In this document: piece after piece, positions 1 to 64,000 of the stretch | Numbering within the stretch: the first letter of the stretch is position 1 | Layout of the letters: each line of letters opens with the position of its first letter | Assembly: GCA_013350285.1 (NCBI GenBank) | Contig: JAAXWG010000003.1 | Location: 1-64,000, forward strand | Length of the DNA stretch: 64,000 nucleotides | Direction of reading: 5' to 3' | Source of the DNA: Candidatus Altimarinota bacterium | GTDB taxonomy: Bacteria > Patescibacteriota > Gracilibacteria > BD1-5 > UBA6164 | Position numbers and translations under genes: made by a program | The notes under the pieces: model-generated | Told to the model about the DNA's origin: nothing | Database searches by the model: none | What the model saw: only the letters and a program-made list of their open reading frames with translations

Positions 1-1650
1 CCAGTTAAAAGTCCCCCTATCTGCCTTTCAGGCATCTTTCCCCCCAAGGGAGAAAGAAAAAAGACAGGAATTATTCCCTTTCTCCTTTTGGGGGATAGGG
101 TGAGGGATAGGGGGAGTATTTATTGGAAAATATTCTTGAGCAACTGTTTCATTGTAACCAAAAGGACTAAGAGAACTAGGAAAAAATTCTCCCCATTCTT
201 GCTCCCCCTGCTTCACTATCGCTCAGCTTTCCCCCTCAATTGAGGGGGATTTAGGGGGAGTCATCATATGTTCTATTATTTTTGGAACAAGAGCTTCATA
301 TTCTTCTTTTGTATATTGTTTATTGAGGATACAATAAGATTTATTTTTGAGTCAAACACATCAAAAACAATTATTTGAATAATATATTTGGAAAGAATAT
401 ATTATATTACTTGATTCTACTAAATCCATTGAAAATAAATTATTTCTTCCCCATCATACACGAGTAAATTCATAGCAATATTCTAGGTTTCATCCTCTTC
501 CATCATAGCAATTTTTTGATTCTTCGGCAAGTATAAATTTACTATCTTCACTTCAATAAATATCGTAAGCATCAAAAACATTTTTACAATCTTTTAAATA
601 ATCTCAACTACAATTTTCACAATGTATGTTTTGATTGCATTTATATATTTGAGAGTAAATAAAAGAAAAACATTTATGAATAAAATCCTTATTATTGGCT
701 TGTTTTTTTATATGTTCAAACTCTTCTTTTGAAACAGGAGAATTAAAAATATGATATTTTTTATTTTTTAAATTTGCACATCCTATACAATTATCACACC
801 CCTCAAGATTTCTACAATAATAACAATTTTTACATCAATGTAAAGTATTTCCATAATAACAATTATAGCAATCATTAGAGTTAATACATTCATAACAATT
901 TTGCGAATAATAGGTTCAAAAACAATCAATTATATTTTTTCATCCATATATTTGATTGGAATAATATATATTTTCTGGATCATAATAAACAACATAACTC
1001 ATATAACAATTTTTTGCAGAATGTATGTAATTACTAAAATTTGAATTTTCAGTATTTGAATTTAGTAAAGAATAAAGTGGGGATTTTTTCATAAGTTTAT
1101 CAAACTGCTCAAAAAAGCTTGTAGAAAAATCAAAATCACAAGCATAATCAAGTCCATCTCACCAAGTATCACTCCACCAAATATTTTGGTCATACACTTT
1201 GTAGGGTTTATCAGGAGAATAGATTGAAATAATATCTTTCCCACTAAAATCACATTTTCTTTTATAGAGTTTTCTTTCATTACGAAAACTTGTTCGTCTT
1301 TGCTCTCTGCATTGAGGACAAAGAGTTGGTGAAGGAATGAGGTATTTTATTTTTCCGTTTCATAGGTCTTTAAGTCCGGACCCTTGAGAGTCCGAATTAA
1401 GACCGGTCTCATGAAAAGAGACCGGTCTTTGAGATACTGCCTCTTTTGTTCCCCCTCAATTGAGGGGGATATTTTCTTTTACTCCTTTCTCCCTTGGGGG
1501 GAAAACTTGTTTTAACCCTGGTATTGAAAAAGAAACCCCGGGGTTTGGGAATATTGGACTTACTCTTTCATAAAATTCTAAGTCTTTGTCAGTTATATCA
1601 AAACTTGTATTACACTGTTTACAGATTTTTGTTTCTGCGATTTTTTCCAT
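1..1650 (-). CDS. Cys-rich zinc-ribbon repeat protein, C-terminus cut by window edge
   Basis: Continuous in code 25 from ATG at 1650 to the left edge; the last ~110 residues lie outside. The N-terminus has a zinc-ribbon pair (CKQC near residue 11, CPQC after the first insert), then the repeat region rich in N-C-Y motifs, then a conserved EEYEALVPKIIEHMM segment. It is a close paralogue of the plus-strand gene at 14163-16073. Three in-frame inserts built of palindromes lie at about 1359-1549, 195-262 and 3-122; the second is absent from the paralogue. Function unknown; the Cys pattern suggests metal binding. A TTG six codons upstream (1668) is an alternative start, but the paralogue supports the ATG. 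Confidence 0.85.
3..122 (-). repeat. in-frame palindromic element, copy in the 5'-most gene (site 3)
   Basis: A G/C-run-rich stretch, unlike its AT-rich host, made of complementary halves (CCCCCCAAGGGAGAAAG against CTTTCTCC...GGGGG). It is translated in frame between the conserved words YFPIN and the downstream W. At the same site the paralogue at 14163-16073 carries a different insert bounded by AGACCGGTCTT. Confidence 0.7.
195..262 (-). repeat. in-frame palindromic element with CCCCCTCAATTGAGGGGG core (site 2)
   Basis: A perfect 18-bp palindrome plus flanking C-runs adds about 20 residues (TPPKSPSIEGES...) between HMM and EWGEFF. The paralogue at 15,500 reads HMMKTGEWGEFF without it, giving a clean empty-site comparison. 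Confidence 0.8.
1359..1549 (-). repeat. composite in-frame palindromic insert (site 1)
   Basis: Between the conserved words VSPIF and KYLIP lie several consecutive palindromes: ACCCCGGGGT, a CTTTCTCCCTTGGGGGG arm, CCCCCTCAATTGAGGGGG, the repeated AGACCGGTCT decamer, and a TCCGGA/GGGTCC-type hairpin. All are read in frame and add about 60 residues. The paralogue on the plus strand has a shorter insert at the same junction. Confidence 0.75.
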
Positions 1651-1658
1651 AAGTATTT

Positions 1659-3143
1659 TTAAAATCAAAAGTTTATTTTTATTCTATCCATCCAATGAAT
1701 TTCTGGAAGAGGAAGAGAATATTTCATCAAAAAATCATATTCATGTTTTGTGATTCTATAATAGTTTCATTTTTCATCTTTGATAATTTTTTCAAGTATA
1801 AGAGGACTTATTTTCCAGTTTCCATTTGAGTCAAAACCTTGGAAAGACGAAAGATTTCTTATCTCTATTGTTTCAATATTTTCGGGAATATCCACTTTTA
1901 TTTTTTCATCTCGCCACATAAATCAAGCTTTAGTAACTTCTTCTTTACTAAAATTTCAGAGTAAAAAAGCAAGAGTGTCATTAAAATAAAATGGATTTAT
2001 ATATCATGGGAAAAATTTTCATAAGAGATTATCATTTTCCATTTGTGAAAAAATTTTTTCTGCAAGTATTTCCCACTCTTCTTTTGAATATTGTTTATTG
2101 AGAATACAATAAGATTTATTTTGAAGTCCAATACATCCAAGGCAATGGGAACATTTATTGAGAAAATATGAATAATATATTTGTGAACATCAAGTAATAT
2201 TCATAGAATTATAAATATTTTCTCCATTTGCTCACATAATTCCATAGAGATTATTTGCAGTTCTTGCTCATCAAAAAATAACATCAAACATATTTTCATT
2301 TCCATCAATTCCTCAAACGAGAATAAGATTTTTCCCATTTTTTGAGTTATAGCTAAAATAACCATTTTTTACATTTTCTGAGTTTATGACAGCACTTCCT
2401 ACAACATCATGGGAATTAATATTTTTTCATCCTTTTGGAAGATTTAAAAACCAGTCAAGAAACTTTTCTTTTTCTTTCAAAATCTTCTTTTTTTCTTCTA
2501 GATATTCTTCTTTTGAATAGGATTTATTTTTTATATGATAGGAAGCATTTTCAAGACTATCACAAAAAATACATTCATTACAACCATTTAAATTACTAGA
2601 AAAATATATTTCTCTACAATTATTTAAAAATTTTGAATAAAATATTTTATATGAATTAAGAATACTTGTGCTTTGATAAATATTTTCTGAATTCGCTCAA
2701 ATAGCGAGTCAGTTTATTACATTGGTGCAATTATCTTTTACAGAAATACCATAGAGAATATTTTCACAATTATTGATGACTGCCACACACATATAGACAT
2801 TTTTTGAATTGAGAGCCATATCACTATAGTCTGCATTTTGATTTCCTCCATAATCAATGAGCTGAAAAATATCTGTTTCAAGAAAAAGAGTTTTATAATT
2901 TTCAAAGAAATTTTTGGAAAAATCATAATCTTTTCCCTTTTTTAAGAGCTCATCTCTTGTCTCTTGAAATTCTTTTGTCGTTATTATTTTTTTTATTCTT
3001 TCCGTTTTCGGAAATTTTGATATGAGTCAATTATTTTTTTGAAAAGTAAAAGTTGCCCAACTTCCTATTTCCATAATAAAATCTCTAAAAATTGTTTGTT
3101 TTCTTTTTTCTCTGATTTTTTCTTGGTATTCTTGGATAGACAT
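1659..3143 (-). CDS. Cys/Asn repeat protein, paralogue B
   Basis: 494 residues from ATG 3143 to TAA. Starts MSIQEYQEKIREKRK, followed by a segment ending in EIGSWATF. The body is an irregular repeat of N-C/S-x-N-I-Y-x-S units like those in the neighbouring paralogues, with repeated KEEY/LEEKKKI linkers. It ends LPLPEIHWMDR. It lacks the N-terminal CxxC zinc ribbon seen in the 1-1650 and 14163-16073 paralogues. The stop lies 8 bases upstream of the next ATG (1650), so the three minus-strand paralogues are probably cotranscribed. No palindromic insert is present, so it serves as the empty-site reference for the 3166-4698 gene. Function unknown; the periodicity could suit a beta-solenoid. Confidence 0.85.
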
Positions 3144-3165
3144 AAAAAAGTATTAAGGAAATAAT

Positions 3166-4698
3166 TTATATTTTTATATTGAGTTTTACCCTTTCTATCC
3201 AATGAATTTCTGGAAGAGGAAGTCAATATTTTTCTAGAAATTCATATTCTTGTTTTACTATTTTGTAGTAATTTCCATTTGAATCAATAATTACTTTTTC
3301 CATTATTTCAGGATTTATTTTCCAGTTTCCATTTGAATCAAATCATTGATAATCAGAAAGAAACTCCCCCTTAATCCCCCTCAATTGAGGGGGAAAACTA
3401 GGTGATAGCAAAGTAGGGAGAGTTGTGTAAATAATCTCCATTCCTTCAGGAATATCTGCTTTAATACTTTCATCTCTCCACATAAATCAAGCTTTTATAA
3501 TCTCTTCTTTAGAAAAATCTATTATAAGGGAAGCAAGAGTATCATTAAAATAATAAGGATTCATAGAGGCAGGAAAATATTTTCCAAGACTTCCATCTTT
3601 TTCCATAGTAGAAAATATTTCCTCAACTTTTTTCTCCCACTCTTCTTTTAAATATTCTTTATTAAATATACAATAAGATTTATTTTGAAGATTTATACAT
3701 CCAAGACAAAAAGAACAGGAATCAAGATTATAACAATAATAAATATTTGAAGAGCGAATAATTCATTTTGAAAGATAAATATTTTGTGATCATCCTCAAG
3801 CTCAATTTACACCATATATATCACTATTTCCTACAGTTCACCCATCACAAAAATCATACATATTTTCATTTTGATTTTCTCATCATAAAAACATTATATT
3901 TCTCCCATTTTTCACTCTATAACATATAAAACCATTTTCTACATTTTCAGATTCTCTTACAAAGTATGATTGAACAATATTTATTCATTGATTTTCTCAT
4001 TTTGTTTTTAAATTTTTGAATAAATCAAAGAATTTTTCCTTATTTTTTAATATTTCGTTTTTTTTCTTTCAATATTCTTCATGAGAATATTCCTTATTTT
4101 CTATACAATATTTTTTATTTTCTAGTTTATTACAGAGAATGCATTCAGAACATCCTATAAGATTTGTAGAAAACCAAATATTGCTTGAACTAATAATATA
4201 TTTTGAATAAAAAATATTAGTTGATTCTATAACTCAAGTTCAAAAGTAGATATTATCACAATTATTCCAAACAATAACACTATTGAAAACATTATGAGAA
4301 TTTTCTTTTACACTAAAAGAATAAAATATATTTGATACATCTCGTATAACAGTATTACTGAGATAACAATTTTTTGCAAAAGATAATTTATTTGTATATT
4401 CACAATTTTCGCTTGCTGTATGATGAATAAAACATTCTTGTTCTATATTTTTAAAAAATTCGCTAAACTGATACAAAAAAGGTTTATCTTTTTGTATTTC
4501 TTGAGAAAAACTATTTTTTTCTCCTTTTCATATAGCAACAAGATTTATTACTCTATCGCTTGGTGGATAACTTGAAATAAGTCATTGATTTTTATAAAAA
4601 TTAAAAGAATCCCAACTAGCTATTTCCATTACAAATTCTCTAAAAGGAGTATTTTTTCTTTTTTCTTTTATTTTTTCTTGAAAGTATTGCAGAGACAT
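3166..4698 (-). CDS. Cys/Asn repeat protein, paralogue C, with palindromic insert
   Basis: 510 residues from ATG 4698. Same architecture as the 1659-3143 protein: MSLQYFQEKIKEKRK start, EIASWDSF, irregular N-x-x-N-I-Y-type repeats, KEEW/KEEI linkers, end LPLPEIHWIER. Compared with that paralogue it has about 20 extra residues (TLPTLLSPSFPPQLRG...) upstream of the shared QGFDSNGNW word, encoded by the CCCCCTCAATTGAGGGGG palindrome and flanks. UGA supplies many Gly codons. Function unknown. It lies 22 bases before the next paralogue and 62 bases after the VirD4-like gene, in the same direction. Confidence 0.85.
3358..3425 (-). repeat. in-frame palindromic element in paralogue C
   Basis: The CCCCCTCAATTGAGGGGG core with a TTAA-linked CCCCC run, in the opposite orientation relative to its host gene from the 195-262 copy. 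It gives the peptide SFPPQLRGIKGEF here and TPPKSPSIEGES there. Absent from the tandem paralogue 1659-3143. Confidence 0.8.
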
Positions 4699-4760
4699 AA
4701 AAAAAGTATTATGAATAATTTATTTTTATAATACTTTTTTATTTGGTAGTTTCAAGTTTT

Positions 4761-7016
4761 TTATATGATAGGTTCTGAAAAATCAGAAAGTTTATTGATG
4801 ACATCTTTGTGTTCTTCTTGGACACTCTTCTTTGCTTCTATTACACTTCTATTATATTTTGATCTTGAAATTTTATAAATACTTTCAATATAATCATGGG
4901 AAATTTTTGCATCAGGAGTATAGACACTTTTAAGTGAAAATGGGTCTTTTACCTGTCATTTTACAAGAAGTTTACAATAAAATTCTCTTTGATTGAGATT
5001 CGCTAAATCATAAGCTTCAAGAAAAGGATCAAAATGCTTTGCCATATAGAGAGCATCTTCACTAGAAATTCTGAAACTTATAAGAGTTCACACATTTCAA
5101 AAAAGGGCATCAGAAATATTTGCTGGGATTTGTTTTACAAATTGATGGGCGACAGAAAGAGAAAGACCATACTTTCTTGCTTCAGAGAGAATTTCATTAA
5201 AAGTTTCTGTTGCAAAATTTTGAAACTCGTCCACATAAAGGAAAAAAGGAGTTCTGTCTTTTTTTGCAATTCCTTGTCTTCCCATAGCCGCTTGAAATAT
5301 TTTTGTAACAAACATAGCTCCCAAAAATCCCATAATTTCTTCTTGAAGTTTTCATTTTGGAAGTTTGATGAGAAGAATTTTTTGTTTATCCATCATTTCT
5401 CTAAAATCAAGTTTATTTTCATGACTTGAAAAAATATTTTTAAGTATATCTATGGAAAGGAGTTGTCCAACTTTATTCAAAATTGGCATAATTGCTTCAG
5501 TATTAAATTGTTGACTCCATCATGCAAATTCATTGGTCCAGAAGTTTCTTACGACATCATCTTCTATTGCTTCAATCATATCGTAACGAAAATCTTTATC
5601 AGTAAGAGCTCTAATAATATCAAAAAGAGTAGATCCTTCCTTATCAAGTAAAGCAAGAAATACCATTCTAAGAACATGTTCAAGTTTAGGATTCCAGTTA
5701 CTTCCAAAAAATTTCTTAAAAATATCAATAAATCATTTTGCAAGAATTTGTTTACTTTCAGTTTCTTTTACATCAAGAGGGTTAAAACAAAAAGGAAATT
5801 TTTCATCCGTTGGATCAAAAATAATAACATCATTAATTCTTTCTTGAGGGATATGAGTCATTACTTCTTCTATCAAATCTCCATGAGGATCAATAACCCC
5901 TATTCCTTTTCATTGCCTTAAATCATCTATCATAAGACTGGTAAGAAATTTGGATTTTCAGGTTCCTGTTTTTCCTATGACATAAAGATGCCTAAGCCTA
6001 TCTTCGTCAAATATTCAAACAGGAACTTTGATACTTCTATAATCAGATATTCATACAATATTTGCTTCTTTTGGATAATTTTTTGCGATAACTTCTCTAT
6101 TTTTTAACATATCTGAATCAAAGATAGGAACTCCTATAGGCAGAGCAAGTTTTCTTGCAGTAACTTTTAAAAGAGAAGTTTCACTTTTTGGTCTATTTGG
6201 AAAATGAAATATACTTGATATTTCTTCAGCATTATAAATATATTTTTTAAATTTTACTCATGATATATTAAAATGAGTAATAGAATTTACTTTTGAATGA
6301 ACTTTGAGATGAAATTGATTGAGTGGGTAATTTTTGAATATAGAAAAATTATTAAATAATGATTTTAATTTTCATTTTGCCATATTTTTTGTTTCAGATT
6401 GAACAATGATATATATTTTTGTTTTAAAAAGCTCTTGTTCAAGCTTATATTTAAAATACTTTTCTCATAAATCTTTCCATCAAGATTGTATTTTGTGATT
6501 AAAAATATATTTAAAAAATTTAAAAATAAGTCCAATTTTAAATTTAAAATATTGCCATTTTGATTGAATAAAAAAATGAAAACTTTCCACAACAATAGGT
6601 TCTATTTCAACAAAAATTCCTACTCTATCTCTAGTTACTCATAGATTTTCAAAACTTCTAAAAAGATTAAAAACAAATTCAGTATTATCATTTGTAGAAT
6701 ATTTAAAAGGAAAAAACCAATTATTTTCTAATATTAATTCTCAAACTATTGTTTTTGCTGGGTCAAAATTCCAAACTCATTTATCATCAACAGTAACTTG
6801 AAAATCGTTAAAATAAGTATAAAATTGTGATTCAAATGCAGGGTAGGTCACATCATCTGAACTAAAACTATAAAAAATTTCTCATTTCAGATAGTTTATT
6901 CCAAATATCATTTTTCTTTCTTCAAGAGTTTTTCCTATATCTTCAAAAAACTCTTTTATGTAAGTTTTCCCTTTTTCGTAGGAATGAAATATTTTTACAA
7001 GATAAGTTTTGTACAT
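4761..7016 (-). CDS. VirD4/TraG-like ATPase (type IV secretion coupling-protein family)
   Basis: 751 residues. Walker A VIGKTGTGKSKF near residue 350 (the last P-loop Gly is UGA), the conserved GIGVIDPHGDL shortly after, Walker B FFLYVDEF near 590, and a following sensor segment (RKYGLSLSVAHQF). These define the VirD4/TraG/TraD family of DNA- or protein-pumping hexameric ATPases, normally at the membrane. The N-terminal ~330 residues are family-variable and contain no obvious pair of membrane helices. No relaxase or other mating-pair gene is in view, so a role in secretion, DNA uptake or pilus function is open. It sits 91 bases downstream of map. Confidence 0.85.
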
Positions 7017-7107
7017 TTTACTCTTTTAAAAAGATTATATAATCATAATAAATATAGCAGATTTAAATGAAAAAATCAAATATATTTGACAAAATTGATA
7101 TTATTTT

Positions 7108-7851
7108 TTAGATTATTATTTCAGGATATCAATCAGTAATAAGAATGGTGTGTTCAAATTGGCTTCAAAGACTTTTATTTTTTACATATATTTCCCATCA
7201 TCCTTTATCATATATTTCTCAAGAACTAAATCCTATAATAGGTTCAATAGCAAGGAGCATTCAAGCTTTTATCTTTTCTCAAGAATGAGGTTTTCCATAG
7301 TTATAGATATAGGGTTTTTCATGGATAGTTTTTCCTATTCCATGACCTGTTAGATCTTTGATAATATAAAATCAAGATGATTCTACATGTTTTTGTATTG
7401 CATATCCTATATCTCAAGTTGTATTTCAGTCTCTTGCTTGTTCTATTCCTTTATAGAGAGCTTCTTCATTTACTTTTAAAAATTTTTCTATTTTTTTATC
7501 ATGAGATCCATCCCCAATAATCATAGAAAAAGCAGCATCTGTATTCACTCAATATTTTTTATCCTTTACTCAAAAATCAAACTTCACTACATCTCATTTT
7601 TGAAAAATTGTTTTTTTATTTGGTACTCAGTGGACAACAGCATCATTTACACTAATACAAATATTTGCTGGAAATCAATAAACTCACTTAAAGGCTGGAA
7701 GAAAGCCAAATTCTTTACAAATTTTTCAGCACATTTCATCTATTTCCCATGAGCTTACTCACGGCTTAGCTTTCTTTTTTATTTCATCAAATACAATTTT
7801 ATGTACTTTTGCATTTTCTCTCAGCATTTCTATTTCTTTTTTTTGGAGCAT
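7108..7851 (-). CDS. map: methionine aminopeptidase, type I
   Basis: 247 residues, typical for type I MetAP. Cytosolic; removes the initiator Met. The binuclear-metal ligands are visible: Asp in VKFDFGV, Asp in NTDAAF, His in GHGIGKTIHE, Glu in AIEPII and Glu in FEHTIL. Substrate His is in AVVHGVPN. Over a dozen UGA codons fall on family glycines. Start ATG 7851 lies 15 bases after the stop of the preceding secreted protein gene, so it is probably cotranscribed. Its catalytic set is complete and I see no oddity other than the code. Confidence 0.95.
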
Positions 7852-7866
7852 ATTTCGTTTGTTATT

Positions 7867-9171
7867 TTAATTACATTTTCCCATTCAATTTCCTTGATCA
7901 TTACAAACTTTTTGTGATATAGGAATTATTTCATCAAGTCTTTTTATTGTCTGTATAAGTTCAATATGAAGTTTGCTAAATCGTGCATAGACTTTTTCAT
8001 CACTATCATCTTGTAATTGTGCAAAAGCAAGTTCACTTAAATAAATAGTCTCTATTTCTTTTTCTAGTTGAGAAGATCTATCTATTTCTTCATTTACCTC
8101 TGCCATATTTTGTATGGTGATATCTGTATTTGTTGTTCAATTTTTACTTTGGGAGCTTGTTTTTTTATTGTATATTTGAAGTACAGTTTCATTAAAATCA
8201 TCAAGTTGTTCATAGATTTTTCTTCCCATATTTGAAAAGGTATTGCTTAAAAAATTATTATTTATAGAAAAAAATCCATTGTCATTATATGCTTCTAAAT
8301 TTCCCATAATAATACTTGTATTTTCAGTAGATACTCATTGTCTCGCAAGTTCTTTTAATAGGAGAATTCTCTCAGTTTCTCTTTCTTTTGATTTTTCTTG
8401 ATTTCAAATAAGCATATTCCAAGCATCTACCCAAGTTTGAATTCATTTTCTTCCTTTTTTATTTAATTCAGTAATAGAGTTTATTGATTCTTCTATTTTT
8501 TGAGTGGAATTTCATTCACATCGAGAGCAAGTTTCTGCTGTACTTGAATCATAATAATTTTCCATATCACTAAAAAAAGTTTCTTTTACGAGAACTATAC
8601 TTTTTGTATTTTTTTCTGATCTTCATCTTATACTTGCTATAAAATAACTTTTTACTTCTTTGGTATTTGTTAATAATTGTGTTAATATATAAGAAGCCTC
8701 ATTTCAACTTATACTTTCACATTTTATTTCTTCAAGTCATTTACATGGATCTGTTATAATAACATCTTTGTATCATCTTTTTGCTATTGTTTCAAATGTT
8801 TGTTGTAATTTATCTTCTTCTTTTTTTAATAATTCAAAGTCTCTTTTTATTTCATAAGGAACATCTTGTCAAAGAGGAAAAGTAGTATAATAATCTAATT
8901 CTGAAAAATATTCATTCCAATTAAATATGGTATTAAATCATTTTATTATAGTTTTTTGCATTTTCGTTTTTGTTGTTGTTTCTGATTTTCCACTTTTTCT
9001 TAATTCTGCTTGAACATTTCTTTTAATGGTTTCCATAGTATCTATAAAATTTGTAAGGACTTCTGGTGGAGAATCTTTTATTTTACAGTCACTACAAGTA
9101 CTATCTGCAAAACTATGAGATATATTGAAAAGAGAAAGTAATAAAAATGTGATAAAAATTTTTCTTTTCAT
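7867..9171 (-). CDS. secreted coiled-coil protein of unknown function
   Basis: 434 residues. A clear signal peptide (MKRKIFITFLLLSLF...SHSFA^DS) is followed by a CSDC pair, then a long, charged, largely helical region with predicted coiled-coil character and one more CSRC pair near the middle. No enzymatic motif recognised. It starts 2 bases after the stop of the larger secreted protein (9174-10847) and is followed 15 bases later by map, so the two exported proteins are translationally close-coupled. Downstream in the same direction is the VirD4-like ATPase. A shared secretion function is possible but not shown. Confidence 0.8.
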
Positions 9172-9173
9172 AA

Positions 9174-10847
9174 TTAGCTTTTGTGAATAGGTATTTTATT
9201 CATTTGTTCTACAATTGCAGCAAGAGCAGAAATATAATCATTAAATGATCAAGAAAATCTTTCTAATTCTATAAATTCTTGAAACATAATATTATTATCT
9301 TCACCAAGAGCAACTTTATCAATAGATTTTGATACAAAATTATTTTTTTCTTCGTTTAATGTCCATGTTGATTCAGATTCTTTTAAATTAAGTGCTTTTT
9401 TTGCAACTTCAGGGTAGCTCAATTCTGCACTATTTTTTATACTCTTCATTTCTTTTTCTGTTCATAAAAATTGTTGAATACTATTTGGGGTATTAAAATC
9501 TAAACCATTGTTTTTATAATATTCTTCAAGCATAGATAAAAATGAATATTCTCCTTTATCATTATTTTCTTCATTTTCGTTATTTTCTTGCTCTTTTTCT
9601 TGATTATCTATATTAAGAATAGGTGGAGACCTCTTTTGTATTTGAACCCCCATATGAAATATACTAGGAAGATCTAAATCCATCAATCCAAGCTCAAAAT
9701 TATTTGTTGTCATTTTTGATTGTACAAGGGAGGTATTTGCAAATTTTTTGAGATGTTCATTTGATTTTGTGACGAGTCATTCTATGCTTGATGTGTCTTT
9801 TCATGCACCAAGAATTTCTTGGTTATGAGTAACAAATTCTATTTCTATACAAAAAAATCCATCACAAGGCCAAATACTATTATCATTTACTTCTTCATAT
9901 CAGGTATCTGTATAAGTATCTTCTCAATAAGTATTTAGTTTATAAAAAAGAGGACTATCATTTCATTGTTCTATATTTCAAGAAGAAGTTCATTTTCAAA
10001 GAGCATTTTTTGAGTTTTCTTTTAAAAGGGTTGCTATATCTTTTTCACTTAATCCACTTGCTAACATAAGAGTATTTGTATCCTCACTACAAACATAATT
10101 TGAATTATAGGTTCATGGTGAGATATAAAGAGGATAAGAATTATTATTTAAGGGAGAGGAGGGGAGTATAGACGAATTATTGGAAGAATTAGCATCATTT
10201 TCATTACCTCATAAATTTTCGTCATCATTTTCTTCATTTCATCAAAATAATCAATGTAACATATCAGAGAATGACTCATCTAGATCACTGTTTTCTTCAC
10301 CATTATATTCACTTTCTTGAATAAATATTATTTTCTCAATTTCTTTTATATCATTTATTAAATCAAAAGGAGAATTATTTGTATCACCATCTGAATAAAG
10401 TCAAATTCTTGAAATTTCATAAGTTTTTTTAGTTTTTTCTTGGCTTTCTTCCTTGATATTATCACTTATTTCTTTTACGAGGTACATATAAGATTTAAGA
10501 GTATCATAACTAATATTTTTATCTTTATTTAAACATTTTTCATCTATACTTGATTTTAATGTATTTATATCTCCATTTTTGATTTCTTCTATAGAGTCAA
10601 TATCTAGATTTTTTATACAAGGAGAATATCATTTTATAACAAGAATGTTATTTATTTTTTCAGTTATTGTTTTTTCTCATTGTTCTGTAAATTCATACTC
10701 ATACATCTTTTCTTCATATTCATCAATTCATTCATCAATAGTATTATAAATATCTATTCATAAATCTCCATCCAAAAAAGCCTTTGTAAGTAAAGGAGAG
10801 AAAAGAGTTAAGAAGAATGTAATATACAATAGTATTTTTTTTTGCAT
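9174..10847 (-). CDS. large secreted acidic protein of unknown function
   Basis: 557 residues, starting MQKKILLYITFFLTLFSPLLTKAF, a signal peptide. The mature part is acidic, with a low-complexity D/N/E/G-rich stretch around residues 200-225, a Ser/Asn/Pro linker, several isolated Cys residues (PCIKN, EKCLN, VCSED, WPCDGFFC) and an E/N-rich segment near residue 400. No domain recognised. The gene ends 2 bases before the next secreted protein gene and begins 111 bases after the end of clpC. High UGA use is like its neighbours, giving no sign of recent transfer. Confidence 0.8.
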
Positions 10848-10957
10848 TATTTTTCTTGCTTATATTTATAATTAATGCCAAGTATAATAATTTTATGCCT
10901 TTTTACTACATAAATATATTTTAAAATATTGACAAATCTATATTTATATAGTTATAA

Positions 10958-13513
10958 TTATTCTACAACTAAATTATTTTTTATCATTTTTATAGTATAT
11001 ACTTCTTTTTCTCAAGTTTCTATTATGTTAGTTGCTATTGTATCTTCAATATTATCAATAATAAATCTTCTTATTTCTCTTGCTCAAAATTCGGGATTAT
11101 ATACTTTTTCAGTAATATAATTTAGTATTCTTACATCATAATTTAAATTTATATTTTTTGTTTTTAATCTTTCTCTTAAATCTTGTAATTGAAGCTTAAC
11201 TATATTTTTTATTTTTTCTTTATCAAGAGGATTAAATACAATAACTCTATCAATTCTATTGATAAATTCAGGAGAAAAATAGTCACTCAAATTATTTATT
11301 ATTTTCTCTTTTGCTTTTGTAAAGTCTTTCATTACTTTTTGTTCTTCTGTTTCTGAAATATCAAATCCTATAAGTCTTGCTTTTTCACTAAACTCTTCTT
11401 GCCCTATATTACTTGTCATAATAATAATTGTATTTTTGAAATTTATTTTTCTTCCTTTATTGTCAGTAAGAATTCATTCTTCAAGAATTTGTAAAAGGAG
11501 ATTATAAACCTCAAAATCTCATTTTTCTATTTCATCAAACAAAATTATACTATAAGGTTTCTTTCTTACTTTTTCTGTCAAAAGTCATCCTTCTTCATAT
11601 CCAACATATCAAGCACTTGATCCAATAAGTTTATTGACACTTGTTTTATCTGAATATTCGCTCATATCTATTTTTATGAGGCTATCACTTTCTCCATAAA
11701 AACTAGATGCAAGTACTTTTACAAGTTCTGTTTTTCCAACTCATGTTGGTCAAAGGAAAAGGAAGCTTCAAACAGGACGGTTTGGATTACCAATTCCAGC
11801 CTTACTTCTCATAATAGATTTAATAATTCCTTCCACTGCTTCATTTTGTCCAATAATTTTTGATTGAATTGTTTTCGTAAGTTTTTTTAATTTATCTATT
11901 TCTGTTTTACTGAGATTTTCTGTTGGAATTCCTGTAGAAATACTGAGAACTCTCTGAATATCTTCTTTTCCAACACTAAATCTTTTTTCTTTTGGAATAC
12001 TAAATTTTTGTTTTAGTGATTGAATTTTTTCTTCAAGAATTTTTTGATCTTGTTTGAAAGTACTTGCTTTTTTGTATTGTTGAGAAATGACAGCACTTTC
12101 TATTTTCTTTTGTAAATCTACAATTTTTTCTTTGAGTTTTTTTATTTCTTCTTCATCAATGTTATATTTCATACTTTTCAGACTACAAGCCTCATCAATA
12201 AGATCAATCGCTTTATCTGGAAGATATCTATCAGTTATATATCTCATAGAGAGGTTTACTGCCTCCTCTACTGCTTCATGAGAAATATTGAGATTGTGGT
12301 ATTCTTCAAAAACTTCTTTGAGTCACTGTATAATCTCAAGAGCGGTTTCTTTATTTGGTTCTGGAACAACTATTTTTTGAAATCTTCTTTCTAAAGCAGC
12401 ATCTTTTTCAATGTATTTTTGATATTCATTAAGAGTTGTTGCTCCTATAACCCTTATTCTTCCTCTTCCCATAGCAGGTTTGAGTATATTAGAGGCATCA
12501 AGAGTCCCTTCTGATGATCAAGCTCAAATAATTGTATGAATTTCATCAATAAAAAGAATAACTTCATTTTCTATTTTTGAAGCTTCATCTACAACTTGTT
12601 TTATTCTTGCCTCAAATTCTCCTCTATATTTTGTTCCAGCAACAAGAGATGACATATCAAGAGCGAGTATTCTTTTTTCTTTCATAGAAAAAGGAACATT
12701 TCCTTCTGCAATTCTCATTGCAATCCCTTCTACAATTGCTGTTTTTCCGACTCAAGGTTCTCCTACAAGTACAGGATTATTTTTTGTTTTTCTATTCAGT
12801 ATCGCAATAAGTCTTTCTATTTCTTGTTCTCTTCCTATCACTTTATCAAGTTTTTTATTTCTCGCTTCTTCTATAAGATCTGTTGAAAAAAAATCAAGAG
12901 CAGGAGTATTTGAATCTTTTTTTACTGATTTTTCAGAATTTTTATTAACATCAAATGGAGTTACATCTTGTCCATTAAATCAAGGAAATATATTTTCAGC
13001 GAGTGCTCAGAGAAGTTTATCCATACCTTCTTCAAGACTTTTTTCATCAATTGGTTCAGAAAAATATTCTGTTCAAAGCTTGTTTAAGTCAATAATATTT
13101 ACTTCAAAATCTTTAGGATTTATACCAATATAATTGAGAATATTTGAAAGAAAGTTGTCATTTTCCATCATAGAGAGAATAAAATCCTCTATTGTTGCTT
13201 TTTCTTTTGAATAAGAAGCAGCTATTTTTACACTTCCAAGAATGATTTCTTTTAATTTTGTTCCCATTCCACTATATACTCATTTTCTTTCTTCACTTTT
13301 TTCACTAAAATTTCATTTTGATACTATTTCAAGAATAAGTTTTTCATTTATTCCATATAGATTAAAGACATCTTTAAGTCATTTTTCGGCACTTTTAATA
13401 ATTTCTAAAAAAACATCTTCTTGTCTTAATTCTTTAAATCCTATTTCTTTTATTTTGTTTTCACTTTCTATGAGTGTTTTTTTATATTTCTCAGAAAAAT
13501 TTTTGTAAATCAT
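10958..13513 (-). CDS. clpC: ClpC/ClpA-type AAA+ unfoldase
   Basis: 851 residues. N-terminal Clp repeat-like domain (1-~160), first AAA module with P-loop GEPGVGKTA (first G of GVGKT is UGA) and Walker [10 protein letters not shown], a mid region with [15 protein letters not shown], then the second AAA module with [17 protein letters not shown]-type P-loop near 11,730, and sensor [11 protein letters not shown]. The short middle coiled coil (around [15 protein letters not shown]) is ClpC-like rather than the long ClpB type. It unfolds substrates for ClpP or acts as a disaggregase; clpP is not in the window. It is the first gene of the minus-strand run towards the secreted proteins. Confidence 0.9.
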
Positions 13514-13659
13514 ATTTATTTTTACTTTTAAAAATTATTTTATTAAGGCAGATTTTATTTACTTTTTACTCTTTGTAAATAATTATATAATATTTTTTGT
13601 AAAAAAGCACTATATCATTATAATTTCAATTGTATTTTATTTCTTTATAATTTTAATAT

Positions 13660-14136
13660 ATGAAGAAAAAGTTATTTTATATCCTTTCTGGGTATGCTAT
13701 TGGGAATATTGTTGCCTCACTTTATAATGATAAAAAAGGGAATGAGTTAAGAAAAGATTTGGAAAAAGCCAAACAATCATGAAAAGATTTGAAAAAAATA
13801 ATTTTTTCAAACTTTATGGGAATACAAAAGAGATTTTTTCGTGATGTAGAAGAAAAAGTTTTGACAGAAGAAAGACAAGAATATATTGATTCTAAAAAGG
13901 AAGAAGTGAAAAAAATGATTGAAAAATATAGAGAAGAAGGAGAAGATTTGGTAAAAAATCTTCAAAAAAAATGAAAAATGTATGCTTCTGATGTATCAAA
14001 AAAAGTAGAAGAATTTTTTGATGAGAAAGTAGAAGAAGGAGAAGAGACTTTAAAGCATTTTTGAGAAGTTGTCGTAGAAGAGTTTAAAGATAAATTATCT
14101 CAAGTTTCTGAAAAAATTAAGGAAAAAATAAAATAA
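13660..14136 (+). CDS. YtxH-like short membrane-anchored coiled-coil protein
   Basis: 158 residues starting MKKKLFYILSGYAIGNIVAS, a short hydrophobic N-terminal segment, followed by a long charged helix rich in K/E with V-x-x-x-I spacing. This resembles the YtxH/gas-vesicle-like family of small envelope proteins, though the match is based only on layout. It is divergent from clpC (146 bases apart) and 26 bases upstream of the Cys-rich gene, so both may share a transcript. Function not known. Confidence 0.75.
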
Positions 14137-14162
14137 AATTATCTATTATAAATAGGGGAATT

Positions 14163-16073
14163 ATGCTCCAAAATGAAAAAATTATAGAAACTCGTATTTG
14201 TAAACATTGTGGAGTAAGTTTTGATATCACAGATAAAGATTTGGAATTTTATGAAAAAGTAAGTCCAGTATTTCAAAGACTGGTCTCTTTAAAAGAGACC
14301 AGTCTTAATTGAGAAAATATCCCCCTCAATTGAGGGGGAATAAAAGGGGGAGTATCTCAAAGTTCGGATTCCTTTTTTGAATTTGGATTTAAAGACCTCT
14401 GAAATGGAAAAGTGAAATACCTTATTCCGTTTCCAACTCTTTGTCCAGATTGCAGACAACAAAGAAGGCTAAGTTTTAGAAATGAGTGAAAACTTTATAA
14501 AAGAAAATGTGATTTGACAGGGAATGAAATAATTTCTATTTATTCTCCTTTTTCAAGTGTGGTCGTATATAATTCCAAAGACTGGTGGAGTGATAAGTGG
14601 AATCCTTTGGATTACGGAAATGTTTTTGACTTTGAAAAAACTTTTTTTGAACAGTTTCATACTCTTATGATGAAGATTCCTTTTCAATGAACTTTTATCA
14701 CTCTTGATAGTGAAAATAGTGCTTTTTGAAATCATAATGGAAAGATGAAGGATTGTTATCTTTGCTTTGCTTGTTGGCACTGTGAAAAAACTTTTTATTC
14801 AAAAAAAGCTATACAAAATAAAAATGTTTTTGATGGTATTGGTGGGCAAAAATTAGAAAATTGTTATCAAATTATAGGAGCTCAAGAATGTTATTCTTGT
14901 TTTTATTGTATAAATTCAAATCTTTGTTCGAATTCTTATTTTTTATATGATTGTAAAAATTGTGAATATTGTTTTGCTTGTTATAATCTCATAAATAAAA
15001 AATATTGTATTTTTAATGAAGCTTATTCAAAAGAAGATTATCTTAAAAAAGTAGAGGAAATAAAAAATGAATACCTTTTATGAGCTTGGGAAAAAATGTC
15101 AGAAATAATAAAAAAAGCAATAAATAAAAACTTGCTTATTTATAATTGTGAAGATAGTATTGGCGATAATATAAGAAATTGTAAAAATTGTTATTTTGCT
15201 TATGAATTTGAAAATGCTGAAAATTGTAAATATGTAGATAATGGTGGAGAAATTTGTGATTCTGTATATGATGGAAGAGGTGTTGGAGATAGATTTAGTT
15301 TATGATATGAAATTTTTGATACTTGAGTTGGAGCAGTGCAGACTTGTTTTACTTGAATTTGTCATTGAGCAAGTCATACATTTTATAGTATGAATTGTTA
15401 TTCTTGTAATTATCTTTTCGGTTGTATTTGACTCAGAAATAAATCCTACTGTATCCTTAACAAACAATACACCAAAGAAGAATATGAAGCTCTTGTTCCA
15501 AAAATTATAGAACATATGATGAAAACATGAGAATGGGGAGAATTTTTTCCTAGTTCTCTTAGTCCTTTTGGTTACAATGAAACAGTTGCTCAAGAGTATT
15601 ATCCAATAAATCCTGAGGTTTCTAAGACCGGTCTTGAGTGAAAAATAAATTATATTGATAGAGAATGAAATACTTATAAAACTTTGCAAGAAGCTAGAAA
15701 GAGACCGGTCTTTAAATGGAGTAATTATGAAGCTCCTTTTCCTAAAGTGGAAAAAATTATTCCTGCAAGTAAGCTTCCAAATAATATTGCAGATATTCCT
15801 GATGATATTTTGAATTGGGCTATTGAGTGTGAAATTACTAAAAAACCTTTTAAAATAATAAAAGAAGAACTCGCTTTTTATAGAAAACATAATCTTCCCA
15901 TTCCAAGAAGACATCCAGACCAAAGACATCTTGATAGGATGAATTTAAGAAATCCAAGACATCTTTATACAAGGAACTGTGATAAGTGTGGAAAAGAAAT
16001 ACAAACAACTTATGCTCCTGAAAGACCTGAGATTGTGTATTGTGAGGACTGTTATAATAAAGAGGTGTATTAA
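14163..16073 (+). CDS. Cys-rich zinc-ribbon repeat protein, complete paralogue
   Basis: 636 residues. Start ATG 14163 has a rare good Shine-Dalgarno-like AGGGGA at 4-base spacing. N-terminal zinc ribbon: CKHC near residue 13 and CPDC; middle: irregular NCYxCxxC-type repeats (CHGASHTFYSMNCYSCNY and similar); C-terminus: a second zinc ribbon CDKC...CEDC. The stretch IPRRHPDQRHLDRM precedes the last ribbon. Two in-frame palindromic inserts occur, at about 14271-14405 and 15612-15715. Paralogue of the 1-1650 gene. Function unknown; the ribbons suggest nucleic-acid or protein binding. Such proteins recur in these phyla, from memory, sometimes under misleading names. Confidence 0.85.
14271..14405 (+). 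repeat. composite in-frame palindromic insert, zinc-ribbon paralogue (site 1)
   Basis: Sits between VSPVF and KYLIP. It contains AGACTGGTCTC-TTTAAAA-GAGACCAGTCT followed by CCCCCTCAATTGAGGGGG and a GGGGG run. The UGA in the palindrome centre is read as Gly (IPLNGGIKGG). The 1-1650 paralogue has a longer insert at this junction. Confidence 0.75.
15612..15715 (+). repeat. insert bounded by AGACCGGTCTT palindromes (site 3)
   Basis: About 100 bases flanked by AAGACCGGTCTT at one end and GAGACCGGTCTTT at the other, read in frame between YYPIN and FKWSNYE. The 1-1650 paralogue has a different palindromic insert here, which marks a recurrent insertion site. Confidence 0.65.
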
Positions 16074-16202
16074 AAGATTTTTAAAGATTGATTGATATAA
16101 ATCTGAGAAGGAAAATTGTAGAGATAATTTACGAATTATCTGAAATCAAAAAAAGAAATAAAAAAATGTTTTTAGAAAATGATAGAAGTTGTTTTTTAAA
16201 CT

Positions 16203-16637
16203 TTAGTTATTTTTATTAAAATTCATATATTCTCTCATTTCTTCAATAGCATTTTTTATTTCTTTGAAATTCTCTTTATTTGTCATATTTTCTTTTGTAT
16301 AGTTGATTATAGGTCTTACAGATTCTATTTTTTTACCAAATTTTTCCATCCAATTATGGCGAGGGAAAATCCACAAGTGAAAATTATGAAGTGTATCTTC
16401 ATTTTCAAAAAGATATACTTCTTTTATTTTTAAAATTTCTCTCATTCATTTTCTCAATTTACGAAGAAGATTTATAAAATCAACAGCCTCTTCATCACTG
16501 AGTTCATCAATAGATTGTAGAGTCCTTAATGGAACGAGAATAAAAAATCAAACGAGAGGAACTTCCCAGTCTTGTTCTATTCGCCAAAATTTAGTTTTCA
16601 ATATAATCTCGTTAGGGAAGAGTATTTTTTCTTGCAT
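16203..16637 (-). CDS. HIT-like superfamily protein
   Basis: 144 residues. The word LHNFHLWIFPRHNW matches the HIT histidine-triad strand, but the triad is incomplete: the order is H-N-F-H-L-W, with the last His replaced. Known family members are nucleotide hydrolases or transferases (Ap4A, ADP-ribose type). The N-terminal part (FILVPLRTLQSIDELSDEE) also fits the family. Catalysis cannot be assumed given the altered triad. It is convergent with the zinc-ribbon gene and 98 bases downstream of ahpC in the same direction, across a terminator. Confidence 0.6.
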
Positions 16638-16698
16638 AGTTATCTTTTTAAATATTATTTGAATAGTATAAAATTTTAAAAAAATAAGTAAAATAAAA

Positions 16699-16728
16699 AA
16701 ATCTCTCAACTTAGGAGAGATTTTTTTA
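16699..16728. terminator. bidirectional hairpin terminator downstream of ahpC
   Basis: ATCTCTC-aacttag-GAGAGAT stem flanked by A-run on one side and seven T on the other. It works as a Rho-independent terminator for ahpC (minus). Confidence 0.8.
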
Positions 16729-16735
16729 GATTTTC

Positions 16736-17347
16736 TTAATTATTTAAGGCCTCAAAAACTTCTCCAGCTATTTTGATAGAGGGGGTAAGTGTTTTATCTC
16801 AAGCTACCCATTTTGCTGGACATGCAACTCAAGGATTATTACTCATATATTGGAGAGCAGCTATTTTTCTTATGAGTTCATCACTATTTCTTCCGAGAGG
16901 TCCACTGGTTATTTCTATGACTCTTATTATTCCTTCTGGATCAATGACAAAAGTTCATCTTCATGCAATTCCTGTTTTTTCATCAAGAATATTATAAACT
17001 GATGCAACTTCAAGATTGTGATCAGAAAGCATACAATAAGGAAAATTTTCCATAAGTTTTTCATGACGAACCCAAGCTCTATGAGAAAAAATTGTATCAG
17101 TTGAAGCTGCAAATATTTCCACTCCCATTTTTTCAAAAAAATCTTTTTTTTCAGCCATATCTTTGAGTTCTGTAGGACAGACAAAAGTAAAATCAGCAGG
17201 ATAATAAAAAAGAACAACCCATTTTCCTTTGAGTGAATCAAGAGAAATATTTGTTTCTTCATCTTTCTGTGGATTATAAGCGGGAAGCTCAAAAAAAGGA
17301 GCTTTTGTATCAATTTTTGCAAGTTGAAAATCTATAAATTCATCCAT
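16736..17347 (-). CDS. ahpC: 2-Cys peroxiredoxin, AhpC/Tsa type
   Basis: 203 residues. Peroxidatic Cys in FTFVCPTE near residue 54, catalytic Arg in SHRAWV, and resolving Cys in GVACPAKW near 170, so a typical 2-Cys enzyme reducing H2O2 and organic peroxides in the cytosol. Its reductant (AhpF or thioredoxin) is not visible here. Start ATG 17347; the 190-base upstream space is shared with the divergent Fur-family gene and holds a Fur/PerR-type box, so regulation by that protein is likely. Terminator follows at 16699-16728. Confidence 0.93.
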
Positions 17348-17415
17348 ACAATTTAAAATTAAAAATATAAAGTAATGCTTAAGTTAATGAGATTTTATTT
17401 TTTGTCAAAATAAAA

Positions 17416-17434
17416 AATGAGAATTATTCTTATT
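17416..17434. promoter_or_regulatory. Fur/PerR-type operator between ahpC and fur-family gene
   Basis: AATGAGAAT-T-ATTCTTATT is a 9-1-9 inverted repeat with one mismatch. Its core TGAGAAT-T-ATTCTTA follows the 7-1-7 layout of Fur (TGATAATNATTATCA) and PerR boxes. It lies 69 bases upstream of ahpC and 103 bases upstream of the regulator gene. Confidence 0.7.
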
Positions 17435-17536
17435 TTATTTAAATTTATAAAAACCTTATATAAAATAATGTTGCACTCTTATTAAATTTTTATATATTAT
17501 TGTTGTTATTATATTATTTTCTTTTTTATAAACAAT

Positions 17537-17887
17537 ATGAAAATACATTATTATACAAAAGACATACTTGATATTTGTTATAAAAATCATTTTACTGCTG
17601 ATGAAGTATTTCTTTTACTTAAGAAAAAATATAGTGATGTAGGATTATCATCTGTTTATAGAAATCTTGAAGAATTAAGTGAAAAGGGCCTTTTAAATAA
17701 AATAAATTGAGTAGGGAAGAAGGCATATTTTGAAAAAAATGTATGATTTCATGTTCATCTTGTAGATAAAAAAACAGGAAAGATAGTCGATTGTGATTGT
17801 TTTGACATATCTTCCCTGAATATACCAGAAAATTTTAATATAGAATCTGCTGATATTAAAGTTTTTTGAAATTTTAAAGACAATTAA
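17537..17887 (+). CDS. Fur-family transcription regulator (PerR/Fur/Zur-like)
   Basis: 116 residues, shorter than the usual ~140. Winged-helix part: FTADEVFLLLKKKY and the recognition helix LSSVYRNLEELSEKGL; dimer/metal part: GFHVHLVDKKTGKIVDCDCF with a His-rich strand. The paired structural CxxC motifs of most Fur proteins are reduced to a CDC near residue 92, so a structural zinc site is doubtful. Placement opposite ahpC and the box between them suggest a peroxide-responsive (PerR-like) or iron role. Its 3' end overlaps the convergent pyk gene by 14 bases. Confidence 0.85.
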
Positions 17888-19325
17888 TTTTTGTACAAAA
17901 ATCCTTTATATGGATTATTTCAAGTACAGGAATTTCAAACCCCTCCTCTCTTAAATCAGTTATTATTACAACTTTATCTTCTTTTTTTACAAGTTTATTT
18001 TTTAAAAGGTATTTTATACTTGATGCAAGATTATGTTCATAGTTTTCTTGATTCCAATCTTTTAATGAAATAGCATCTATTCAAAAAAGTATATTCATAT
18101 ATCTCACAACTTTTTCTTCTTTTGTAAAAGCATAGACAGGAATTTTTGGTTTGAAGCTACTTGTGAGTCTTGCGAGAAGTCATGATTTTGTAAATACAAG
18201 CATTGCTTTTATTTTGAGTTGATCACAAAGATGGAGACCACTTTTTATAAGAATTTTCTTTTCTTTATCTTTTTCACTTAAATTTTTATATGAAAAATCT
18301 TCATATTTATAATCAATAGCTTTTTCTGCTTCTTTTATTATTTTTGCCATCATTTTTGCAGTTTCAATAGGGAATTGTCCAATACTTGTTTCTCAAGAAA
18401 GCATCAAAGTATCAGGTTTTTGGAGTACGGCATTAGTAATATCTGAACTTTCAGCTCTTGTAGGGAAAGGATTTGTAATCATTGTTTCTAGAAAATGAGT
18501 TGCTGTAATAACAATTTTTCCTTGAGCCCTACATTTAAGAACTTGTTCTTTTTGATATTTTGCAAGTTTTTCGATAGGAACTTCTATACCAAGATCACCT
18601 CTTGCTATCATCACTCCGTCAGATTCTTCTATTATTCCATCCATATTATCAATTCATTCTTGGGTTTCTATTTTTGATAAAACTCTTATAAATTCTCCTT
18701 TGTTTGCTTTTAAAAGTTCTTTTATTTCCACTACATTTTCTTTACTTCTAATAAATGAGGCAGCAATAAAATCAAAGTCATTTTCTATAGCAAAAAGAAT
18801 ATCTTTTTTATCTTGTTCAATGAGTCAAGGAAGTTTTAATTTTGTTCAAGGAAGATTTATATGCCTTCTTGATTTGATACTTGCAGCATTAAGTGCTTTT
18901 ACTTCTAGAAAATCTTTTGTTTTTCCTATTACTTTTACGATAAAAACTCAAGAATCAATAATAATGCTTTTTCATACTTTCATATCTTCTACAAGATATT
19001 CATAATCACAAAATAAATCTGATTTTTCTTTCATTTTTGTTTTATCTACAAAAATTTTAAATACTTCTCATTTTTTATAATTATAAATCCCATCCATATC
19101 TCATGTTCTTATTTCAGGTCATTTTGTATCAAGAAGAAGAGAAAGTTTTGTTTTTCATAGGGAATTTAATTTCTTTATATTATTTGCAACTTTTCTTGCA
19201 TTTTCATAGTTTGCATGGGAAAAATTAAATCTTATTATATTTACCCCAGCATTATAAAGCTGGATTATTTTTTGTTCACTTTCAACAGCTGGTCACATAG
19301 TAGCAACTATCCTCACTTTTTTCAT
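17874..19325 (-). CDS. pyk: pyruvate kinase
   Basis: 483 residues, normal length. Converts phosphoenolpyruvate and ADP to pyruvate and ATP. Visible: VRIVATMGPA near the N-terminus, RFNFSHA, LLDTKGPEIRTG, the substrate loop LPGTKLKLPGL, FIAASFIRS, KIETQEG, MIARGDLGIEVP (the family signature with the metal-binding Asp), ITATHFLETMI, PTRAESSDI and LSGETSIG. UGA encodes the Gly of ATMGPA and DTKGPE. ATP yield from glycolysis fits a reduced-metabolism bacterium. Convergent with the Fur-family gene, sharing 14 bases at the ends. Confidence 0.95.
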
Positions 19326-19376
19326 AAAAAAAATATTAAATTAAAAATTAAAATAATTTAGTAAAGCAAAAATTTT

Positions 19377-22300
19377 TTATTGATTTACTTCTCCTCCTCC
19401 GTCAATAGCAAGTATTTCTAATTGTATTTCTTGAGAAGTTGTATTAAAACTATTATCCACTGCTTCTACTTTTAGAGTATATTTTCAAGGAAGCATTGTT
19501 CAATCACTATTTACTGCATAAGAAAAAGTTCTATCTTTTTCTCCCATTTTTAAGGGAGTGCTATCAAGATAAACATTTATAGATTTTATAGGACTAGAAT
19601 CCTCTATATTTGCTCTTAAATTAAAGCTTTGATTTTGATATATTTTTATATTTCCATCACTTGGATTTGTAATAGTTATTTTTGGATTTGTTTTATCAGC
19701 TTGGCTTATTGTAATATTGTAAGTTTCATCACTTGAATAATAATTATTATCTACTGTTTTTACTATAAGATTATATTCTCAATAATATCAACTTGGAATA
19801 GAAAAATTTTTCTTAATATTTCATTGTCTTAAATTTTCAATTTTTATACTATCTACTTTATTTTCTCAGACATAAATATCAGCTCTTATAAGAGGATTTT
19901 TTGAATTATAGGATAGTTCTATATAATTTGATCCATTATTAAGAATTGCTCCATTTTGGATATTAGTAGATATTTTTACTTTTTCTGGAGTTTCTGTTCT
20001 TTTACAAGGTTGATCACTGATAGAACTTACAAAATTTTCATCTCCTATCATTTCTTGGGCTCATCAAGAACCAAGCCATTCTCTTACTCATCCTTCCCAG
20101 TTTTTATTACTGGGATCAATTGATTCAAAACTGATTAAAAATACTTCTTTTATTGCTTCTGGAGGAGTATTTTCATCAACTTTTCCATTACAAAGAGCAT
20201 CAACTTTTACTGTTTTTAGACTTGAATCATAAGCCTTAGGAACATTCTTAAATAAAGATGCTACAATAAATTTTTCATTAAGAGTTTTTGATGCAAGAAA
20301 TCATGTAATAGTAGAAATATTTACTGATTTTACTCATGCTGGTCTTTTCCAATTTTCTACTTTTTTTCCTTCATGAGCATATTTCATAAAATCTCTCCAT
20401 ATTGGTCATGCAGCATTGAGTCAATCTCATTGAAAATTTGTTTCTTTTCCATCAAGATTTCAAGCCCAAACGACAGTTGTAACTTGAGGAGTATATCCTA
20501 TTGTCCAAAGATTTCTTGGATAAACTACTTTTTTTCAATTTTGTATTTTATTTTTTGTACTTGTTCAAGTTTTTGCCGCAACAGTCCTTCAAGAAAGAGA
20601 AATAAAACTATTCCATCAAGATGGTCTAGATCCAGTATCACTTAAGATTGTATTAATAATATAAGAAGAACTTTCATCAAAAACTTTTTCTCAAGCAAAA
20701 TCTTTTTCTCCTCTTTCTTCAATTACAAGTCATTTTGAATCAATTATTTTCATAATAGGGCTTACTTCTTTTTTATATCAAAGATTTGCAAAAACAGAAT
20801 AAGCTCCAGCAAGTTCTAATACAGATATTTCCCCAGTTCAAAGAGCAAGAGTTGCTCCATATCTTTCATCTTCTTTGAGGCTTGTAACTCAAAGTTTTTT
20901 CATAAGATTGATTATATTTTTTTCTCCTCAAGCAACATAAAACATTTTCAATGCAGGAATATTTCTACTATAATCAAGGGCAGTTGTAAGGTTCATTTTC
21001 CCCATAAATTTTCCATCAAAGTTTTTTGGATATCCTTCATATCAAGGAAAAGAAGTTTTTACATCATAAATTGGAGTTTTTGAACCAACAGGTTTTGTAT
21101 CTATTGCAAGAGCATAAACAAAAGGTTTAAATGATGAACCATTTTGCATAGGAACAGTTGCAGCATTTATATTTCCTTTATTTTCAGTATCAAAATAATC
21201 TCTTCATCAAACCATAGCGAGAATATTTCCAGTTTTATTATCTATACTTACAAGTCAAGCATTGTGAGCATCAAATCTTTTTGCATTTGTTTCTCCATAT
21301 TTTGTTACAAGTTCTTCAGCTTTGTCTTGTAACTTTGAATCAAGAGTTGTATAAATTTTTAATCATCCACTTTCAAGTAGGTCTGTTCCATATTTTTTTT
21401 CTACATATTCTTTTACATAAAATACAAAATAAGGATATTTTATTTTTTCACTATATTTACTAAATTCTATTCCTATTCCTCCAATAAGAGAAGATTTATA
21501 AATATCAAAATCTATATATCCATCTTCTAGCATTCTTCAGAGAATAAAATCTTTTCTTCATGTTTGATATTCTATTTTTTTATCTCATTCGGTGATTTGA
21601 ATTCCATTAAGCAAATCAAGAAGTTTTGAATACCCCATTATACTACAAGTATTCTTATCTACTGAAATATTTTTTTTGAAATTTTCTTCATTGAGTCAGC
21701 AAATTTTTATGGTTTCTTCACTTAATTTTTCAAGTTTTAAGGCATCAATAATAGAAAGAAGTTTTTCTACTTCAGTTTTATAAATAGCAATATCCTGTTT
21801 TGTAAGAATTTTTATTGCTTCATTTGGAGCATCTTTTTTATAAATATAGGGATATCAAATAAGTCTATCCGGATGATTATAAGGGGAATAATAGGATGGT
21901 CATTTTGGAAGAGAAGCAAGGATACTTCCTTCTAAAACAGTAAGTTTATCAGCTGATTTTCCAAAAAATGTTTGGGCTGCTTGTTCTATACCATAGGCAT
22001 TACTTCAATAAAATATCTTATTGAGATACAGCTCTAAAATTTTTTCTTTTGATAATTCTTTATTCATTTTGTAAGAGAGATATATTTCTTTTACTTTTCT
22101 TTCCAAACTATCTTCATTTTTTATGATGGTATTTCTTATAAGTTGTTGAGAAATTGTGGAAGTTCACTTTATACGATCAGCTTTTCCTATTATATAATAA
22201 ACAACTGCTCAAGTCATCCTATAAAAATCAACTCATTTATTTGTAAAAAAGCTTTGATCTTCTCAGGCAACGATAGCATGGATTATATTTTCAGATATTT

Positions 22301-22595
22301 TTTCATAAGGAATGTAGGTTCTTTTTTCTTTATAAACTTTATAAAGTTCATTTCAGTCTTTATCATAAATAGTAGAAGATTCTGAGATATCAAGATTTTC
22401 AAGTTCTGTTACTGAAGGAAGGCTAGCAATATACTTTGCATAAATTATTATTCAAAAGAGGAGAGCTATTCAAGCAAGTCAAATAACACTATACCAAAGT
22501 GTTTTTACCATAACTTTTACATCTTTTTTATTATTTCTTTGAGGAAGGGGTCTTCTTGTATATTTTACAGTGATGTGTTTTTTTTCGAAACTCAT
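19377..22595 (-). CDS. class A penicillin-binding protein (GT51 + transpeptidase) with Ig-like tail
   Basis: 1072 residues. One N-terminal membrane helix after a short basic tail (TLWYSVIGLAGIALLFGIIIYA). Glycosyltransferase domain: [57 protein letters not shown]. Transpeptidase: SSFK box, SRN box and KTGT box (AAKTGTS). The last ~250 residues form two tandem Ig-like modules (NPSDGNIKIYQNQSF...). It builds peptidoglycan outside the membrane. Upstream, 6 bases away, is the LCP gene, so cell-wall synthesis and polymer attachment are cotranscribed. Confidence 0.93.
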
Positions 22596-22601
22596 AGATT
22601 T

Positions 22602-23984
22602 TTAAAAATTATTTTCTAATTGGAGATAATCTGATCCGAGTACTATTTCAATTTTAGTATTTTCGTCATTTGAGTATAAAGGTTTTTCTACTTTTTGCAA
22701 AGGAACATTAAGAAAATATTCCAAAGCTCTAAGTGTTTCAGAATTTTTGTCAATATTATTATAAAGAATAGTTGTCTCTTCATAAAGCTCTCATTTTGTG
22801 TTACCTATAGCATTATAAGAAGGAAGATTAAATCAAAATTTTGTAAGACTTGTTGCTATATCTTTTGCAAGGTTAGGAGTTTTTGTACTATTAAAAATAG
22901 TTATAAGATAATCCTCTTTATACAGAGAGCGATAATTAAATACAAGATTTGTAAATTTTTGAATTTCAGAGTATTCACCTAAGTTACTTGCTGTTGCTCA
23001 TTCTGGAAGAACAACACTTGCTCATCAAAATAGATATCTATCTGGGGTGTAAAGAAGTCATCCTTTTGTACAAACAGCTCAATAAACACAAGAATTATTA
23101 AGATTAAAAGAAAGTATTTCATTATTTTCTTTTACTTTGAGAGCAATTCATACCATAGTTTTTATATCCATATCAGTAGACATATATTTATTTGTAATTT
23201 CATAGAGTTCTTTAATTTTTCAAGCACTTGAGAAAAATCATTTTTCAGTTATTTTTTTCTTGAGAGCACTTATAAGTTGTTGTTGCCTCAAACTTCTATC
23301 AAAATCGCTTGTTGAATGTCTACTTCTTGCATATTTTAAAGCCGTTTCTCCATCAAGTGTCCAAGTTCATTTTCTTAGGACAAAAGTTGTATACCCACCT
23401 CTTCCATTTGGGTATTCATAATCAACAAGATTTTCTTCTACAGTTACATCAACTCAATCAAAAAGGTCCACAATCTCTTTAAATCATTCAAAATCAATAT
23501 TTACATAGTAGTCAATATTTTCTCATGTGATTTCTTCAATTTTTTGCCTGAGAGAATTCATTGCTATTTTTTCATCATTTTTATTTTGATTCAAAGCTCT
23601 ACTATAAAGTTCATTTATTTTTCCTGTCCTATTTTCGTCTATATCAACATAGAGGTCTCTTGGGATAGAGAAAAGGGAAGTTATATTTTTTTTGGTATCT
23701 ATACTTCCTAAAATAATGGTATCTGTAAGATTTGGAGCATCATGATTTCCTCAACCTCTTCAAACAAGGAGAATATTTATTTTATTTTTTTCTGATCATT
23801 CTGAAGATATATGAGTGATTTTTTCTCCCAAAAAATCAAAGAGATTAAAATTTAATTGTTTTGTGGCTTCTAAAAGGGAAAGTCAAAGAACAAATACTAT
23901 GATAACAGAAAGACCTGAGGTAATAAAGGGGATAAGTCTTTGAGCAAGGCTTTTTTCATTTATTTTTACTTTTTTAAATCACAT
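22602..23984 (-). CDS. LytR-CpsA-Psr (LCP) family protein
   Basis: 460 residues. N-terminal membrane anchor near residues 15-40. LCP core: ILLVGRGGGNHDAPNLTDTIILGS, SIPRDLYVDI, INELYS, a GVDVTVEE-type segment and the Arg-rich signature YARSRHSTSDFDRSLRQQ. LCP enzymes transfer lipid-linked polymers (teichoic acid, capsule, arabinogalactan) to peptidoglycan. A C-terminal LytR_C-like region (VTIFNSTKTPNLAKDIATSL analogue) follows. ATG 23984 is chosen: its second codon is UGA(Gly). It leads the short operon with the class A PBP. Confidence 0.9.
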
Positions 23985-24069
23985 TTTTCGTTTCTAAAAA
24001 TTAAGACCCATAAAATATATGAAAAAAAATCTTTTTTTCAAAAAAATTTTTTTCTTTCTTTTGTTTTTT

Positions 24070-24075
24070 TATAAT
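24070..24075 (+). promoter_or_regulatory. candidate -10 box upstream of superoxide dismutase
   Basis: TATAAT 45 bases before the ATG of the superoxide dismutase gene, following a T-run. A matching -35 is not distinct. Confidence 0.4.
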
Positions 24076-24119
24076 GAGAAGGTACAATTTATTTTATTCT
24101 CTAAAATAAAAGAAAAAAT

Positions 24120-24698
24120 ATGACACATATACTTATGGAACTTCCTTATAAAACTACTGATTTAATACCATTTATTTCTCGTGAAACAATTGAATATCAT
24201 TATGGAAAACATCATCAAAGCTATATAAACAATTTGAATACTCTTATTGTATGAACTGAGTTTGAAAATATGAGTTTGGAGGAAATCATAAAAAAAAGTA
24301 GTGGAGCAATTTTTAATAATTCTGCTCAAGTATGGAATCACGATTTTTATTGGAAGAGTCTTTCTCCACAAAAGAAAACACTTTCTGATAATTTTTTTAA
24401 AAAAATAGAGGAAAATTTTGGAAGTTTTGAGGTGTTTAAAGAAAAATTTAGTTCTCTCGCTCTTTCAAATTTTGGTTCTGGCTGGACTTGGCTTGTAAAA
24501 AAAGAGTCTTGAGCTTTAGAAATTGTTTCTACAAGTAATGCTGGAACAATTATTACAACAGATGATATTCCTTTGCTTGTTATAGATATTTGGGAGCATG
24601 CCTATTATATAGATTATAGAAATGTAAGAGCAGAGTATATAAAACAATTTTGGAATTTTGTGAATTGGGATTTTGTAGAGGGGAATTTGGGGGAGTAG
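24120..24698 (+). CDS. sodB: superoxide dismutase, Fe/Mn family
   Basis: 192 residues. Metal ligands: His in [13 protein letters not shown], His in [12 protein letters not shown], Asp and His in [22 protein letters not shown] with Gln before the ligand strand is the Fe-SOD-like arrangement, though metal choice cannot be fixed by eye. Cytosolic; converts superoxide to H2O2, which AhpC encoded 7 kb away can remove. It stands alone between the minus-strand LCP gene and a convergent two-gene unit. Confidence 0.93.
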
Positions 24699-24703
24699 GA
24701 AAA

Positions 24704-25009
24704 TTAAGTTCAACTATAATACTTATTTGTCAGAGGATTTAATAAAGTAATAACTTTTTTTCTTACTCTATCTGGAATATTTTGATTATTTTCTATTCAA
24801 ACTCTAAAAGTTAAAACTCTCTCTTGGGCTCGTCATCAAGGGAAAGTATTTAGAATGTCTTCAATTTTTTTAAGAGTTTGTCTTACTTGATGAGTTAATT
24901 TAATATCAGTTCACACTAGCTCAGATTTTTCATCTAATGATTTTTGGAAAACTTGTAATTTTTCTAAAGCTTGTTCATGAATTCATTTTTCTGGTTGAGA
25001 ATTATTCAT
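24704..25009 (-). CDS. small protein of unknown function, paired with upstream gene
   Basis: 101 residues, MNNSQPEKGIHEQALEKLQ; charged, helical for the first 70 residues, no membrane segment or metal motif. It starts 28 bases after the end of the 341-residue gene, suggesting one transcript. Its stop is 5 bases from the convergent superoxide dismutase stop. I do not recognise it. Confidence 0.65.
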
Positions 25010-25037
25010 AGTTGAGAATTTAGGTTATATAATAATT

Positions 25038-26063
25038 TTATCTTTTGTATGTCTCAATATTATCAATAGCAGTATTTATTAATGTTACTAAATCATTTCA
25101 AAGTCATCATAAGAAATGAAAATAAGACAAATCTCATCAAAGTATATTTTTTAAATTTGATATAATAAGAGAGTATTTTTTTTCTATTTCAGAACCAAAT
25201 GTATTAAAATATTTTTCAGAAAGACTATTGTCATTATCTTGTGGGTAAGTCTTAGCTTCTACATAAGTATTTTTACCTTTTGCTAGACAAGATCAAATAA
25301 AAACTAATTTTTCTCAAATAGCACTTATAATTTTTCATTCACCTTTTCTGTAAAAATTTATATTCTCAGGAAGTTCTTCAATTAATTCTTCCAATATACT
25401 TCTTAATTCTTGTTCAGAATTAATATTTGATTCATAATTTTTAACTCTTATTTTAAAAGTATTATCATCATTATTGAGTTTTTTAAGTCTTAATTCTCTA
25501 CCATAAGTTATAAGATCTGATGAAGTTTTTTCAAGATTTGATAAGGATGTAAAGGGTTCTTTATCAGTCGTAAAATAATTATCAAATGGCCAACATTTAG
25601 AAATAAGTTGTTCATATGAAAGATATAAAAAAGGAATACCATCTAAATCTCTAAAATATTCTAATTGTTCTAATATTTTTTTATCTATAGCTTGTTGTAT
25701 TGATGAATCTTTTTTATCTAAATAATAAAAATTCCAAGTAATGGTAGGGATTTCAGAAAGGTAGACATTTCCACTACCTTTTATAAATGAGTTATAAAGA
25801 ATTATAATTTTTTTTCAAATATTTTCTATCCTTCTTCAATCAGATGTTTTTATTGCTTTAATTCCTTCTTCAGAAAAATTTCTTAAATTTCTTATAAAAT
25901 CTTTTTCTTTTTCTCAAGTTTGATCATGAATGTCTTTAATTTTTTTTATTTTTAATCAAAATTGTCTACAGTGCTCTAATAGCATTTTTTCATTTTGTAA
26001 TGAAGAAGTATTTGGGCTAGAAACATGAGCAGTATTTCAATCTATTTTTTGTGTAAGATTCAT
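25038..26063 (-). CDS. protein of unknown function, 341 residues
   Basis: Continuous in code 25 from ATG 26063. Soluble, mixed charge, with a helical N-terminal third (EKDFIRNLRNFSEEGIKAIK) and a segment GEKLVFIGSCLAKGKNTYVEAKTYP that has nuclease-like or beta-strand character but no convincing catalytic pair. Few Cys. It is first in a two-gene unit with the 101-residue protein. The 237 bases upstream are shared with the divergent moxR operon and carry a palindrome. Confidence 0.65.
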
Positions 26064-26127
26064 ATCTATTAAAATTAAAGAAATTTATTTTTACTATAAA
26101 AACTTTTAAATAAAAGTCAAATATTTT

Positions 26128-26144
26128 GTGATAGATTCTATCAC
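26128..26144. promoter_or_regulatory. palindromic operator candidate upstream of the Bat operon
   Basis: GTGATAGA-T-TCTATCAC is a perfect 8-1-8 palindrome, extended to 11 of 12 matching arm positions (TTTT/GAAA flanks). There is no T-run after it, so it is more like a dimeric-regulator site than a terminator. It lies between divergent genes (26063 and 26301). Confidence 0.5.
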
Positions 26145-26179
26145 GAAATACAACTTTTTAAAAAGAATAGTTAAAAAAT

Positions 26180-26212
26180 AAATTTTCTTTAAATTTTCTT
26201 TAAATTTTCTTT
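26180..26212. repeat. three tandem copies of an 11-bp unit
   Basis: AAATTTTCTTT repeated three times without error in the 237-base spacer ahead of moxR. Low complexity; could be slippage or phased A/T tracts that bend the promoter DNA. Confidence 0.7.
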
Positions 26213-26300
26213 AAAAATATTTAAAAAAATAAACAAATAACTTTAAAAAATCCAAAAAATCTTTATTATTTGGATATGTTTTATTTTGTAAAAAAATTAT

Positions 26301-27281
26301 ATGGCTTGAAATTGAGATAAAGAAAAAGAAGAAGTTTTGGATTTTTCTCATAAAATATTACTTTTAAGAGAAGAGATAGGGAAAGTTGTAATTGGACAAG
26401 AAAATCTTATACGAGATATTCTTATAGCACTTTTTTGAAAATGACATATTTTACTTGAAGGGGTTCCTTGACTTGCAAAAACTCTTGCTGTTTCAAGTAT
26501 GTCTCAGGTATTAAATCTTTCCTATCAAAGAATTCAGTTTACTCCTGATTTACTTCCTTCTGATCTCATCGGAGCAAGAGTTTTTAATCCTATAAAAAAT
26601 GATTTTTATGTAAAAAAATGACCTATTTTTTCAAATTTTATTTTAGCAGACGAAATAAATAGAGCTCCATCAAAGGTTCAATCAGCACTTTTGGAAGCTA
26701 TGGCAGAGAGACAAGTAAGTATAGGAGATGAGACATTTTTTTTGGAAGAGCCATTTATTGTCCTTGCAACTCAAAACCCTATAGAACAGGATGGGACTTA
26801 CAATTTACCAGAAGCACAGCTTGATAGATTTCTTCTTAAAACAATTGTAGATTATCCAAATGAAGAAGAAGAAATAAGTATTATGAAAGAAAATATCAGT
26901 GGAAACATATATCAAAAATTGACACATATTTTATCGAAAGAAGATATAAAAAAAATTCAAGAACTTATTTCAAAAATATTTGTTTCGGATTCACTTTATG
27001 AATATATAAAAGATATAAGTTTTTATACAAGGAAAAAAGATATTCCTCTTGCAAAATATATACAATTTTGAGTGTCTCCAAGAGCTTCTATTAGTCTTTT
27101 GAAAGCCTCTCTTGTTAATGCTTTTTTGGAAGGAAGAGACTTTATTCTCCCTGAAGATATAAAAGAAATGGCAAAGCCGGTTTTGAGGCATAGAATTATC
27201 TTGAGTTATGAAGCAATTGCCGATAACATAAAATCAGACGACATTGTAGAGATGATTCTTAAAAATATAAAGATTAAGTAA
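26301..27281 (+). CDS. moxR: MoxR-family AAA+ ATPase
   Basis: 326 residues. Walker A LLEGVPGLAKT near residue 50 (its middle Gly is UGA), [14 protein letters not shown], Walker [11 protein letters not shown] near 115, the arginine-finger region [27 protein letters not shown] and a C-terminal lid ([18 protein letters not shown]). MoxR ATPases act with vWA-domain proteins to assemble or activate envelope or metal complexes. It heads a six-gene Bat-type operon; the next ATG is 2 bases after its stop. Confidence 0.95.
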
Positions 27282-27283
27282 AT

Positions 27284-28150
27284 ATGAAAAATTATTTAAA
27301 TGATTTTAGGCATATAGAAATACAGACAAAAAAACTTTTGTCATCAAATTTTCTTTGAAATTTTAAAAGTGCCTTTAGGGGAAATGGCTTAGTTTTTAGT
27401 GAATTTAAAACTCGGGAAGAATGAGAAGATACAAGTAATATTGATTGGCTTGTATCAAGAAGAGAAGGAAAATATCTTGTAAGAAAAATGGAAGAAGAAA
27501 GGCAATTATCAATATTGTTTTTATTTGATTTTAGTGAAACTATGAATTTTTCTTTTTGAAAAAGTAAAATAGATACAATGTGGAATATATTTTTTATGAT
27601 AGCTCTTTCAGCAATAGAAGATGGAGATAAAGTTTGAGCCTTGTTTTTTTGAAAAAATACACTTCATTTTTCTCCTTTTTCAAATAAAAAACTATGAATT
27701 TTTAATATTTATAAATTTTGAACAGAATATAATAATAGCTCTTCAAAAAATGAAAAAAAGTCATTTGATGATGTGAGTAAATATATAAAAACTATGAATT
27801 TGAAAAAAAAGCTTATTTTTGTTATGACTGACAATATTGATTGTGATGAAAAAGTTTTGAGAGAGATGAGTTTTTGAAATGATATTGTTTTTATAAATAT
27901 ATTTCATCATATTGAAAATACTTTAGATTTTGATAAAGATATGATAATTAATCTTTGAAATACAAAAGAATGATTATTTGTTGATACTTTTGACAAAGAA
28001 AAAAAAGACCTCTATAAAGCTCTTAGAAAGAAAAAAATAGAAGATTTTGAAAAAAAAATTAAAAAAAGTGGAGGCGATTATATTTTTATAGATGATAGTA
28101 AGAATATTTTTAAAGAATTTTTTATTTTTATGAAAAAAAGATGAGCTTAA
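27284..28150 (+). CDS. DUF58 protein (MoxR partner)
   Basis: 288 residues. The DUF58 signature is clear: RGNGLVFSEFKTREEGEDTSNIDWLVSRREGKYLVRKMEEER, followed by a vWA-like strand LSILFLFDFSETM. The Gly of EEGED is UGA. DUF58 proteins accompany MoxR, usually in membrane-linked chaperone-like systems. Start 27284 follows moxR by 2 bases. A hairpin (28144-28171) spans its stop codon. Confidence 0.9.
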
Positions 28151-28171
28151 AATACTTATTCATTTTAAGCT
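28144..28171. repeat. inverted repeat spanning the DUF58 stop codon
   Basis: AGCTTAAAAT-acttattc-ATTTTAAGCT: 10-bp perfect stem with an 8-base loop, located inside the Bat operon with no T-run. It may stabilise or process the transcript between DUF58 and the BatD-like gene. Confidence 0.5.
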
Positions 28172-28223
28172 AAAAATGTAAAGATATTTTTTGATTTTTT
28201 TATATTTTAAAATTATTTATTTT

Positions 28224-29126
28224 ATGAAAAAGGTGTTAATAGCTTTTATTGCAAGTATTATTTGTATTACAAATATTTTTGCTTGAAGTGAATTGAAGAT
28301 AAATATAGATAAAAAAGAACTCAATATAGGGGATAGCTTTACTCTTTCTTTTTCGCTTGATTCAAATTGAAATAAGTTAAATATTAAAAAAATACATATT
28401 GATTGAGTAGAAAAATTTGTAAAAAAATGACAAAGTCAAAGTGAACAAATTGTTATGATAAATGGTGAAATGAAAGCAAAGATAAATTATGATATAAGCT
28501 TTGAGGCATTAAGTGAATGAGACTATACTATATGACCAGTAAAATTAGAAACTGAGAGTTGAAGTATAAGCTCAGATACTCTTAATATTCATATTTGAAA
28601 ATGACAAAAAAAATGACTCATACAAACTCAAAAAGATACAAATATTTTTAATGATGTAAAAGAAGTTGAAGCTTGATATGGATTTTCTGAAATATTTATT
28701 TTTTTATTGTTTCTTAGTATCTTTTTTGTATGATTTTATTTTGTTTTAAGATATTTTCTTTCTCAAGAAGATAAAAAAATACCTGAACAAAAAAAAGAAA
28801 AAATAGAAGAAAAAGAAGATAAAAATTTATTTTGGAAGAATAAAATTTTAGAATTAAGAACAAAAAAAAGTTCTTTTTCTCGAGAAGAATTTTACACATT
28901 ATTGAGTTTGTTATTAAGAGAATATTTTGAAAAAGTTTTTTTAATTTCTGGAGCATCAAAAATGACTTTAAAAGAAATAAAAAAACAATTAATGAGTAAA
29001 AAAGAAGAAGAAATATTGTATATATTTGAAGATGTTTACTATACTTTATTTGATGAAAAAGAAAATGATAGCCAAGAAAAAAGAGAAAAACTTTTAAAAA
29101 AGTTTGAAAAAATAAGTATATATTAA
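28224..29126 (+). CDS. BatD-like membrane protein
   Basis: 300 residues. Signal peptide (MKKVLIAFIASIICITNIFAG), an extracytoplasmic beta-rich domain of about 125 residues (KINIDKKELNIGDSFTLSF, repeated Gly/Ser strands) typical of oxygen-tolerance BatD proteins, a membrane helix near 152-177, then a charged cytoplasmic domain with a helical REEFYTLLSLLLREYF segment. It lies 73 bases after DUF58 and 23 bases before the BatA gene. Much shorter than canonical BatD, so the family assignment rests on layout and position. Confidence 0.7.
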
Positions 29127-29149
29127 TAAATAAATAATTTTTTTATAAA

Positions 29150-30151
29150 ATGTGAAAATTTGAATTTTGATACCCTTATTTTTTACTTCTTAGTTTTCTT
29201 TTTTTTGTTTTTATATTATTTCTTTTTTTTAAAGAAAAGAAAAAAATTATTTCTTTTTCTTGATATGAAGATTTAAAAAAAATTTATAAAAAAGATAGTT
29301 TTTTATATTTTTTATTTTTTGTATCTTTATTTTTTATTTTTTTATTTTTTACTTTTATTTTTGCAGAACCAAGAATTCTAAATGTAAAAGAAACAGAATC
29401 AAAAAATGGAATTGATATAGCTCTTATTTTGGATGTAAGTTATTCTATGGAAGCAAATGATTTAAAACCGAGTAGAATAGAAGTAGCAAAAAAAGTTATT
29501 TATGATTTTATTTCAAAACTTCATTCTGATAGAGTTTGAGTTGTTTTATTTGCATGAAAACCTTTTACTTCTGTTCCTTTAAGTTTTGATTATAATTTTT
29601 TAAAAGATTTTATAACAATGACAAAAACATCTACTATTGATCAAAGAAATTTTGATTTACAAGGAACGGCAATGTGAGATGCTTTACTTCTTGGAACTTC
29701 TCTTTTTGAGAAAGATAAAGAAGAAAATAAAAGACAAAAAATAATTATTCTTGTCACTGATGGAGCAGCAAATAAATGAATAGATCCAAATATTGCTCTT
29801 AAGCTTGTAAAAGAAAAAAACATAAAAGTATATACTATTTGAGTTTGATGATTGTGAAAAACTTATCTTGAGACAATAGATAATTTTTGAAATAGCCAAA
29901 ATATAGAGATAGATTGAGTAGATGAAAAATCTTTAAAAAATATAGCATTATCTACAAATGGAAAATATTATAGAGCTACTTCTTTGGATACTCTTGCATC
30001 TATTTTTAATGATATTTGAAAACTGGAAAAAACAAAACAAGAAGTAAAACATATCAAAGTAAATAAAGAAATATATGATATATTTACTGTCTGAATTTTA
30101 TTTTTTATGGGAATTTTATTTTTTACTCATTTTAGGAATATAAAATTTTAA
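29150..30151 (+). CDS. batA: BatA-type von Willebrand A membrane protein
   Basis: 333 residues. Two N-terminal membrane helices (8-27 and 60-82), a vWA domain with MIDAS DVSYSM near residue 103 and TDGAAN near 203, then a C-terminal helix (TVGILFFMGILFF). Five codons after the ATG hold UGA; UGA also supplies several MIDAS-proximal Gly. BatA and BatB form a membrane vWA pair working with MoxR. BatB starts 3 bases downstream. Confidence 0.9.
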
Positions 30152-30154
30152 ACT

Positions 30155-31108
30155 ATGTTTTTTACAAGATTTTCTTCTTTCATTCCTTTTATAATTCTTT
30201 TATTTTTTGTTATTTGAATACTATTTTTTTTGTATTTTAAAAAGAAGAAAATAATATCACCTTACTTTTTTCTTCTGTTTTCATTTTTTTGTCTTGTTTT
30301 AAGTTTTTTTAATCCTCATATATATTCAAATCATTTAACAAAAACAACAAATACTTCTTTTGTATTTCTTATAGATGTTTCAAAAAGTATGAATGTAGAA
30401 GATATTCAATATGATAATTGAAATATTTCTCGTCTTGAAGCAGTAAAAAAATTTATTTCCGATTTTGTCGCTAAAAATCCTTATAATAATTATGCTCTTT
30501 GTATTTTTGCATGAGAATCTTTGAGAATATTACCTTTTACTCAAGATGTAAGTCTTTTTAATACATTTCTTGATGGAATAACAAATAAAAATATTTCAAA
30601 AAATGGAACAGATTTCAAAGATGCTTTTTCTTCTGCTTTTCTCAATTTTACAAATGATAAAGCTTGATGAACAATTATAACCTTTACTGATGGAGGAGAT
30701 GAAAAAACAAATTTTTCTCTCCCAGAAAATATAAAAAGAGACAAAAATATACATTTTCTTACATTTTGAATTGGAACAGAAAAATGATGATATATTCCTA
30801 TTGGAGTAGATGTTTTTTGAGAAAAAATTTACAAAACTTATGCTGGAGAAATGGTTATTTCAAAACTTATACAATCAAATATAGAAAATATTGCCCATAT
30901 TATTTCTTGAAAATATGATTTTTTATCTACATTTTCTGATTTTTCTCGTCTTGAAAAAAGTATTTCTAAAAGTGCAAAATATAGTCAAAATGAGAAACAA
31001 GAAAATGAAAAAAGTATAAAAAAAGAATGTTTGATTTTAGCTTTTTTATTTTTTGTTTTATATTTATTTTTTTTATTTTTAGATAAAAAATTATGAAAAA
31101 AAAGTTAG
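30155..31108 (+). CDS. batB: BatB-type von Willebrand A membrane protein
   Basis: 317 residues. N-terminal membrane helices (residues 12-30 and 44-60), MIDAS DVSKSM near residue 73, TDGGDE near 178 and a C-terminal helix. The end is unusual: the ATG of the next gene overlaps as TTATGA, where TGA is Gly here, so translation runs 5 codons further to TAG at 31106-31108. Under the standard code this would look like a normal ATGA stop-start overlap. Confidence 0.88.
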
Positions 31109-31899
31109 TTTTTATTGTATGTTTTTTATTATTTTTTGCTTTTTTATTGTATGTTTTTTTTATAGTGTACAACAATAATCTCGGAAATAATTATTATAAT
31201 AAAAAAGATTATAAGAAGGCTATATCTTATCATCAGAAATCAAATAATTTGCTTAAAAATAAATACAGTCAATATAATCTTTGACTTGATAATTATAAAC
31301 TTTGAAATTATGAAAAAGCAAAGAATTTTTTTGAAAATATACAATGAGGAAACAATAAAAATTTTAATCAGAAGCTTTTTTTTAATCTTGGAAATACATT
31401 TTTTTACCTCTGAAAAAAAGAACAAGATATAAATAATAAAGTAAAAAAATGGGAAAAATCGCTTGAATATTTTGCAAAAAGTCTTGCAATACAAGATGAT
31501 AAAAAAACTCAAGAAAATTATAATTATGTAAAAAAGAAACTTGATGAATTAAAAAGAGAAAAAGAAGAAAGTGAAAAAGAAATACAAGAAAAAAATTGAG
31601 AAGAAAATAAACAAAAAGAAAAAACTTCTTCTTGAAGTCAAGAAAAAGGGAAAGAGGAAAAATGAAAAATTTCAGATACAAATAATTCTTGAAAATCTTG
31701 AAATACCAGAGATTTTTTGACACAGGAAGAAGAGCAATATCTAGAATGATATAAAGAATACTTAGAAAGAAATCAAAAAGAAAATCAAATGTATTTCAAT
31801 AATTCTTCTGAAGCACAAACAGATGATATTTTTGAATCTTTTTTTAATAATCCTTTTTTTGATAATTCTTCTTTGTGAGGAAATGAAAAAGATTGGTAG
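31093..31899 (+). CDS. TPR protein with BatC-like position
   Basis: 268 residues. One N-terminal membrane helix (FIVCFLLFFAFLLYVFFIV), about three TPR-like units at residues 30-110 (NNYYNKKDYKKAISYHQKSNN; YNLGLDNYKLGNYEKAKNFFE), then a long K/E/Q/S-rich low-complexity stretch and a tail rich in F/N/S. It overlaps BatB by 16 bases, which fits translational coupling. BatC proteins are TPR partners of BatA/B; identity inferred from place and TPRs. Confidence 0.75.
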
Positions 31900-31946
31900 G
31901 GGAGAAGATTTAAAAAATAAATTAATAAATTTTAAGAAAAAAAGTA

Positions 31947-31968
31947 TAAAAATTAGAGAGAATTTTTA
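31947..31968. terminator. weak AT-only hairpin between convergent Bat operon and radical SAM gene
   Basis: TAAAAATT-agagag-AATTTTTA, an 8-bp A/T stem, 48 bases past the TPR stop. Its position between convergent genes fits a terminator, but the all-A/T stem is weak. Confidence 0.3.
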
Positions 31969-31989
31969 GTGCTTTTCCTTTGTTTGATT

Positions 31990-32928
31990 TTAAAAATAAT
32001 CTCAAAATGAAAAATTACTCTCAAAATCAAACCTTGATATTATAGGAGATTTAAGTTTATTTTTTGGAGAAAAAACTTCTTTTCTCCATTCTATCAATTC
32101 TTCATAAGTTGGAAGTGTTTTAAATGTTCAAGTATTTTTTTTAGGATTACAAATACTGCATGGGTAGTAAAAATGTTCTGGTGTAATTTTTTCAAAATAC
32201 ATATTACTTTTTTGTTTTTCTTTATCTCATGGTTTAACATTGAAGTAATTAAAAAAGCCTTTAGGACTTATAAAAATACCTTCTTTATATTTATCATTAT
32301 CAAATTCTATAAGGTCTTTTGCATTAGGTTTTCAATGAGCTCTTCATGCATTCATGAAATCTTGTATTCTATTTTCAAACTGCGGGGAGTTTTCATCTTT
32401 AAATCGATCAAAGTTAGGTTTTAAATTCATATTTAAAATTTTATTTATCCTTTCTATATTACTTTCAAGAACAGAAATTCTATCAATCTTATGAAAATTA
32501 TCTAGAAAAAGTCGTTCTTTCCCTTTAGGAAGAGCAGTAGTTATATAAACTCTAATACCATTCTCTATATAAAAAACTTTCATTACATCAAATACATTAT
32601 AAGTTTTTCCCTTTTTATCTATAAATAAATAATCAAGAGGCTCAGATCTTAAATAGAGAGATATACAATGTTGTGATTTCTTAATATAAGAAACTATTTT
32701 TCTAAGCATATAAAATGGAATAATATCAGTTGGTCATTTTCCCACTTCTAAACAACAATTTTTGCATTGAATAGAACATCATTCGGTTAATTCAATATAC
32801 AATATTTTACTACATAGGTATTCTATTTGAGCTTCTGTAAAAAGACTCCATTCTTTTTCTAATTCTCAAGAACAAGGAATTTGCTTTTCTAGACTTCAGT
32901 TAAAATCATTATTTTCTACTAAATACAT
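31990..32928 (-). CDS. radical SAM protein, substrate unknown
   Basis: 312 residues. The [4Fe-4S]-SAM motif CSIQCKNC is preceded by YIELTEG, the usual strand-loop, near residue 55. LYLRSEPLDYLF occupies the usual GGEP position, and YITTALPKG plus the following strands complete a partial TIM barrel. A further Cys pair, CSIC near residue 245, is followed by a Lys/Asn stretch and may hold an auxiliary cluster or metal. ATG 32928 is chosen because it places the cluster motif in frame; a start at 32709 would drop it. No substrate peptide or partner lies beside it. Convergent with the Bat operon. Confidence 0.75.
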
Positions 32929-33078
32929 AATAAACTAATTTTTAATAAAAATTTAAGGGGGGCAACTTATATAAATATATTATAAACCAATTTTAATTAA
33001 TTATCAATTTTTTTAACTTTAATAATTTTAATTTTCATATTTTCTATTTTAAAAAAAATTCTTTAAGTGGTTGTCAAA

Positions 33079-33104
33079 AAAATCCAAGCAGTCGCTTGGA
33101 TTTT
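33079..33104 (-). terminator. hairpin terminator downstream of ybaB
   Basis: AAAATCCAAGC-agtc-GCTTGGATTTT, an 11-bp perfect stem 23 bases beyond the YbaB stop, with a T-run on the minus strand. Confidence 0.8.
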
Positions 33105-33126
33105 AAAAAGTTTTCTAAAATATTTT

Positions 33127-33444
33127 TTAGCTCATCCCTGGAATATTGAGTCCCATTTGTCCCATTACTCCTTGCATTTTTTCACTTGCAAGTTCTTGTG
33201 ATTTTTTTACTCATTTATTGACTGATTCTAATATAGCTTTTTCAAGAGCTTCTTTTTGAGATTGAGAAAGTCAAGGAATTAAATCAAGAGTTTCAAATTC
33301 TACTTTTTCTACTTTCATTTCTCCATTTACAGAAATAACAAGTCATCCTACTTCTGCTTCAATGATAGTATTTTCAAGTTCTTTTTTTATTTTCATCGCA
33401 TCTTGTTGTAGTTTCATTAATTTTCATGCTTGTGAAAGATCCAT
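33127..33444 (-). CDS. ybaB: YbaB/EbfC-family nucleoid-associated protein
   Basis: 105 residues, typical size. MDLSQAGKLMKLQQDAMKIKKELE helix, EVGGLVISVNGEMKVEKVEF beta region, LIPGLSQSQKEALEKAILESVNK helix, and the MGQMGLNIPGM tail characteristic of the family. Binds DNA as a dimer; often sits between dnaX and recR, neither of which is here. Divergent from the acidic coiled-coil gene by 130 bases. Confidence 0.9.
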
Positions 33445-33574
33445 AGCTTCATAATTAAAAATTAAATATATATCAAAAATGATATGCAAGGGATTTTATG
33501 TTTTTTCTCATTTTTTGCAAATAAAAATAAAATGTGTTATCATATATTTATATTAATTATTTAACTTATAAATT

Positions 33575-34378
33575 ATGTCTAATCCAGTGCAAGATCAAGA
33601 TGAAGATATTATTATTTTGTGAGATACAGATGATGGACTTGATATTGAAAATAGTGATATTTTATCAACTCAATGAGAAAAAAAGGAAGAAATTTTATGA
33701 AATTCTGAAAATATTCTTTCTCAAAATAATGAAACTTCTATTCCTTTAGTATCTCCAGTTACAGAAGTATCAAAAGAAGATAATCTTTTTGATTTTTGAA
33801 TTGATGAAAATAAAAATGAAGTAACTCAAGAAATAGATTCTCAAGCAAAAGCTAATGAAGAAAATGTTTTTTCTTGATTTGATTTAGATACAAAAAATCA
33901 AGAACAAGTTGTAGTATCCTCTCAAGAACAATTAAAAGAAGAATTAATTCAAGCTCAAACTCCAGCACAAGAAAGTGTTGTGAATTTTTTACAAGAAGAA
34001 AAAAAAGAAGAAGAAAATGATTTTTCTTTTTTGCAAGCTAATAGTGATACTTCATCATCTAGTGGAACAACAAGTACTCAATGAGATGATGATATGAATA
34101 CTATTTTGGAAGCGACTATTCAAAAATTAAAAGCAAGGCAAATTGCAATATCTGAAGAAAAAGATGAAAAAATCACACAAATAGATACAAGAAATGATAA
34201 AATTAAGACTCTAAAAGAGGAAGTAAGTGATTTAAAAGATAATGTTGAAGCACTTGATACAGAAAATCAAAAAATAGATGCAAATATTGCAACTTTAGAA
34301 AAAATGAAGCTTGGAGAAGTAAATATTATTGCAGAAGAAGGAGCTAAGAAAAGAGTAGCAAGAGCAAAAGCAGTATAA
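33575..34378 (+). CDS. acidic coiled-coil protein of unknown function
   Basis: 267 residues. The first ~170 residues are acidic and disordered with repeated short motifs (LFDFGIDE, VFSGFDLD, NDFSFLQ), then a helical coiled coil (LEATIQKLKARQIAIS...IATLEKMKLGEVN) and a basic tail (KKRVARAKAV). No signal peptide, so likely cytoplasmic. Followed at once by a strong terminator, so it may be monocistronic. Not recognised; it could be a nucleoid or scaffold protein, but nothing shows this. Confidence 0.7.
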
Positions 34379-34383
34379 AGAGA

Positions 34384-34431
34384 AAACACTAAAAATAAGC
34401 CAAACGAAAGTTTGGCTTATTTTTAGTGTTT
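34384..34431. terminator. perfect 22-bp hairpin terminator, bidirectional
   Basis: AAACACTAAAAATAAGCCAAAC, GAAA tetraloop, then an exact reverse complement. It sits 5 bases after the coiled-coil gene stop and 10 bases from the convergent gene stop, so it can serve both. Confidence 0.9.
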
Positions 34432-34441
34432 AGGAAATTTT

Positions 34442-35440
34442 TTATGATTTCTTATCAATACTTTCACTTTTTCAAGGGTGTCTTGATTGTGTAAAATCCA
34501 TAGAAAATATAAAATTTTCTTCTCATCAATCCCATTTTTCATATAAAGGAATTGAAAAAATATCCTTTTCTTCTATATAATTGAGTTTTAAAAAATATTT
34601 TTTTCAATTAAAATTTATAACTTTTGTTTTTACAGACTCAAAGTTATTTTCTAATCATAAGAGAAAATAATTTGTCATTTGTGGTAAAAAATGATTTATC
34701 AATTCAAAAATTTCTTTTATTTCTTGCTCTAAAAATTGATTTGGTCATCATTCTGAATATCAATTATCTTTCCATTTTTTATATGCATCTCAAAATATTT
34801 TCTTTTTTTCTTTATAAGCTTTACTGATAGCTCAATTTACTGAAAGCATAGCTAACATATTTGGTTGAATTTTAGCTGATAAATCTTCTATTGTTTTTTT
34901 ATCTCATTTTTCCAATTTATTCCTTAGTTCAATCATTTTTTGTACCTTTTTTTCTATAAAATTATAATTCCAAGTTGTGAGCTGAGTCCAAAAATTTATA
35001 GGTTTTCAATTATGATTTATGTTAAAAATAAAATCGGTTGCTAACTTATTATCTAAAATTGTATCTCACATTAAAACATAATTTATTTTACTTTTATCAA
35101 TATTTCTTAGCAAAAAATCTACTATGAAATATTCAAAGAATTTAGGATCATTTAAGTTTTTTTCAAATACTCCTTCTATTTTTCATTTTACTTCACTTAT
35201 AATTAATGGCATTTTCTTTTTTGCTTCATTTAAATCAAAATTTGTTGTAATAAACTTAGTTGCAAGTATTTTATGCTTTAATCTTATATCATCAATATCT
35301 TTTATTCAACATAAAATTCACCAAACGAGTAATGATACTTCATCAAAAGCTCATTTTCAGTGTGGAAAATTAAATATTAAGTCACTTGGATTTTTATTAT
35401 TTAAATATGATAAAAATTTTTGTATTTCTGATTTTAACAT
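34442..35440 (-). CDS. protein of unknown function, 332 residues
   Basis: Continuous in code 25 from ATG 35440. Soluble, mixed charge, aromatic-rich (NFWTQLTTWNYNF, AYKKWKDNGYSEGG). No membrane segment, no metal-binding cluster. The C-terminal end contains FSMDFTQSRHPGKSESIDKKS. It stands alone between the hairpin terminator and the ileS terminator. I cannot assign a family. Confidence 0.6.
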
Positions 35441-35525
35441 TTGGTGTTTTTAATTTAGGTAATTCTATTGATAGTTATTATAAAATAATAATTCAAATAA
35501 TCAACTTTATTTTCTCATAAAAAAC

Positions 35526-35557
35526 AAAAAAGAGCAAGTTTTTCTTGCTCTTTTTTT
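35526..35557 (-). terminator. hairpin terminator downstream of ileS
   Basis: AAAAAAGAGCAAG-ttttt-CTTGCTCTTTTTT, a 13-bp perfect stem followed by T on the minus strand, 11 bases after the ileS stop. Confidence 0.85.
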
Positions 35558-35567
35558 AAAAAATACT

Positions 35568-38500
35568 TTACCTTTTCAATTTTATTACTATTTTTCTTTC
35601 TTCTAGTTCAATATTTTTTTCAATATCTGGATTTTTGATATTTTCTACAAGACTTGAGAGAGTTTCAGCTTGAATATAATCTCAGAAATTTTTTATTACA
35701 TCTTCCAAATTTTCTCATTTGAGACAAAGTTGTATTCTATCACTTACTTCAAAACTTGCTTCTTTTCTCGCTTCTTGAATTTGTCTCACTATATCCCTTG
35801 CAATTCCTTCTTGAATAAGTTCAGGAGTGAGATTTTTATCAAGAGCAATAACCATACCAAATCAAGCTTCTATATCAAATGAAGAATCTCCTGCTTCAAA
35901 AGCAATTTCATACTCATCTTTTTCAAGTATAAAATTAGCTACCTTTACCTTTCCATCTTCAAGTTCTTCAAAGTTTCATGATTTTGCTTCATTCATGATA
36001 AATTTTACATCTTGTCCAAATTTTGGTCCTATGAGTCTCGCATTTGGTTTACAAATCTTTTTTGCTATTTTATCTGAATTATCAAGAATAATAAGCTCTT
36101 TTACATTGAGTTCATCTTTTATGATATCACAATAATAATCTTCTAATTTTTCTCAAATAGTTGCCGAAGAAAGAGCTTGTCTTACTCTCAAATTATTTCT
36201 TTGTCTCCAAGCAAGTCCGAGATTTACAAGTTGAGCAGTTTTATCAAATTGGGAATTTATATCTTCATTTATAAAAATATTTATACTTTTTGGAAAACTA
36301 TCAAGATGTACTGATTTTTTATTTGTCAGATTTCTATAAATATGTTCTGAAACAAAAGGCATAAATGGAGCAATAATTTTACAAAGAGTTACAAGAACTT
36401 CATAGAGAGTCTCATAAGCTTGAAGTTTATCATTATCATTTTCTGATTTCCAAAATCTTTTTCTACTTCTTCTGATATACCAATTTGTAAGATTATCCAT
36501 AAATTTTATGATTGGTCTTGTTGCTTCCGCAATTGTGTAATTATCCATCCCTTGTTCTACTTCTTTTATGAGACTATGAAGTTCTCAGATAATCCATTTA
36601 TCAAGAATATTTTCTCTTCCAAGAGTTGGAAGTTTTGTAATTTTTGTATTTTCAAGACTTGGCATTTCATAAAAAGCTTCATCTTGGCTCATATTATTAA
36701 GTTTTTTAAGTATTGGTCTAATACTTCATGCATGGGCAACTATAAGTATATTTTTTCACTTGTATTTTTCTTGAATTTCTTCAAATATTTCAAGTACTCT
36801 TTTTTCAAATTCTTCAACACTTTCTATCTTATTATTATTTTTATCTCTAAAAAATTTTCTAAATTCAGTATTATTTTTGAGATTAAATTCTTTTTTGAGT
36901 TCTTCTCTTCCTTTTCATTTAAGTACTCCACTATCTTGATCTCTTAGTCTCTTATCTTGTATTATTTCTCAAGTATATCCTATTTCTTCTGCTATTATTT
37001 TTGCTGTATCATAAGCTCTTGAAAGATGAGAAGAAATAATAATATCTATTTTTTCATTTTTGAGATTAAATAGTTTTCCTATTTCGTGAGCTTGTTTGAT
37101 TCATTTTTCATTGAGAGGAGTATCATTATCCCCCCCATTCATTATATCATTTTTATTATTATCAGTTTGTCCGTGGCGACAATAATAAATATTTCATTTT
37201 TCAGGACTCCATTTATCTATATTTGCATAAGTGGTGAAAAAACTATAAGTATTCCAAAGTGGAAGAATAATTTTTTTTACGACTTCTTCTACTCACGATT
37301 CACTAAATCTCAAATCTTGAGCTTCTACAACAGGAGAATTCATAAGATAAAATCTCATAGCATCAGCTCAATATTTGTTAAATATTATTTCTGGTTCAGG
37401 ATAATTATTGAGTCTCTTACTCATTTTTTTTCCATCTTCTGCAAGGACAATTCCATTGACAATACAATTTAAAAAAGGAGTATTATCAAAAAGTGCCGTT
37501 CCAAGAATAAGCAAAGTATAAAACCATCCTCTTGTTTGATCAAGTCCTTCAGCGATAAAATCAGCAGGGAATTTAAAACCTCATCCCCTCGCCCCTTCTC
37601 CTGAAAGAGAAGGGGAATTTAGTTCTTCTCCTTTAGGAGAGCTTAGGAGAGGATAATCAAAAGGATAATGTTTGCTTGCATAGGGCATAGATCCACTTTC
37701 AAACCAACAATCAAGAACTTCAGGAATTCTTTGGAGAGGAGCTCAGTTTTTTATGATTCATTCTATGACTTTACATTCTTTTACATTAAAATGTCCATAT
37801 CAATTTGTTTCAATAAGATTTGCATTTATTTTTTGAGCTAATTCTTTTCATTCTTTATCTCAAGCAACAGAGTCATCTTTTGATACTACAACAGTAATTT
37901 CTTTTACAAAATTTTTTATTTCCTCAAAATTGTGTTTCATTTCTGAATAAAATGAAATTATTTCTTTTCTTCCACTTCAGCTTATGCTAGGAGCAACAAG
38001 GATAAGTCTATCAAGCTTTATTTTGTGTTCAATAATATACTCCATAGCAACTCTTCCACCCATAGAATGAGCAATTATAGTGTTATATTTTTCTAATCAA
38101 ATTTCATCAAGTTTTTTCTCCCAGTTTTTGTAATTGATTTTTTCTCAAGACTCAAATTTTGGAGCATCAAAATTTATTCCTTCTTTTTCAAGATTTATCT
38201 TTGTTCATAAAATGAAATCTATTACATTTTCGCTTCTCAAAAATCCGTGAATTCCAAGCACATTTTTTACTTCAAGAGATTTTTCTTCTCATTTTATAAG
38301 TATTTCATCAACAAAATGTTTATGGAGGTCTACTTCTTTTCCAGTGTTTGAGTAAACATAATTTTTTGAAATCATTGAACGAGCATCTTCGATCCTATTT
38401 GAAGGATAAAAATCTTTATTTAATTCTCTTTTTATTTCAAATCAAAGTATATGAGAAAGCATATTGTAAATTGGGTCTCAATGACTTACAATTACAATTG

Positions 38501-40469
38501 TTTTTCCTCTATTTTTTTCAATTATATCTTTGTAGGCATGAATCATTCTTCCAGACATTTCTTCATAAGTTTCACCATTTCATCATATTTTTTCGTTTTT
38601 ATTTTCTCTAAAATATTTCCAATCAACATCCTTTCATTCTAAGTTTCATAAACTTACTTCTCTCAATCAATCCTCCGTTTTTATTTCAATATTTAATGTA
38701 TCTGAAAGAGGTCTTATTGTATCAAGACATCTACTTAATGGAGAGGAATAAATAATATCTATTGCTTCATTTTCGAGCAATTCTTTTATTTTTTCGGCTT
38801 GTCTTTTTCATAATTCACTTAATTGAGCCTTTCAAAGGCTATCTTGTAATCATTTTTCATTGTAATCAGTTCTTCCATGTCTTACCAAAATGACTTTTGT
38901 AATTTGTCCAAAATCTCTGTTTTTTTGATAAAGTTCCTCTATACTTCCAATACAAACTTCTTGTTTTTTATCTTTAGATTGCCATACAGGAATAGCTGAG
39001 CCCCAATATCTATTTCTTGAAATATTCCAATCACGAGCTCACTCAAGCCATTTTCCAAATCTTCCTTCTTTTATCAGTTCTGGCACCCAATGGATTTTTG
39101 CATTGTTTGCAAGCATTTTTTCTCTTATCTTTTCTACGGCAACATACCAAGCAGAAATTGCTCTATAAATAAGTGGAGTATCACATCTCCAGCAATGTGG
39201 ATAAGAGTGGTTTATCGTTGCAATATGCAAAGCAACTTTTCTTTCTTTGAGTTCGAGTAAAACGGATTCGTTAATATCACTAATAGAAAATCCATTTTTA
39301 TCAAGGAGATTATAAGTTTTTCCACTATCATCAATATGCATAAAAAATCCAAGATCTTCCTTTTCTCCGATAATATTATCATCTTCTCCGTATGCAGGAG
39401 CTATATGGACGATACCGGTTCCTGTTTCGGTTGTTACATGATGACCAATTACTACAGACCAAGTATTTTTTCCTAGATATATATTTGTACCTAAATCTTT
39501 TCACATATCATTGAATTGCACCTCAAAATCAGGGAAGACTGGTTCGTATTTTATCCCAACAAGACAAGCTCATTTATATTCTCTGAGGATTTTGTAAGAG
39601 TCGGTTTCTTCGCCTCCTTCTGAGACCGGTCTTTCTGAGTTAAGACCGGTCTCTTTTGATTTAAAATAATCTTTTACTTTTTCACGAGCAAGAATATAGG
39701 TATCTCCATTTGTTTTATCAAGTAGTTCTACATAAGTGATATCTTCTCCAACTGCAAGCCCAAGATTTGCATACAAAGTCCAAGGAGTGGTCGTCCAAGC
39801 AAGAATATATTTGTTTTCACTTCAAGCTACTTTAAATTTTACCGTAACGGTTTTACTTTGTTTATCTTTGTAGCCTTGATTTACTTCAAAGTTTGAAAGA
39901 GGAGTGCTACAACGAGGACAATATGGCACAACTCTATGCCCTTCATAAATAAGACCTTTATCATAAATAGTTTTATAAGTCCACCAAACAGATTCCATAA
40001 AATCAGTATCCATCGTTTTATAATCATTATCCATATCCACCCATCTTCCCATTCTTTCAACAGTTTTTCTCCATTCATCCACATATCAAAAAACATTTGC
40101 TCTACAAGTTTCATTGAAATTATAGACTCAAATATTATTTTCTATATCATCTTTTCCACTTATTTCAAGCTTTTTTTCCACGATATTTTCTATAGGAAGT
40201 CCATGACAATCCCATCCGAAGTTTCTTTCTACTTTTTTCCCTTTCATTGTCTGGTATCTTGGGATGACATCTTTTATTGTTCATCATACGAGATGACCAT
40301 AATGTGGAGTTCCAGTAGCAAAAGGAGGACCATCATAAAATTTGAATTCTTCGCAATCTTTTCTTGTTTCTATAGAAGCCTTGAAAATATCATTTTCTTT
40401 CCAGTATTTTAATACTTCTTCTTCTAATTTTGGAAAACTTTGTTTTTGGTTTACTTTTGGAAATGTCAT
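35568..40469 (-). CDS. ileS: isoleucyl-tRNA synthetase with three inserted domains
   Basis: 1633 residues, about 590 more than usual. Core landmarks in order: HYGH (the HIGH motif, ~56), CHGLPIE, WTTTPWT, the CP1 editing region, [69 protein letters not shown] (~1015), and an anticodon-binding region with [11 protein letters not shown]. Inserted are a histidine phosphatase (~519-700, RHG near 530), an RBBP9-like alpha/beta hydrolase (HSMGG, ~725-880), and a second histidine phosphatase (~1095-1260, RHGQTD). Two further inserts are palindromic DNA elements. The reading frame was followed without a stop through the insertions. Attaches Ile to tRNA-Ile. Confidence 0.93.
36690..37195 (-). other. 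histidine-phosphatase domain 2 inside ileS
   Basis: Sense reading gives [51 protein letters not shown] and LIVAHAGSIRPIL. These hold the RHG catalytic motif, the second catalytic His (VAHAGS) and the SRAYDTA segment of the histidine phosphatase superfamily. It lies between YANIDKW and LDKWIIGELHSL, words that abut in ordinary IleS. Confidence 0.88.
37578..37652 (-). repeat. in-frame palindromic element in ileS, catalytic side
   Basis: Two imperfect hairpins (CCCCTTCTC-ctgaaa-GAGAAGGGG and CTCCT-ttagg type) encode about 25 residues, [21 protein letters not shown], between the HYPFDYP and FKFPADFI words that frame the catalytic core. GC-richer than its surroundings. Confidence 0.7.
37850..38270 (-). 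other. RBBP9-like alpha/beta hydrolase domain inside ileS
   Basis: Sense reading: [26 protein letters not shown] (nucleophile elbow G/H-x-S-x-G), [16 protein letters not shown] (Asp region) and [10 protein letters not shown] (His). Ser, Asp and His of the triad are all in place. It is inserted between [10 protein letters not shown] and [10 protein letters not shown]. Confidence 0.85.
38395..38915 (-). other. histidine-phosphatase domain 1 inside ileS
   Basis: Sense reading: [64 protein letters not shown]. The RHG and SHG catalytic histidines and the GxE region are present. It is inserted between GSIEELYQ and [12 protein letters not shown]. Confidence 0.88.
39610..39658 (-). repeat. in-frame AGACCGGTCT element in the ileS editing region
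   Basis: Two copies of AGACCGGTCT flank a short loop (GAGACCGGTCTTTCTGAGTTAAGACCGGTCTC), encoding about 17 residues ([16 protein letters not shown]) in the CP1 editing domain. The same decamer occurs in the Cys-rich genes at 1,400, 15,620 and 15,700. Confidence 0.75.
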
Positions 40470-40493
40470 AGTGGTTAGTTGTTAGTGGGTAAA
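40450..40493 (-). repeat. 5' leader repeat, copy at ileS start
   Basis: On the minus strand: CCCACTAACAACTAACCACT directly before ATG, and the first codons MTFPKV. Nearly identical to 42253-42297 at the start of the NYN gene. Confidence 0.8.
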
Positions 40494-40503
40494 GGTTGGT
40501 AAA

Positions 40504-41436
40504 TTATTTATTTAGTTTATCGTAAGTTTGCTTTATTAACTCTTTCATTATTAACAAGTCTTTGTCATTTTTTATTTTTATTATTAAAAAATCTTGTTTT
40601 GTAGAAGTTGTTCTATCATATTCAAAGTCTAATTTTTTTTCGCTATTTATTCAATAAATATCTTCTCATTTCTTTAAATGTAGCCGTATACTTAAATATC
40701 ATTTTCATATGATTATATCTAAAAAATTTTTTCTATTTGCTCTAAAAGTTATATATTTTTTTCTATATACAATGTCAATACTATTATTTATTGATATTGT
40801 AAAATTTTTAAACTCTTCATATATATCAATTATGTTTTTATCTTTACTGGATATATGATAATTTTCATCGTAAGTTTGTATTTCCTTATTTACTTCTTTA
40901 AATTCTGTTTCAAGTTTTGTAATTGTTTTTATGCTTTCTGTTGTATTTGTCGCTAAAATAGAATTATAAATAATTGTTCAATTATTAAATTGTTTCATTT
41001 CATAGAGTTCTATAGGTAAATCCTTGAAATTTATTGATTCTTTTTGGTATCTCGTAAAAGAGTCAGCTATAAAAATTACTTTACTTTGAGACCAATCCAT
41101 ACTTCCCATATCTATAAATTTATTTCTTTTTTTTCATAATTCGTGGACAAAGTTCGCTTTGTTATTTAAAAGCATTGATAAATATGAAAATCATTGATCT
41201 ATAACAGAATAACTACTTCATCTTTTAAATTCAATTATTACAAAACAGTTATTTTCATTATCAAAAGCCAAAGTATCAATTCTGAGATTATTTAAGGAAA
41301 ATTCACTTTTTATAAATTCTAGTCAAAATATATTTTCCAAATTATGTTCTGTAAGTTCCTGCATTTCTTTTTCTAATTTAAATCAAATTTCTTTTACTTG
41401 TTCTAATTTTCAAGATTTATTGGTGTAAAGTTGCAT
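40504..41436 (-). CDS. DUF5655-like protein with PD-(D/E)XK nuclease-like core
   Basis: 310 residues. N-terminal part ends in FGLEFIKSEFSLNNLRIDTLAFDNENNCFVIIEFKRGSS: Asp in RIDTLAFD and Glu-Lys in IIEFKR match the D...E-x-K arrangement of PD-(D/E)XK nucleases. The C-terminal ~120 residues (FKNFTISINNSIDIVYRKKYITFRAN) look like DUF5655. Such proteins are often part of defence or DNA processing, but no partner gene is nearby. Stop is 34 bases upstream of ileS. Confidence 0.65.
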
Positions 41437-41732
41437 AATTTATTATGTTAAAAATAAAATTTTTATTTATTAAATAGTTTTATCGTTTTAATGATTCTGA
41501 AATATCCCCCGGAGGATACTCTCTTGCTTCGCAATTCACCTTAAGTTCAGAATGACAGGAAAAGTGAATAACTTGAGCGAAAGGGAATAGTAGAGAAGAA
41601 AGAAAATATTTAGTTTAATGTCATTTCGGACGAGGAGGATATGAAAAATAAATTTGCTTTTTTGTCGTCTTTTAGATATTATGTAAAAGTCATCACGACA
41701 AGAAGTCACACCGACAGGTTTTGTCCTTAGGT
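41437..41732. other. 296-base spacer with mosaic repeat, no gene supported
   Basis: Contains the first copy of the mosaic intergenic repeat (ATTCTGAAA...AGAATGACAGG and TCATTTCGGACGAGGA) and a GTCATCACGACAAGAAGTCAC relic. The only reading frame across it is short and made of repeat; no homologous protein segment is visible. Confidence 0.6.
41454..41640. repeat. mosaic intergenic repeat, copy 1
   Basis: Starts AAATAGTTTTATCGTTTTAATGATTCTGAAA and ends TTTAGTTTAATGTCATTTCGGACGAGGA. Copies 2 (42966-43080) and 3 (44041-44173) share the same order of blocks with different centres. Confidence 0.7.
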
Positions 41733-42272
41733 TTAGGCTTCTTTTTTTGTGTATCATATTTTCTTTTTCAGATCAGGATGATTGAGAAAAGACAAATATT
41801 TATAAAACTTTTTTAGTAAAGATGAATATTTATTTTTGTCTGGAATAAGCATTTTAAATAATTTATTATTTTCTATTAAATATTCTATCAAACAATAAAA
41901 ATCCCCATCTCAACTGATAATAACGGCTTTTGAAAAATTTTTAAGCTCTATCATTGTATGTAATACAAGCTCTGAATCAACATTTCATTTTACATTTCAA
42001 TCTTTGAGTTCCAAGGTTGGTTTGAAAACTAAGATATATCAAAATTGTTGCAAAGATGTATATAAGCTTTGGTTTCAAGGAACATATCAAATAAATAAAA
42101 ATGCTTTTTCTACCTTGTATTTATCTTTTAAAAAAATCCTAAATCTTTTCCAATCAAGTTTCCATCACTGTGATATTATTGATAAATTCAAGTTTTGACT
42201 ATCAATAAAAGCATAATTATTTTTTCAAGATTTATGCGGATTTTGTTTTGTCTTTACTTTTGGAAAAGTCAT
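41733..42272 (-). CDS. NYN/PIN-like domain protein (LabA/DUF88 type)
   Basis: 179 residues. After a basic start, NYAFIDSQNLNLSI holds the NYN Asp and Asn; NVDSELVLHTMIEL and AVIISGDGDFYCLIEYL hold the remaining acidic residues of the PIN-like site. NYN proteins are predicted RNases. Its first codons (MTFPKV) and 5' leader are a copy of the ileS start, suggesting a promoter/leader capture. Downstream is a mosaic repeat spacer. Confidence 0.8.
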
Positions 42273-42297
42273 AGTGGTTAGTTGTTAGTGGGGTAAA
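42253..42297 (-). repeat. 5' leader repeat, copy at NYN gene start
   Basis: Same CACTAACAACTAACCACT-ATG leader and MTFPKV codons as ileS, with a few mismatches. The NYN gene overlaps the end of the neighbouring membrane protein gene region here. Confidence 0.8.
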
Positions 42298-42956
42298 TAT
42301 TTTAATTTTTCATCTGTTTTATTAATAGTTTCTTTCAATGCTTTAAATCAGTTATTTAGTTTTTTATAAATATTTTTTTCACTTTCATTTTTATTTTTTT
42401 CAAATATTTTAATCATTTCATCAGTATAATTTATAAAATAATCAATTTTTTCTTCTAAATATTTTCTTACTATTCCATCATATGTATAGAAAATTGAAAT
42501 TATCATTGTTATATTTTCTATATTATTTGATGTTAATTCATTTCTTAAAGTTAGATATATGATTTTTTTATTCCTATTATCAACTATATCCCAAATAAAA
42601 TCACTTATATATCACTTATTATAAAGTTTTATTCATAATTCTAAATTAGATATATCTTCTAAGTTAGATAATTTAAACTTAGTTAATTTATCAATCATTT
42701 CAATATCTTTATCTCTTTCATATTTTTTATATCAGTACCAAAAAGCGATTATTGCTCAAATAGTTGTAATAGCAAATTCTAAAGAAATAGTTTTTGGAGA
42801 ATAATTTATATTAAAGATATTGTTTATAATACAAAAAATTTGTTGGTAAAAAAACAAAAACAAAATTATTCCTATAATACTAAAAGAGATAAGAGTTATA
42901 TTTTGTAATAAAAAATTTTCTTTTTCTTCAATATATTCCTTTGTTTTTTCTTTCAT
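42285..42956 (-). CDS. small membrane protein with two helices, unknown
   Basis: 223 residues. Charged N-terminus (MKEKTKEYIEEKENF), two membrane helices in the first 90 residues (LISFSIIGIILFLFFYQQIF and SLEFAITTIGAIIAFWYWYG type), then a charged cytoplasmic helical part of about 130 residues. A longer open frame upstream runs into mosaic repeat, so the ATG at 42956 is chosen. Its stop lies 12 bases before the NYN start, inside the leader repeat. Confidence 0.65.
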
Positions 42957-42965
42957 AGTTTTTTT

Positions 42966-43080
42966 GTTATTAAATAGATTTTTTCGTTTTAATGATTCTG
43001 AAACGAGTTTAGAATGACAGAGTGAAATGGATAGCATGGAAGAAAATTATTTTAGTTTATTGTCATTTCGGACGAGGATT
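42966..43080. repeat. mosaic intergenic repeat, copy 2
   Basis: AAATAGATTTTTTCGTTTTAATGATTCTGAAACGAGTTTAGAATGACAG then TTTAGTTTATTGTCATTTCGGACGAGGA, flanking a 20-base variable part. The centre forms ATTCTGAAAC/GTTTAGAAT-type hairpin. Confidence 0.7.
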
Positions 43081-43480
43081 ATTTTATAAGTCAGTCGGTA
43101 TAAAGTCTTTCTAAAATTTCATTGTGGTTAAATGCAATTTTCAAGTTTCTTGTTTCTTCATAATTGTACCAAGCATATCAGTCAGATTCTGTTTCTTGGA
43201 TTTTTATCTTTCAGCTCCAGTTTCATAAAAATCTATGTGAGTGTATCATTTCTCAAGAATTTTCAACAATGCAGGTAAAGTAAATCTTTATAGGAATAAA
43301 ATCTAATCAGGTTTCTTCTTTTATTTCTCTTATAACCGTGTTTTCAGGAGTTTCTCATATTTCTCATTTTCATCATGGAACATTCCAGTGATGAGGAAAA
43401 GCTTTTGTATAATTACTTCTTTTTAGAAGTAAAATCCTTCAGTTCGTATCAATAATTATTCATATTCCAGCATTTCTCAT
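43079..43480 (-). CDS. Nudix hydrolase, small
   Basis: 133 residues. Nudix box in GGKGEIGETPENTVIREIKEETGL fits G-x5-E-x7-REUxEExGU, with three UGA glycines. Preceded by RNAGIGIIIDTNGRILLLKRS, followed by YFTCIVENSG. Hydrolyses a nucleoside diphosphate derivative; the substrate is not determinable. It starts 8 bases after the larger Nudix gene ends, so the two are probably cotranscribed. Confidence 0.88.
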
Positions 43481-43487
43481 AAATAGT

Positions 43488-44030
43488 TTAAAAGCTTGTA
43501 AAATTATTTGTTAATTTTTTTGCTCTTGTAAAAGCAACTTCTGTCCAAGGACAAAAAATTTCATTGTTATCAATCATTTGTTCAAAATTTTCAATACTTG
43601 TTTTTAATACTTGTATATCTTCTAAATCTTGTAAATTTTGTTTTTTTACTTCTTCGCAATCAATTCATACAAATAAATATATTTTTCAGTTGATATAGTT
43701 ATTGTGGTTATATTTTCAAAGATAAATAATTTTTTTTGCATTGTATCAAGTTTCTTCCATTAATTCTCTTTTTGCACATTCCATAGCTTTTTCTTGATTT
43801 TCCAAAGCTCCAGCAGGAATTCCAAATTGAAACTCTCACAATCAAAATCTATATTCGTTTAGATAAATTATTTCTTTGTTTTTGGTGAGAGGAAGAATAC
43901 AAGCAGAATCTATATTTTTTGAGTTTTCCATTGTTATAACACTTCCATTTTCTCCATCTTTTTCAAAAAAAGTTTGAAAAATTTTTCTAAATCAATTATC
44001 AATTATAAGTTTTTTTTTAAGTTCTTTCAT
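43488..44030 (-). CDS. Nudix hydrolase, ADP-ribose pyrophosphatase-like
   Basis: 180 residues. LNEYRFGLGEFQFGIPAGALENQEKAMECAKRELMEETGY is a NudF/ADP-ribose-type Nudix region with the family's GxPAG preceding the box. The N-terminal beta sheet (KKLIIDNGFRKIFQTFFE) and C-terminal strand complete it. Confidence 0.85.
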
Positions 44031-44040
44031 AATTTTTTTT

Positions 44041-44173
44041 AAAAGGTAAGTTAATTTTATAGATTCCTGCCTTTGCAGGAATGACAAGGAGTGAAAGGAA
44101 TGAAAAAGGAAATAAGGAATAACAAAAAGGCAAGAAATTAAAAATTTTAGTTTATTGTCGTTTCGGACGAGAG
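44041..44173. repeat. mosaic intergenic repeat, copy 3
   Basis: TAGATTCCTGCCTTTGCAGGAATGACAAGG (hairpin GATTCCTGC/GCAGGAAT) then TTTAGTTTATTGTCGTTTCGGACGAGAG. Same block order as copies 1 and 2. Confidence 0.65.
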
Positions 44174-44178
44174 TTTTT

Positions 44179-44697
44179 TTAAGAAATTTTATTTTTCTTT
44201 ATATAAAATCTATAATATCAGATGAAATTACTTACTAAAAATAATATTTCAAGAACTACTCCCATTGGTGTAAATATAAGGAAATTATAAACAATTACAA
44301 AAGAAGTCCCAATCATCATCATTTTTCTCATCAGTTTATTATTTTCTTGGAATTGTCCTATTAAAGATATTGTTGATCAAGAATAATATATTAAATCATA
44401 AATTTCGGTACAGCTAAAAATGAGAGCAAATGTATTTAATATAAAAAAAAGAAACATAAATTTTTTATCTGTAGTAAAATAACAAGTAATAAATCTAAAA
44501 ATAAGAATAATCATTATTATTCAAGTTGTTATTTTATTTAAAAGAAAATAATGAATACATATTAAAATTGCAGAAATAATAAAAAGAAGAAAGGTTGTTT
44601 TTCTTGATTTAAATTGAAAACTTAAAAAATCAAATACCATAGAAAAAATTACAAGTATTTGAGAAATGATAAAGGGAGTAGTTAATTCAATTGGCAT
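44179..44697 (-). CDS. YgjV-like inner-membrane protein
   Basis: 172 residues, mostly hydrophobic. The order QILVIFSMVFDFLSFQFKSRKTTFLLFIISA, HYFLLN, ILIFRFITCYFTTD and FSCTEIY, with about six helices, resembles the YgjV family of small inner-membrane proteins of unknown role. It precedes the mosaic repeat and follows the small acidic protein by 8 bases. Confidence 0.7.
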
Positions 44698-44705
44698 ATT
44701 TATTT

Positions 44706-44945
44706 TTATTTATATAATTTTTCTAAATTTTCTATTATTTTGAGAGCTTCTTCTTTATATTCCTCATCTCTGAGTTCTAGGTAAAGAGTTGCTTCATTTA
44801 TAAGTTCATCAATTTCTTCTCTTTCTTCTTCACTTAAATCTCAAGAAATAGCATATTCAAGCAAATAATCAATCATATCAAAATTATTTTCTTCAAGAGA
44901 ATCTTTTAGTTTTTTTATATAATCTTTTATAATAGGATTTTTCAT
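44706..44945 (-). CDS. small acidic protein, unknown
   Basis: 79 residues, MKNPIIKDYIKKLKDSLEENNFD; very acidic (EEEREEIDELINEATLYLE), helical. Too short for a family call. It lies 8 bases before the YgjV-like gene and 7 bases after the CAP-domain gene. Confidence 0.6.
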
Positions 44946-44952
44946 AGAAAAA

Positions 44953-45768
44953 TTAATTAGAAATTAAAGATGTGCAATAATGGGTTGTTGCATAGTATTT
45001 GTATTTGTTTCCTGTTTTTTGTATACTGAGTCAAAATCAAATATACTGAAAATGAGAATTTATCATTGCATTGTAATGAGGAGCATACGATCTTCATTTT
45101 TCTGACATATAAAAATTAAAAGTTCATTTGAGTGCTTCTATTGTTTCATCACTACATTCATCATCATTACAAGAAAAAGTTCCCCAACCAATACTTTCAC
45201 TATAAGTCATTTTTGAAATATTTTTGCAGATAATTCATCTATCTTTTAGCCAAGAACTTATTTTATTGTAATTATAATAAGTATCTCAAGAATTTCTTTT
45301 ATGATCTATATATCCTCTTGCTTTACTTATATTTGACCATTCATACGAACTTTTATTGAGTATATCTTGGTATGAATAAGCAGTTTTTCCAAGTGATGTT
45401 CTTTCTTTATTGAGCCAAGATAACCAAGTTTCTCTTATTTTTTTTATATCAATATTATAATTCTTCATATCTTCTTCAGCAATTTCTTTTTTCCCGAGAG
45501 CTTCTATTTCTTGTATAAGTTTTGAAAATACAGTATATTTTTTTTCTTCTTTATCTATATTTTCTATTTTTTCATCAAGGGAATAGATGATGAGATCTTT
45601 ATAATTTTCTCATTTTTTTTCTATGATATTTTTTGCTCTTTCTACAAATTTTTTTATCAAAATATTGTCTTCTTCACTTATTGTATTTTCTCATGCTTGA
45701 GCAAAATACATTTGTAAAAAAAAGCTAAATATAAAAAATAAAAAAAGGATAAATTTTTTCATTTTCAT
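44953..45768 (-). CDS. secreted CAP/SCP-domain protein
   Basis: 271 residues with a signal peptide (MKMKKFILFLFFIFSFFLQMYFAQA). The CAP pattern is visible: WLSWLNKERTSLGKTAYSYQDILNKSSYEWS, GYIDHKR, YSESIGWG, HYNAMINSHFQYIGFGLS and YYATTHYC, with His, Glu and His in the usual order. CAP proteins are extracellular; roles vary. ATG 45768 follows a terminator-like hairpin by 17 bases. Confidence 0.75.
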
Positions 45769-45784
45769 TTGATAATAAAAAAAT

Positions 45785-45842
45785 AAAAAGCATATAAATG
45801 GCAACTCTTTTTTAAAAGAGAAATATCATTTATATGCTTTTT
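45785..45842 (-). terminator. strong hairpin terminator ahead of the CAP gene
   Basis: 16-bp outer stem AAAAAGCATATAAATG/CATTTATATGCTTTTT with an inner CTCTTTT/AAAAGAG stem, followed on the minus strand by an U-rich run, 17 bases before the CAP ATG. Confidence 0.75.
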
Positions 45843-46000
45843 GGTTCAAAAATATTTTTGAAAGGTACCACCTAAAAGCTATTACTCAATTTTATTTTTT
45901 TGACGGAGATTTCCAAACTCCGAAGGGTTCTATTTTCTTTTTTAAGATTTCTTCCCTCAGCATCGTCTGTTGATAGCAGACTAAAATCGCTTTTTCTAGA
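45785..46000 (-). promoter_or_regulatory. possible T-box-like leader or structured RNA
   Basis: Minus-strand RNA between the HAD gene and the CAP gene. Seen: hairpin GTCTG-ctatcaa-CAGAC, the GATGCTGAGGGAAGAAATC stretch resembling the 5' region of T-box leaders, stem CGGAG-tttggaaat-CTCCG, and TAGGTGGTACC (T-box core TGGNACC) at 45864-45872. A strong terminator hairpin (45785-45842) ends just before the CAP start. No specifier loop could be assigned and stem I is short, so this may be a non-coding RNA instead. Confidence 0.4.
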
Positions 46001-46004
46001 AATT

Positions 46005-46033
46005 ATTATATAAATTTTGTTTTAAAATACAAA
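46005..46033 (-). promoter_or_regulatory. sigma70-type promoter of the structured leader
   Basis: TTTGTA and TATAAT on the minus strand, 17 bases apart, start the leader just after the HAD gene stop. Confidence 0.6.
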
Positions 46034-46047
46034 CTTTTTCTTATTTT

Positions 46048-46683
46048 TTATAATTTTTTTATTTCTTCCAATATTTCATCAATTTCACTAATATCTGGTA
46101 TTTCATAAATATCAATTTGTTCGTTTCCTATATGGATAAATGTAATATTTTGAGACATAGCAATTTCTCTATCTCTTTGTCCATCTCCAACATAAATAGC
46201 ATGTCTACAAAAATTTTCATCTAAACTTTTTTCTTTAAATAAATCTATATGTTCTTTTCATTTCAATACATTTTCACTTCAAATTATTTCTTCAAAAAGA
46301 TTTTCAATTCCTACTTTTTTCAATTCTTCTTTTGCAAATCTTGTAGAATTTGCTGTAGTGATAAAAAGTTTATAATTATTGCTCAATTCTTTTAATTTTT
46401 CAATAGTTCAAGGAAAAAATTTTACTTCTCCCAAGGCTTGAGTTTGGAGGTTTTCATATATTCTATTTTTGAGATTTTGAAAATCTATATTTTGATTATG
46501 GTCAAAAATTATTTCAAGTTGTTTTAAAAGAGGCATTCAAGAAGTGGTGCTCAATATATATTTAGCTGTATTTATTTTTTTTTCATCTACTTCTCCTATA
46601 ATTTTTACTATTTTATCTCTATTTCTTTCTATAGAGTTTATGAGAGTTCCATCAAGATCAAAGATTATATATTTTTTCCCCAT
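46048..46683 (-). CDS. HAD-superfamily hydrolase
   Basis: 211 residues. Motif I IIFDLDGTLINS, motif II FITTANS, motif III Lys in the WKGKE region, and motif IV VGDGQRDREIA. These are HAD phosphatase motifs with a cap of about 80 residues (subfamily IA type, like phosphoglycolate phosphatases). Substrate unknown. It starts 11 bases after the RidA stop and ends 15 bases before the promoter of the structured leader. Confidence 0.85.
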
Positions 46684-46693
46684 TTTTCTTTTT

Positions 46694-47137
46694 TTATTTA
46701 AGATTTAAAATATCATGGCTTGCAATTACTTCTATTTCAATAGAGGCTCATTTTGGAAGATTACTTACTTCTACTGTGCTTCTTGCGGGTTTTAATATAA
46801 AATAATCTTTGTATACTTCGTTTACTATATCAAAATCATTTATATTTTTCAAGAAAATAGTTGTTTTTATGACATCTTTTAATCATAAATCTACTTCTTG
46901 GAGAAGAGCTTTTATATTTCTACATACTTGAATTGCTTCTTCTTTTATCCCTCATTTTTCTAATTCGTTAGTATATGGATTTATCCCTATTTGTCAACTA
47001 AAGAAGTAAAGATTTCCTGTTTTTTTATATTTTGAATAAGGTCCTACTGGTTCAGGTGTTCCATGAGAATTATTTATTTCTGAAGATTTGATATTTTTTC
47101 CATTCGTATTTTGACGAGTTGTAAAAATGATAACCAT
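46694..47137 (-). CDS. ridA: RidA-family enamine/imine deaminase
   Basis: 147 residues. [64 protein letters not shown]: complete RidA (YjgF/UK114) pattern with the Arg and Glu of the active site. RidA detoxifies 2-aminoacrylate-type products of PLP dehydratases. IlvA lies two genes upstream, which makes a product-detoxification link plausible. Confidence 0.9.
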
Positions 47138-47159
47138 AATTTATTTTTATAAAGTAAAT

Positions 47160-48290
47160 TTATTTTGAAGCTATTATATTTATCCATCTATCTTTATTTT
47201 GTTTTGTATCTCAGTTTATTATTATATCCCTTATTATTAATCATTGTTTTTCAAAAAAATATTTTAATTCATTTTCAGTATAATATGTATAAGTGTTTTT
47301 TATTCAAGGAATAGATATACTTTCTTTTTTTATTTTTTCTGGGTTTCATTCTTCTCTCAGCTTTGTAGAAAAACAGATACTTCCTCAAACTTTTAGAAGA
47401 TAAATCATTTTCTCTAATAATTTTTCTCACATCTCTTTTTCCATATGAACAATTGTCGCAAGAGTCCAAATTCAATCAAAAGATTCTTTTTGAAAATATT
47501 TTTGACTTTCAAATGCATTTCCAATAAAAATACAATCTTTTACTTCTGGATAAGCAATTTCTTTCATTTTTTCACTTAAGTCTATTCCTACTACATCATA
47601 TCCTTTTTCTTTGAAATATTTTATATCTCTCCCATATCCACAACCAATATCAAGAATTTTTCCATAAGGAATATACTGGCAAAAAAGAGAATATAAATTT
47701 TTTACTTCTTCTTTGAGTTCAGTTTGTTTTTTAAATGTAAGAGCATGAAGACTATAAGTATCTTTGATGTTTTTAAAAGTTGTCTCATAGAGTTCTATTT
47801 TTTCAATGATTTTTCAAGCATTTTCATCTCTTGTATTTTCTTGAGTTGTTTTTACTTCTATATCAAATATACTTTCATAAATTGCTTTTCTTTTTGCATA
47901 TATTTCATCAAGATTATGTCCATTATATCAAACAATTCTTCCAACTTGCATATCTTTTTTTCTTCAATTTATTACAGATACATCAGTATTAAGATAAATA
48001 ATAATAGCATTTTTATTTATATTTTCCATAATATCAGTTTGAAGGGCAAGGCTTCCACTTGGAGCAAAAACAGTATTATCAAGAATTATATCTTGATAAT
48101 CAAGTCTTTCCATAGTAATAAATTTCTCATCTCAAAGTTCTTCTAAAAGACTACTCACAGTTTTTTTATGTTTTTCTTCAAGATAATCATCAAAATCAAT
48201 AAAGTTTTTTCATAATTTTTCAGCAATTACTTTTCCGAGAGTTGATTTTCATGCTCATGACATACCAATGAGAACAATATTTTCTTTCAT
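47160..48290 (-). CDS. shikimate-kinase-like domain fused to SAM methyltransferase
   Basis: 376 residues, one frame. Residues 1-~170: P-loop GMSGAGKST (two UGA glycines), FIDFDDYLEE, GDEKFITMERLDYQDII, PSGSLAL and RKKDMQVGRIVG, an AroK-like order. Residues ~185-376: ILDIGCGYGRDIKYF (motif I), VVGIDLSEKMK, and FDGIWTLATIVHME of class I methyltransferases. The substrate and the relation of the two activities are unknown. It is 4 bases after ilvA and 22 bases before ridA in one apparent operon. Confidence 0.83.
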
Positions 48291-48293
48291 AGT

Positions 48294-49535
48294 TTATATA
48301 AGTAAGTCAAAATAAATTTCATTATTTGTTATATCCTCATACTTAAATCAAAGTTCTTTCATTTTATTTTCTATTGTTTCAAAATTTTCTTTTTTTTCTG
48401 TTTCTATTCAGATAAGTACTGGAGCTCTTTCTTTGTTTGATTTTTTCATATATTCAAATCTTGCAATATCATCATCTGTTCCAAGACATCACAAAAATTC
48501 TTTTAAGGCTCATGGTCTTTGTGGAAAACTGATAATAAAATATCTCTTTTTTCATTCAAATTTCATACTTCTCTCTTTTACTTCTGGAAGTCTCTCAAAA
48601 TCAAAATTTCCCCCACTGACAATAACAACAACTTTTTTTCCCTTGATTATTTCTTTCAAATCTTTAAGAGCATCACTTGCAAGAGCTCAAGCAGGTTCTA
48701 TGACAATTCCATCCTCTCTTAAATATTCCAAAATTGTAGAACAAACTCTATTTTCATGACTTGTAAGTACTTCTAAATTATAGGCTTTGCATATTTCATA
48801 TCCTTTATCACCAACTCTTTTTACACTTGCTCCATCTACAAAAATATCTATTTTTTCAAGAATTGTATTTTCTCACAAAGAAAGAGAATTTTTCATAGAA
48901 GCAGCTCCAAATGGTTCAACTCCAATTATTTTTGTATTTTTTCCTAAAGCTTTAGTTATTTCTATGATACCAGAAACAAGTCATCCTCAACCAATAGGGC
49001 AAATAATATAATCAATATTTTCTTTTTGAAATTTTTCATAGATTTCAAGTCAAATAGTTGCTTGTCAATTGATAATTCTTTCATCATCAAAAGGGTGAAC
49101 AAATATTGCATTTCTTTCTTTTTCATATTTTCTTGCTTCTTTAGATGCTTCATCAAAAGTATCTCAAATGAGAAATATTTCTACATACTCTCATCAAAAT
49201 TGTTTTGTTTTGTACACTTTTTGTTCGGGAGTTGTAAGAGGCATAAATATGGCTCATTTTATCTTGAGTTCTTTACAAGTTATAGCAACTCATTGAGCAT
49301 GATTTCAAGCACTTGCGCATACGATTCAAGCTTTTTTTTCTTCTTCTGAAAGAGAGTTTATAAGATTGAAGGCTCCTCTTATTTTATAACTTCTCACAGT
49401 ATTAAGATCTTCTCTTTTGAGATAAATTTCTGCTTCGTATTTTTTACTGAGTCTTTCTGATTTTTCAAGTGGAGTTGTCGGAATAAAGTCTCAAAAATTT
49501 TTCTTTGCTTGTATTATGTCTTCTAATTGTATCAT
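48294..49535 (-). CDS. ilvA: threonine dehydratase, catabolic/biosynthetic type
   Basis: 413 residues. PLP Lys in LKREDLNTVRSYKIRGA, SAGNHAQGVA, PIGGGGLVSG, and a C-terminal ACT-like regulatory segment (RYFIISFPQRPGALKEFL). Makes 2-oxobutanoate from threonine; the enamine intermediate is a RidA substrate. Other Ile-biosynthesis genes are not visible in the window. It precedes the kinase-methyltransferase gene by 4 bases. Confidence 0.92.
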
Positions 49536-49551
49536 AATGAAATAATAAGGG

Positions 49552-51288
49552 TTAAAATTTCTCAAGAATATCTTTTATATTACTATATTTTTCACTAAAA
49601 AATCTATTTCCATTTATCGTATTTTTTATGAGAAAATTATTAAAATAAGGAGAATTTTTTTCCCATAAATTTGGAATTTTTTTTAGTCATTTTTCATAAT
49701 AGATTATTGCTTCTTTTTTGTATCATCTTTTTTCAAGCATATTTCAACAAAAAAAATAATCTTCAGCACTTGTATAAAAAGTGAGATATTCTTTACAATT
49801 TTCTTCAATATTTCTCAAATTCAAAATCTTTTTTTTAAAATAAAGAGGGCTTTTTATTTTTTCTATTTCTTTTCCTTTATTAAAAAGATTTATTTCGTAA
49901 AAGTAATTTGGGTGAGGAAAGAAAAAAATAGCTTTTTTGTACTGATTTTGTAAAAAAAAATACTCAGAGATAAAAAAACGAGAAACAATAAAAATGCTAA
50001 AAATCGAATAAAAAATGATAAAAATTTTTGATACAAAGCTGAATATATATTTTGTTTTTTTCTTTCTACTTTCTTTTATAAAAGTTCTCCATCAAAATAT
50101 TCAAATACTTTTCCAGATTGTTAATTTTTTATATATTTTTTTGAATCATCATTTTTCTAGGGAAATGAAGCTCATAAAAAAAATAAAAAGAAGATAAGAA
50201 ACAATGCTTGGAAAATTGAAAAAATAAAAAAAGAAAAAAAGAAGAAGACTTTCAAAGTAGGGATTTCTCTCAAAATGTTTTATAAGAAATCAAAAAACAA
50301 GGCTTATAAGTAAAAATCCTCAAATTCAAAAGTTATAAAAAAAATCAAGAAAAATATTATGGCTTCTATCTGCTTGATATCAAAAGTTTTCAAATATGTA
50401 GAGAAAAGGAGATTTAAAGTTTCAAAATATAAAATTTAGTGTTTCATTTCATCATCAGAGGAAGAATATTTTAGGAGATGAAAATATTATTTTTATGACA
50501 CTTTCCCAAATAAAAAATCTTGAAAGAAGAGAATGGATTTTTGATGGAAAAAATATGATAGAAAAAATAAAGAGAATAATTAAAAATATCATTCAAAAAC
50601 CAAATACTTTTTTGTTTTTTTCATAAAAGAAAAGAAAAAAAATATAAAATAAAAAAGCAAAAATAGCAATAAAACTTTTTGTAAGAAAAAGGCAAAAAAT
50701 AAGAGGAATAAAAATGAAAGTATAATAATATTTTTTTTCTTTTAAAATCTTATCAAAGAAAAAAGGGGAAAGAAGAAGTATATAAGAAGCAAGATAATGA
50801 GGACTTCAAAAGCTTCCAATAGCTCTTCCAATATAGCTATCATAATAAAATGAAGGGGAAAAGAATTCTTTTATTCCCCATAAAGCAGGGAATATAGAAG
50901 AAATAAGTATAAAGTTGAGAATATTTTTTTTTGATTTTATATCAAGTGAAACAAAAATATTATATAAAATTATAAGATTGAGAAACAAAAAAAATGAGTG
51001 TCATTTTTCAATACTTCAAAAAAATGAATGAAAAGGGGAAAGAGAAAAAATACTTGAAATAAGTAAAATTACAATAAAAAATAGCGAAAAAATATTTATT
51101 TTTTTCTTTTCGTTTTTTATGTTTAGTAAGATGATAAATGAAGAAAAAACAATAAAAAATACAGATTTTGTGAATTCAAAATTTCAATATATATCTATAT
51201 TCAAAATTTTTGAATGGATGAGTGGAAGAATAAAAAAAAGAAAATATATAAAAAATTTTTTTATATTTTTTGCTAGATATATTTGCAT
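49552..51288 (-). CDS. O-antigen ligase-like multi-helix membrane protein
   Basis: 578 residues, very hydrophobic and Phe-rich. About ten helices with a large extracellular loop (AIGSFGSPHYLASYILLLSPFFF), the usual WaaL/Wzy O-antigen ligase or polymerase pattern, and a C-terminal soluble tail of about 130 residues with TPR-like NYFYEINLFNKG. Its start overlaps the Nudix stop by 16 bases. In a monoderm-like cell it would act on surface polysaccharide rather than O-antigen. Confidence 0.78.
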
Positions 51289-51707
51289 AATTCTTTTATT
51301 TGTTCAAATGTATTTTCAAGCTTGCTGATTTCTTCTTTTGTAAAAAATTTGTATTCATCAATTTCATCAATTTGAGTTTTAATTATTTGATTACTTTTTA
51401 TTTTTGCTAAGAATATATATTCAAGCCTTTTTTCTTTTTTAGCTTTTTTGTTTGTATATTCAATTTTATAAGTAATAAAAGGATTTATAATTTCTTTTAC
51501 TCAATCAATTGTTATTCATTTTTTTTCTCAGATGAATTTTACTTTTATATTGAGCTCTTCCATTATTTCTCTTTTCATAGCACTAAATATATCTTCTTTT
51601 TTTTCTATATGTCATCATGGAAGAGTCCAATAATCCTTATTTTTGTGTCTGACAAGAAGAAATTTTCATTCAGAATTTTTGAGAAAACATCGTACTATTT
51701 GGTGCAT
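51273..51707 (-). CDS. Nudix hydrolase, MutT-like
   Basis: 144 residues. Nudix box GGHIEKKEDIFSAMKREIMEELNI with a YWTLPGGH entry; N-terminus MHQIVRCFLKNSEGKFLLVRH. Third Nudix enzyme in 8 kb. Its TAG stop overlaps the O-antigen-ligase-like gene start by 16 bases. Substrate unknown. Confidence 0.87.
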
Positions 51708-51795
51708 AGAGAACTTATTTAAAGATTAATATCATTCTATTATATAAGTATTTTTTATTTTTGAAGTTTTTTTGAAAAATAGGAAATTTTTATAG

Positions 51796-51832
51796 ATGCT
51801 TTGTCATTACGAGGAGAAACGATGAAGCAATA
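51796..51832. repeat. degenerate TCATTRCGAGGA...AAGCAAT interspersed repeat
   Basis: TTTGTCATTACGAGGAGAAACGATGAAGCAAT resembles a palindromic repeat widespread in Rickettsia and some other bacteria (TCATTGCGAGG...AAGCAATC), from memory. It lies between the Nudix and elp3 genes. Confidence 0.5.
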
Positions 51833-51853
51833 ATAAGAAAAGTTTTCTACTTT

Positions 51854-53551
51854 TTATAATTCTTTCACCATATATTCTCATTCCAAATAATAGCCTCTTT
51901 TTTTGTAGTATTCTCTGACTCCCACTCCCGCAATAACTGCAATTTTTTTTATTCCATATTTTTCTTTTGATATTTTTTCAGCTTCTGCAATAAGTTTTTT
52001 TCAAAAACCGATATGTTGTCCAAAAGTGCTTCCTTTTTCTCCTATACTGAGTTGATCTCAAAAAGTGTGAATTTCTCTAATGAGAGAAGCTCATTTTAAC
52101 TCTGGTAAGACATTATACATATCATTTTCTTGGTTTCACGAATGTAAGATAGTTCACGGAATTCTCAGTCTCAGAAGACTAAAAATAGTCTGGTCATTTG
52201 GATCTTCATAGCTGAGAAAATATTCTTTTCACTCGGAAGCATCATATTCTCATACTTTTAAAATAGCATTTTCAGGATTATTTATCTTATTTTTTATTTC
52301 TCTATGGCGAATATCAATCAGTTCTTTATTTTCTTTTTTGAGTTTTTCTTCTACGATTTGTCTCAGATTTGAGAGAGTTGAGCCATGAAGTATTTCCGAA
52401 GCAGGAATATCTCTATAAGTTCTATTAAGTCTTACATATTCAGGAACCATTGTTTCAAGCTGACACATTAGATTTATAAGAGTTTCATCATCATAGGCTT
52501 TGAAATTTCATTGTTCCCATATTTTTGTCAGCTCAGAATTTTTTGTCACTACCATAGGATATATTTTTATTTCATCAGGACGAAAAAGAGGATTTTCAAA
52601 AATTTCTTTCATAGATTGTATATCAAGTTCAGGAGTGCTTCATAAAAGATTTGGCATCATATGAGCAACGACTTTAAATCAAGCATCTTTCAATATTTTT
52701 GTTGCTTCTATACTTTCTTTGTTTCCATGTCATCTTTTATTTTTTGCATTTATTTCATCTATAGTTGTCTGATATCCTATTTCTACTCTCGTTATTCCAT
52801 AACTTCTCAGTCTTTTTATTTCTTCAAAATTTATAAGGTCAGGTCTTGTTTCTATAGCTATTCCAATGATTCTTGCTTTTGAAGTTTCATTTTGTATTTT
52901 TGCTTCTTCCAAAGTTTTTGATTTTTTGATTTCATATCATTTTTTTATTTTAAAACTTGCAAATCTTTCGCTTGAGAGATCTGTTGATTCTATAAAATCT
53001 TTCATTTCATAGTAACTATTAAAAGCATCATAAATTCATTTAATAAATTCTTCTTGATATTTTTTGGGATAAAAAGACCAAGTTCCTCCTATAATTCTTA
53101 CATCATTTTTTTCTATTTTGTGTCCAGTAATTTCTAGTGATCTCAATCTATTATGTACTTGGAGAATTGGGTCAAAATTATTGAGTTCGGCTCGCATAAC
53201 GGCTGGTTCTTGAGGAATATAGCTTTTTGGAAGTCATTCAAAATTTGGACAATAAATACATTTTCAAGGGCATGGAAAAGATTTTGTGAGAAGACTTATC
53301 ACTGTGACTCAAGAAAGACTTCTTACTTCTCTCTTTCTGAGAATTTTTTTGAATGTAAAATTTTCTTCTTTCTTTCCTTCTTTTATAAGGGTATTGTACC
53401 TTTCTAAAATCTGTATAGAAGGAAGAGGTTTTTCTAAATGGTATTGTTTATAAATCTCATTTTTTATTTTATGAAAACTTTCTTTTGTTATGTTTTCTTC
53501 TTTTAGTCATTTTTCTATTATTTCGTCAATGATTTTTTCTAATTCTAGCAT
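51854..53551 (-). CDS. elp3: Elp3-family tRNA uridine(34) acyltransferase
   Basis: 565 residues. Radical SAM motif CPGKCIYCP near residue 95 with preceding [38 protein letters not shown]; the GNAT half has [52 protein letters not shown] and [13 protein letters not shown]. Elp3 makes cm5U-type wobble modification from acetyl-CoA; archaeal and bacterial single-subunit forms have this length. Its start lies 115 bases after the CoaDE gene stop. Fully read in code 25. Confidence 0.92.
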
Positions 53552-53665
53552 AATTTTTTAAAAAGTAGGGAATTAATCATAAAGATATTTCTTTGATTTT
53601 AATCGAAAAGAGTGTTTTTGCAAAAGTGTTTTTGTCTATGTTTTTAGTTTTACTTTTGGTATACT

Positions 53666-55462
53666 CTATGAAATATTACCTCATAGCATAATAATTTCTT
53701 TTCGTATATTTTCTTGAGCTTGTTTTTCATACTTTTCTATAAAATAAGGTGTTTTAAAAATTCTTCCTCCAGATTTTCATTCTAAAAATGCTAATCTTCA
53801 TTTTTTATAATCTTCTTCTTTATAATTTGAATATTCATTTCTTACGGCTCTCATATAACCATATTTGATTGAATCTATACCTCCATGGTATATATCCCAA
53901 GGTTGTCATAATATAGATAAATCTATATCTATCATATAAGCTCCTATTAAATCATTTCAATCTAATTTATGACTAGCAGTAAGTGATATAAGATAACTAG
54001 CTCTTTCAATTATTTTTTCTTCTAATCATAATTTTTTTAAAAAATCTTTTGCAAAGTTAGCACTTTGTCTTTCATTTTCTCATGCTTTTGCTTTTGAAGA
54101 ATATATAGCATCATGAAATAATATAGCAAAAAACAAAGCAATAAATTCCTCATGAGAAATAGACTTTTTTATTTCATAAAGAATATTTAGGCAAGCTATA
54201 ATATGAAACCAATTATGATATAATCTCTCAGAAGTATCATACATAGGTTTTAACTTAGCATATATATCAATCCATTTATCTTCAATTCATAATTTCGTAA
54301 ATACTGATTTCATTCTCAATTCACCATATATATCAACAGTACATAGCATTTGATTAAATTTCTCTTCTATTATTAAATCATCATTATTTCAATTATTGTC
54401 AAAATCTACTAAATTTCCATATCATGTAGTCTTAATACTAGCAGAAATAACTTCTTTTTTTCTATCAGTAGAAAACTGATTTTTAACTCTTCTTTCTATT
54501 TGTTCATTATCAAGATTTCTCCCTGATAATCTTTCCTTTTGCACTTCATTATCAACTCATATTAAAACTATATTATTGTTTGCTAAGTCTGTTATTCCAG
54601 CTTCTGCTAATAATGCTCAGTTCAATAGTATAATACCTTTTTTTCAATATATTTCTGTTCTAATTCTAACTTGCATAGGATTAAACATAATTTCATCTAA
54701 AAGTTTTCTTTTTTTAGAATCATTAAATACTATTTCTCCAAGTTTTTTTCTATCTATAAAACCTCATTCTGTTCCTATAGAATCTCAAAATTTTTTAATA
54801 AGCTTCTGCCTTATTTGTTTATATCAATCCTCAATTGCTACTTCTAAAATCCGATGTCATATTTTATCTAAATCTATATTGTGCACTGGAATATTTTCTT
54901 GTTTTCATAGCTCCAAAAATTTTTCTGTTATATATGATTTTCAAGCTCATATAGTTCATGTAAGTCAAACTATATATTGTCAATTCATCCTCGCTTCTAA
55001 AAAATGCTTTACATTTAAACTTACATAATCTTGTATAAATCATTGTTCTTTTAATAATGATTTCGTTACACTACTACTTACATGTGTTTGATTTTGTTCA
55101 GCAAATAAATACATTGAAACTATTCATTCTTTTTCTAAAATATTTTTTAGTGTTTCTTCTCATTGAAAATCACCAATTCATCTAATCCCTCTAATTACTG
55201 TTTTGCTTCATTGTTCAAAAGTAAAATCAGAAAGGAGTCATCAAAAAGGTTTGACATCTATATTCATTCATTCATATACTCTTGCCTTAGTTGCTCATTT
55301 TATCATTTCTACTCTTTCAGGAAAGGAAAACATATATTTTTTATCTGGATTTTGACCTACGGCGACGACAACCTGCTCAAATCTTTCTCAAGATTTAATC
55401 AACATATCTTGATGTCAATTTGTAAATGGATCAAATGATCACGGATAAATTACTTTTACCAT
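53666..55462 (-). CDS. coaDE: CoaD-CoaE-HD fusion protein
   Basis: 598 residues, one open frame. Residues 1-~155: phosphopantetheine adenylyltransferase (YPGSFDPFTNGH, FSFPERVEMI, IRGIRGIGDF, VSSSVTKSLL). Residues ~165-370: dephospho-CoA kinase (GLTGTIGAGKS P-loop with three UGA glycines, VHNIDLDKIGHRI, VFNDSKKRKLLDEI). Residues ~395-598: HD-type metal-dependent hydrolase resembling COG4339 (RLYHNWFHI, LFHDAIY, NERQSANFAKDFL). The first two catalyse the last steps of CoA synthesis; the third role is unknown. Its gene is divergent from the AbrB-type gene. Confidence 0.9.
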
Positions 55463-55642
55463 ATTATTTATAATTCTATTTTATAAAAAATATTATAAAA
55501 AATATTATAAAAAAGTCAAACATATTTTTCTTTATTAAATCATAATTTTTTAAAAAATATGAGAAAAATATTTGCTCTCTTAAAAAAAAACATTATTATA
55601 GAAAAAAGTTTTACTTTTCTTACTTTTCTTACTTTTTATACT

Positions 55643-55855
55643 ATGCAATGTAAAAAAAATTCTCTTAAACTCTGTGGAGTTTGTACTATTTGACCAAAAT
55701 GACAAGTTCTTATCCCAAAGGATGTGAGAGATTTTATGAATATCAAAGTGTGAGATAAATTTGTTATTGTTGTAAAAGATGAAAAATATCTTTGACTTAT
55801 TCAAAACGAGGATATTCAAGAGATAAAGGATTATATTGAATATGAACAAAAATAA
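55643..55855 (+). CDS. AbrB/SpoVT-like regulator or MazE-type antitoxin
   Basis: 70 residues. GPKGQVLIPKDVRDFMNIKVGDKFVIV is the swapped-hairpin AbrB DNA-binding core; MQCKKNSLKLCG with two Cys precedes it. No toxin gene lies next to it: 23 bases downstream is the efflux adaptor gene, suggesting local control of the pump. A longer frame begins at ATG 55559, but its extra 28 residues are low complexity (TTACTTTTC repeats) and TATACT there looks like a -10, so the ATG at 55643 is chosen. Confidence 0.8.
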
Positions 55856-55878
55856 TTATTTTTTAAAAAAGATTTTTT

Positions 55879-57822
55879 ATGAAAAAAAATATATATATTT
55901 ATTTACTTTTAATAACTCTTTTATTGAGTTCTTGTTGAAAACAAGGCGATTTGAGTGAAACATGAAGTGGGGCTTCAGATAAAAAAAATTTTCTCATAGA
56001 AGTAAAAAAAATGTGAGATTTATCACAATGAGCCTTTCTTGAAAAAACTTGAAAAATAAGCTCTACACAAGAAATTAAGCTCGCTTCACAGGCTTCTGGA
56101 AGAATTGCTTATATTTGAGTTAAAGAAGGAGACAAGGTGAAATCATGACAAGTAATTCTCGCTCTAAAGGATAATATTGTGAGCTATGGACTTAATTTGG
56201 AAAGAGCTCAAAACACTCTTGAAAAAGTGCAAATTAATTATGATTCTACACAAATAAATCTTGATAAACAAATTTTTGATTCAGAAATAAATCTAGAAAG
56301 ACTTCAAAATAATTTAGAAGCTCTCAAAAAAAATACAGAACTTGATATACAAAATGCAGAAGATACAATACAAGATGTAAATTATTGAAATCTTGACTCT
56401 CAATCAGCTCTTCAACTTCAAAAAATTGATAATTCTATCACAAAAGCAGAACTTGATTTTCAAAATAAAATAAATGCTGATACAGAAACAATAGAGGGAT
56501 TTAAAACAAATTTAAGAAATTCATATAATTCTCTTCAAATATTTTTGGATGATACAATAGAATTTGGGGATAAACTTTTTTGAGTGACAAATAAATATGA
56601 TGATGATGCAAAAAAATATGAAAGTTATCTTTGATGAAAAGATAAAAATCAAAAACAAACGACGGAAGATAATTTAAGATCACTTATTCAATATAGAGAT
56701 GGAATATTTAAAAAGGCAGATTTTTCTGATTTAAGCGATGAAAAAATACTTTCTTTATTAAATATTTTGAATGAATGATATGAATTAGAAAAAACTTATC
56801 TTAACTCTTTTGAAAGAACTCTTACAAATTCTATATCAAGTATTTGAATACTTTCGGAAACAGAAATAAATGCTTATGTATCAACAATTAATGCCTATCA
56901 ATCTCAATTTCAGGTAAATAATGCAAGTTTTCTTTCTTTTAATAATAGTGCTTCTACTTTTTTGAGAACATATAAAGCAAGTCAAGAATCTATTGCAAAA
57001 CAAATAGATCTTTTGAGACAAGATAGAGATATTCAGAAAAAAACATTTGAATCAAGTCAGGACAAGTCACAAATAGGGCTTGATAAAATTACTACTTCTA
57101 CAAGTGATGCAATAAAAACTTTTGAGCTTCAAATAAAATCTGCTCGTGAAACTCTTGAAAATGCAAAAAAGACAAAAGAAGTAAGTTTGAGAGCATTACA
57201 AAATTCTATTAATGAAGCTCAAATTGCTTATGATTCAGCCTCAAAAGAATATGCAAAATTAACTATTACTGCTCCTATTGATGGAGTTATAGGAGATATC
57301 TTTGTAGATGTATGACAAGATCTTGCTCCTTGAACTCCCGTTGTAAGTATTTTATGAAATAAAAAAAGTGAAGTAGAAATTGCTTTTAAAAGCGATGAAC
57401 TTAGTTTTATTTCTGTATGAAATAAAGTAAATTTTGATTTATCAGGTCGTGAAATGACAGGAAGTATTTATTCTATCACAAAAGTAACGGATAATAGTTT
57501 TAATTATAAAGCAAATGTTATTTTTGATACTCAACTTGATACAATTGGATGAGTAGTAAGTGTGAAAATACCAATAAAATCAAGTTTTTCACTTTTGCCT
57601 CTTGAAAGTGTAAAAATTATAGGAAATAACAAATGAATTATTTCTCTTTATAAAGATTCAAAAATACAAAAACAAGAAATAATTTTTTGAAAAATATATT
57701 GAAATCTTGTTGAATATAAGAAAAATATAGATGGAACGGCTCTTTTAAAAGATGATATGATTATCTTAAACAATGTAGAAAATTTTGATGAGGCAAAATT
57801 TAATTTGAAAATATCTAATTAA
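55879..57822 (+). CDS. HlyD/MFP-family efflux adaptor, lipoprotein
   Basis: 647 residues, about 200 more than usual. Lipoprotein signal (LLLSSC) near residue 15. Biotinyl-lipoyl-like halves: KLASQASGRIAYIGVKEGDKVKSGQVI (~55-95) and KLTITAPIDGVIGDIFVDVGQDL (~465-490). Between them lies a very long coiled-coil hairpin of about 360 residues with repeated QNN-L-E and KDI motifs. The C-terminal beta barrel follows. The 20-base-distant RND gene is its partner. In a monoderm cell it would be anchored to the outer face of the membrane. Confidence 0.88.
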
Positions 57823-57842
57823 TTTATAAATACTTATATATT

Positions 57843-60800
57843 ATGCAAAGTGAAGAAAATCAAAAAAAAATAGAGACTCTGAGAACAAAATTTGAAAAAT
57901 GATTTTTAGGTTTTTGGATAAGACAATATCGTATATCATATCTTGTTGTTCTTGCTCTTTTGGTGCTTGGTCTTATTGCTCTTTTTTCCATACCAAAAGA
58001 ATCAAGTCCATCAATAAAATTTTGAATGGTTTCTATAACAACTATTTATACTTGAACGAATCCAGCAGATATGGATTCTCTCATAAGTGATAAAATATAT
58101 AAAGAAATAAAAGATATTAAGTGAATTGATAAGATAACTTCTAGTTCTTCTTTATGAGTGTCATCTGTTCTTGCAACTCTTAAAACAGATGCAAATACAA
58201 AAGATGTTGTCAATGAAATCAGAAACAATGTAAATAGGGTAACTTTTCCGACGGATGCAAAGACACCAGTTATTACAGAAATAAATACAGATACGGAACA
58301 AGCATTTTCTCTTTATGTATATGCAAAAAGAGAGAACTTAGGGAAAAACTTACTTATGGGCTATGCTGAGGAAATAAAAAAAGTTCTTGAGGATATTCCA
58401 TGAATTGAAAGTGCAAAATTTACAAATGGAAATGAATATGATATAGAGCTTGTTATTTCTCAAGAAAAATTAAAATCAACAGCTCTCACTCTTGATTCTA
58501 TTGCTACAAGTATAAGAACTTGGAATAGAGATATTCCTGTTTGAAATTTTTGAATAGGGGATAAAAATTATGATTTTAGAATTGAGGGAAAGTATAATGA
58601 CATCATTCAATTTTTAGATATTCCACTTATACTTTCTGATAAATCAGTTATAAATTTGTGAGAAATTGCAAGTATAGAGAGGGTTTATAAAGATGAATCT
58701 ATAAACCTTATTTGAGATGAAAAAATAGATTCTATGCTTTATGTGGCATTAACAATAAATAAAACAGAATGAGCAAATATATTCGCTGTCAGTAGTGCTG
58801 CAAAGTGAAAAATAGAAGAAATGTTTAAAAGACAAGATTTTAAAGATTTGTGATATAAATATGGACTTGATCTTGCACAGGAGGTTATCAATGATTATAA
58901 AGAGCTTGCAAGGGAGGCTATCACAACATTAGTGCTTGTTTTTATTGTTATGTACCTTTTTGTATGATTTAGAGATTCAATTTTTGCTACGATTACTCTT
59001 CCTCTTGCATTCTTGGCAACTTTTCTTCTTTTGTATTATTGAGGATTTACTCTTAATTTTCTTACGAATTTTTCTCTTATTCTTTCTTTTGGTATAGCGA
59101 TAGATACTATTATTGTTATTGTGCAGGCAGCAAGTGCAAAGATTCGTGTCTGATATGAGCCAAGAAGTGCAATTATGCTTGCAGTGAGAGAATATTCTAT
59201 TCCTATTATTTCTTGAGTTATGACAACAATAGTCGCTTTTGTGCCGATGATGTTTCTTCCTTGAATAATGTGAAAATTTCTTGCTTATATTCCTATAACT
59301 ATTTTTTGAGTTTTGGCTTCAGGACTTTTTCTTGCTCTTACTGTAAATAATGCTCTTTACCTTCTTTTTGCAAAAAGAAAAAATACTTATGTAAGTGATG
59401 AGACAGCAATAGAATATGCAGAGGAAGAAGAAAAAGAATTACTCGCATTGGAAAGATTGTGAAAAGAAGAAATAAAGCTTTGAATTCCTCTTCGTATACG
59501 AGTTATTCATACTTGTACTGAATGGTACAAACATACACTTCGTGCTTTTCTAGAAAATACTTTTATAAGGAGATTATTTATATTTATTCCTATTGTTCTT
59601 TTTATTCTTTCTTTTATTTTCCTTGCTCCAAGAATCTGATTTGAGCTTTTTCCAGCAGATGATCAATGAATTATTTCTTTTAATATAGAATGAGAAACAG
59701 GATTAAGAACAGAAGATATGGAAAATCAAATAAATGATATAGCTCTTATTTTGAAAAAATACAAAGAAATTGATTATTATACTATCAATACAATAAATAA
59801 TAAAACAAGTATAAATTTACAATTGTATGAAAAAGAAGAAAGAAAAAAAGATTGACTTATGAGTGTCTTTGATTTAGAAAAAGTTTTACTCAAAGATTTT
59901 TCAATATATGAACAAAAGGGATTAAAAGTAAATTCAGAAGTTGCTTCTAATGGTCCTCCATGAACAAAAGCAGTAGGAATAAATCTTATAGCACAAAAAT
60001 CAGATGATCTACCAGTGCTTATAGAAACAGCTCATGATTTTGAAAAACAATTTAAAAAAATAAAGTGAACAAAAAATATTTGAATTTCTTCAAAAGATAC
60101 TCCGTGACAGTTTGTATTTACTCTCAAAAAAGATGCTCTTTCTTTGTATGATATTTCTCCAGCAATTATTTATACACAAATATCACAAATGATGAATGGA
60201 ATTATGGTTTGATCAATAGAGGATAATGGAACAGATATGAATATTGTATTAAGACAAGATAATTTTAGAGAAAAGATAAATATAGAAGATATTCTTACTG
60301 CTACTTTTAATCTATGACCAAATACTTACCAACTTGGAAATTTTATAGAATATAATGCAAAAAATGCTATTGCTTCTATAAGTCGTGAGGATGGAAAGGT
60401 TCAAATAACAGTTGATGCTGACTTAGAAAAATGATATGATACAGTAACTGTTCAAAATAAAATTCTTGAGTATGCAAAGAATTATACTTTTTCAAATGGT
60501 ATTTCTTATAAAACAGGAGGGGAAAATGAAGAAAATAAAGAGCTTATTACTGCTATTCTTTCATCTTTTTTCATAGCAATTCTTGTTATTTTTGCTATTC
60601 TTACTCTTCAATTTAATAGTTATTCTCAGCCAGCTGTTATTTTATATTCTGTTGTGATGTCGCTTCCTCTTGTTATGGTTTGACTTCTTTTGACAGACAA
60701 TAAATTTTCTCTTCCTTTTGGTATAGGATTTATTGCTTTTACTTGAATAGCTGTAAATCATGGAATTATTCTTATTGATGCAATTAATCAAAATCTAAAA

Positions 60801-61121
60801 AAGTGAATGGAAGGTTTTAAAGCCCTTGTGGAAGCTTGATCAAGTCGTCTTGAGCCAATGACTTTGACAACTCTTACAACGGCTCTTGGTATACTTCCTA
60901 TTGCTCTCAGAGACCGTTTTTGGTCTGGGATGGGATTTACTATAATATTTGGGATTATTGGAGCTTCTACATTGACTCTTTTTGTCGTAAAAGGTATTTA
61001 TTATGAAATATATATCAATAACAAAAATAAAAAAGAAGGATTTATAAAAAGGACTTGGAAAAAATTTAGATGAGGTTTTTCTAAAAGGAAAAAGGGGATA
61101 GTGGTGAATTTGGAGAAGTAA
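57843..61121 (+). CDS. RND-family efflux transporter (AcrB/MdtB type)
   Basis: 1092 residues. First helix after a soluble N-terminus (RISYLVVLALLVLGLIALFSIP), porter domains with PADMDSLISDKIYKEI, a cluster of helices from ~350 (AITTLVLVFIVMYLF, IFATITLPLAFLATF, GIAIDTIIVIVQAAS with the conserved acidic residue, VMTTIVAFVPMMF), a second soluble loop, and the second half (FGIGFIAFTGIAVNHGIILIDAIN; LTTLTTALGILPIAL). Efflux of small molecules driven by protons. It starts 20 bases after the adaptor and ends in a terminator. No TolC-like channel is seen. Confidence 0.92.
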
Positions 61122-61155
61122 AAAAAAAGAGATACAATTTTGTATCTCTTTTTTT
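61121..61155 (+). terminator. hairpin terminator downstream of the RND gene
   Basis: GAGATACAA-tt-TTGTATCTC with an A-run before and T-run after, directly at the RND stop. Confidence 0.88.
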
Positions 61156-61340
61156 ATGGAAGTACTACTTCATATCAATTTCCAATTAACATTATTGCTA
61201 ATTCTTTTTCGGAATATGATTTAACTTTTTTTAATTTTTGTCATAATATTTTTTAAGGTATGTGTTAAAAAAAATACTATTTTAACTGGAAAAAAACTAT
61301 TATATATTATAAATAGTAAATATTATTTTAATAATATTTA

Positions 61341-62207
61341 CTATTCAAATGAATTATATACCTTTAATATATTATCAATAAAATTAAAACACCATTCTAA
61401 TGTATTTCATTCAAATATTTCTGTATCAACAAATACATTTTTATGAGAAATATTATATTTTTTTAATAAAGTATCTATATTCTTTTTCAATTTAATGTAT
61501 TCTTGAGCAGTTTCTTTCCATCATTCTCATGACATAAGTCAGGAATTTTGAAAAATATTTTTATATTTTTCAAATAATTCTCTAATTTGACTTCAAATTT
61601 TTTCTTCGCCACTTATTGTATCCAAATCTTCTAATGTAAGAAATGAGTTAAGTATTTCCTTCATAGTTTTAGATTTTCATTGATATTGGTTTTTTCTTTT
61701 TTCTTTTATAGATTGTTTATATTTTTCTTGAGGAAATGTCTTTTTTCAGCTTTCAGTATTAGTATCATATTTTAGGAAAAGGATATTACTCAATTCTGTA
61801 ACTACAGAAGTTAAATATGGATCTTCCTCATTATAATTTACAATGACTTGTTCCAGTCAAATTCCAATAGTATTAAGCAATTCAAATATTGCTTTTTTTG
61901 TTTCATTGACAATACAATAAGTTACACTTTCTACCCTATTTTTTAATTTTTTTTCATCATTATTTCCAGATTCAAAAGAATAAAAGGAGTCATTATTAAG
62001 TCTACAAAGTCCAATTCCATTTGTTAGTCAAAAAATTTTTCACCCACTTTTATTTTTTGTTATTATTTCTTCTACTTCTTGAAGAATTTTAAAATTATTA
62101 AGAATATCTCTCATTCTCTTAATTTCTGCTTCAGGCAATAATTCAACTAAGTGGTATATATCATATCATGCACAATAGTAGGGAATATTTATTTTTTCTT
62201 TTTTCAT
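61341..62207 (-). CDS. protein of unknown function, paralogue X
   Basis: 288 residues. Soluble; opens MKKEKINIPYYCAGYDIYHLVELLPEAEIKRMRD. The C-terminal third carries the block FLTLEDLDTISGEEKIGSQIRELFE, also present in the upstream neighbour at near-identical DNA level, and a shared ending (NISHKNVFVDTEIFEGNTLEWCF). No catalytic motif recognised. It is 49 bases downstream of that neighbour. Confidence 0.65.
61572..61650 (-). repeat. duplicated block, copy in paralogue X
   Basis: About 79 bases almost identical to 62449-62527, encoding FLTLEDLDTISGEEKIGSQIREL. The similarity of the DNA is far stronger than of the protein parts outside it. Confidence 0.8.
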
Positions 62208-62256
62208 GACTTTATTTATTTAGGGGAACAAATTAAATATTAAAATATAAAATCTG

Positions 62257-63021
62257 TTAAGAGTTAAATTGATCATTAAATTGTAATACAGCATATATAT
62301 GCTTAAAAATTCACTTTAATGTATTTCATACTGAAATTTCTGGATCAATAAATACATTTTCTTGAGAAATATTATATTTTGCTAATAGTCCATTTATTTT
62401 TTCTTCCATTTTTTTATATCCACAGTTATTCATATTTTCACTTTTTTGAAATAATTCTCTAATTTGACTTCAAATTTTTTCTTCGCCACTTATTGTATCC
62501 AAATCCTCTAATGTAAGAAACGAATTAAATAATGTTTCAATAGTTTGAGTTTCTGAGTCCGGTCATTTTCAACTTCTTATTCTTTCTTTCTGTTCTGTTA
62601 AGTTTTGTTCCGTATATAAATTCATAGGTTTTATTCCATCAATAAAAATAATTTCATTTTTGTTTTTAATATATTTATTTATACTTTCCTTTAATTTTGT
62701 AAGATCTTCATTTATACCTAACTCCACTTCATTTGTTTTAATTCAAAGTTCTTCAAATATTTTCATTATTGTTTTTTTAGACCCTTGGATTAATTCTATT
62801 ATTTTGTAATTTATTCCATCTTGACTATTTATTTCATCCCAAGTGAAAGCTCTAAGTTTTAATTCATCTTTTTTGGGAGGAAGAAAAATTCCAAGGGCTT
62901 CCATAAATTTTTTCATTTTTTCTTGTTGTTGTTCTAGTTCACCTTCTAATAAATCAGCTATATCAATTAAATCAATAGGGCTAGAAGTAGAAGGTTCAGT
63001 CTCTGTTTTTTGAATAGACAT
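62257..63021 (-). CDS. protein of unknown function, paralogue Y
   Basis: 254 residues. Starts MSIQKTETEPSTSSPIDLIDIADLLEGELEQQQEKMKKFMEALG, different from the downstream paralogue in its first half, then shares FLTLEDLDTISGEEKIGSQIRELF and NISQENVFIDPEI. No membrane segment or catalytic motif. It is first in the two-gene pair and 78 bases downstream of the DHH gene, in the same direction. It may have arisen by duplication with conversion of the middle block. Confidence 0.65.
62449..62527 (-). repeat. duplicated block, copy in paralogue Y
   Basis: Second copy of the block at 61572-61650 with only a few differences. Confidence 0.8.
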
Positions 63022-63099
63022 AATTAAGAATTAATTAAACAAATATATTTTATAGTAAATATAAAATATATTCTGTCAAATTATTTTTCATAAACTTTC

Positions 63100-64000
63100 C
63101 TACACCACTTTTTCCAACTCTTTCAATAATTCTTCTTTCACATCATCTATATTTCCTGATTTCTTAAATCCTGCTGCAAGTTTGTGCCCACCTCATCAAA
63201 ATAGAGCACAAATTTTTGCAACATCTATAGTGTCATCATTGCTTCTGAGGCTTCCTTTTATGTTTCACTTTTCTGTTTCATAAATGAGAAAAGCGATTTT
63301 TGCTCATTCTATTGTTGCTATACATTCGTTTAAAAGTCATGAAATTTCTTCTTCGTCTGTATCTCAAAAATCTTCTTTTTTTGCTATTGCTCCGACAATT
63401 TTTCAATCCTTGAAATCTTCTATATGGGATAGTACTTTTGTAAAAAGCTTAATTTTTTTGAGAGATTTTTTTCTAAAAAGTTCAAAAATTATTTGGTGAC
63501 TCTCTGCTCCAAGAGAAAAAAGCTCAGAAGCAATTTGAATTGTTTTTGATGAAGTGTTTTTATTGTAAAAAATATTTGTATCCGTATATATTCCTGTAAG
63601 GATAAAATTTGCTATTTTGTTATCAATGAGTTTGTCATATCAAAGATTTTTGTATATTTCATACACGAGTTCGCAAGTAGAGGAAGTTTCAATATCAATG
63701 ATATTAATATTTCAAAATCAAGGATTTGTAAGGTGATGATCTATAACTATAAGAGGTTTTTCTTCAAAAAATTCTTTATTTTTTTCATATATTTCTCCGA
63801 GTTGTCAGAAATCAGAAGCATCAAGACTGATAATAATATCAGGATTAAAATCTTTTATCTCAAAGTTTGTTTCTATTATTTTTTCTTTTGAAAGAAATTG
63901 TAGACTTTTAGGAACTTCATAATCATTGACTGCTTTTACATTTTTTCCAAGTTTTTGCAATATCAAAAAAAATGATCATAAGCTTCCAAAAGCATCACCA
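63100..64000 (-). CDS. DHH-family phosphoesterase (NrnA-like), N-terminus cut by window edge
   Basis: Open from the right edge to TAG 63100, with 300 residues visible. GDAFGSLGSFFLILQKLG (first Asp motif; its preceding His lies outside), IIISLDASDF, VIDHHLTN (DHH motif), a linker, and the DHHA1 GGGGHKLAAGF near the end. NrnA-type enzymes degrade short oligoribonucleotides and pAp. ASDFGQLG and FGGGGHK include UGA glycines. Confidence 0.88.

Follow-up and report, generated by a model that had tools for sequence, protein, structure and literature searches.

A kinase–methyltransferase fusion in a gracilibacterial genome and the probable role of its shikimate-kinase-fold half as a homoserine kinase

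The window analyzed here is a stretch of 64,000 nucleotides (positions 1 to 64,000 of contig JAAXWG010000003.1) from the genome of a Candidatus Altimarinota bacterium, which comprises 1,281,964 bases on 8 contigs and is 98.06% complete. When read with NCBI translation table 25, positions 47160-48290 of its minus strand form one open frame, 376 codons long, that encodes a kinase joined to a methyltransferase. Fourteen in-frame TGA codons are read as glycine under this code, two of them in the P-loop (Gly12 and Gly14), and the other two frames of the interval contain 30 and 12 stops. Table 11 was rejected, as it does not leave the frame open. Table 4 was also tried; it opens the same frame but places tryptophan in the P-loop, where code 25 yields GMSGAGKS, and the choice of code 25 over code 4 thus rests on such glycines. 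Code 25 points to Gracilibacteria or SR1. Scans of the window for tRNA genes and Rfam families gave 0 matches.

The kinase domain (residues 1-170, 47781-48290, minus strand) was recognized by Pfam SKI (PF01202; 86.8 bits, E = 2.2e-24, residues 12-165, above the curated cut-off) and by a structure model as having the shikimate-kinase fold, with NF040667 as its best NCBIfam model; its P-loop, GMSGAGKS, occupies residues 9-16 (48243-48266). The methyltransferase domain (residues 173-376, 47163-47774, minus strand) matched Methyltransf_25 (PF13649; 52.8 bits, E = 6.7e-14, residues 212-303, cut-off 27) in the same frame as well as other methyltransferase models. Residues 211-222 of this domain, KILDIGCGYGRD (47625-47660), are what we take to be SAM motif I, a region conserved in an alignment of seven rows. 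The kinase–methyltransferase fusion reported in the earlier note is therefore real, with both Pfam matches above their cut-offs in one frame of 376 residues, and it joins two known kinds of domain in a protein seen in one genome. A second such fusion was not found among 77 genomes of the order, and no published description of one was found in the literature searched. A phylum-wide search of 379 genomes (query A1) gave 23 genomes with a match at 1e-20, mostly canonical kinases, and one genome, G512, was added; no further fusion was recognized from open-frame lengths in the part of the loci that was read.

The fused gene is the second in a directon of four genes on one strand, in the order ilvA, fusion, ridA and a HAD hydrolase gene, with gaps of 3, 22 and 10 nt. 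The ilvA gene (48294-49565, minus strand) encodes a threonine ammonia-lyase, starts at TTG 49565 or ATG 49532, and matched NF006390 with 586.5 bits (cut-off 421). The ridA gene (46694-47137, minus strand) encodes a member of the enamine/imine deaminase family and matched TIGR00004 with 137.2 bits (cut-off 106.25); both neighbors had been named from the sequence, and the two models bear those names out. The directon ends with the HAD_2 hydrolase gene (46048-46683, minus strand; PF13419, 82.3 bits), and upstream, beyond ilvA, lie genes for a Wzy_C-type membrane protein and a NUDIX protein. In relatives, the region around the NUDIX–Wzy pair is variable in content, and ridA, solo kinase, solo methyltransferase, HAD, MazG-like and inosine-triphosphatase-like genes occur near the pair in differing mixtures, the gene names in these neighborhoods being assigned by eye unless scanned. 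IlvD had no match in the source genome, though IlvA is present, and IlvA may thus not serve isoleucine synthesis here.

The kinase half differs from shikimate kinases in two characteristic motifs. In an alignment with the solved shikimate kinase 4y0a, Ile58 (48117-48119) stands opposite the arginine of the FR motif, which binds the carboxylate in shikimate kinases, and SGS (residues 78-80, 48051-48059) stands opposite GGG, so that the shikimate-binding residues, whose inspection had been proposed from the sequence, are not fully conserved. A motif table showed the same division: Arg58 was absent and Ser present at position 80 in all 16 rows of the SGS type, and all 19 canonical kinases carried Arg58 together with GGG. 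Among 16 named rows from a contig scan (at least 80 loci, with the kinase ORF recovered in 71 and 16 loci used in the tree), GGS was found in 15 and Arg58 was retained in 5; loss of Arg58 therefore does not define the branch. In H. pylori shikimate kinase, the R57A and R57K variants are reported to have 2% activity and no shikimate binding, and the corresponding arginine is described as bonded to two glutamates, E53 and E60 (PMC3306394). In the SGS type, Glu61, D32, D34, R118 and R134 are invariant across the 16 rows.

In the tree of 51 rows, a branch with support 100/93 separates the 19 canonical kinases from the SGS and GGS kinases; a single wrongly cut row, L017, was used neither in the tree nor in the motif counts. 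The SGS rows form one group (99/92), in which the kinase of the window is the first branch as drawn with a midpoint root, and the exact place of the canonical AroK of the source genome is unsure owing to its long branch. In an AlphaFold2 prediction from 38 rows, most blocks of 10 residues in the kinase had pLDDT above 90 and the methyltransferase half was poor. The kinase model compared with 4y0a gave Z = 21.1 and an rmsd of 2.0 over 168 residues, a comparison that really assessed residues 1-173 only and that identifies the shikimate-kinase fold. The AroK-like domain named from the sequence is thus supported by both the SKI match and the fold. A shared fold shows no function, and the kinase resembles AroK/AroL in fold and P-loop but differs from them in Ile58, SGS and its separate branch. 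Judging from these features, the fused kinase probably has a small-molecule substrate different from shikimate.

This last conclusion agrees with the earlier note, which had also proposed a non-shikimate substrate, in so far as Arg58 and GGG are replaced and the protein lies outside the AroK branch; the reason given there, the absence of the aromatic pathway from a bacterium in which aromatic amino acid synthesis was not expected, did not hold. A second, canonical shikimate kinase with FRKIE and GGG is encoded on contig C1 of the source genome, adjoining a gene that is weakly prephenate-dehydrogenase-like (25.8 bits), and chorismate synthase (AroC, 378.3 bits) adjoins EPSP synthase (AroA, 297.8 bits) on contig C8. 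The search for aromatic genes covered AroK, AroA and AroC, and all three enzymes were found. Aromatic synthesis is likely present in this genome, and the fused extra kinase therefore needs another explanation. Shikimate kinases also occur in other composite proteins of the class: by eye, an EPSP-synthase-like part is fused to shikimate kinase in L018:280-1995 and L229:253-2013, and a PurN-like part in L027:1432-2613.

The best-supported substrate, as far as sequence comparison can tell, is homoserine. The homoserine kinase model NF040667 scored highest on the fused kinase (103.1 bits, against 73.6 for the best shikimate kinase model) and also ranked first for each of the 7 other SGS kinases that were scanned; the order was reversed in the AroK of the source genome (71.2 bits, against 85.2 for the shikimate kinase model). 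Two GGS kinases scanned with the same model scored 193.1 and 176.5 bits. The score of 103.1 bits lies below the cut-off of 197, which leaves the fused kinase outside formal membership of NF040667. A protein of the shikimate-kinase fold from Desulfovibrio, DvMF_0971, is reported to complement a thrB strain of E. coli for growth (PMC5764234); to judge by the name of the model, NF040667 was built around it. The kinase of the window resembles the DvMF_0971 type in belonging to the shikimate-kinase family outside the AroK branch and in having NF040667 as best model, but it reaches 103.1 of 197 bits, is fused to a methyltransferase, and carries SGS where the high-scoring relatives carry GGS.

Gene order and pathway content point in the same direction. 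G025 encodes a fusion of an SGS kinase with threonine synthase; as in the window, the kinase is the N-terminal part, but its partner is not a methyltransferase. The SGS kinase gene overlaps that of threonine synthase in G001 and G007 and is one gene apart from it in G218, and a ThrC-like gene (by eye) comes after a GGS kinase in G512. The source genome encodes Asd next to an aspartokinase (the latter by eye), two homoserine dehydrogenases and a divergent ThrC-like protein of 792 residues, for which 5 of 5 PDB matches are threonine synthases; this protein scored 82.4 bits with TIGR00260, below the cut-off of 167.1, and had no Pfam match at 1e-5. No match was found in the source genome to the GHMP-type ThrB (TIGR00191) or to thrB_alt, these two models making up the search for homoserine kinases. 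A further model, TIGR02535, represents another proposed substitute for homoserine kinase. ThrB was also not among the Pfam and NCBIfam families shown for the fused protein, and a search for literature on threonine and shikimate in Gracilibacteria found none. The most likely explanation is that the kinase is a homoserine kinase that fills the gap in the threonine pathway of this genome, to which we assign a probability of about 0.6; the sole threonine-related gene adjoining the fusion is ilvA, and IlvD has no match in the genome, both points against this explanation. A diverged P-loop kinase-like ORF that overlaps a threonine synthase ORF in G170 (L067:2801-3454) is perhaps a further type of homoserine kinase.

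The methyltransferase half has solo relatives in six genomes (G156, G213, G170, G014, G198 and G135), which align over the whole domain with 32-42% identity; the motif DIGCGYGRD is conserved across the resulting seven rows. These proteins, from the same family and order, are not joined to a kinase as the domain in the window is. When the full protein was searched against the order at 1e-8, 25 of 77 genomes matched. Both halves matched in the source genome; in 14 genomes the match was confined to the kinase half, canonical kinases among them, and in 10 to the methyltransferase half. The proposal that the kinase product is then methylated found no support here, as this search gave no kinase match in any of the 10 genomes with the methyltransferase. 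The solo methyltransferase of G213 adjoins a HAD protein that is 40% identical to that of the window. The top PDB profile match (profile A2) was phosphoethanolamine N-methyltransferase (E = 3.2e-17), among matches that are generic and that include uncharacterized methyltransferases near the top. Scans of viral contigs gave distant generic methyltransferases at 9 loci, 5 of which supplied extra rows for the fold prediction, and other P-loop proteins at 4 loci. A P-loop kinase, a methyltransferase and a HAD phosphatase also occur together in Pnkp/Hen1-like RNA repair; such a system was considered for this locus and rejected, given the shikimate-kinase fold, the homoserine-kinase-like branch and the lack of a Hen1 model among the methyltransferase families shown.

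In the mechanism that we favor, the kinase half would serve as the homoserine kinase of the cell, one of the shikimate-kinase-fold type and not of the GHMP ThrB type. With ATP as the donor, it would phosphorylate L-homoserine at its side-chain hydroxyl, and the resulting O-phosphohomoserine would be used by threonine synthase; the threonine could then be deaminated by IlvA, with enamine by-products cleared by RidA. Loss of Arg58 would remove part of the clamp that holds the carboxylate of shikimate, presumably freeing Glu61 to hold the alpha-ammonium group as Arg134 keeps the carboxylate, and such a pocket would suit an amino acid, possibly a hydroxy amino acid. The methyltransferase half is predicted to be a separate small-molecule methyltransferase, encoded by a stand-alone gene in relatives and probably independent of the kinase in activity. 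The two may have been joined in this lineage when the stop and start between two genes were lost.

The distribution of the kinase is wider than that of the threonine pathway. Homoserine dehydrogenase and threonine synthase were surveyed in 23 genomes, 14 of them with an SGS kinase (source genome included). Among these 14, homoserine dehydrogenase was found in 4 and a threonine-synthase match in 6, the source genome being counted in both, and 8 had neither (G210, G102, G024, G203, G149, G204, G085 and G182). The completeness of G203 is 79% and that of the other seven at least 92%. In G210, the single weak TIGR00260 match is its IlvA, and IlvD is also present. Conversely, no SGS kinase was found in G193 despite a homoserine dehydrogenase and a ThrC-like protein. 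G001 and G218 encode the kinase and threonine synthase with no match to homoserine dehydrogenase. Salvage of external homoserine is reported for a parasite that has retained homoserine kinase and threonine synthase only (PMC4460637); by analogy, salvage could explain G001 and G218, but not the eight genomes without threonine synthase. The kinase gene adjoins ridA in G149, G203 and G204, as in the window, and among the matches listed RidA lies directly upstream of the kinase in 10 of 71 GGS loci (L136, L122, L108, L124, L159, L119, L172, L117, L164 and L171), with gaps of -34 to 28 nt. These ten loci belong to genomes of the Lachnospiraceae type, in which the two genes often overlap; as the genomes are related, the ten may represent one event. 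GGS kinases have other frequent neighbors, again among the matches listed and by eye: in 10 loci a MurA-like gene lies downstream, and in 8 a pyruvate-kinase-like gene lies upstream. One GGS-type kinase from a Lachnospiraceae genome, L106:4977-6365, has a C-terminal extension of nearly 300 residues.

It is because of the kinases without threonine genes in 8 of 14 genomes, and of the pairing with RidA, that homoserine is given no more than the above probability. The same observations fit a kinase that acts with RidA as a partner on another hydroxy-amino acid or a similar compound, such as free serine or threonine, in the salvage or detoxification of amino-acid intermediates, the copies linked to threonine synthase being one specialized branch. 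The gene directly upstream of the source kinase encodes IlvA, whose substrates are threonine and serine, which would also suit such a role. Against this, the source genome encodes the enzymes that flank the homoserine kinase step, for which no other candidate was found, RidA fits threonine metabolism as well, and the GGS loci may count as one event; we regard this alternative as possible but unlikely. A broader version is similarly doubtful: the SGS/GGS branch might be a widespread kinase of amino-acid alcohols working with RidA, of which part serves threonine and part another substrate in small genomes without homoserine dehydrogenase and threonine synthase, and which has here been fused with a methyltransferase from the same island of metabolite-handling genes. 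In relatives, this island contains ridA, HAD, NUDIX, MazG-like and inosine-triphosphatase-like genes.

The remaining alternatives are much less probable. As both domains are in one protein and the methyltransferase is closest by profile to phosphoethanolamine N-methyltransferase, the kinase product might be methylated by the joined domain, for example from ethanolamine through phosphoethanolamine to its methylated forms. However, the solo kinase and solo methyltransferase co-occur in 0 of the 25 matching genomes, uncharacterized methyltransferases follow closely in a generic set of PDB matches, and the kinase branch is linked with ThrC and RidA, which makes consecutive action very unlikely. 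An assembly or consensus error that joined two adjacent genes would account for a fusion seen in one genome when both domains are solo in relatives. This too is improbable, because both halves share one frame and are similar in GC and TGA use, and because residues 120-241 contain no in-frame ATG, GTG or TTG. The sole such codon within residues 120-250 is ATG242, inside the methyltransferase, which leaves this half without a usual start of its own, so that a lost stop alone would produce a methyltransferase gene with no usual start. Least credible is that the protein is simply a second shikimate kinase carrying a side domain: the SKI match and the fold are as expected for one, but Arg58 and GGG are lost, the protein falls outside the AroK branch, and a canonical AroK is encoded elsewhere in the genome.

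Kinases of this type can readily receive a shikimate kinase annotation, and if the homoserine kinase reading is correct, such a label conceals a gene of the threonine pathway and gives a false impression of redundant aromatic synthesis. For 29 of 148 organisms able to grow without amino acids, the authors of GapMind report homoserine kinase as a low-confidence step (PMC7311316), and a readable motif by which the two kinds of kinase can be told apart would thus be useful. The part most worth following is the occurrence of the same kinase type in genomes without the threonine pathway, paired repeatedly with RidA; the RidA–kinase pair and the kinases without threonine synthase make it testable what else this branch phosphorylates.

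Other multidomain proteins are encoded elsewhere in the window. The isoleucyl-tRNA synthetase (35568-40469, minus strand) has 1633 residues, and two histidine-phosphatase domains (two stretches matching PF00300) and a serine-hydrolase-like domain (PF06821) interrupt its catalytic part; a relative in L085 has 1107 residues. At 53666-55462 (minus strand), CoaD-like and CoaE domains are combined in one protein of 598 residues, with a tail that is HD-like by eye.

Follow-up and report, generated by a model that had tools for sequence, protein, structure and literature searches.

In the eukaryotic bifunctional CoA synthase (CoASY), CoaD is followed by CoaE on one chain. The same two-enzyme order is present in CoaD-CoaE proteins of the Patescibacteria (families f71 and f155, and genome G019). 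Extra domains have been described on both kinds of enzyme that matter here: the CoaE of Mycobacterium tuberculosis carries a C-terminal UPF0157 domain that assists its folding (PMC2765170), and in a minimal mycoplasma the HD phosphohydrolase YqeK is fused to NadD, which is sloppy towards nucleotides, and hydrolyses the wrong dinucleotides i.e. NaAD analogues (PMC9426524). The protein analysed here, CoaD-CoaE-HD, shares the CoaD-CoaE order with CoASY, whose chain 2f6r in the PDB is matched by its CoaE part (3.2e-11), but its CoaD belongs to the bacterial type (TIGR01510) and it has an added HD domain, which is missing from the patescibacterial CoaD-CoaE proteins. Like the mycobacterial CoaE it has an extra domain C-terminal to CoaE, but of another family. 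As in NadD-YqeK, an HD domain of the phosphohydrolase type is fused to a cofactor adenylyltransferase, although the partner is CoaD-CoaE rather than NadD and the protein has no match to the YqeK model (TIGR00488). The HD domain is also found, with the same motifs but unfused, in standalone COG4339-like proteins (phrog_19425). The architecture is apparently undescribed, as a variant of known fusions; the literature searched yielded nothing on the triple fusion or on a dephospho-CoA kinase of the CPR, and no mention of COG4339.

The window, i.e. the whole stretch of 64,000 nucleotides that was analysed, comes from a tiny-genome bacterium in which the stop codon TGA is decoded as glycine (NCBI code 25). 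Under this code the gene (Table 1) is an uninterrupted frame running from ATG to TAG, whereas the same frame is broken under table 11. Decoding of TGA as glycine is backed by the alignment with code-11 relatives, because glycine is frequent in these relatives at the 35 TGA columns (49/135 cells, versus 110/1881 overall). Both glycines of the CoaD motif GSFDPFTNGH and all three of the P-loop GTIGAGKS are encoded by TGA. The first-pass annotation had placed CoaD, CoaE and a COG4339-like HD hydrolase on one chain, in a gene that a frame break would have split; the domain order was confirmed within one frame, and no break was found. A frame error or assembly artefact was ruled out, with 12 full-length copies available and TGA the only type of in-frame stop codon, as was a reading of the triple fusion as chance neighbouring ORFs. 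The CoaD-CoaE-HD architecture is therefore real, and it is conserved.

Table 1. Features of the fused gene, in window positions.
Feature	Position	Strand	Details
Complete CoaD-CoaE-HD gene	53666..55462	(-)	598 aa, code 25, 35 TGA as Gly
CoaD (pantetheine-phosphate adenylyltransferase) domain, aa 1-158	54989..55462	(-)	TIGR01510, PDB CoaD matches
CoaD nucleotide-binding motif GSFDPFTNGH, aa 8-17	55412..55441	(-)	S9, D11, G16, H17 invariant in 12 fusions
CoaE (dephospho-CoA kinase) domain, aa 163-375	54338..54976	(-)	TIGR00152, PF01121
CoaE P-loop GTIGAGKS, aa 169-176	54935..54958	(-)	G174, K175, S176 invariant in 12 fusions
COG4339-like HD domain, about aa 383-598	53666..54316, including stop codon	(-)	phrog_19425; AlphaFold2 model
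HD first motif HNWFH, aa 416-420	54203..54217	(-)	H416, H420 invariant in 12 fusions and 9 relatives
HD motif H450-D451	54110..54115	(-)	invariant in 12 fusions and 9 relatives
HD C-terminal acidic pair DID, aa 512-514	53921..53929	(-)	D512, D514 invariant in 12 fusions

The two enzyme parts exceeded their curated cut-offs. The CoaD part (match from aa 4) scored 118.5 bits against TIGR01510, above the cut-off of 103.3, and matched CoaD chains of the PDB down to 2.9e-23; the CoaE part (about aa 163-344) scored 87.3 bits against TIGR00152 (cut-off 65.55) and 85.2 bits against PF01121 (cut-off 27). All key motifs had been reported as present, and in each of the three parts the catalytic residues are indeed invariant across the 12 fusions. 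In CoaD these are S9, D11, G16, H17, K41, R91, R94, S129 and S130, which include the catalytic set (H17, K41, R91/R94 and SS129-130). In CoaE they are G174, K175, S176, D199, R311, R315 and Q329; the P-loop contains GxGKS, with the first glycine variable in 2 fusions.

In the HD part the residues invariant in the 12 fusions are Y415, H416, H420, H450, D451, E464, S467, T495, D512 and D514, among which H420, H450, D451 and D512/D514 make up the metal motif of the HD superfamily (H...HD...D). The phrog_19425 'phosphohydrolase' profile matches at 1.4e-25 over positions 9-200 of 207 i.e. over the whole domain, in keeping with the earlier label of COG4339-like; the likeness to COG4339 itself is one that we presume. 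The solved chains closest in sequence profile are those of bacterial HD proteins (3b57 at 1.7e-7 and 3dto at 2.8e-6). Three other assignments were rejected on sequence. The HD part is too divergent to reach the cut-off of 22 bits for Pfam HD (PF01966; 11.5 bits for the window protein, 11.5-13.7 over the range tested), PDEase_I of Pfam gave no match at E <= 10 in any of 10 HD members, and identity with YqeK was ruled out as TIGR00488 is absent from the window protein's profile matches at E <= 1. Pairwise dN/dS values were 0.06-0.21 for CoaD, 0.10-0.30 for CoaE and 0.10-0.25 for HD, so that the HD part is maintained by selection just as the enzymes are.

An AlphaFold2 model of the HD domain (53669-54316), built from the window sequence and 9 relatives, had a mean pLDDT of 90.1; a model of the full-length protein from its single sequence (pLDDT 36.8) was unusable. 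Among Foldseek's top 1000 chains the solved folds nearest to the HD model were class I cyclic-nucleotide phosphodiesterases (Z about 17, rmsd about 3 A, about 203/216 residues). Compared with the PDEase_I catalytic-domain fold the values were Z 17.2, 3.5 A and 204 residues; sharing a helical fold does not by itself indicate function. The domain is predicted to have the class I phosphodiesterase fold over its whole length, but identity is about 15-18% and the PDEase_I profile is not matched. Class I phosphodiesterases have the motif order YHN-x-x-H, then HD. We take His416/His420 (HNxxH), H450-D451 and D512/D514 to be putative counterparts of the proton donor and metal ligands of the phosphodiesterase superfamily.

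The search for the same domain order covered relatives first and then 353 genomes of the class. Full-length triple fusions were found in 12 of the 353, in three families: f1 (n=1, the window's own), f2 (n=5, with proteins 30-33% identical to that of the window) and f13 (n=6). Separate genes in close relatives, which would have spoken against the fusion, were not encountered. In these three families CoaE exceeds its family cut-off solely as part of a fusion; one f1 genome (G019) has CoaD-CoaE without HD, and most of the remaining members lack any CoaE match, with one weak partial match below the cut-off in G006. Stand-alone CoaE genes are present in other, more distant families of the class. 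Elsewhere in the phylum, 4 f71 genomes and G609 also have CoaD-CoaE without this HD type. A simple reading would be that HD joined an older two-enzyme fusion; together with G019, these proteins also indicate that HD is dispensable for CoA synthesis.

Strong hits to the HD type (43 bits or more) numbered 14 in the class, of which 13 were fused to CoaD, comprising the 12 triple fusions and a reversed HD-CoaD protein (genome G350), and one was standalone. Approximately unbiased tests rejected neither a single clade of the 12 triple-fusion HDs (p-AU 0.22) nor a single origin of their CoaDE parts (p-AU 0.37). However, a clade uniting the triple HDs with the HD of the reversed protein, which groups apart from them, was rejected (p-AU 0.0099), so that to judge from the trees the HD type probably became linked to CoaD on two or more occasions. 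The binning of G350 is uncertain, since its contig spans just 10 kb at low coverage. Beyond the class, most occurrences of the HD type are standalone proteins, in cyanobacteria, a planctomycete, plasmids and phages, which suggests that its chemistry may be general; a genome-wide scan with a single HD protein gave 4 loci only.

Several further occurrences were recorded. Among plasmids, 110 Pseudomonas records carry the HD type, e.g. megaplasmid NZ_CP124659.1, and it is named 'hypothetical protein' in those listed. Phages of more than 630 kb (LR745206, LR756502 and LR756501) encode both the HD type and CoaD, which is weak evidence of a connection as such phages carry many genes. In LR756501 (735 kb) one frame (L091, 2911-3882) encodes the HD type followed by an apparent CoaD remnant that lacks the nucleotide-binding motif; an intact CoaD is matched at another place in the record. 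Most f1 and f2 genomes also encode a second, separate HD protein (G000:C2:33510-34007).

We then considered where the substrate of the fused enzymes might come from. CoaB (PF04127) and CoaX (PF03309) had no match in any of the 17 genomes examined, and no bacterial PanK was above the cut-off in these 17, type II pantothenate kinase lying outside the search; control genomes were positive in each case. AcpS was found in 2 of the 17 only. Because these early enzymes were undetected, CoA is probably completed from imported phosphopantetheine, a reading that rests on gene absence in draft genomes. In one f71 genome (G544) the CoaD-CoaE gene comes after pyruvate formate-lyase-like, activase-like and CoA-ligase genes, and these neighbours are consistent with a role in CoA supply.

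In most relatives the fusion is found with NAD-salvage genes or adjoins an NrtR-like regulator gene. Some neighbours were identified by their likeness to genes searched against the libraries, and several fell below NCBIfam cut-offs with strong E-values. Three genomes (G048, G059 and G074) have the fusion amid PncA, PncB, NadE and NadD genes, and two of the three have PRPP synthetase and NadK there as well. Near the fusion of G058 are PRPP synthetase, an ADP-ribosylglycohydrolase-like gene, NadE and NadK. An NrtR-like gene directly adjoins the fusion in G140, G105, G104 and G108; in G104, PncA, PncB and NadE lie on the other side. Near the CoaD-CoaE gene of G019 are NadK and a PHP/NMN-adenylyltransferase-like gene. 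A nadE gene lies within 20 kb of the fused gene in 8 of the 12 class genomes that have both, for which a simple chance estimate is 7e-10, with the 20 kb limit set post hoc and the genomes being related rather than independent events. The window's own gene has an Elp3-like tRNA-modifying enzyme and a MazE-like gene as neighbours and no NAD-salvage genes, and its genome (assembly 98% complete) has no NadK or NadE match with the models used; neither observation supports an NAD link in this organism.

Other domain combinations were seen in passing. A PHP-type phosphoesterase-like domain is fused to an NMN-adenylyltransferase-like domain in a gene (L115, 7991-9514) adjoining NAD kinase and CoaD-CoaE, and an adenine phosphoribosyltransferase near a fusion (L107, 10739-11722) has, by eye, an N-terminal MazG-like stretch. 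In the window, shikimate-kinase-like and class I methyltransferase domains share one 376-aa frame (47160-48290, minus strand). A Rid-family protein lies near a gene that by eye is threonine-dehydratase-like (46694-47137 and 48294-49565, both on the minus strand), two proteins that form a known damage-control pairing.

The reading that we put first, at close to even confidence, is a salvage CoA synthase whose HD phosphohydrolase edits or turns over cofactor dinucleotides in the manner of YqeK. CoaD would adenylylate imported 4'-phosphopantetheine, CoaE would phosphorylate the dephospho-CoA from that step, and the C-terminal HD domain, as an active metal-dependent phosphohydrolase, would cut one of the nucleotides of cofactor synthesis at a phosphate ester or anhydride bond. 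By analogy with NadD-YqeK it would most likely clear wrong or surplus dinucleotides of CoA (perhaps NAD) synthesis i.e. mis-adenylylated or excess dephospho-CoA or CoA, and perhaps NAD-type analogues. The parts of this reading differ in strength: the HD domain is probably catalytic, somewhat less surely it has a role in cofactor metabolism, and editing or turnover of the dinucleotide itself is a tentative proposal by analogy. The position of the fusion in relatives, usually beside NAD-salvage genes, also makes clean-up or turnover of a cofactor the probable task of HD. In a broader version, which we consider rather unlikely, hydrolysis directed at CoA would be the function of the whole COG4339-like HD family, and the fusion would be a CoA synthase that corrects itself by destroying the dinucleotides that it has mis-made or made in surplus; HD would then be a bacterial domain modelled with the shape of the phosphodiesterases of animal cyclic-nucleotide signalling.

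The alternatives concern what HD acts on and whether it acts at all. The domain could reverse CoA chemistry for salvage or balance, splitting the pyrophosphate of CoA or dephospho-CoA into phosphopantetheine and 3',5'-ADP or AMP, so that one protein both makes and breaks CoA. With no upstream pathway detected the moiety must be scavenged, and PHP-type-looking proteins lie in or adjoin the cluster in G019, G048, G058 and G074, that of G019 matching a 3',5'-nucleoside bisphosphate phosphatase model (9.3e-14). However, this match is far below the cut-off, the PHP protein of G074 has no Pfam match at 1e-6, the window's own gene has no PHP-type neighbour and CoA itself is not known to enter cells; we regard the proposal as unlikely. 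Also improbable is a general hydrolase of nucleotide pools or signal nucleotides, e.g. (d)NTP, Ap4A or a cyclic nucleotide, that leaves CoA metabolites alone. The mostly standalone occurrence of the HD type elsewhere and the predicted fold, closest to cyclic-nucleotide phosphodiesterases, point that way, but fusion to CoaD in 13 of the 14 class cases, and of a separate HD lineage likewise, argues otherwise.

The first-pass annotation had left the choice between a CoA-linked nucleotide hydrolase and a regulator. As a sensor, HD would bind a nucleotide or metal and tune CoaD or CoaE while catalysing little or nothing itself; cross-talk is plausible given that the gene in relatives is often beside an NrtR-like regulator or amid NAD-salvage genes, but in a domain that only binds, part of the catalytic set should have been lost, whereas all of it is invariant, including the extra His416 and Glu464, and we judge this quite improbable. 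Invariant catalytic residues, purifying selection, the second HD-CoaD fusion of separate HD origin and the cofactor-salvage context thus lead us to favour the CoA-linked hydrolase over the regulator. Finally, a domain that chiefly aids CoaE folding has a precedent in the C-terminal UPF0157 domain of the mycobacterial CoaE (PMC2765170), but is very unlikely here given the conserved HD catalytic residues and the existence of CoaD-CoaE proteins without HD.

The fusion gives the COG4339-like HD proteins of cyanobacteria, plasmids and phages a concrete candidate pathway. Should editing or turnover of CoA be what HD does, the domain would be the second HD hydrolase to proofread a cofactor adenylyltransferase, after NadD-YqeK, and a second case, if true, would suggest a general principle. 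The fusion and its cluster, in which the salvage routes to both CoA and NAD lie together, outline how very small genomes may complete the two cofactors from scavenged parts.
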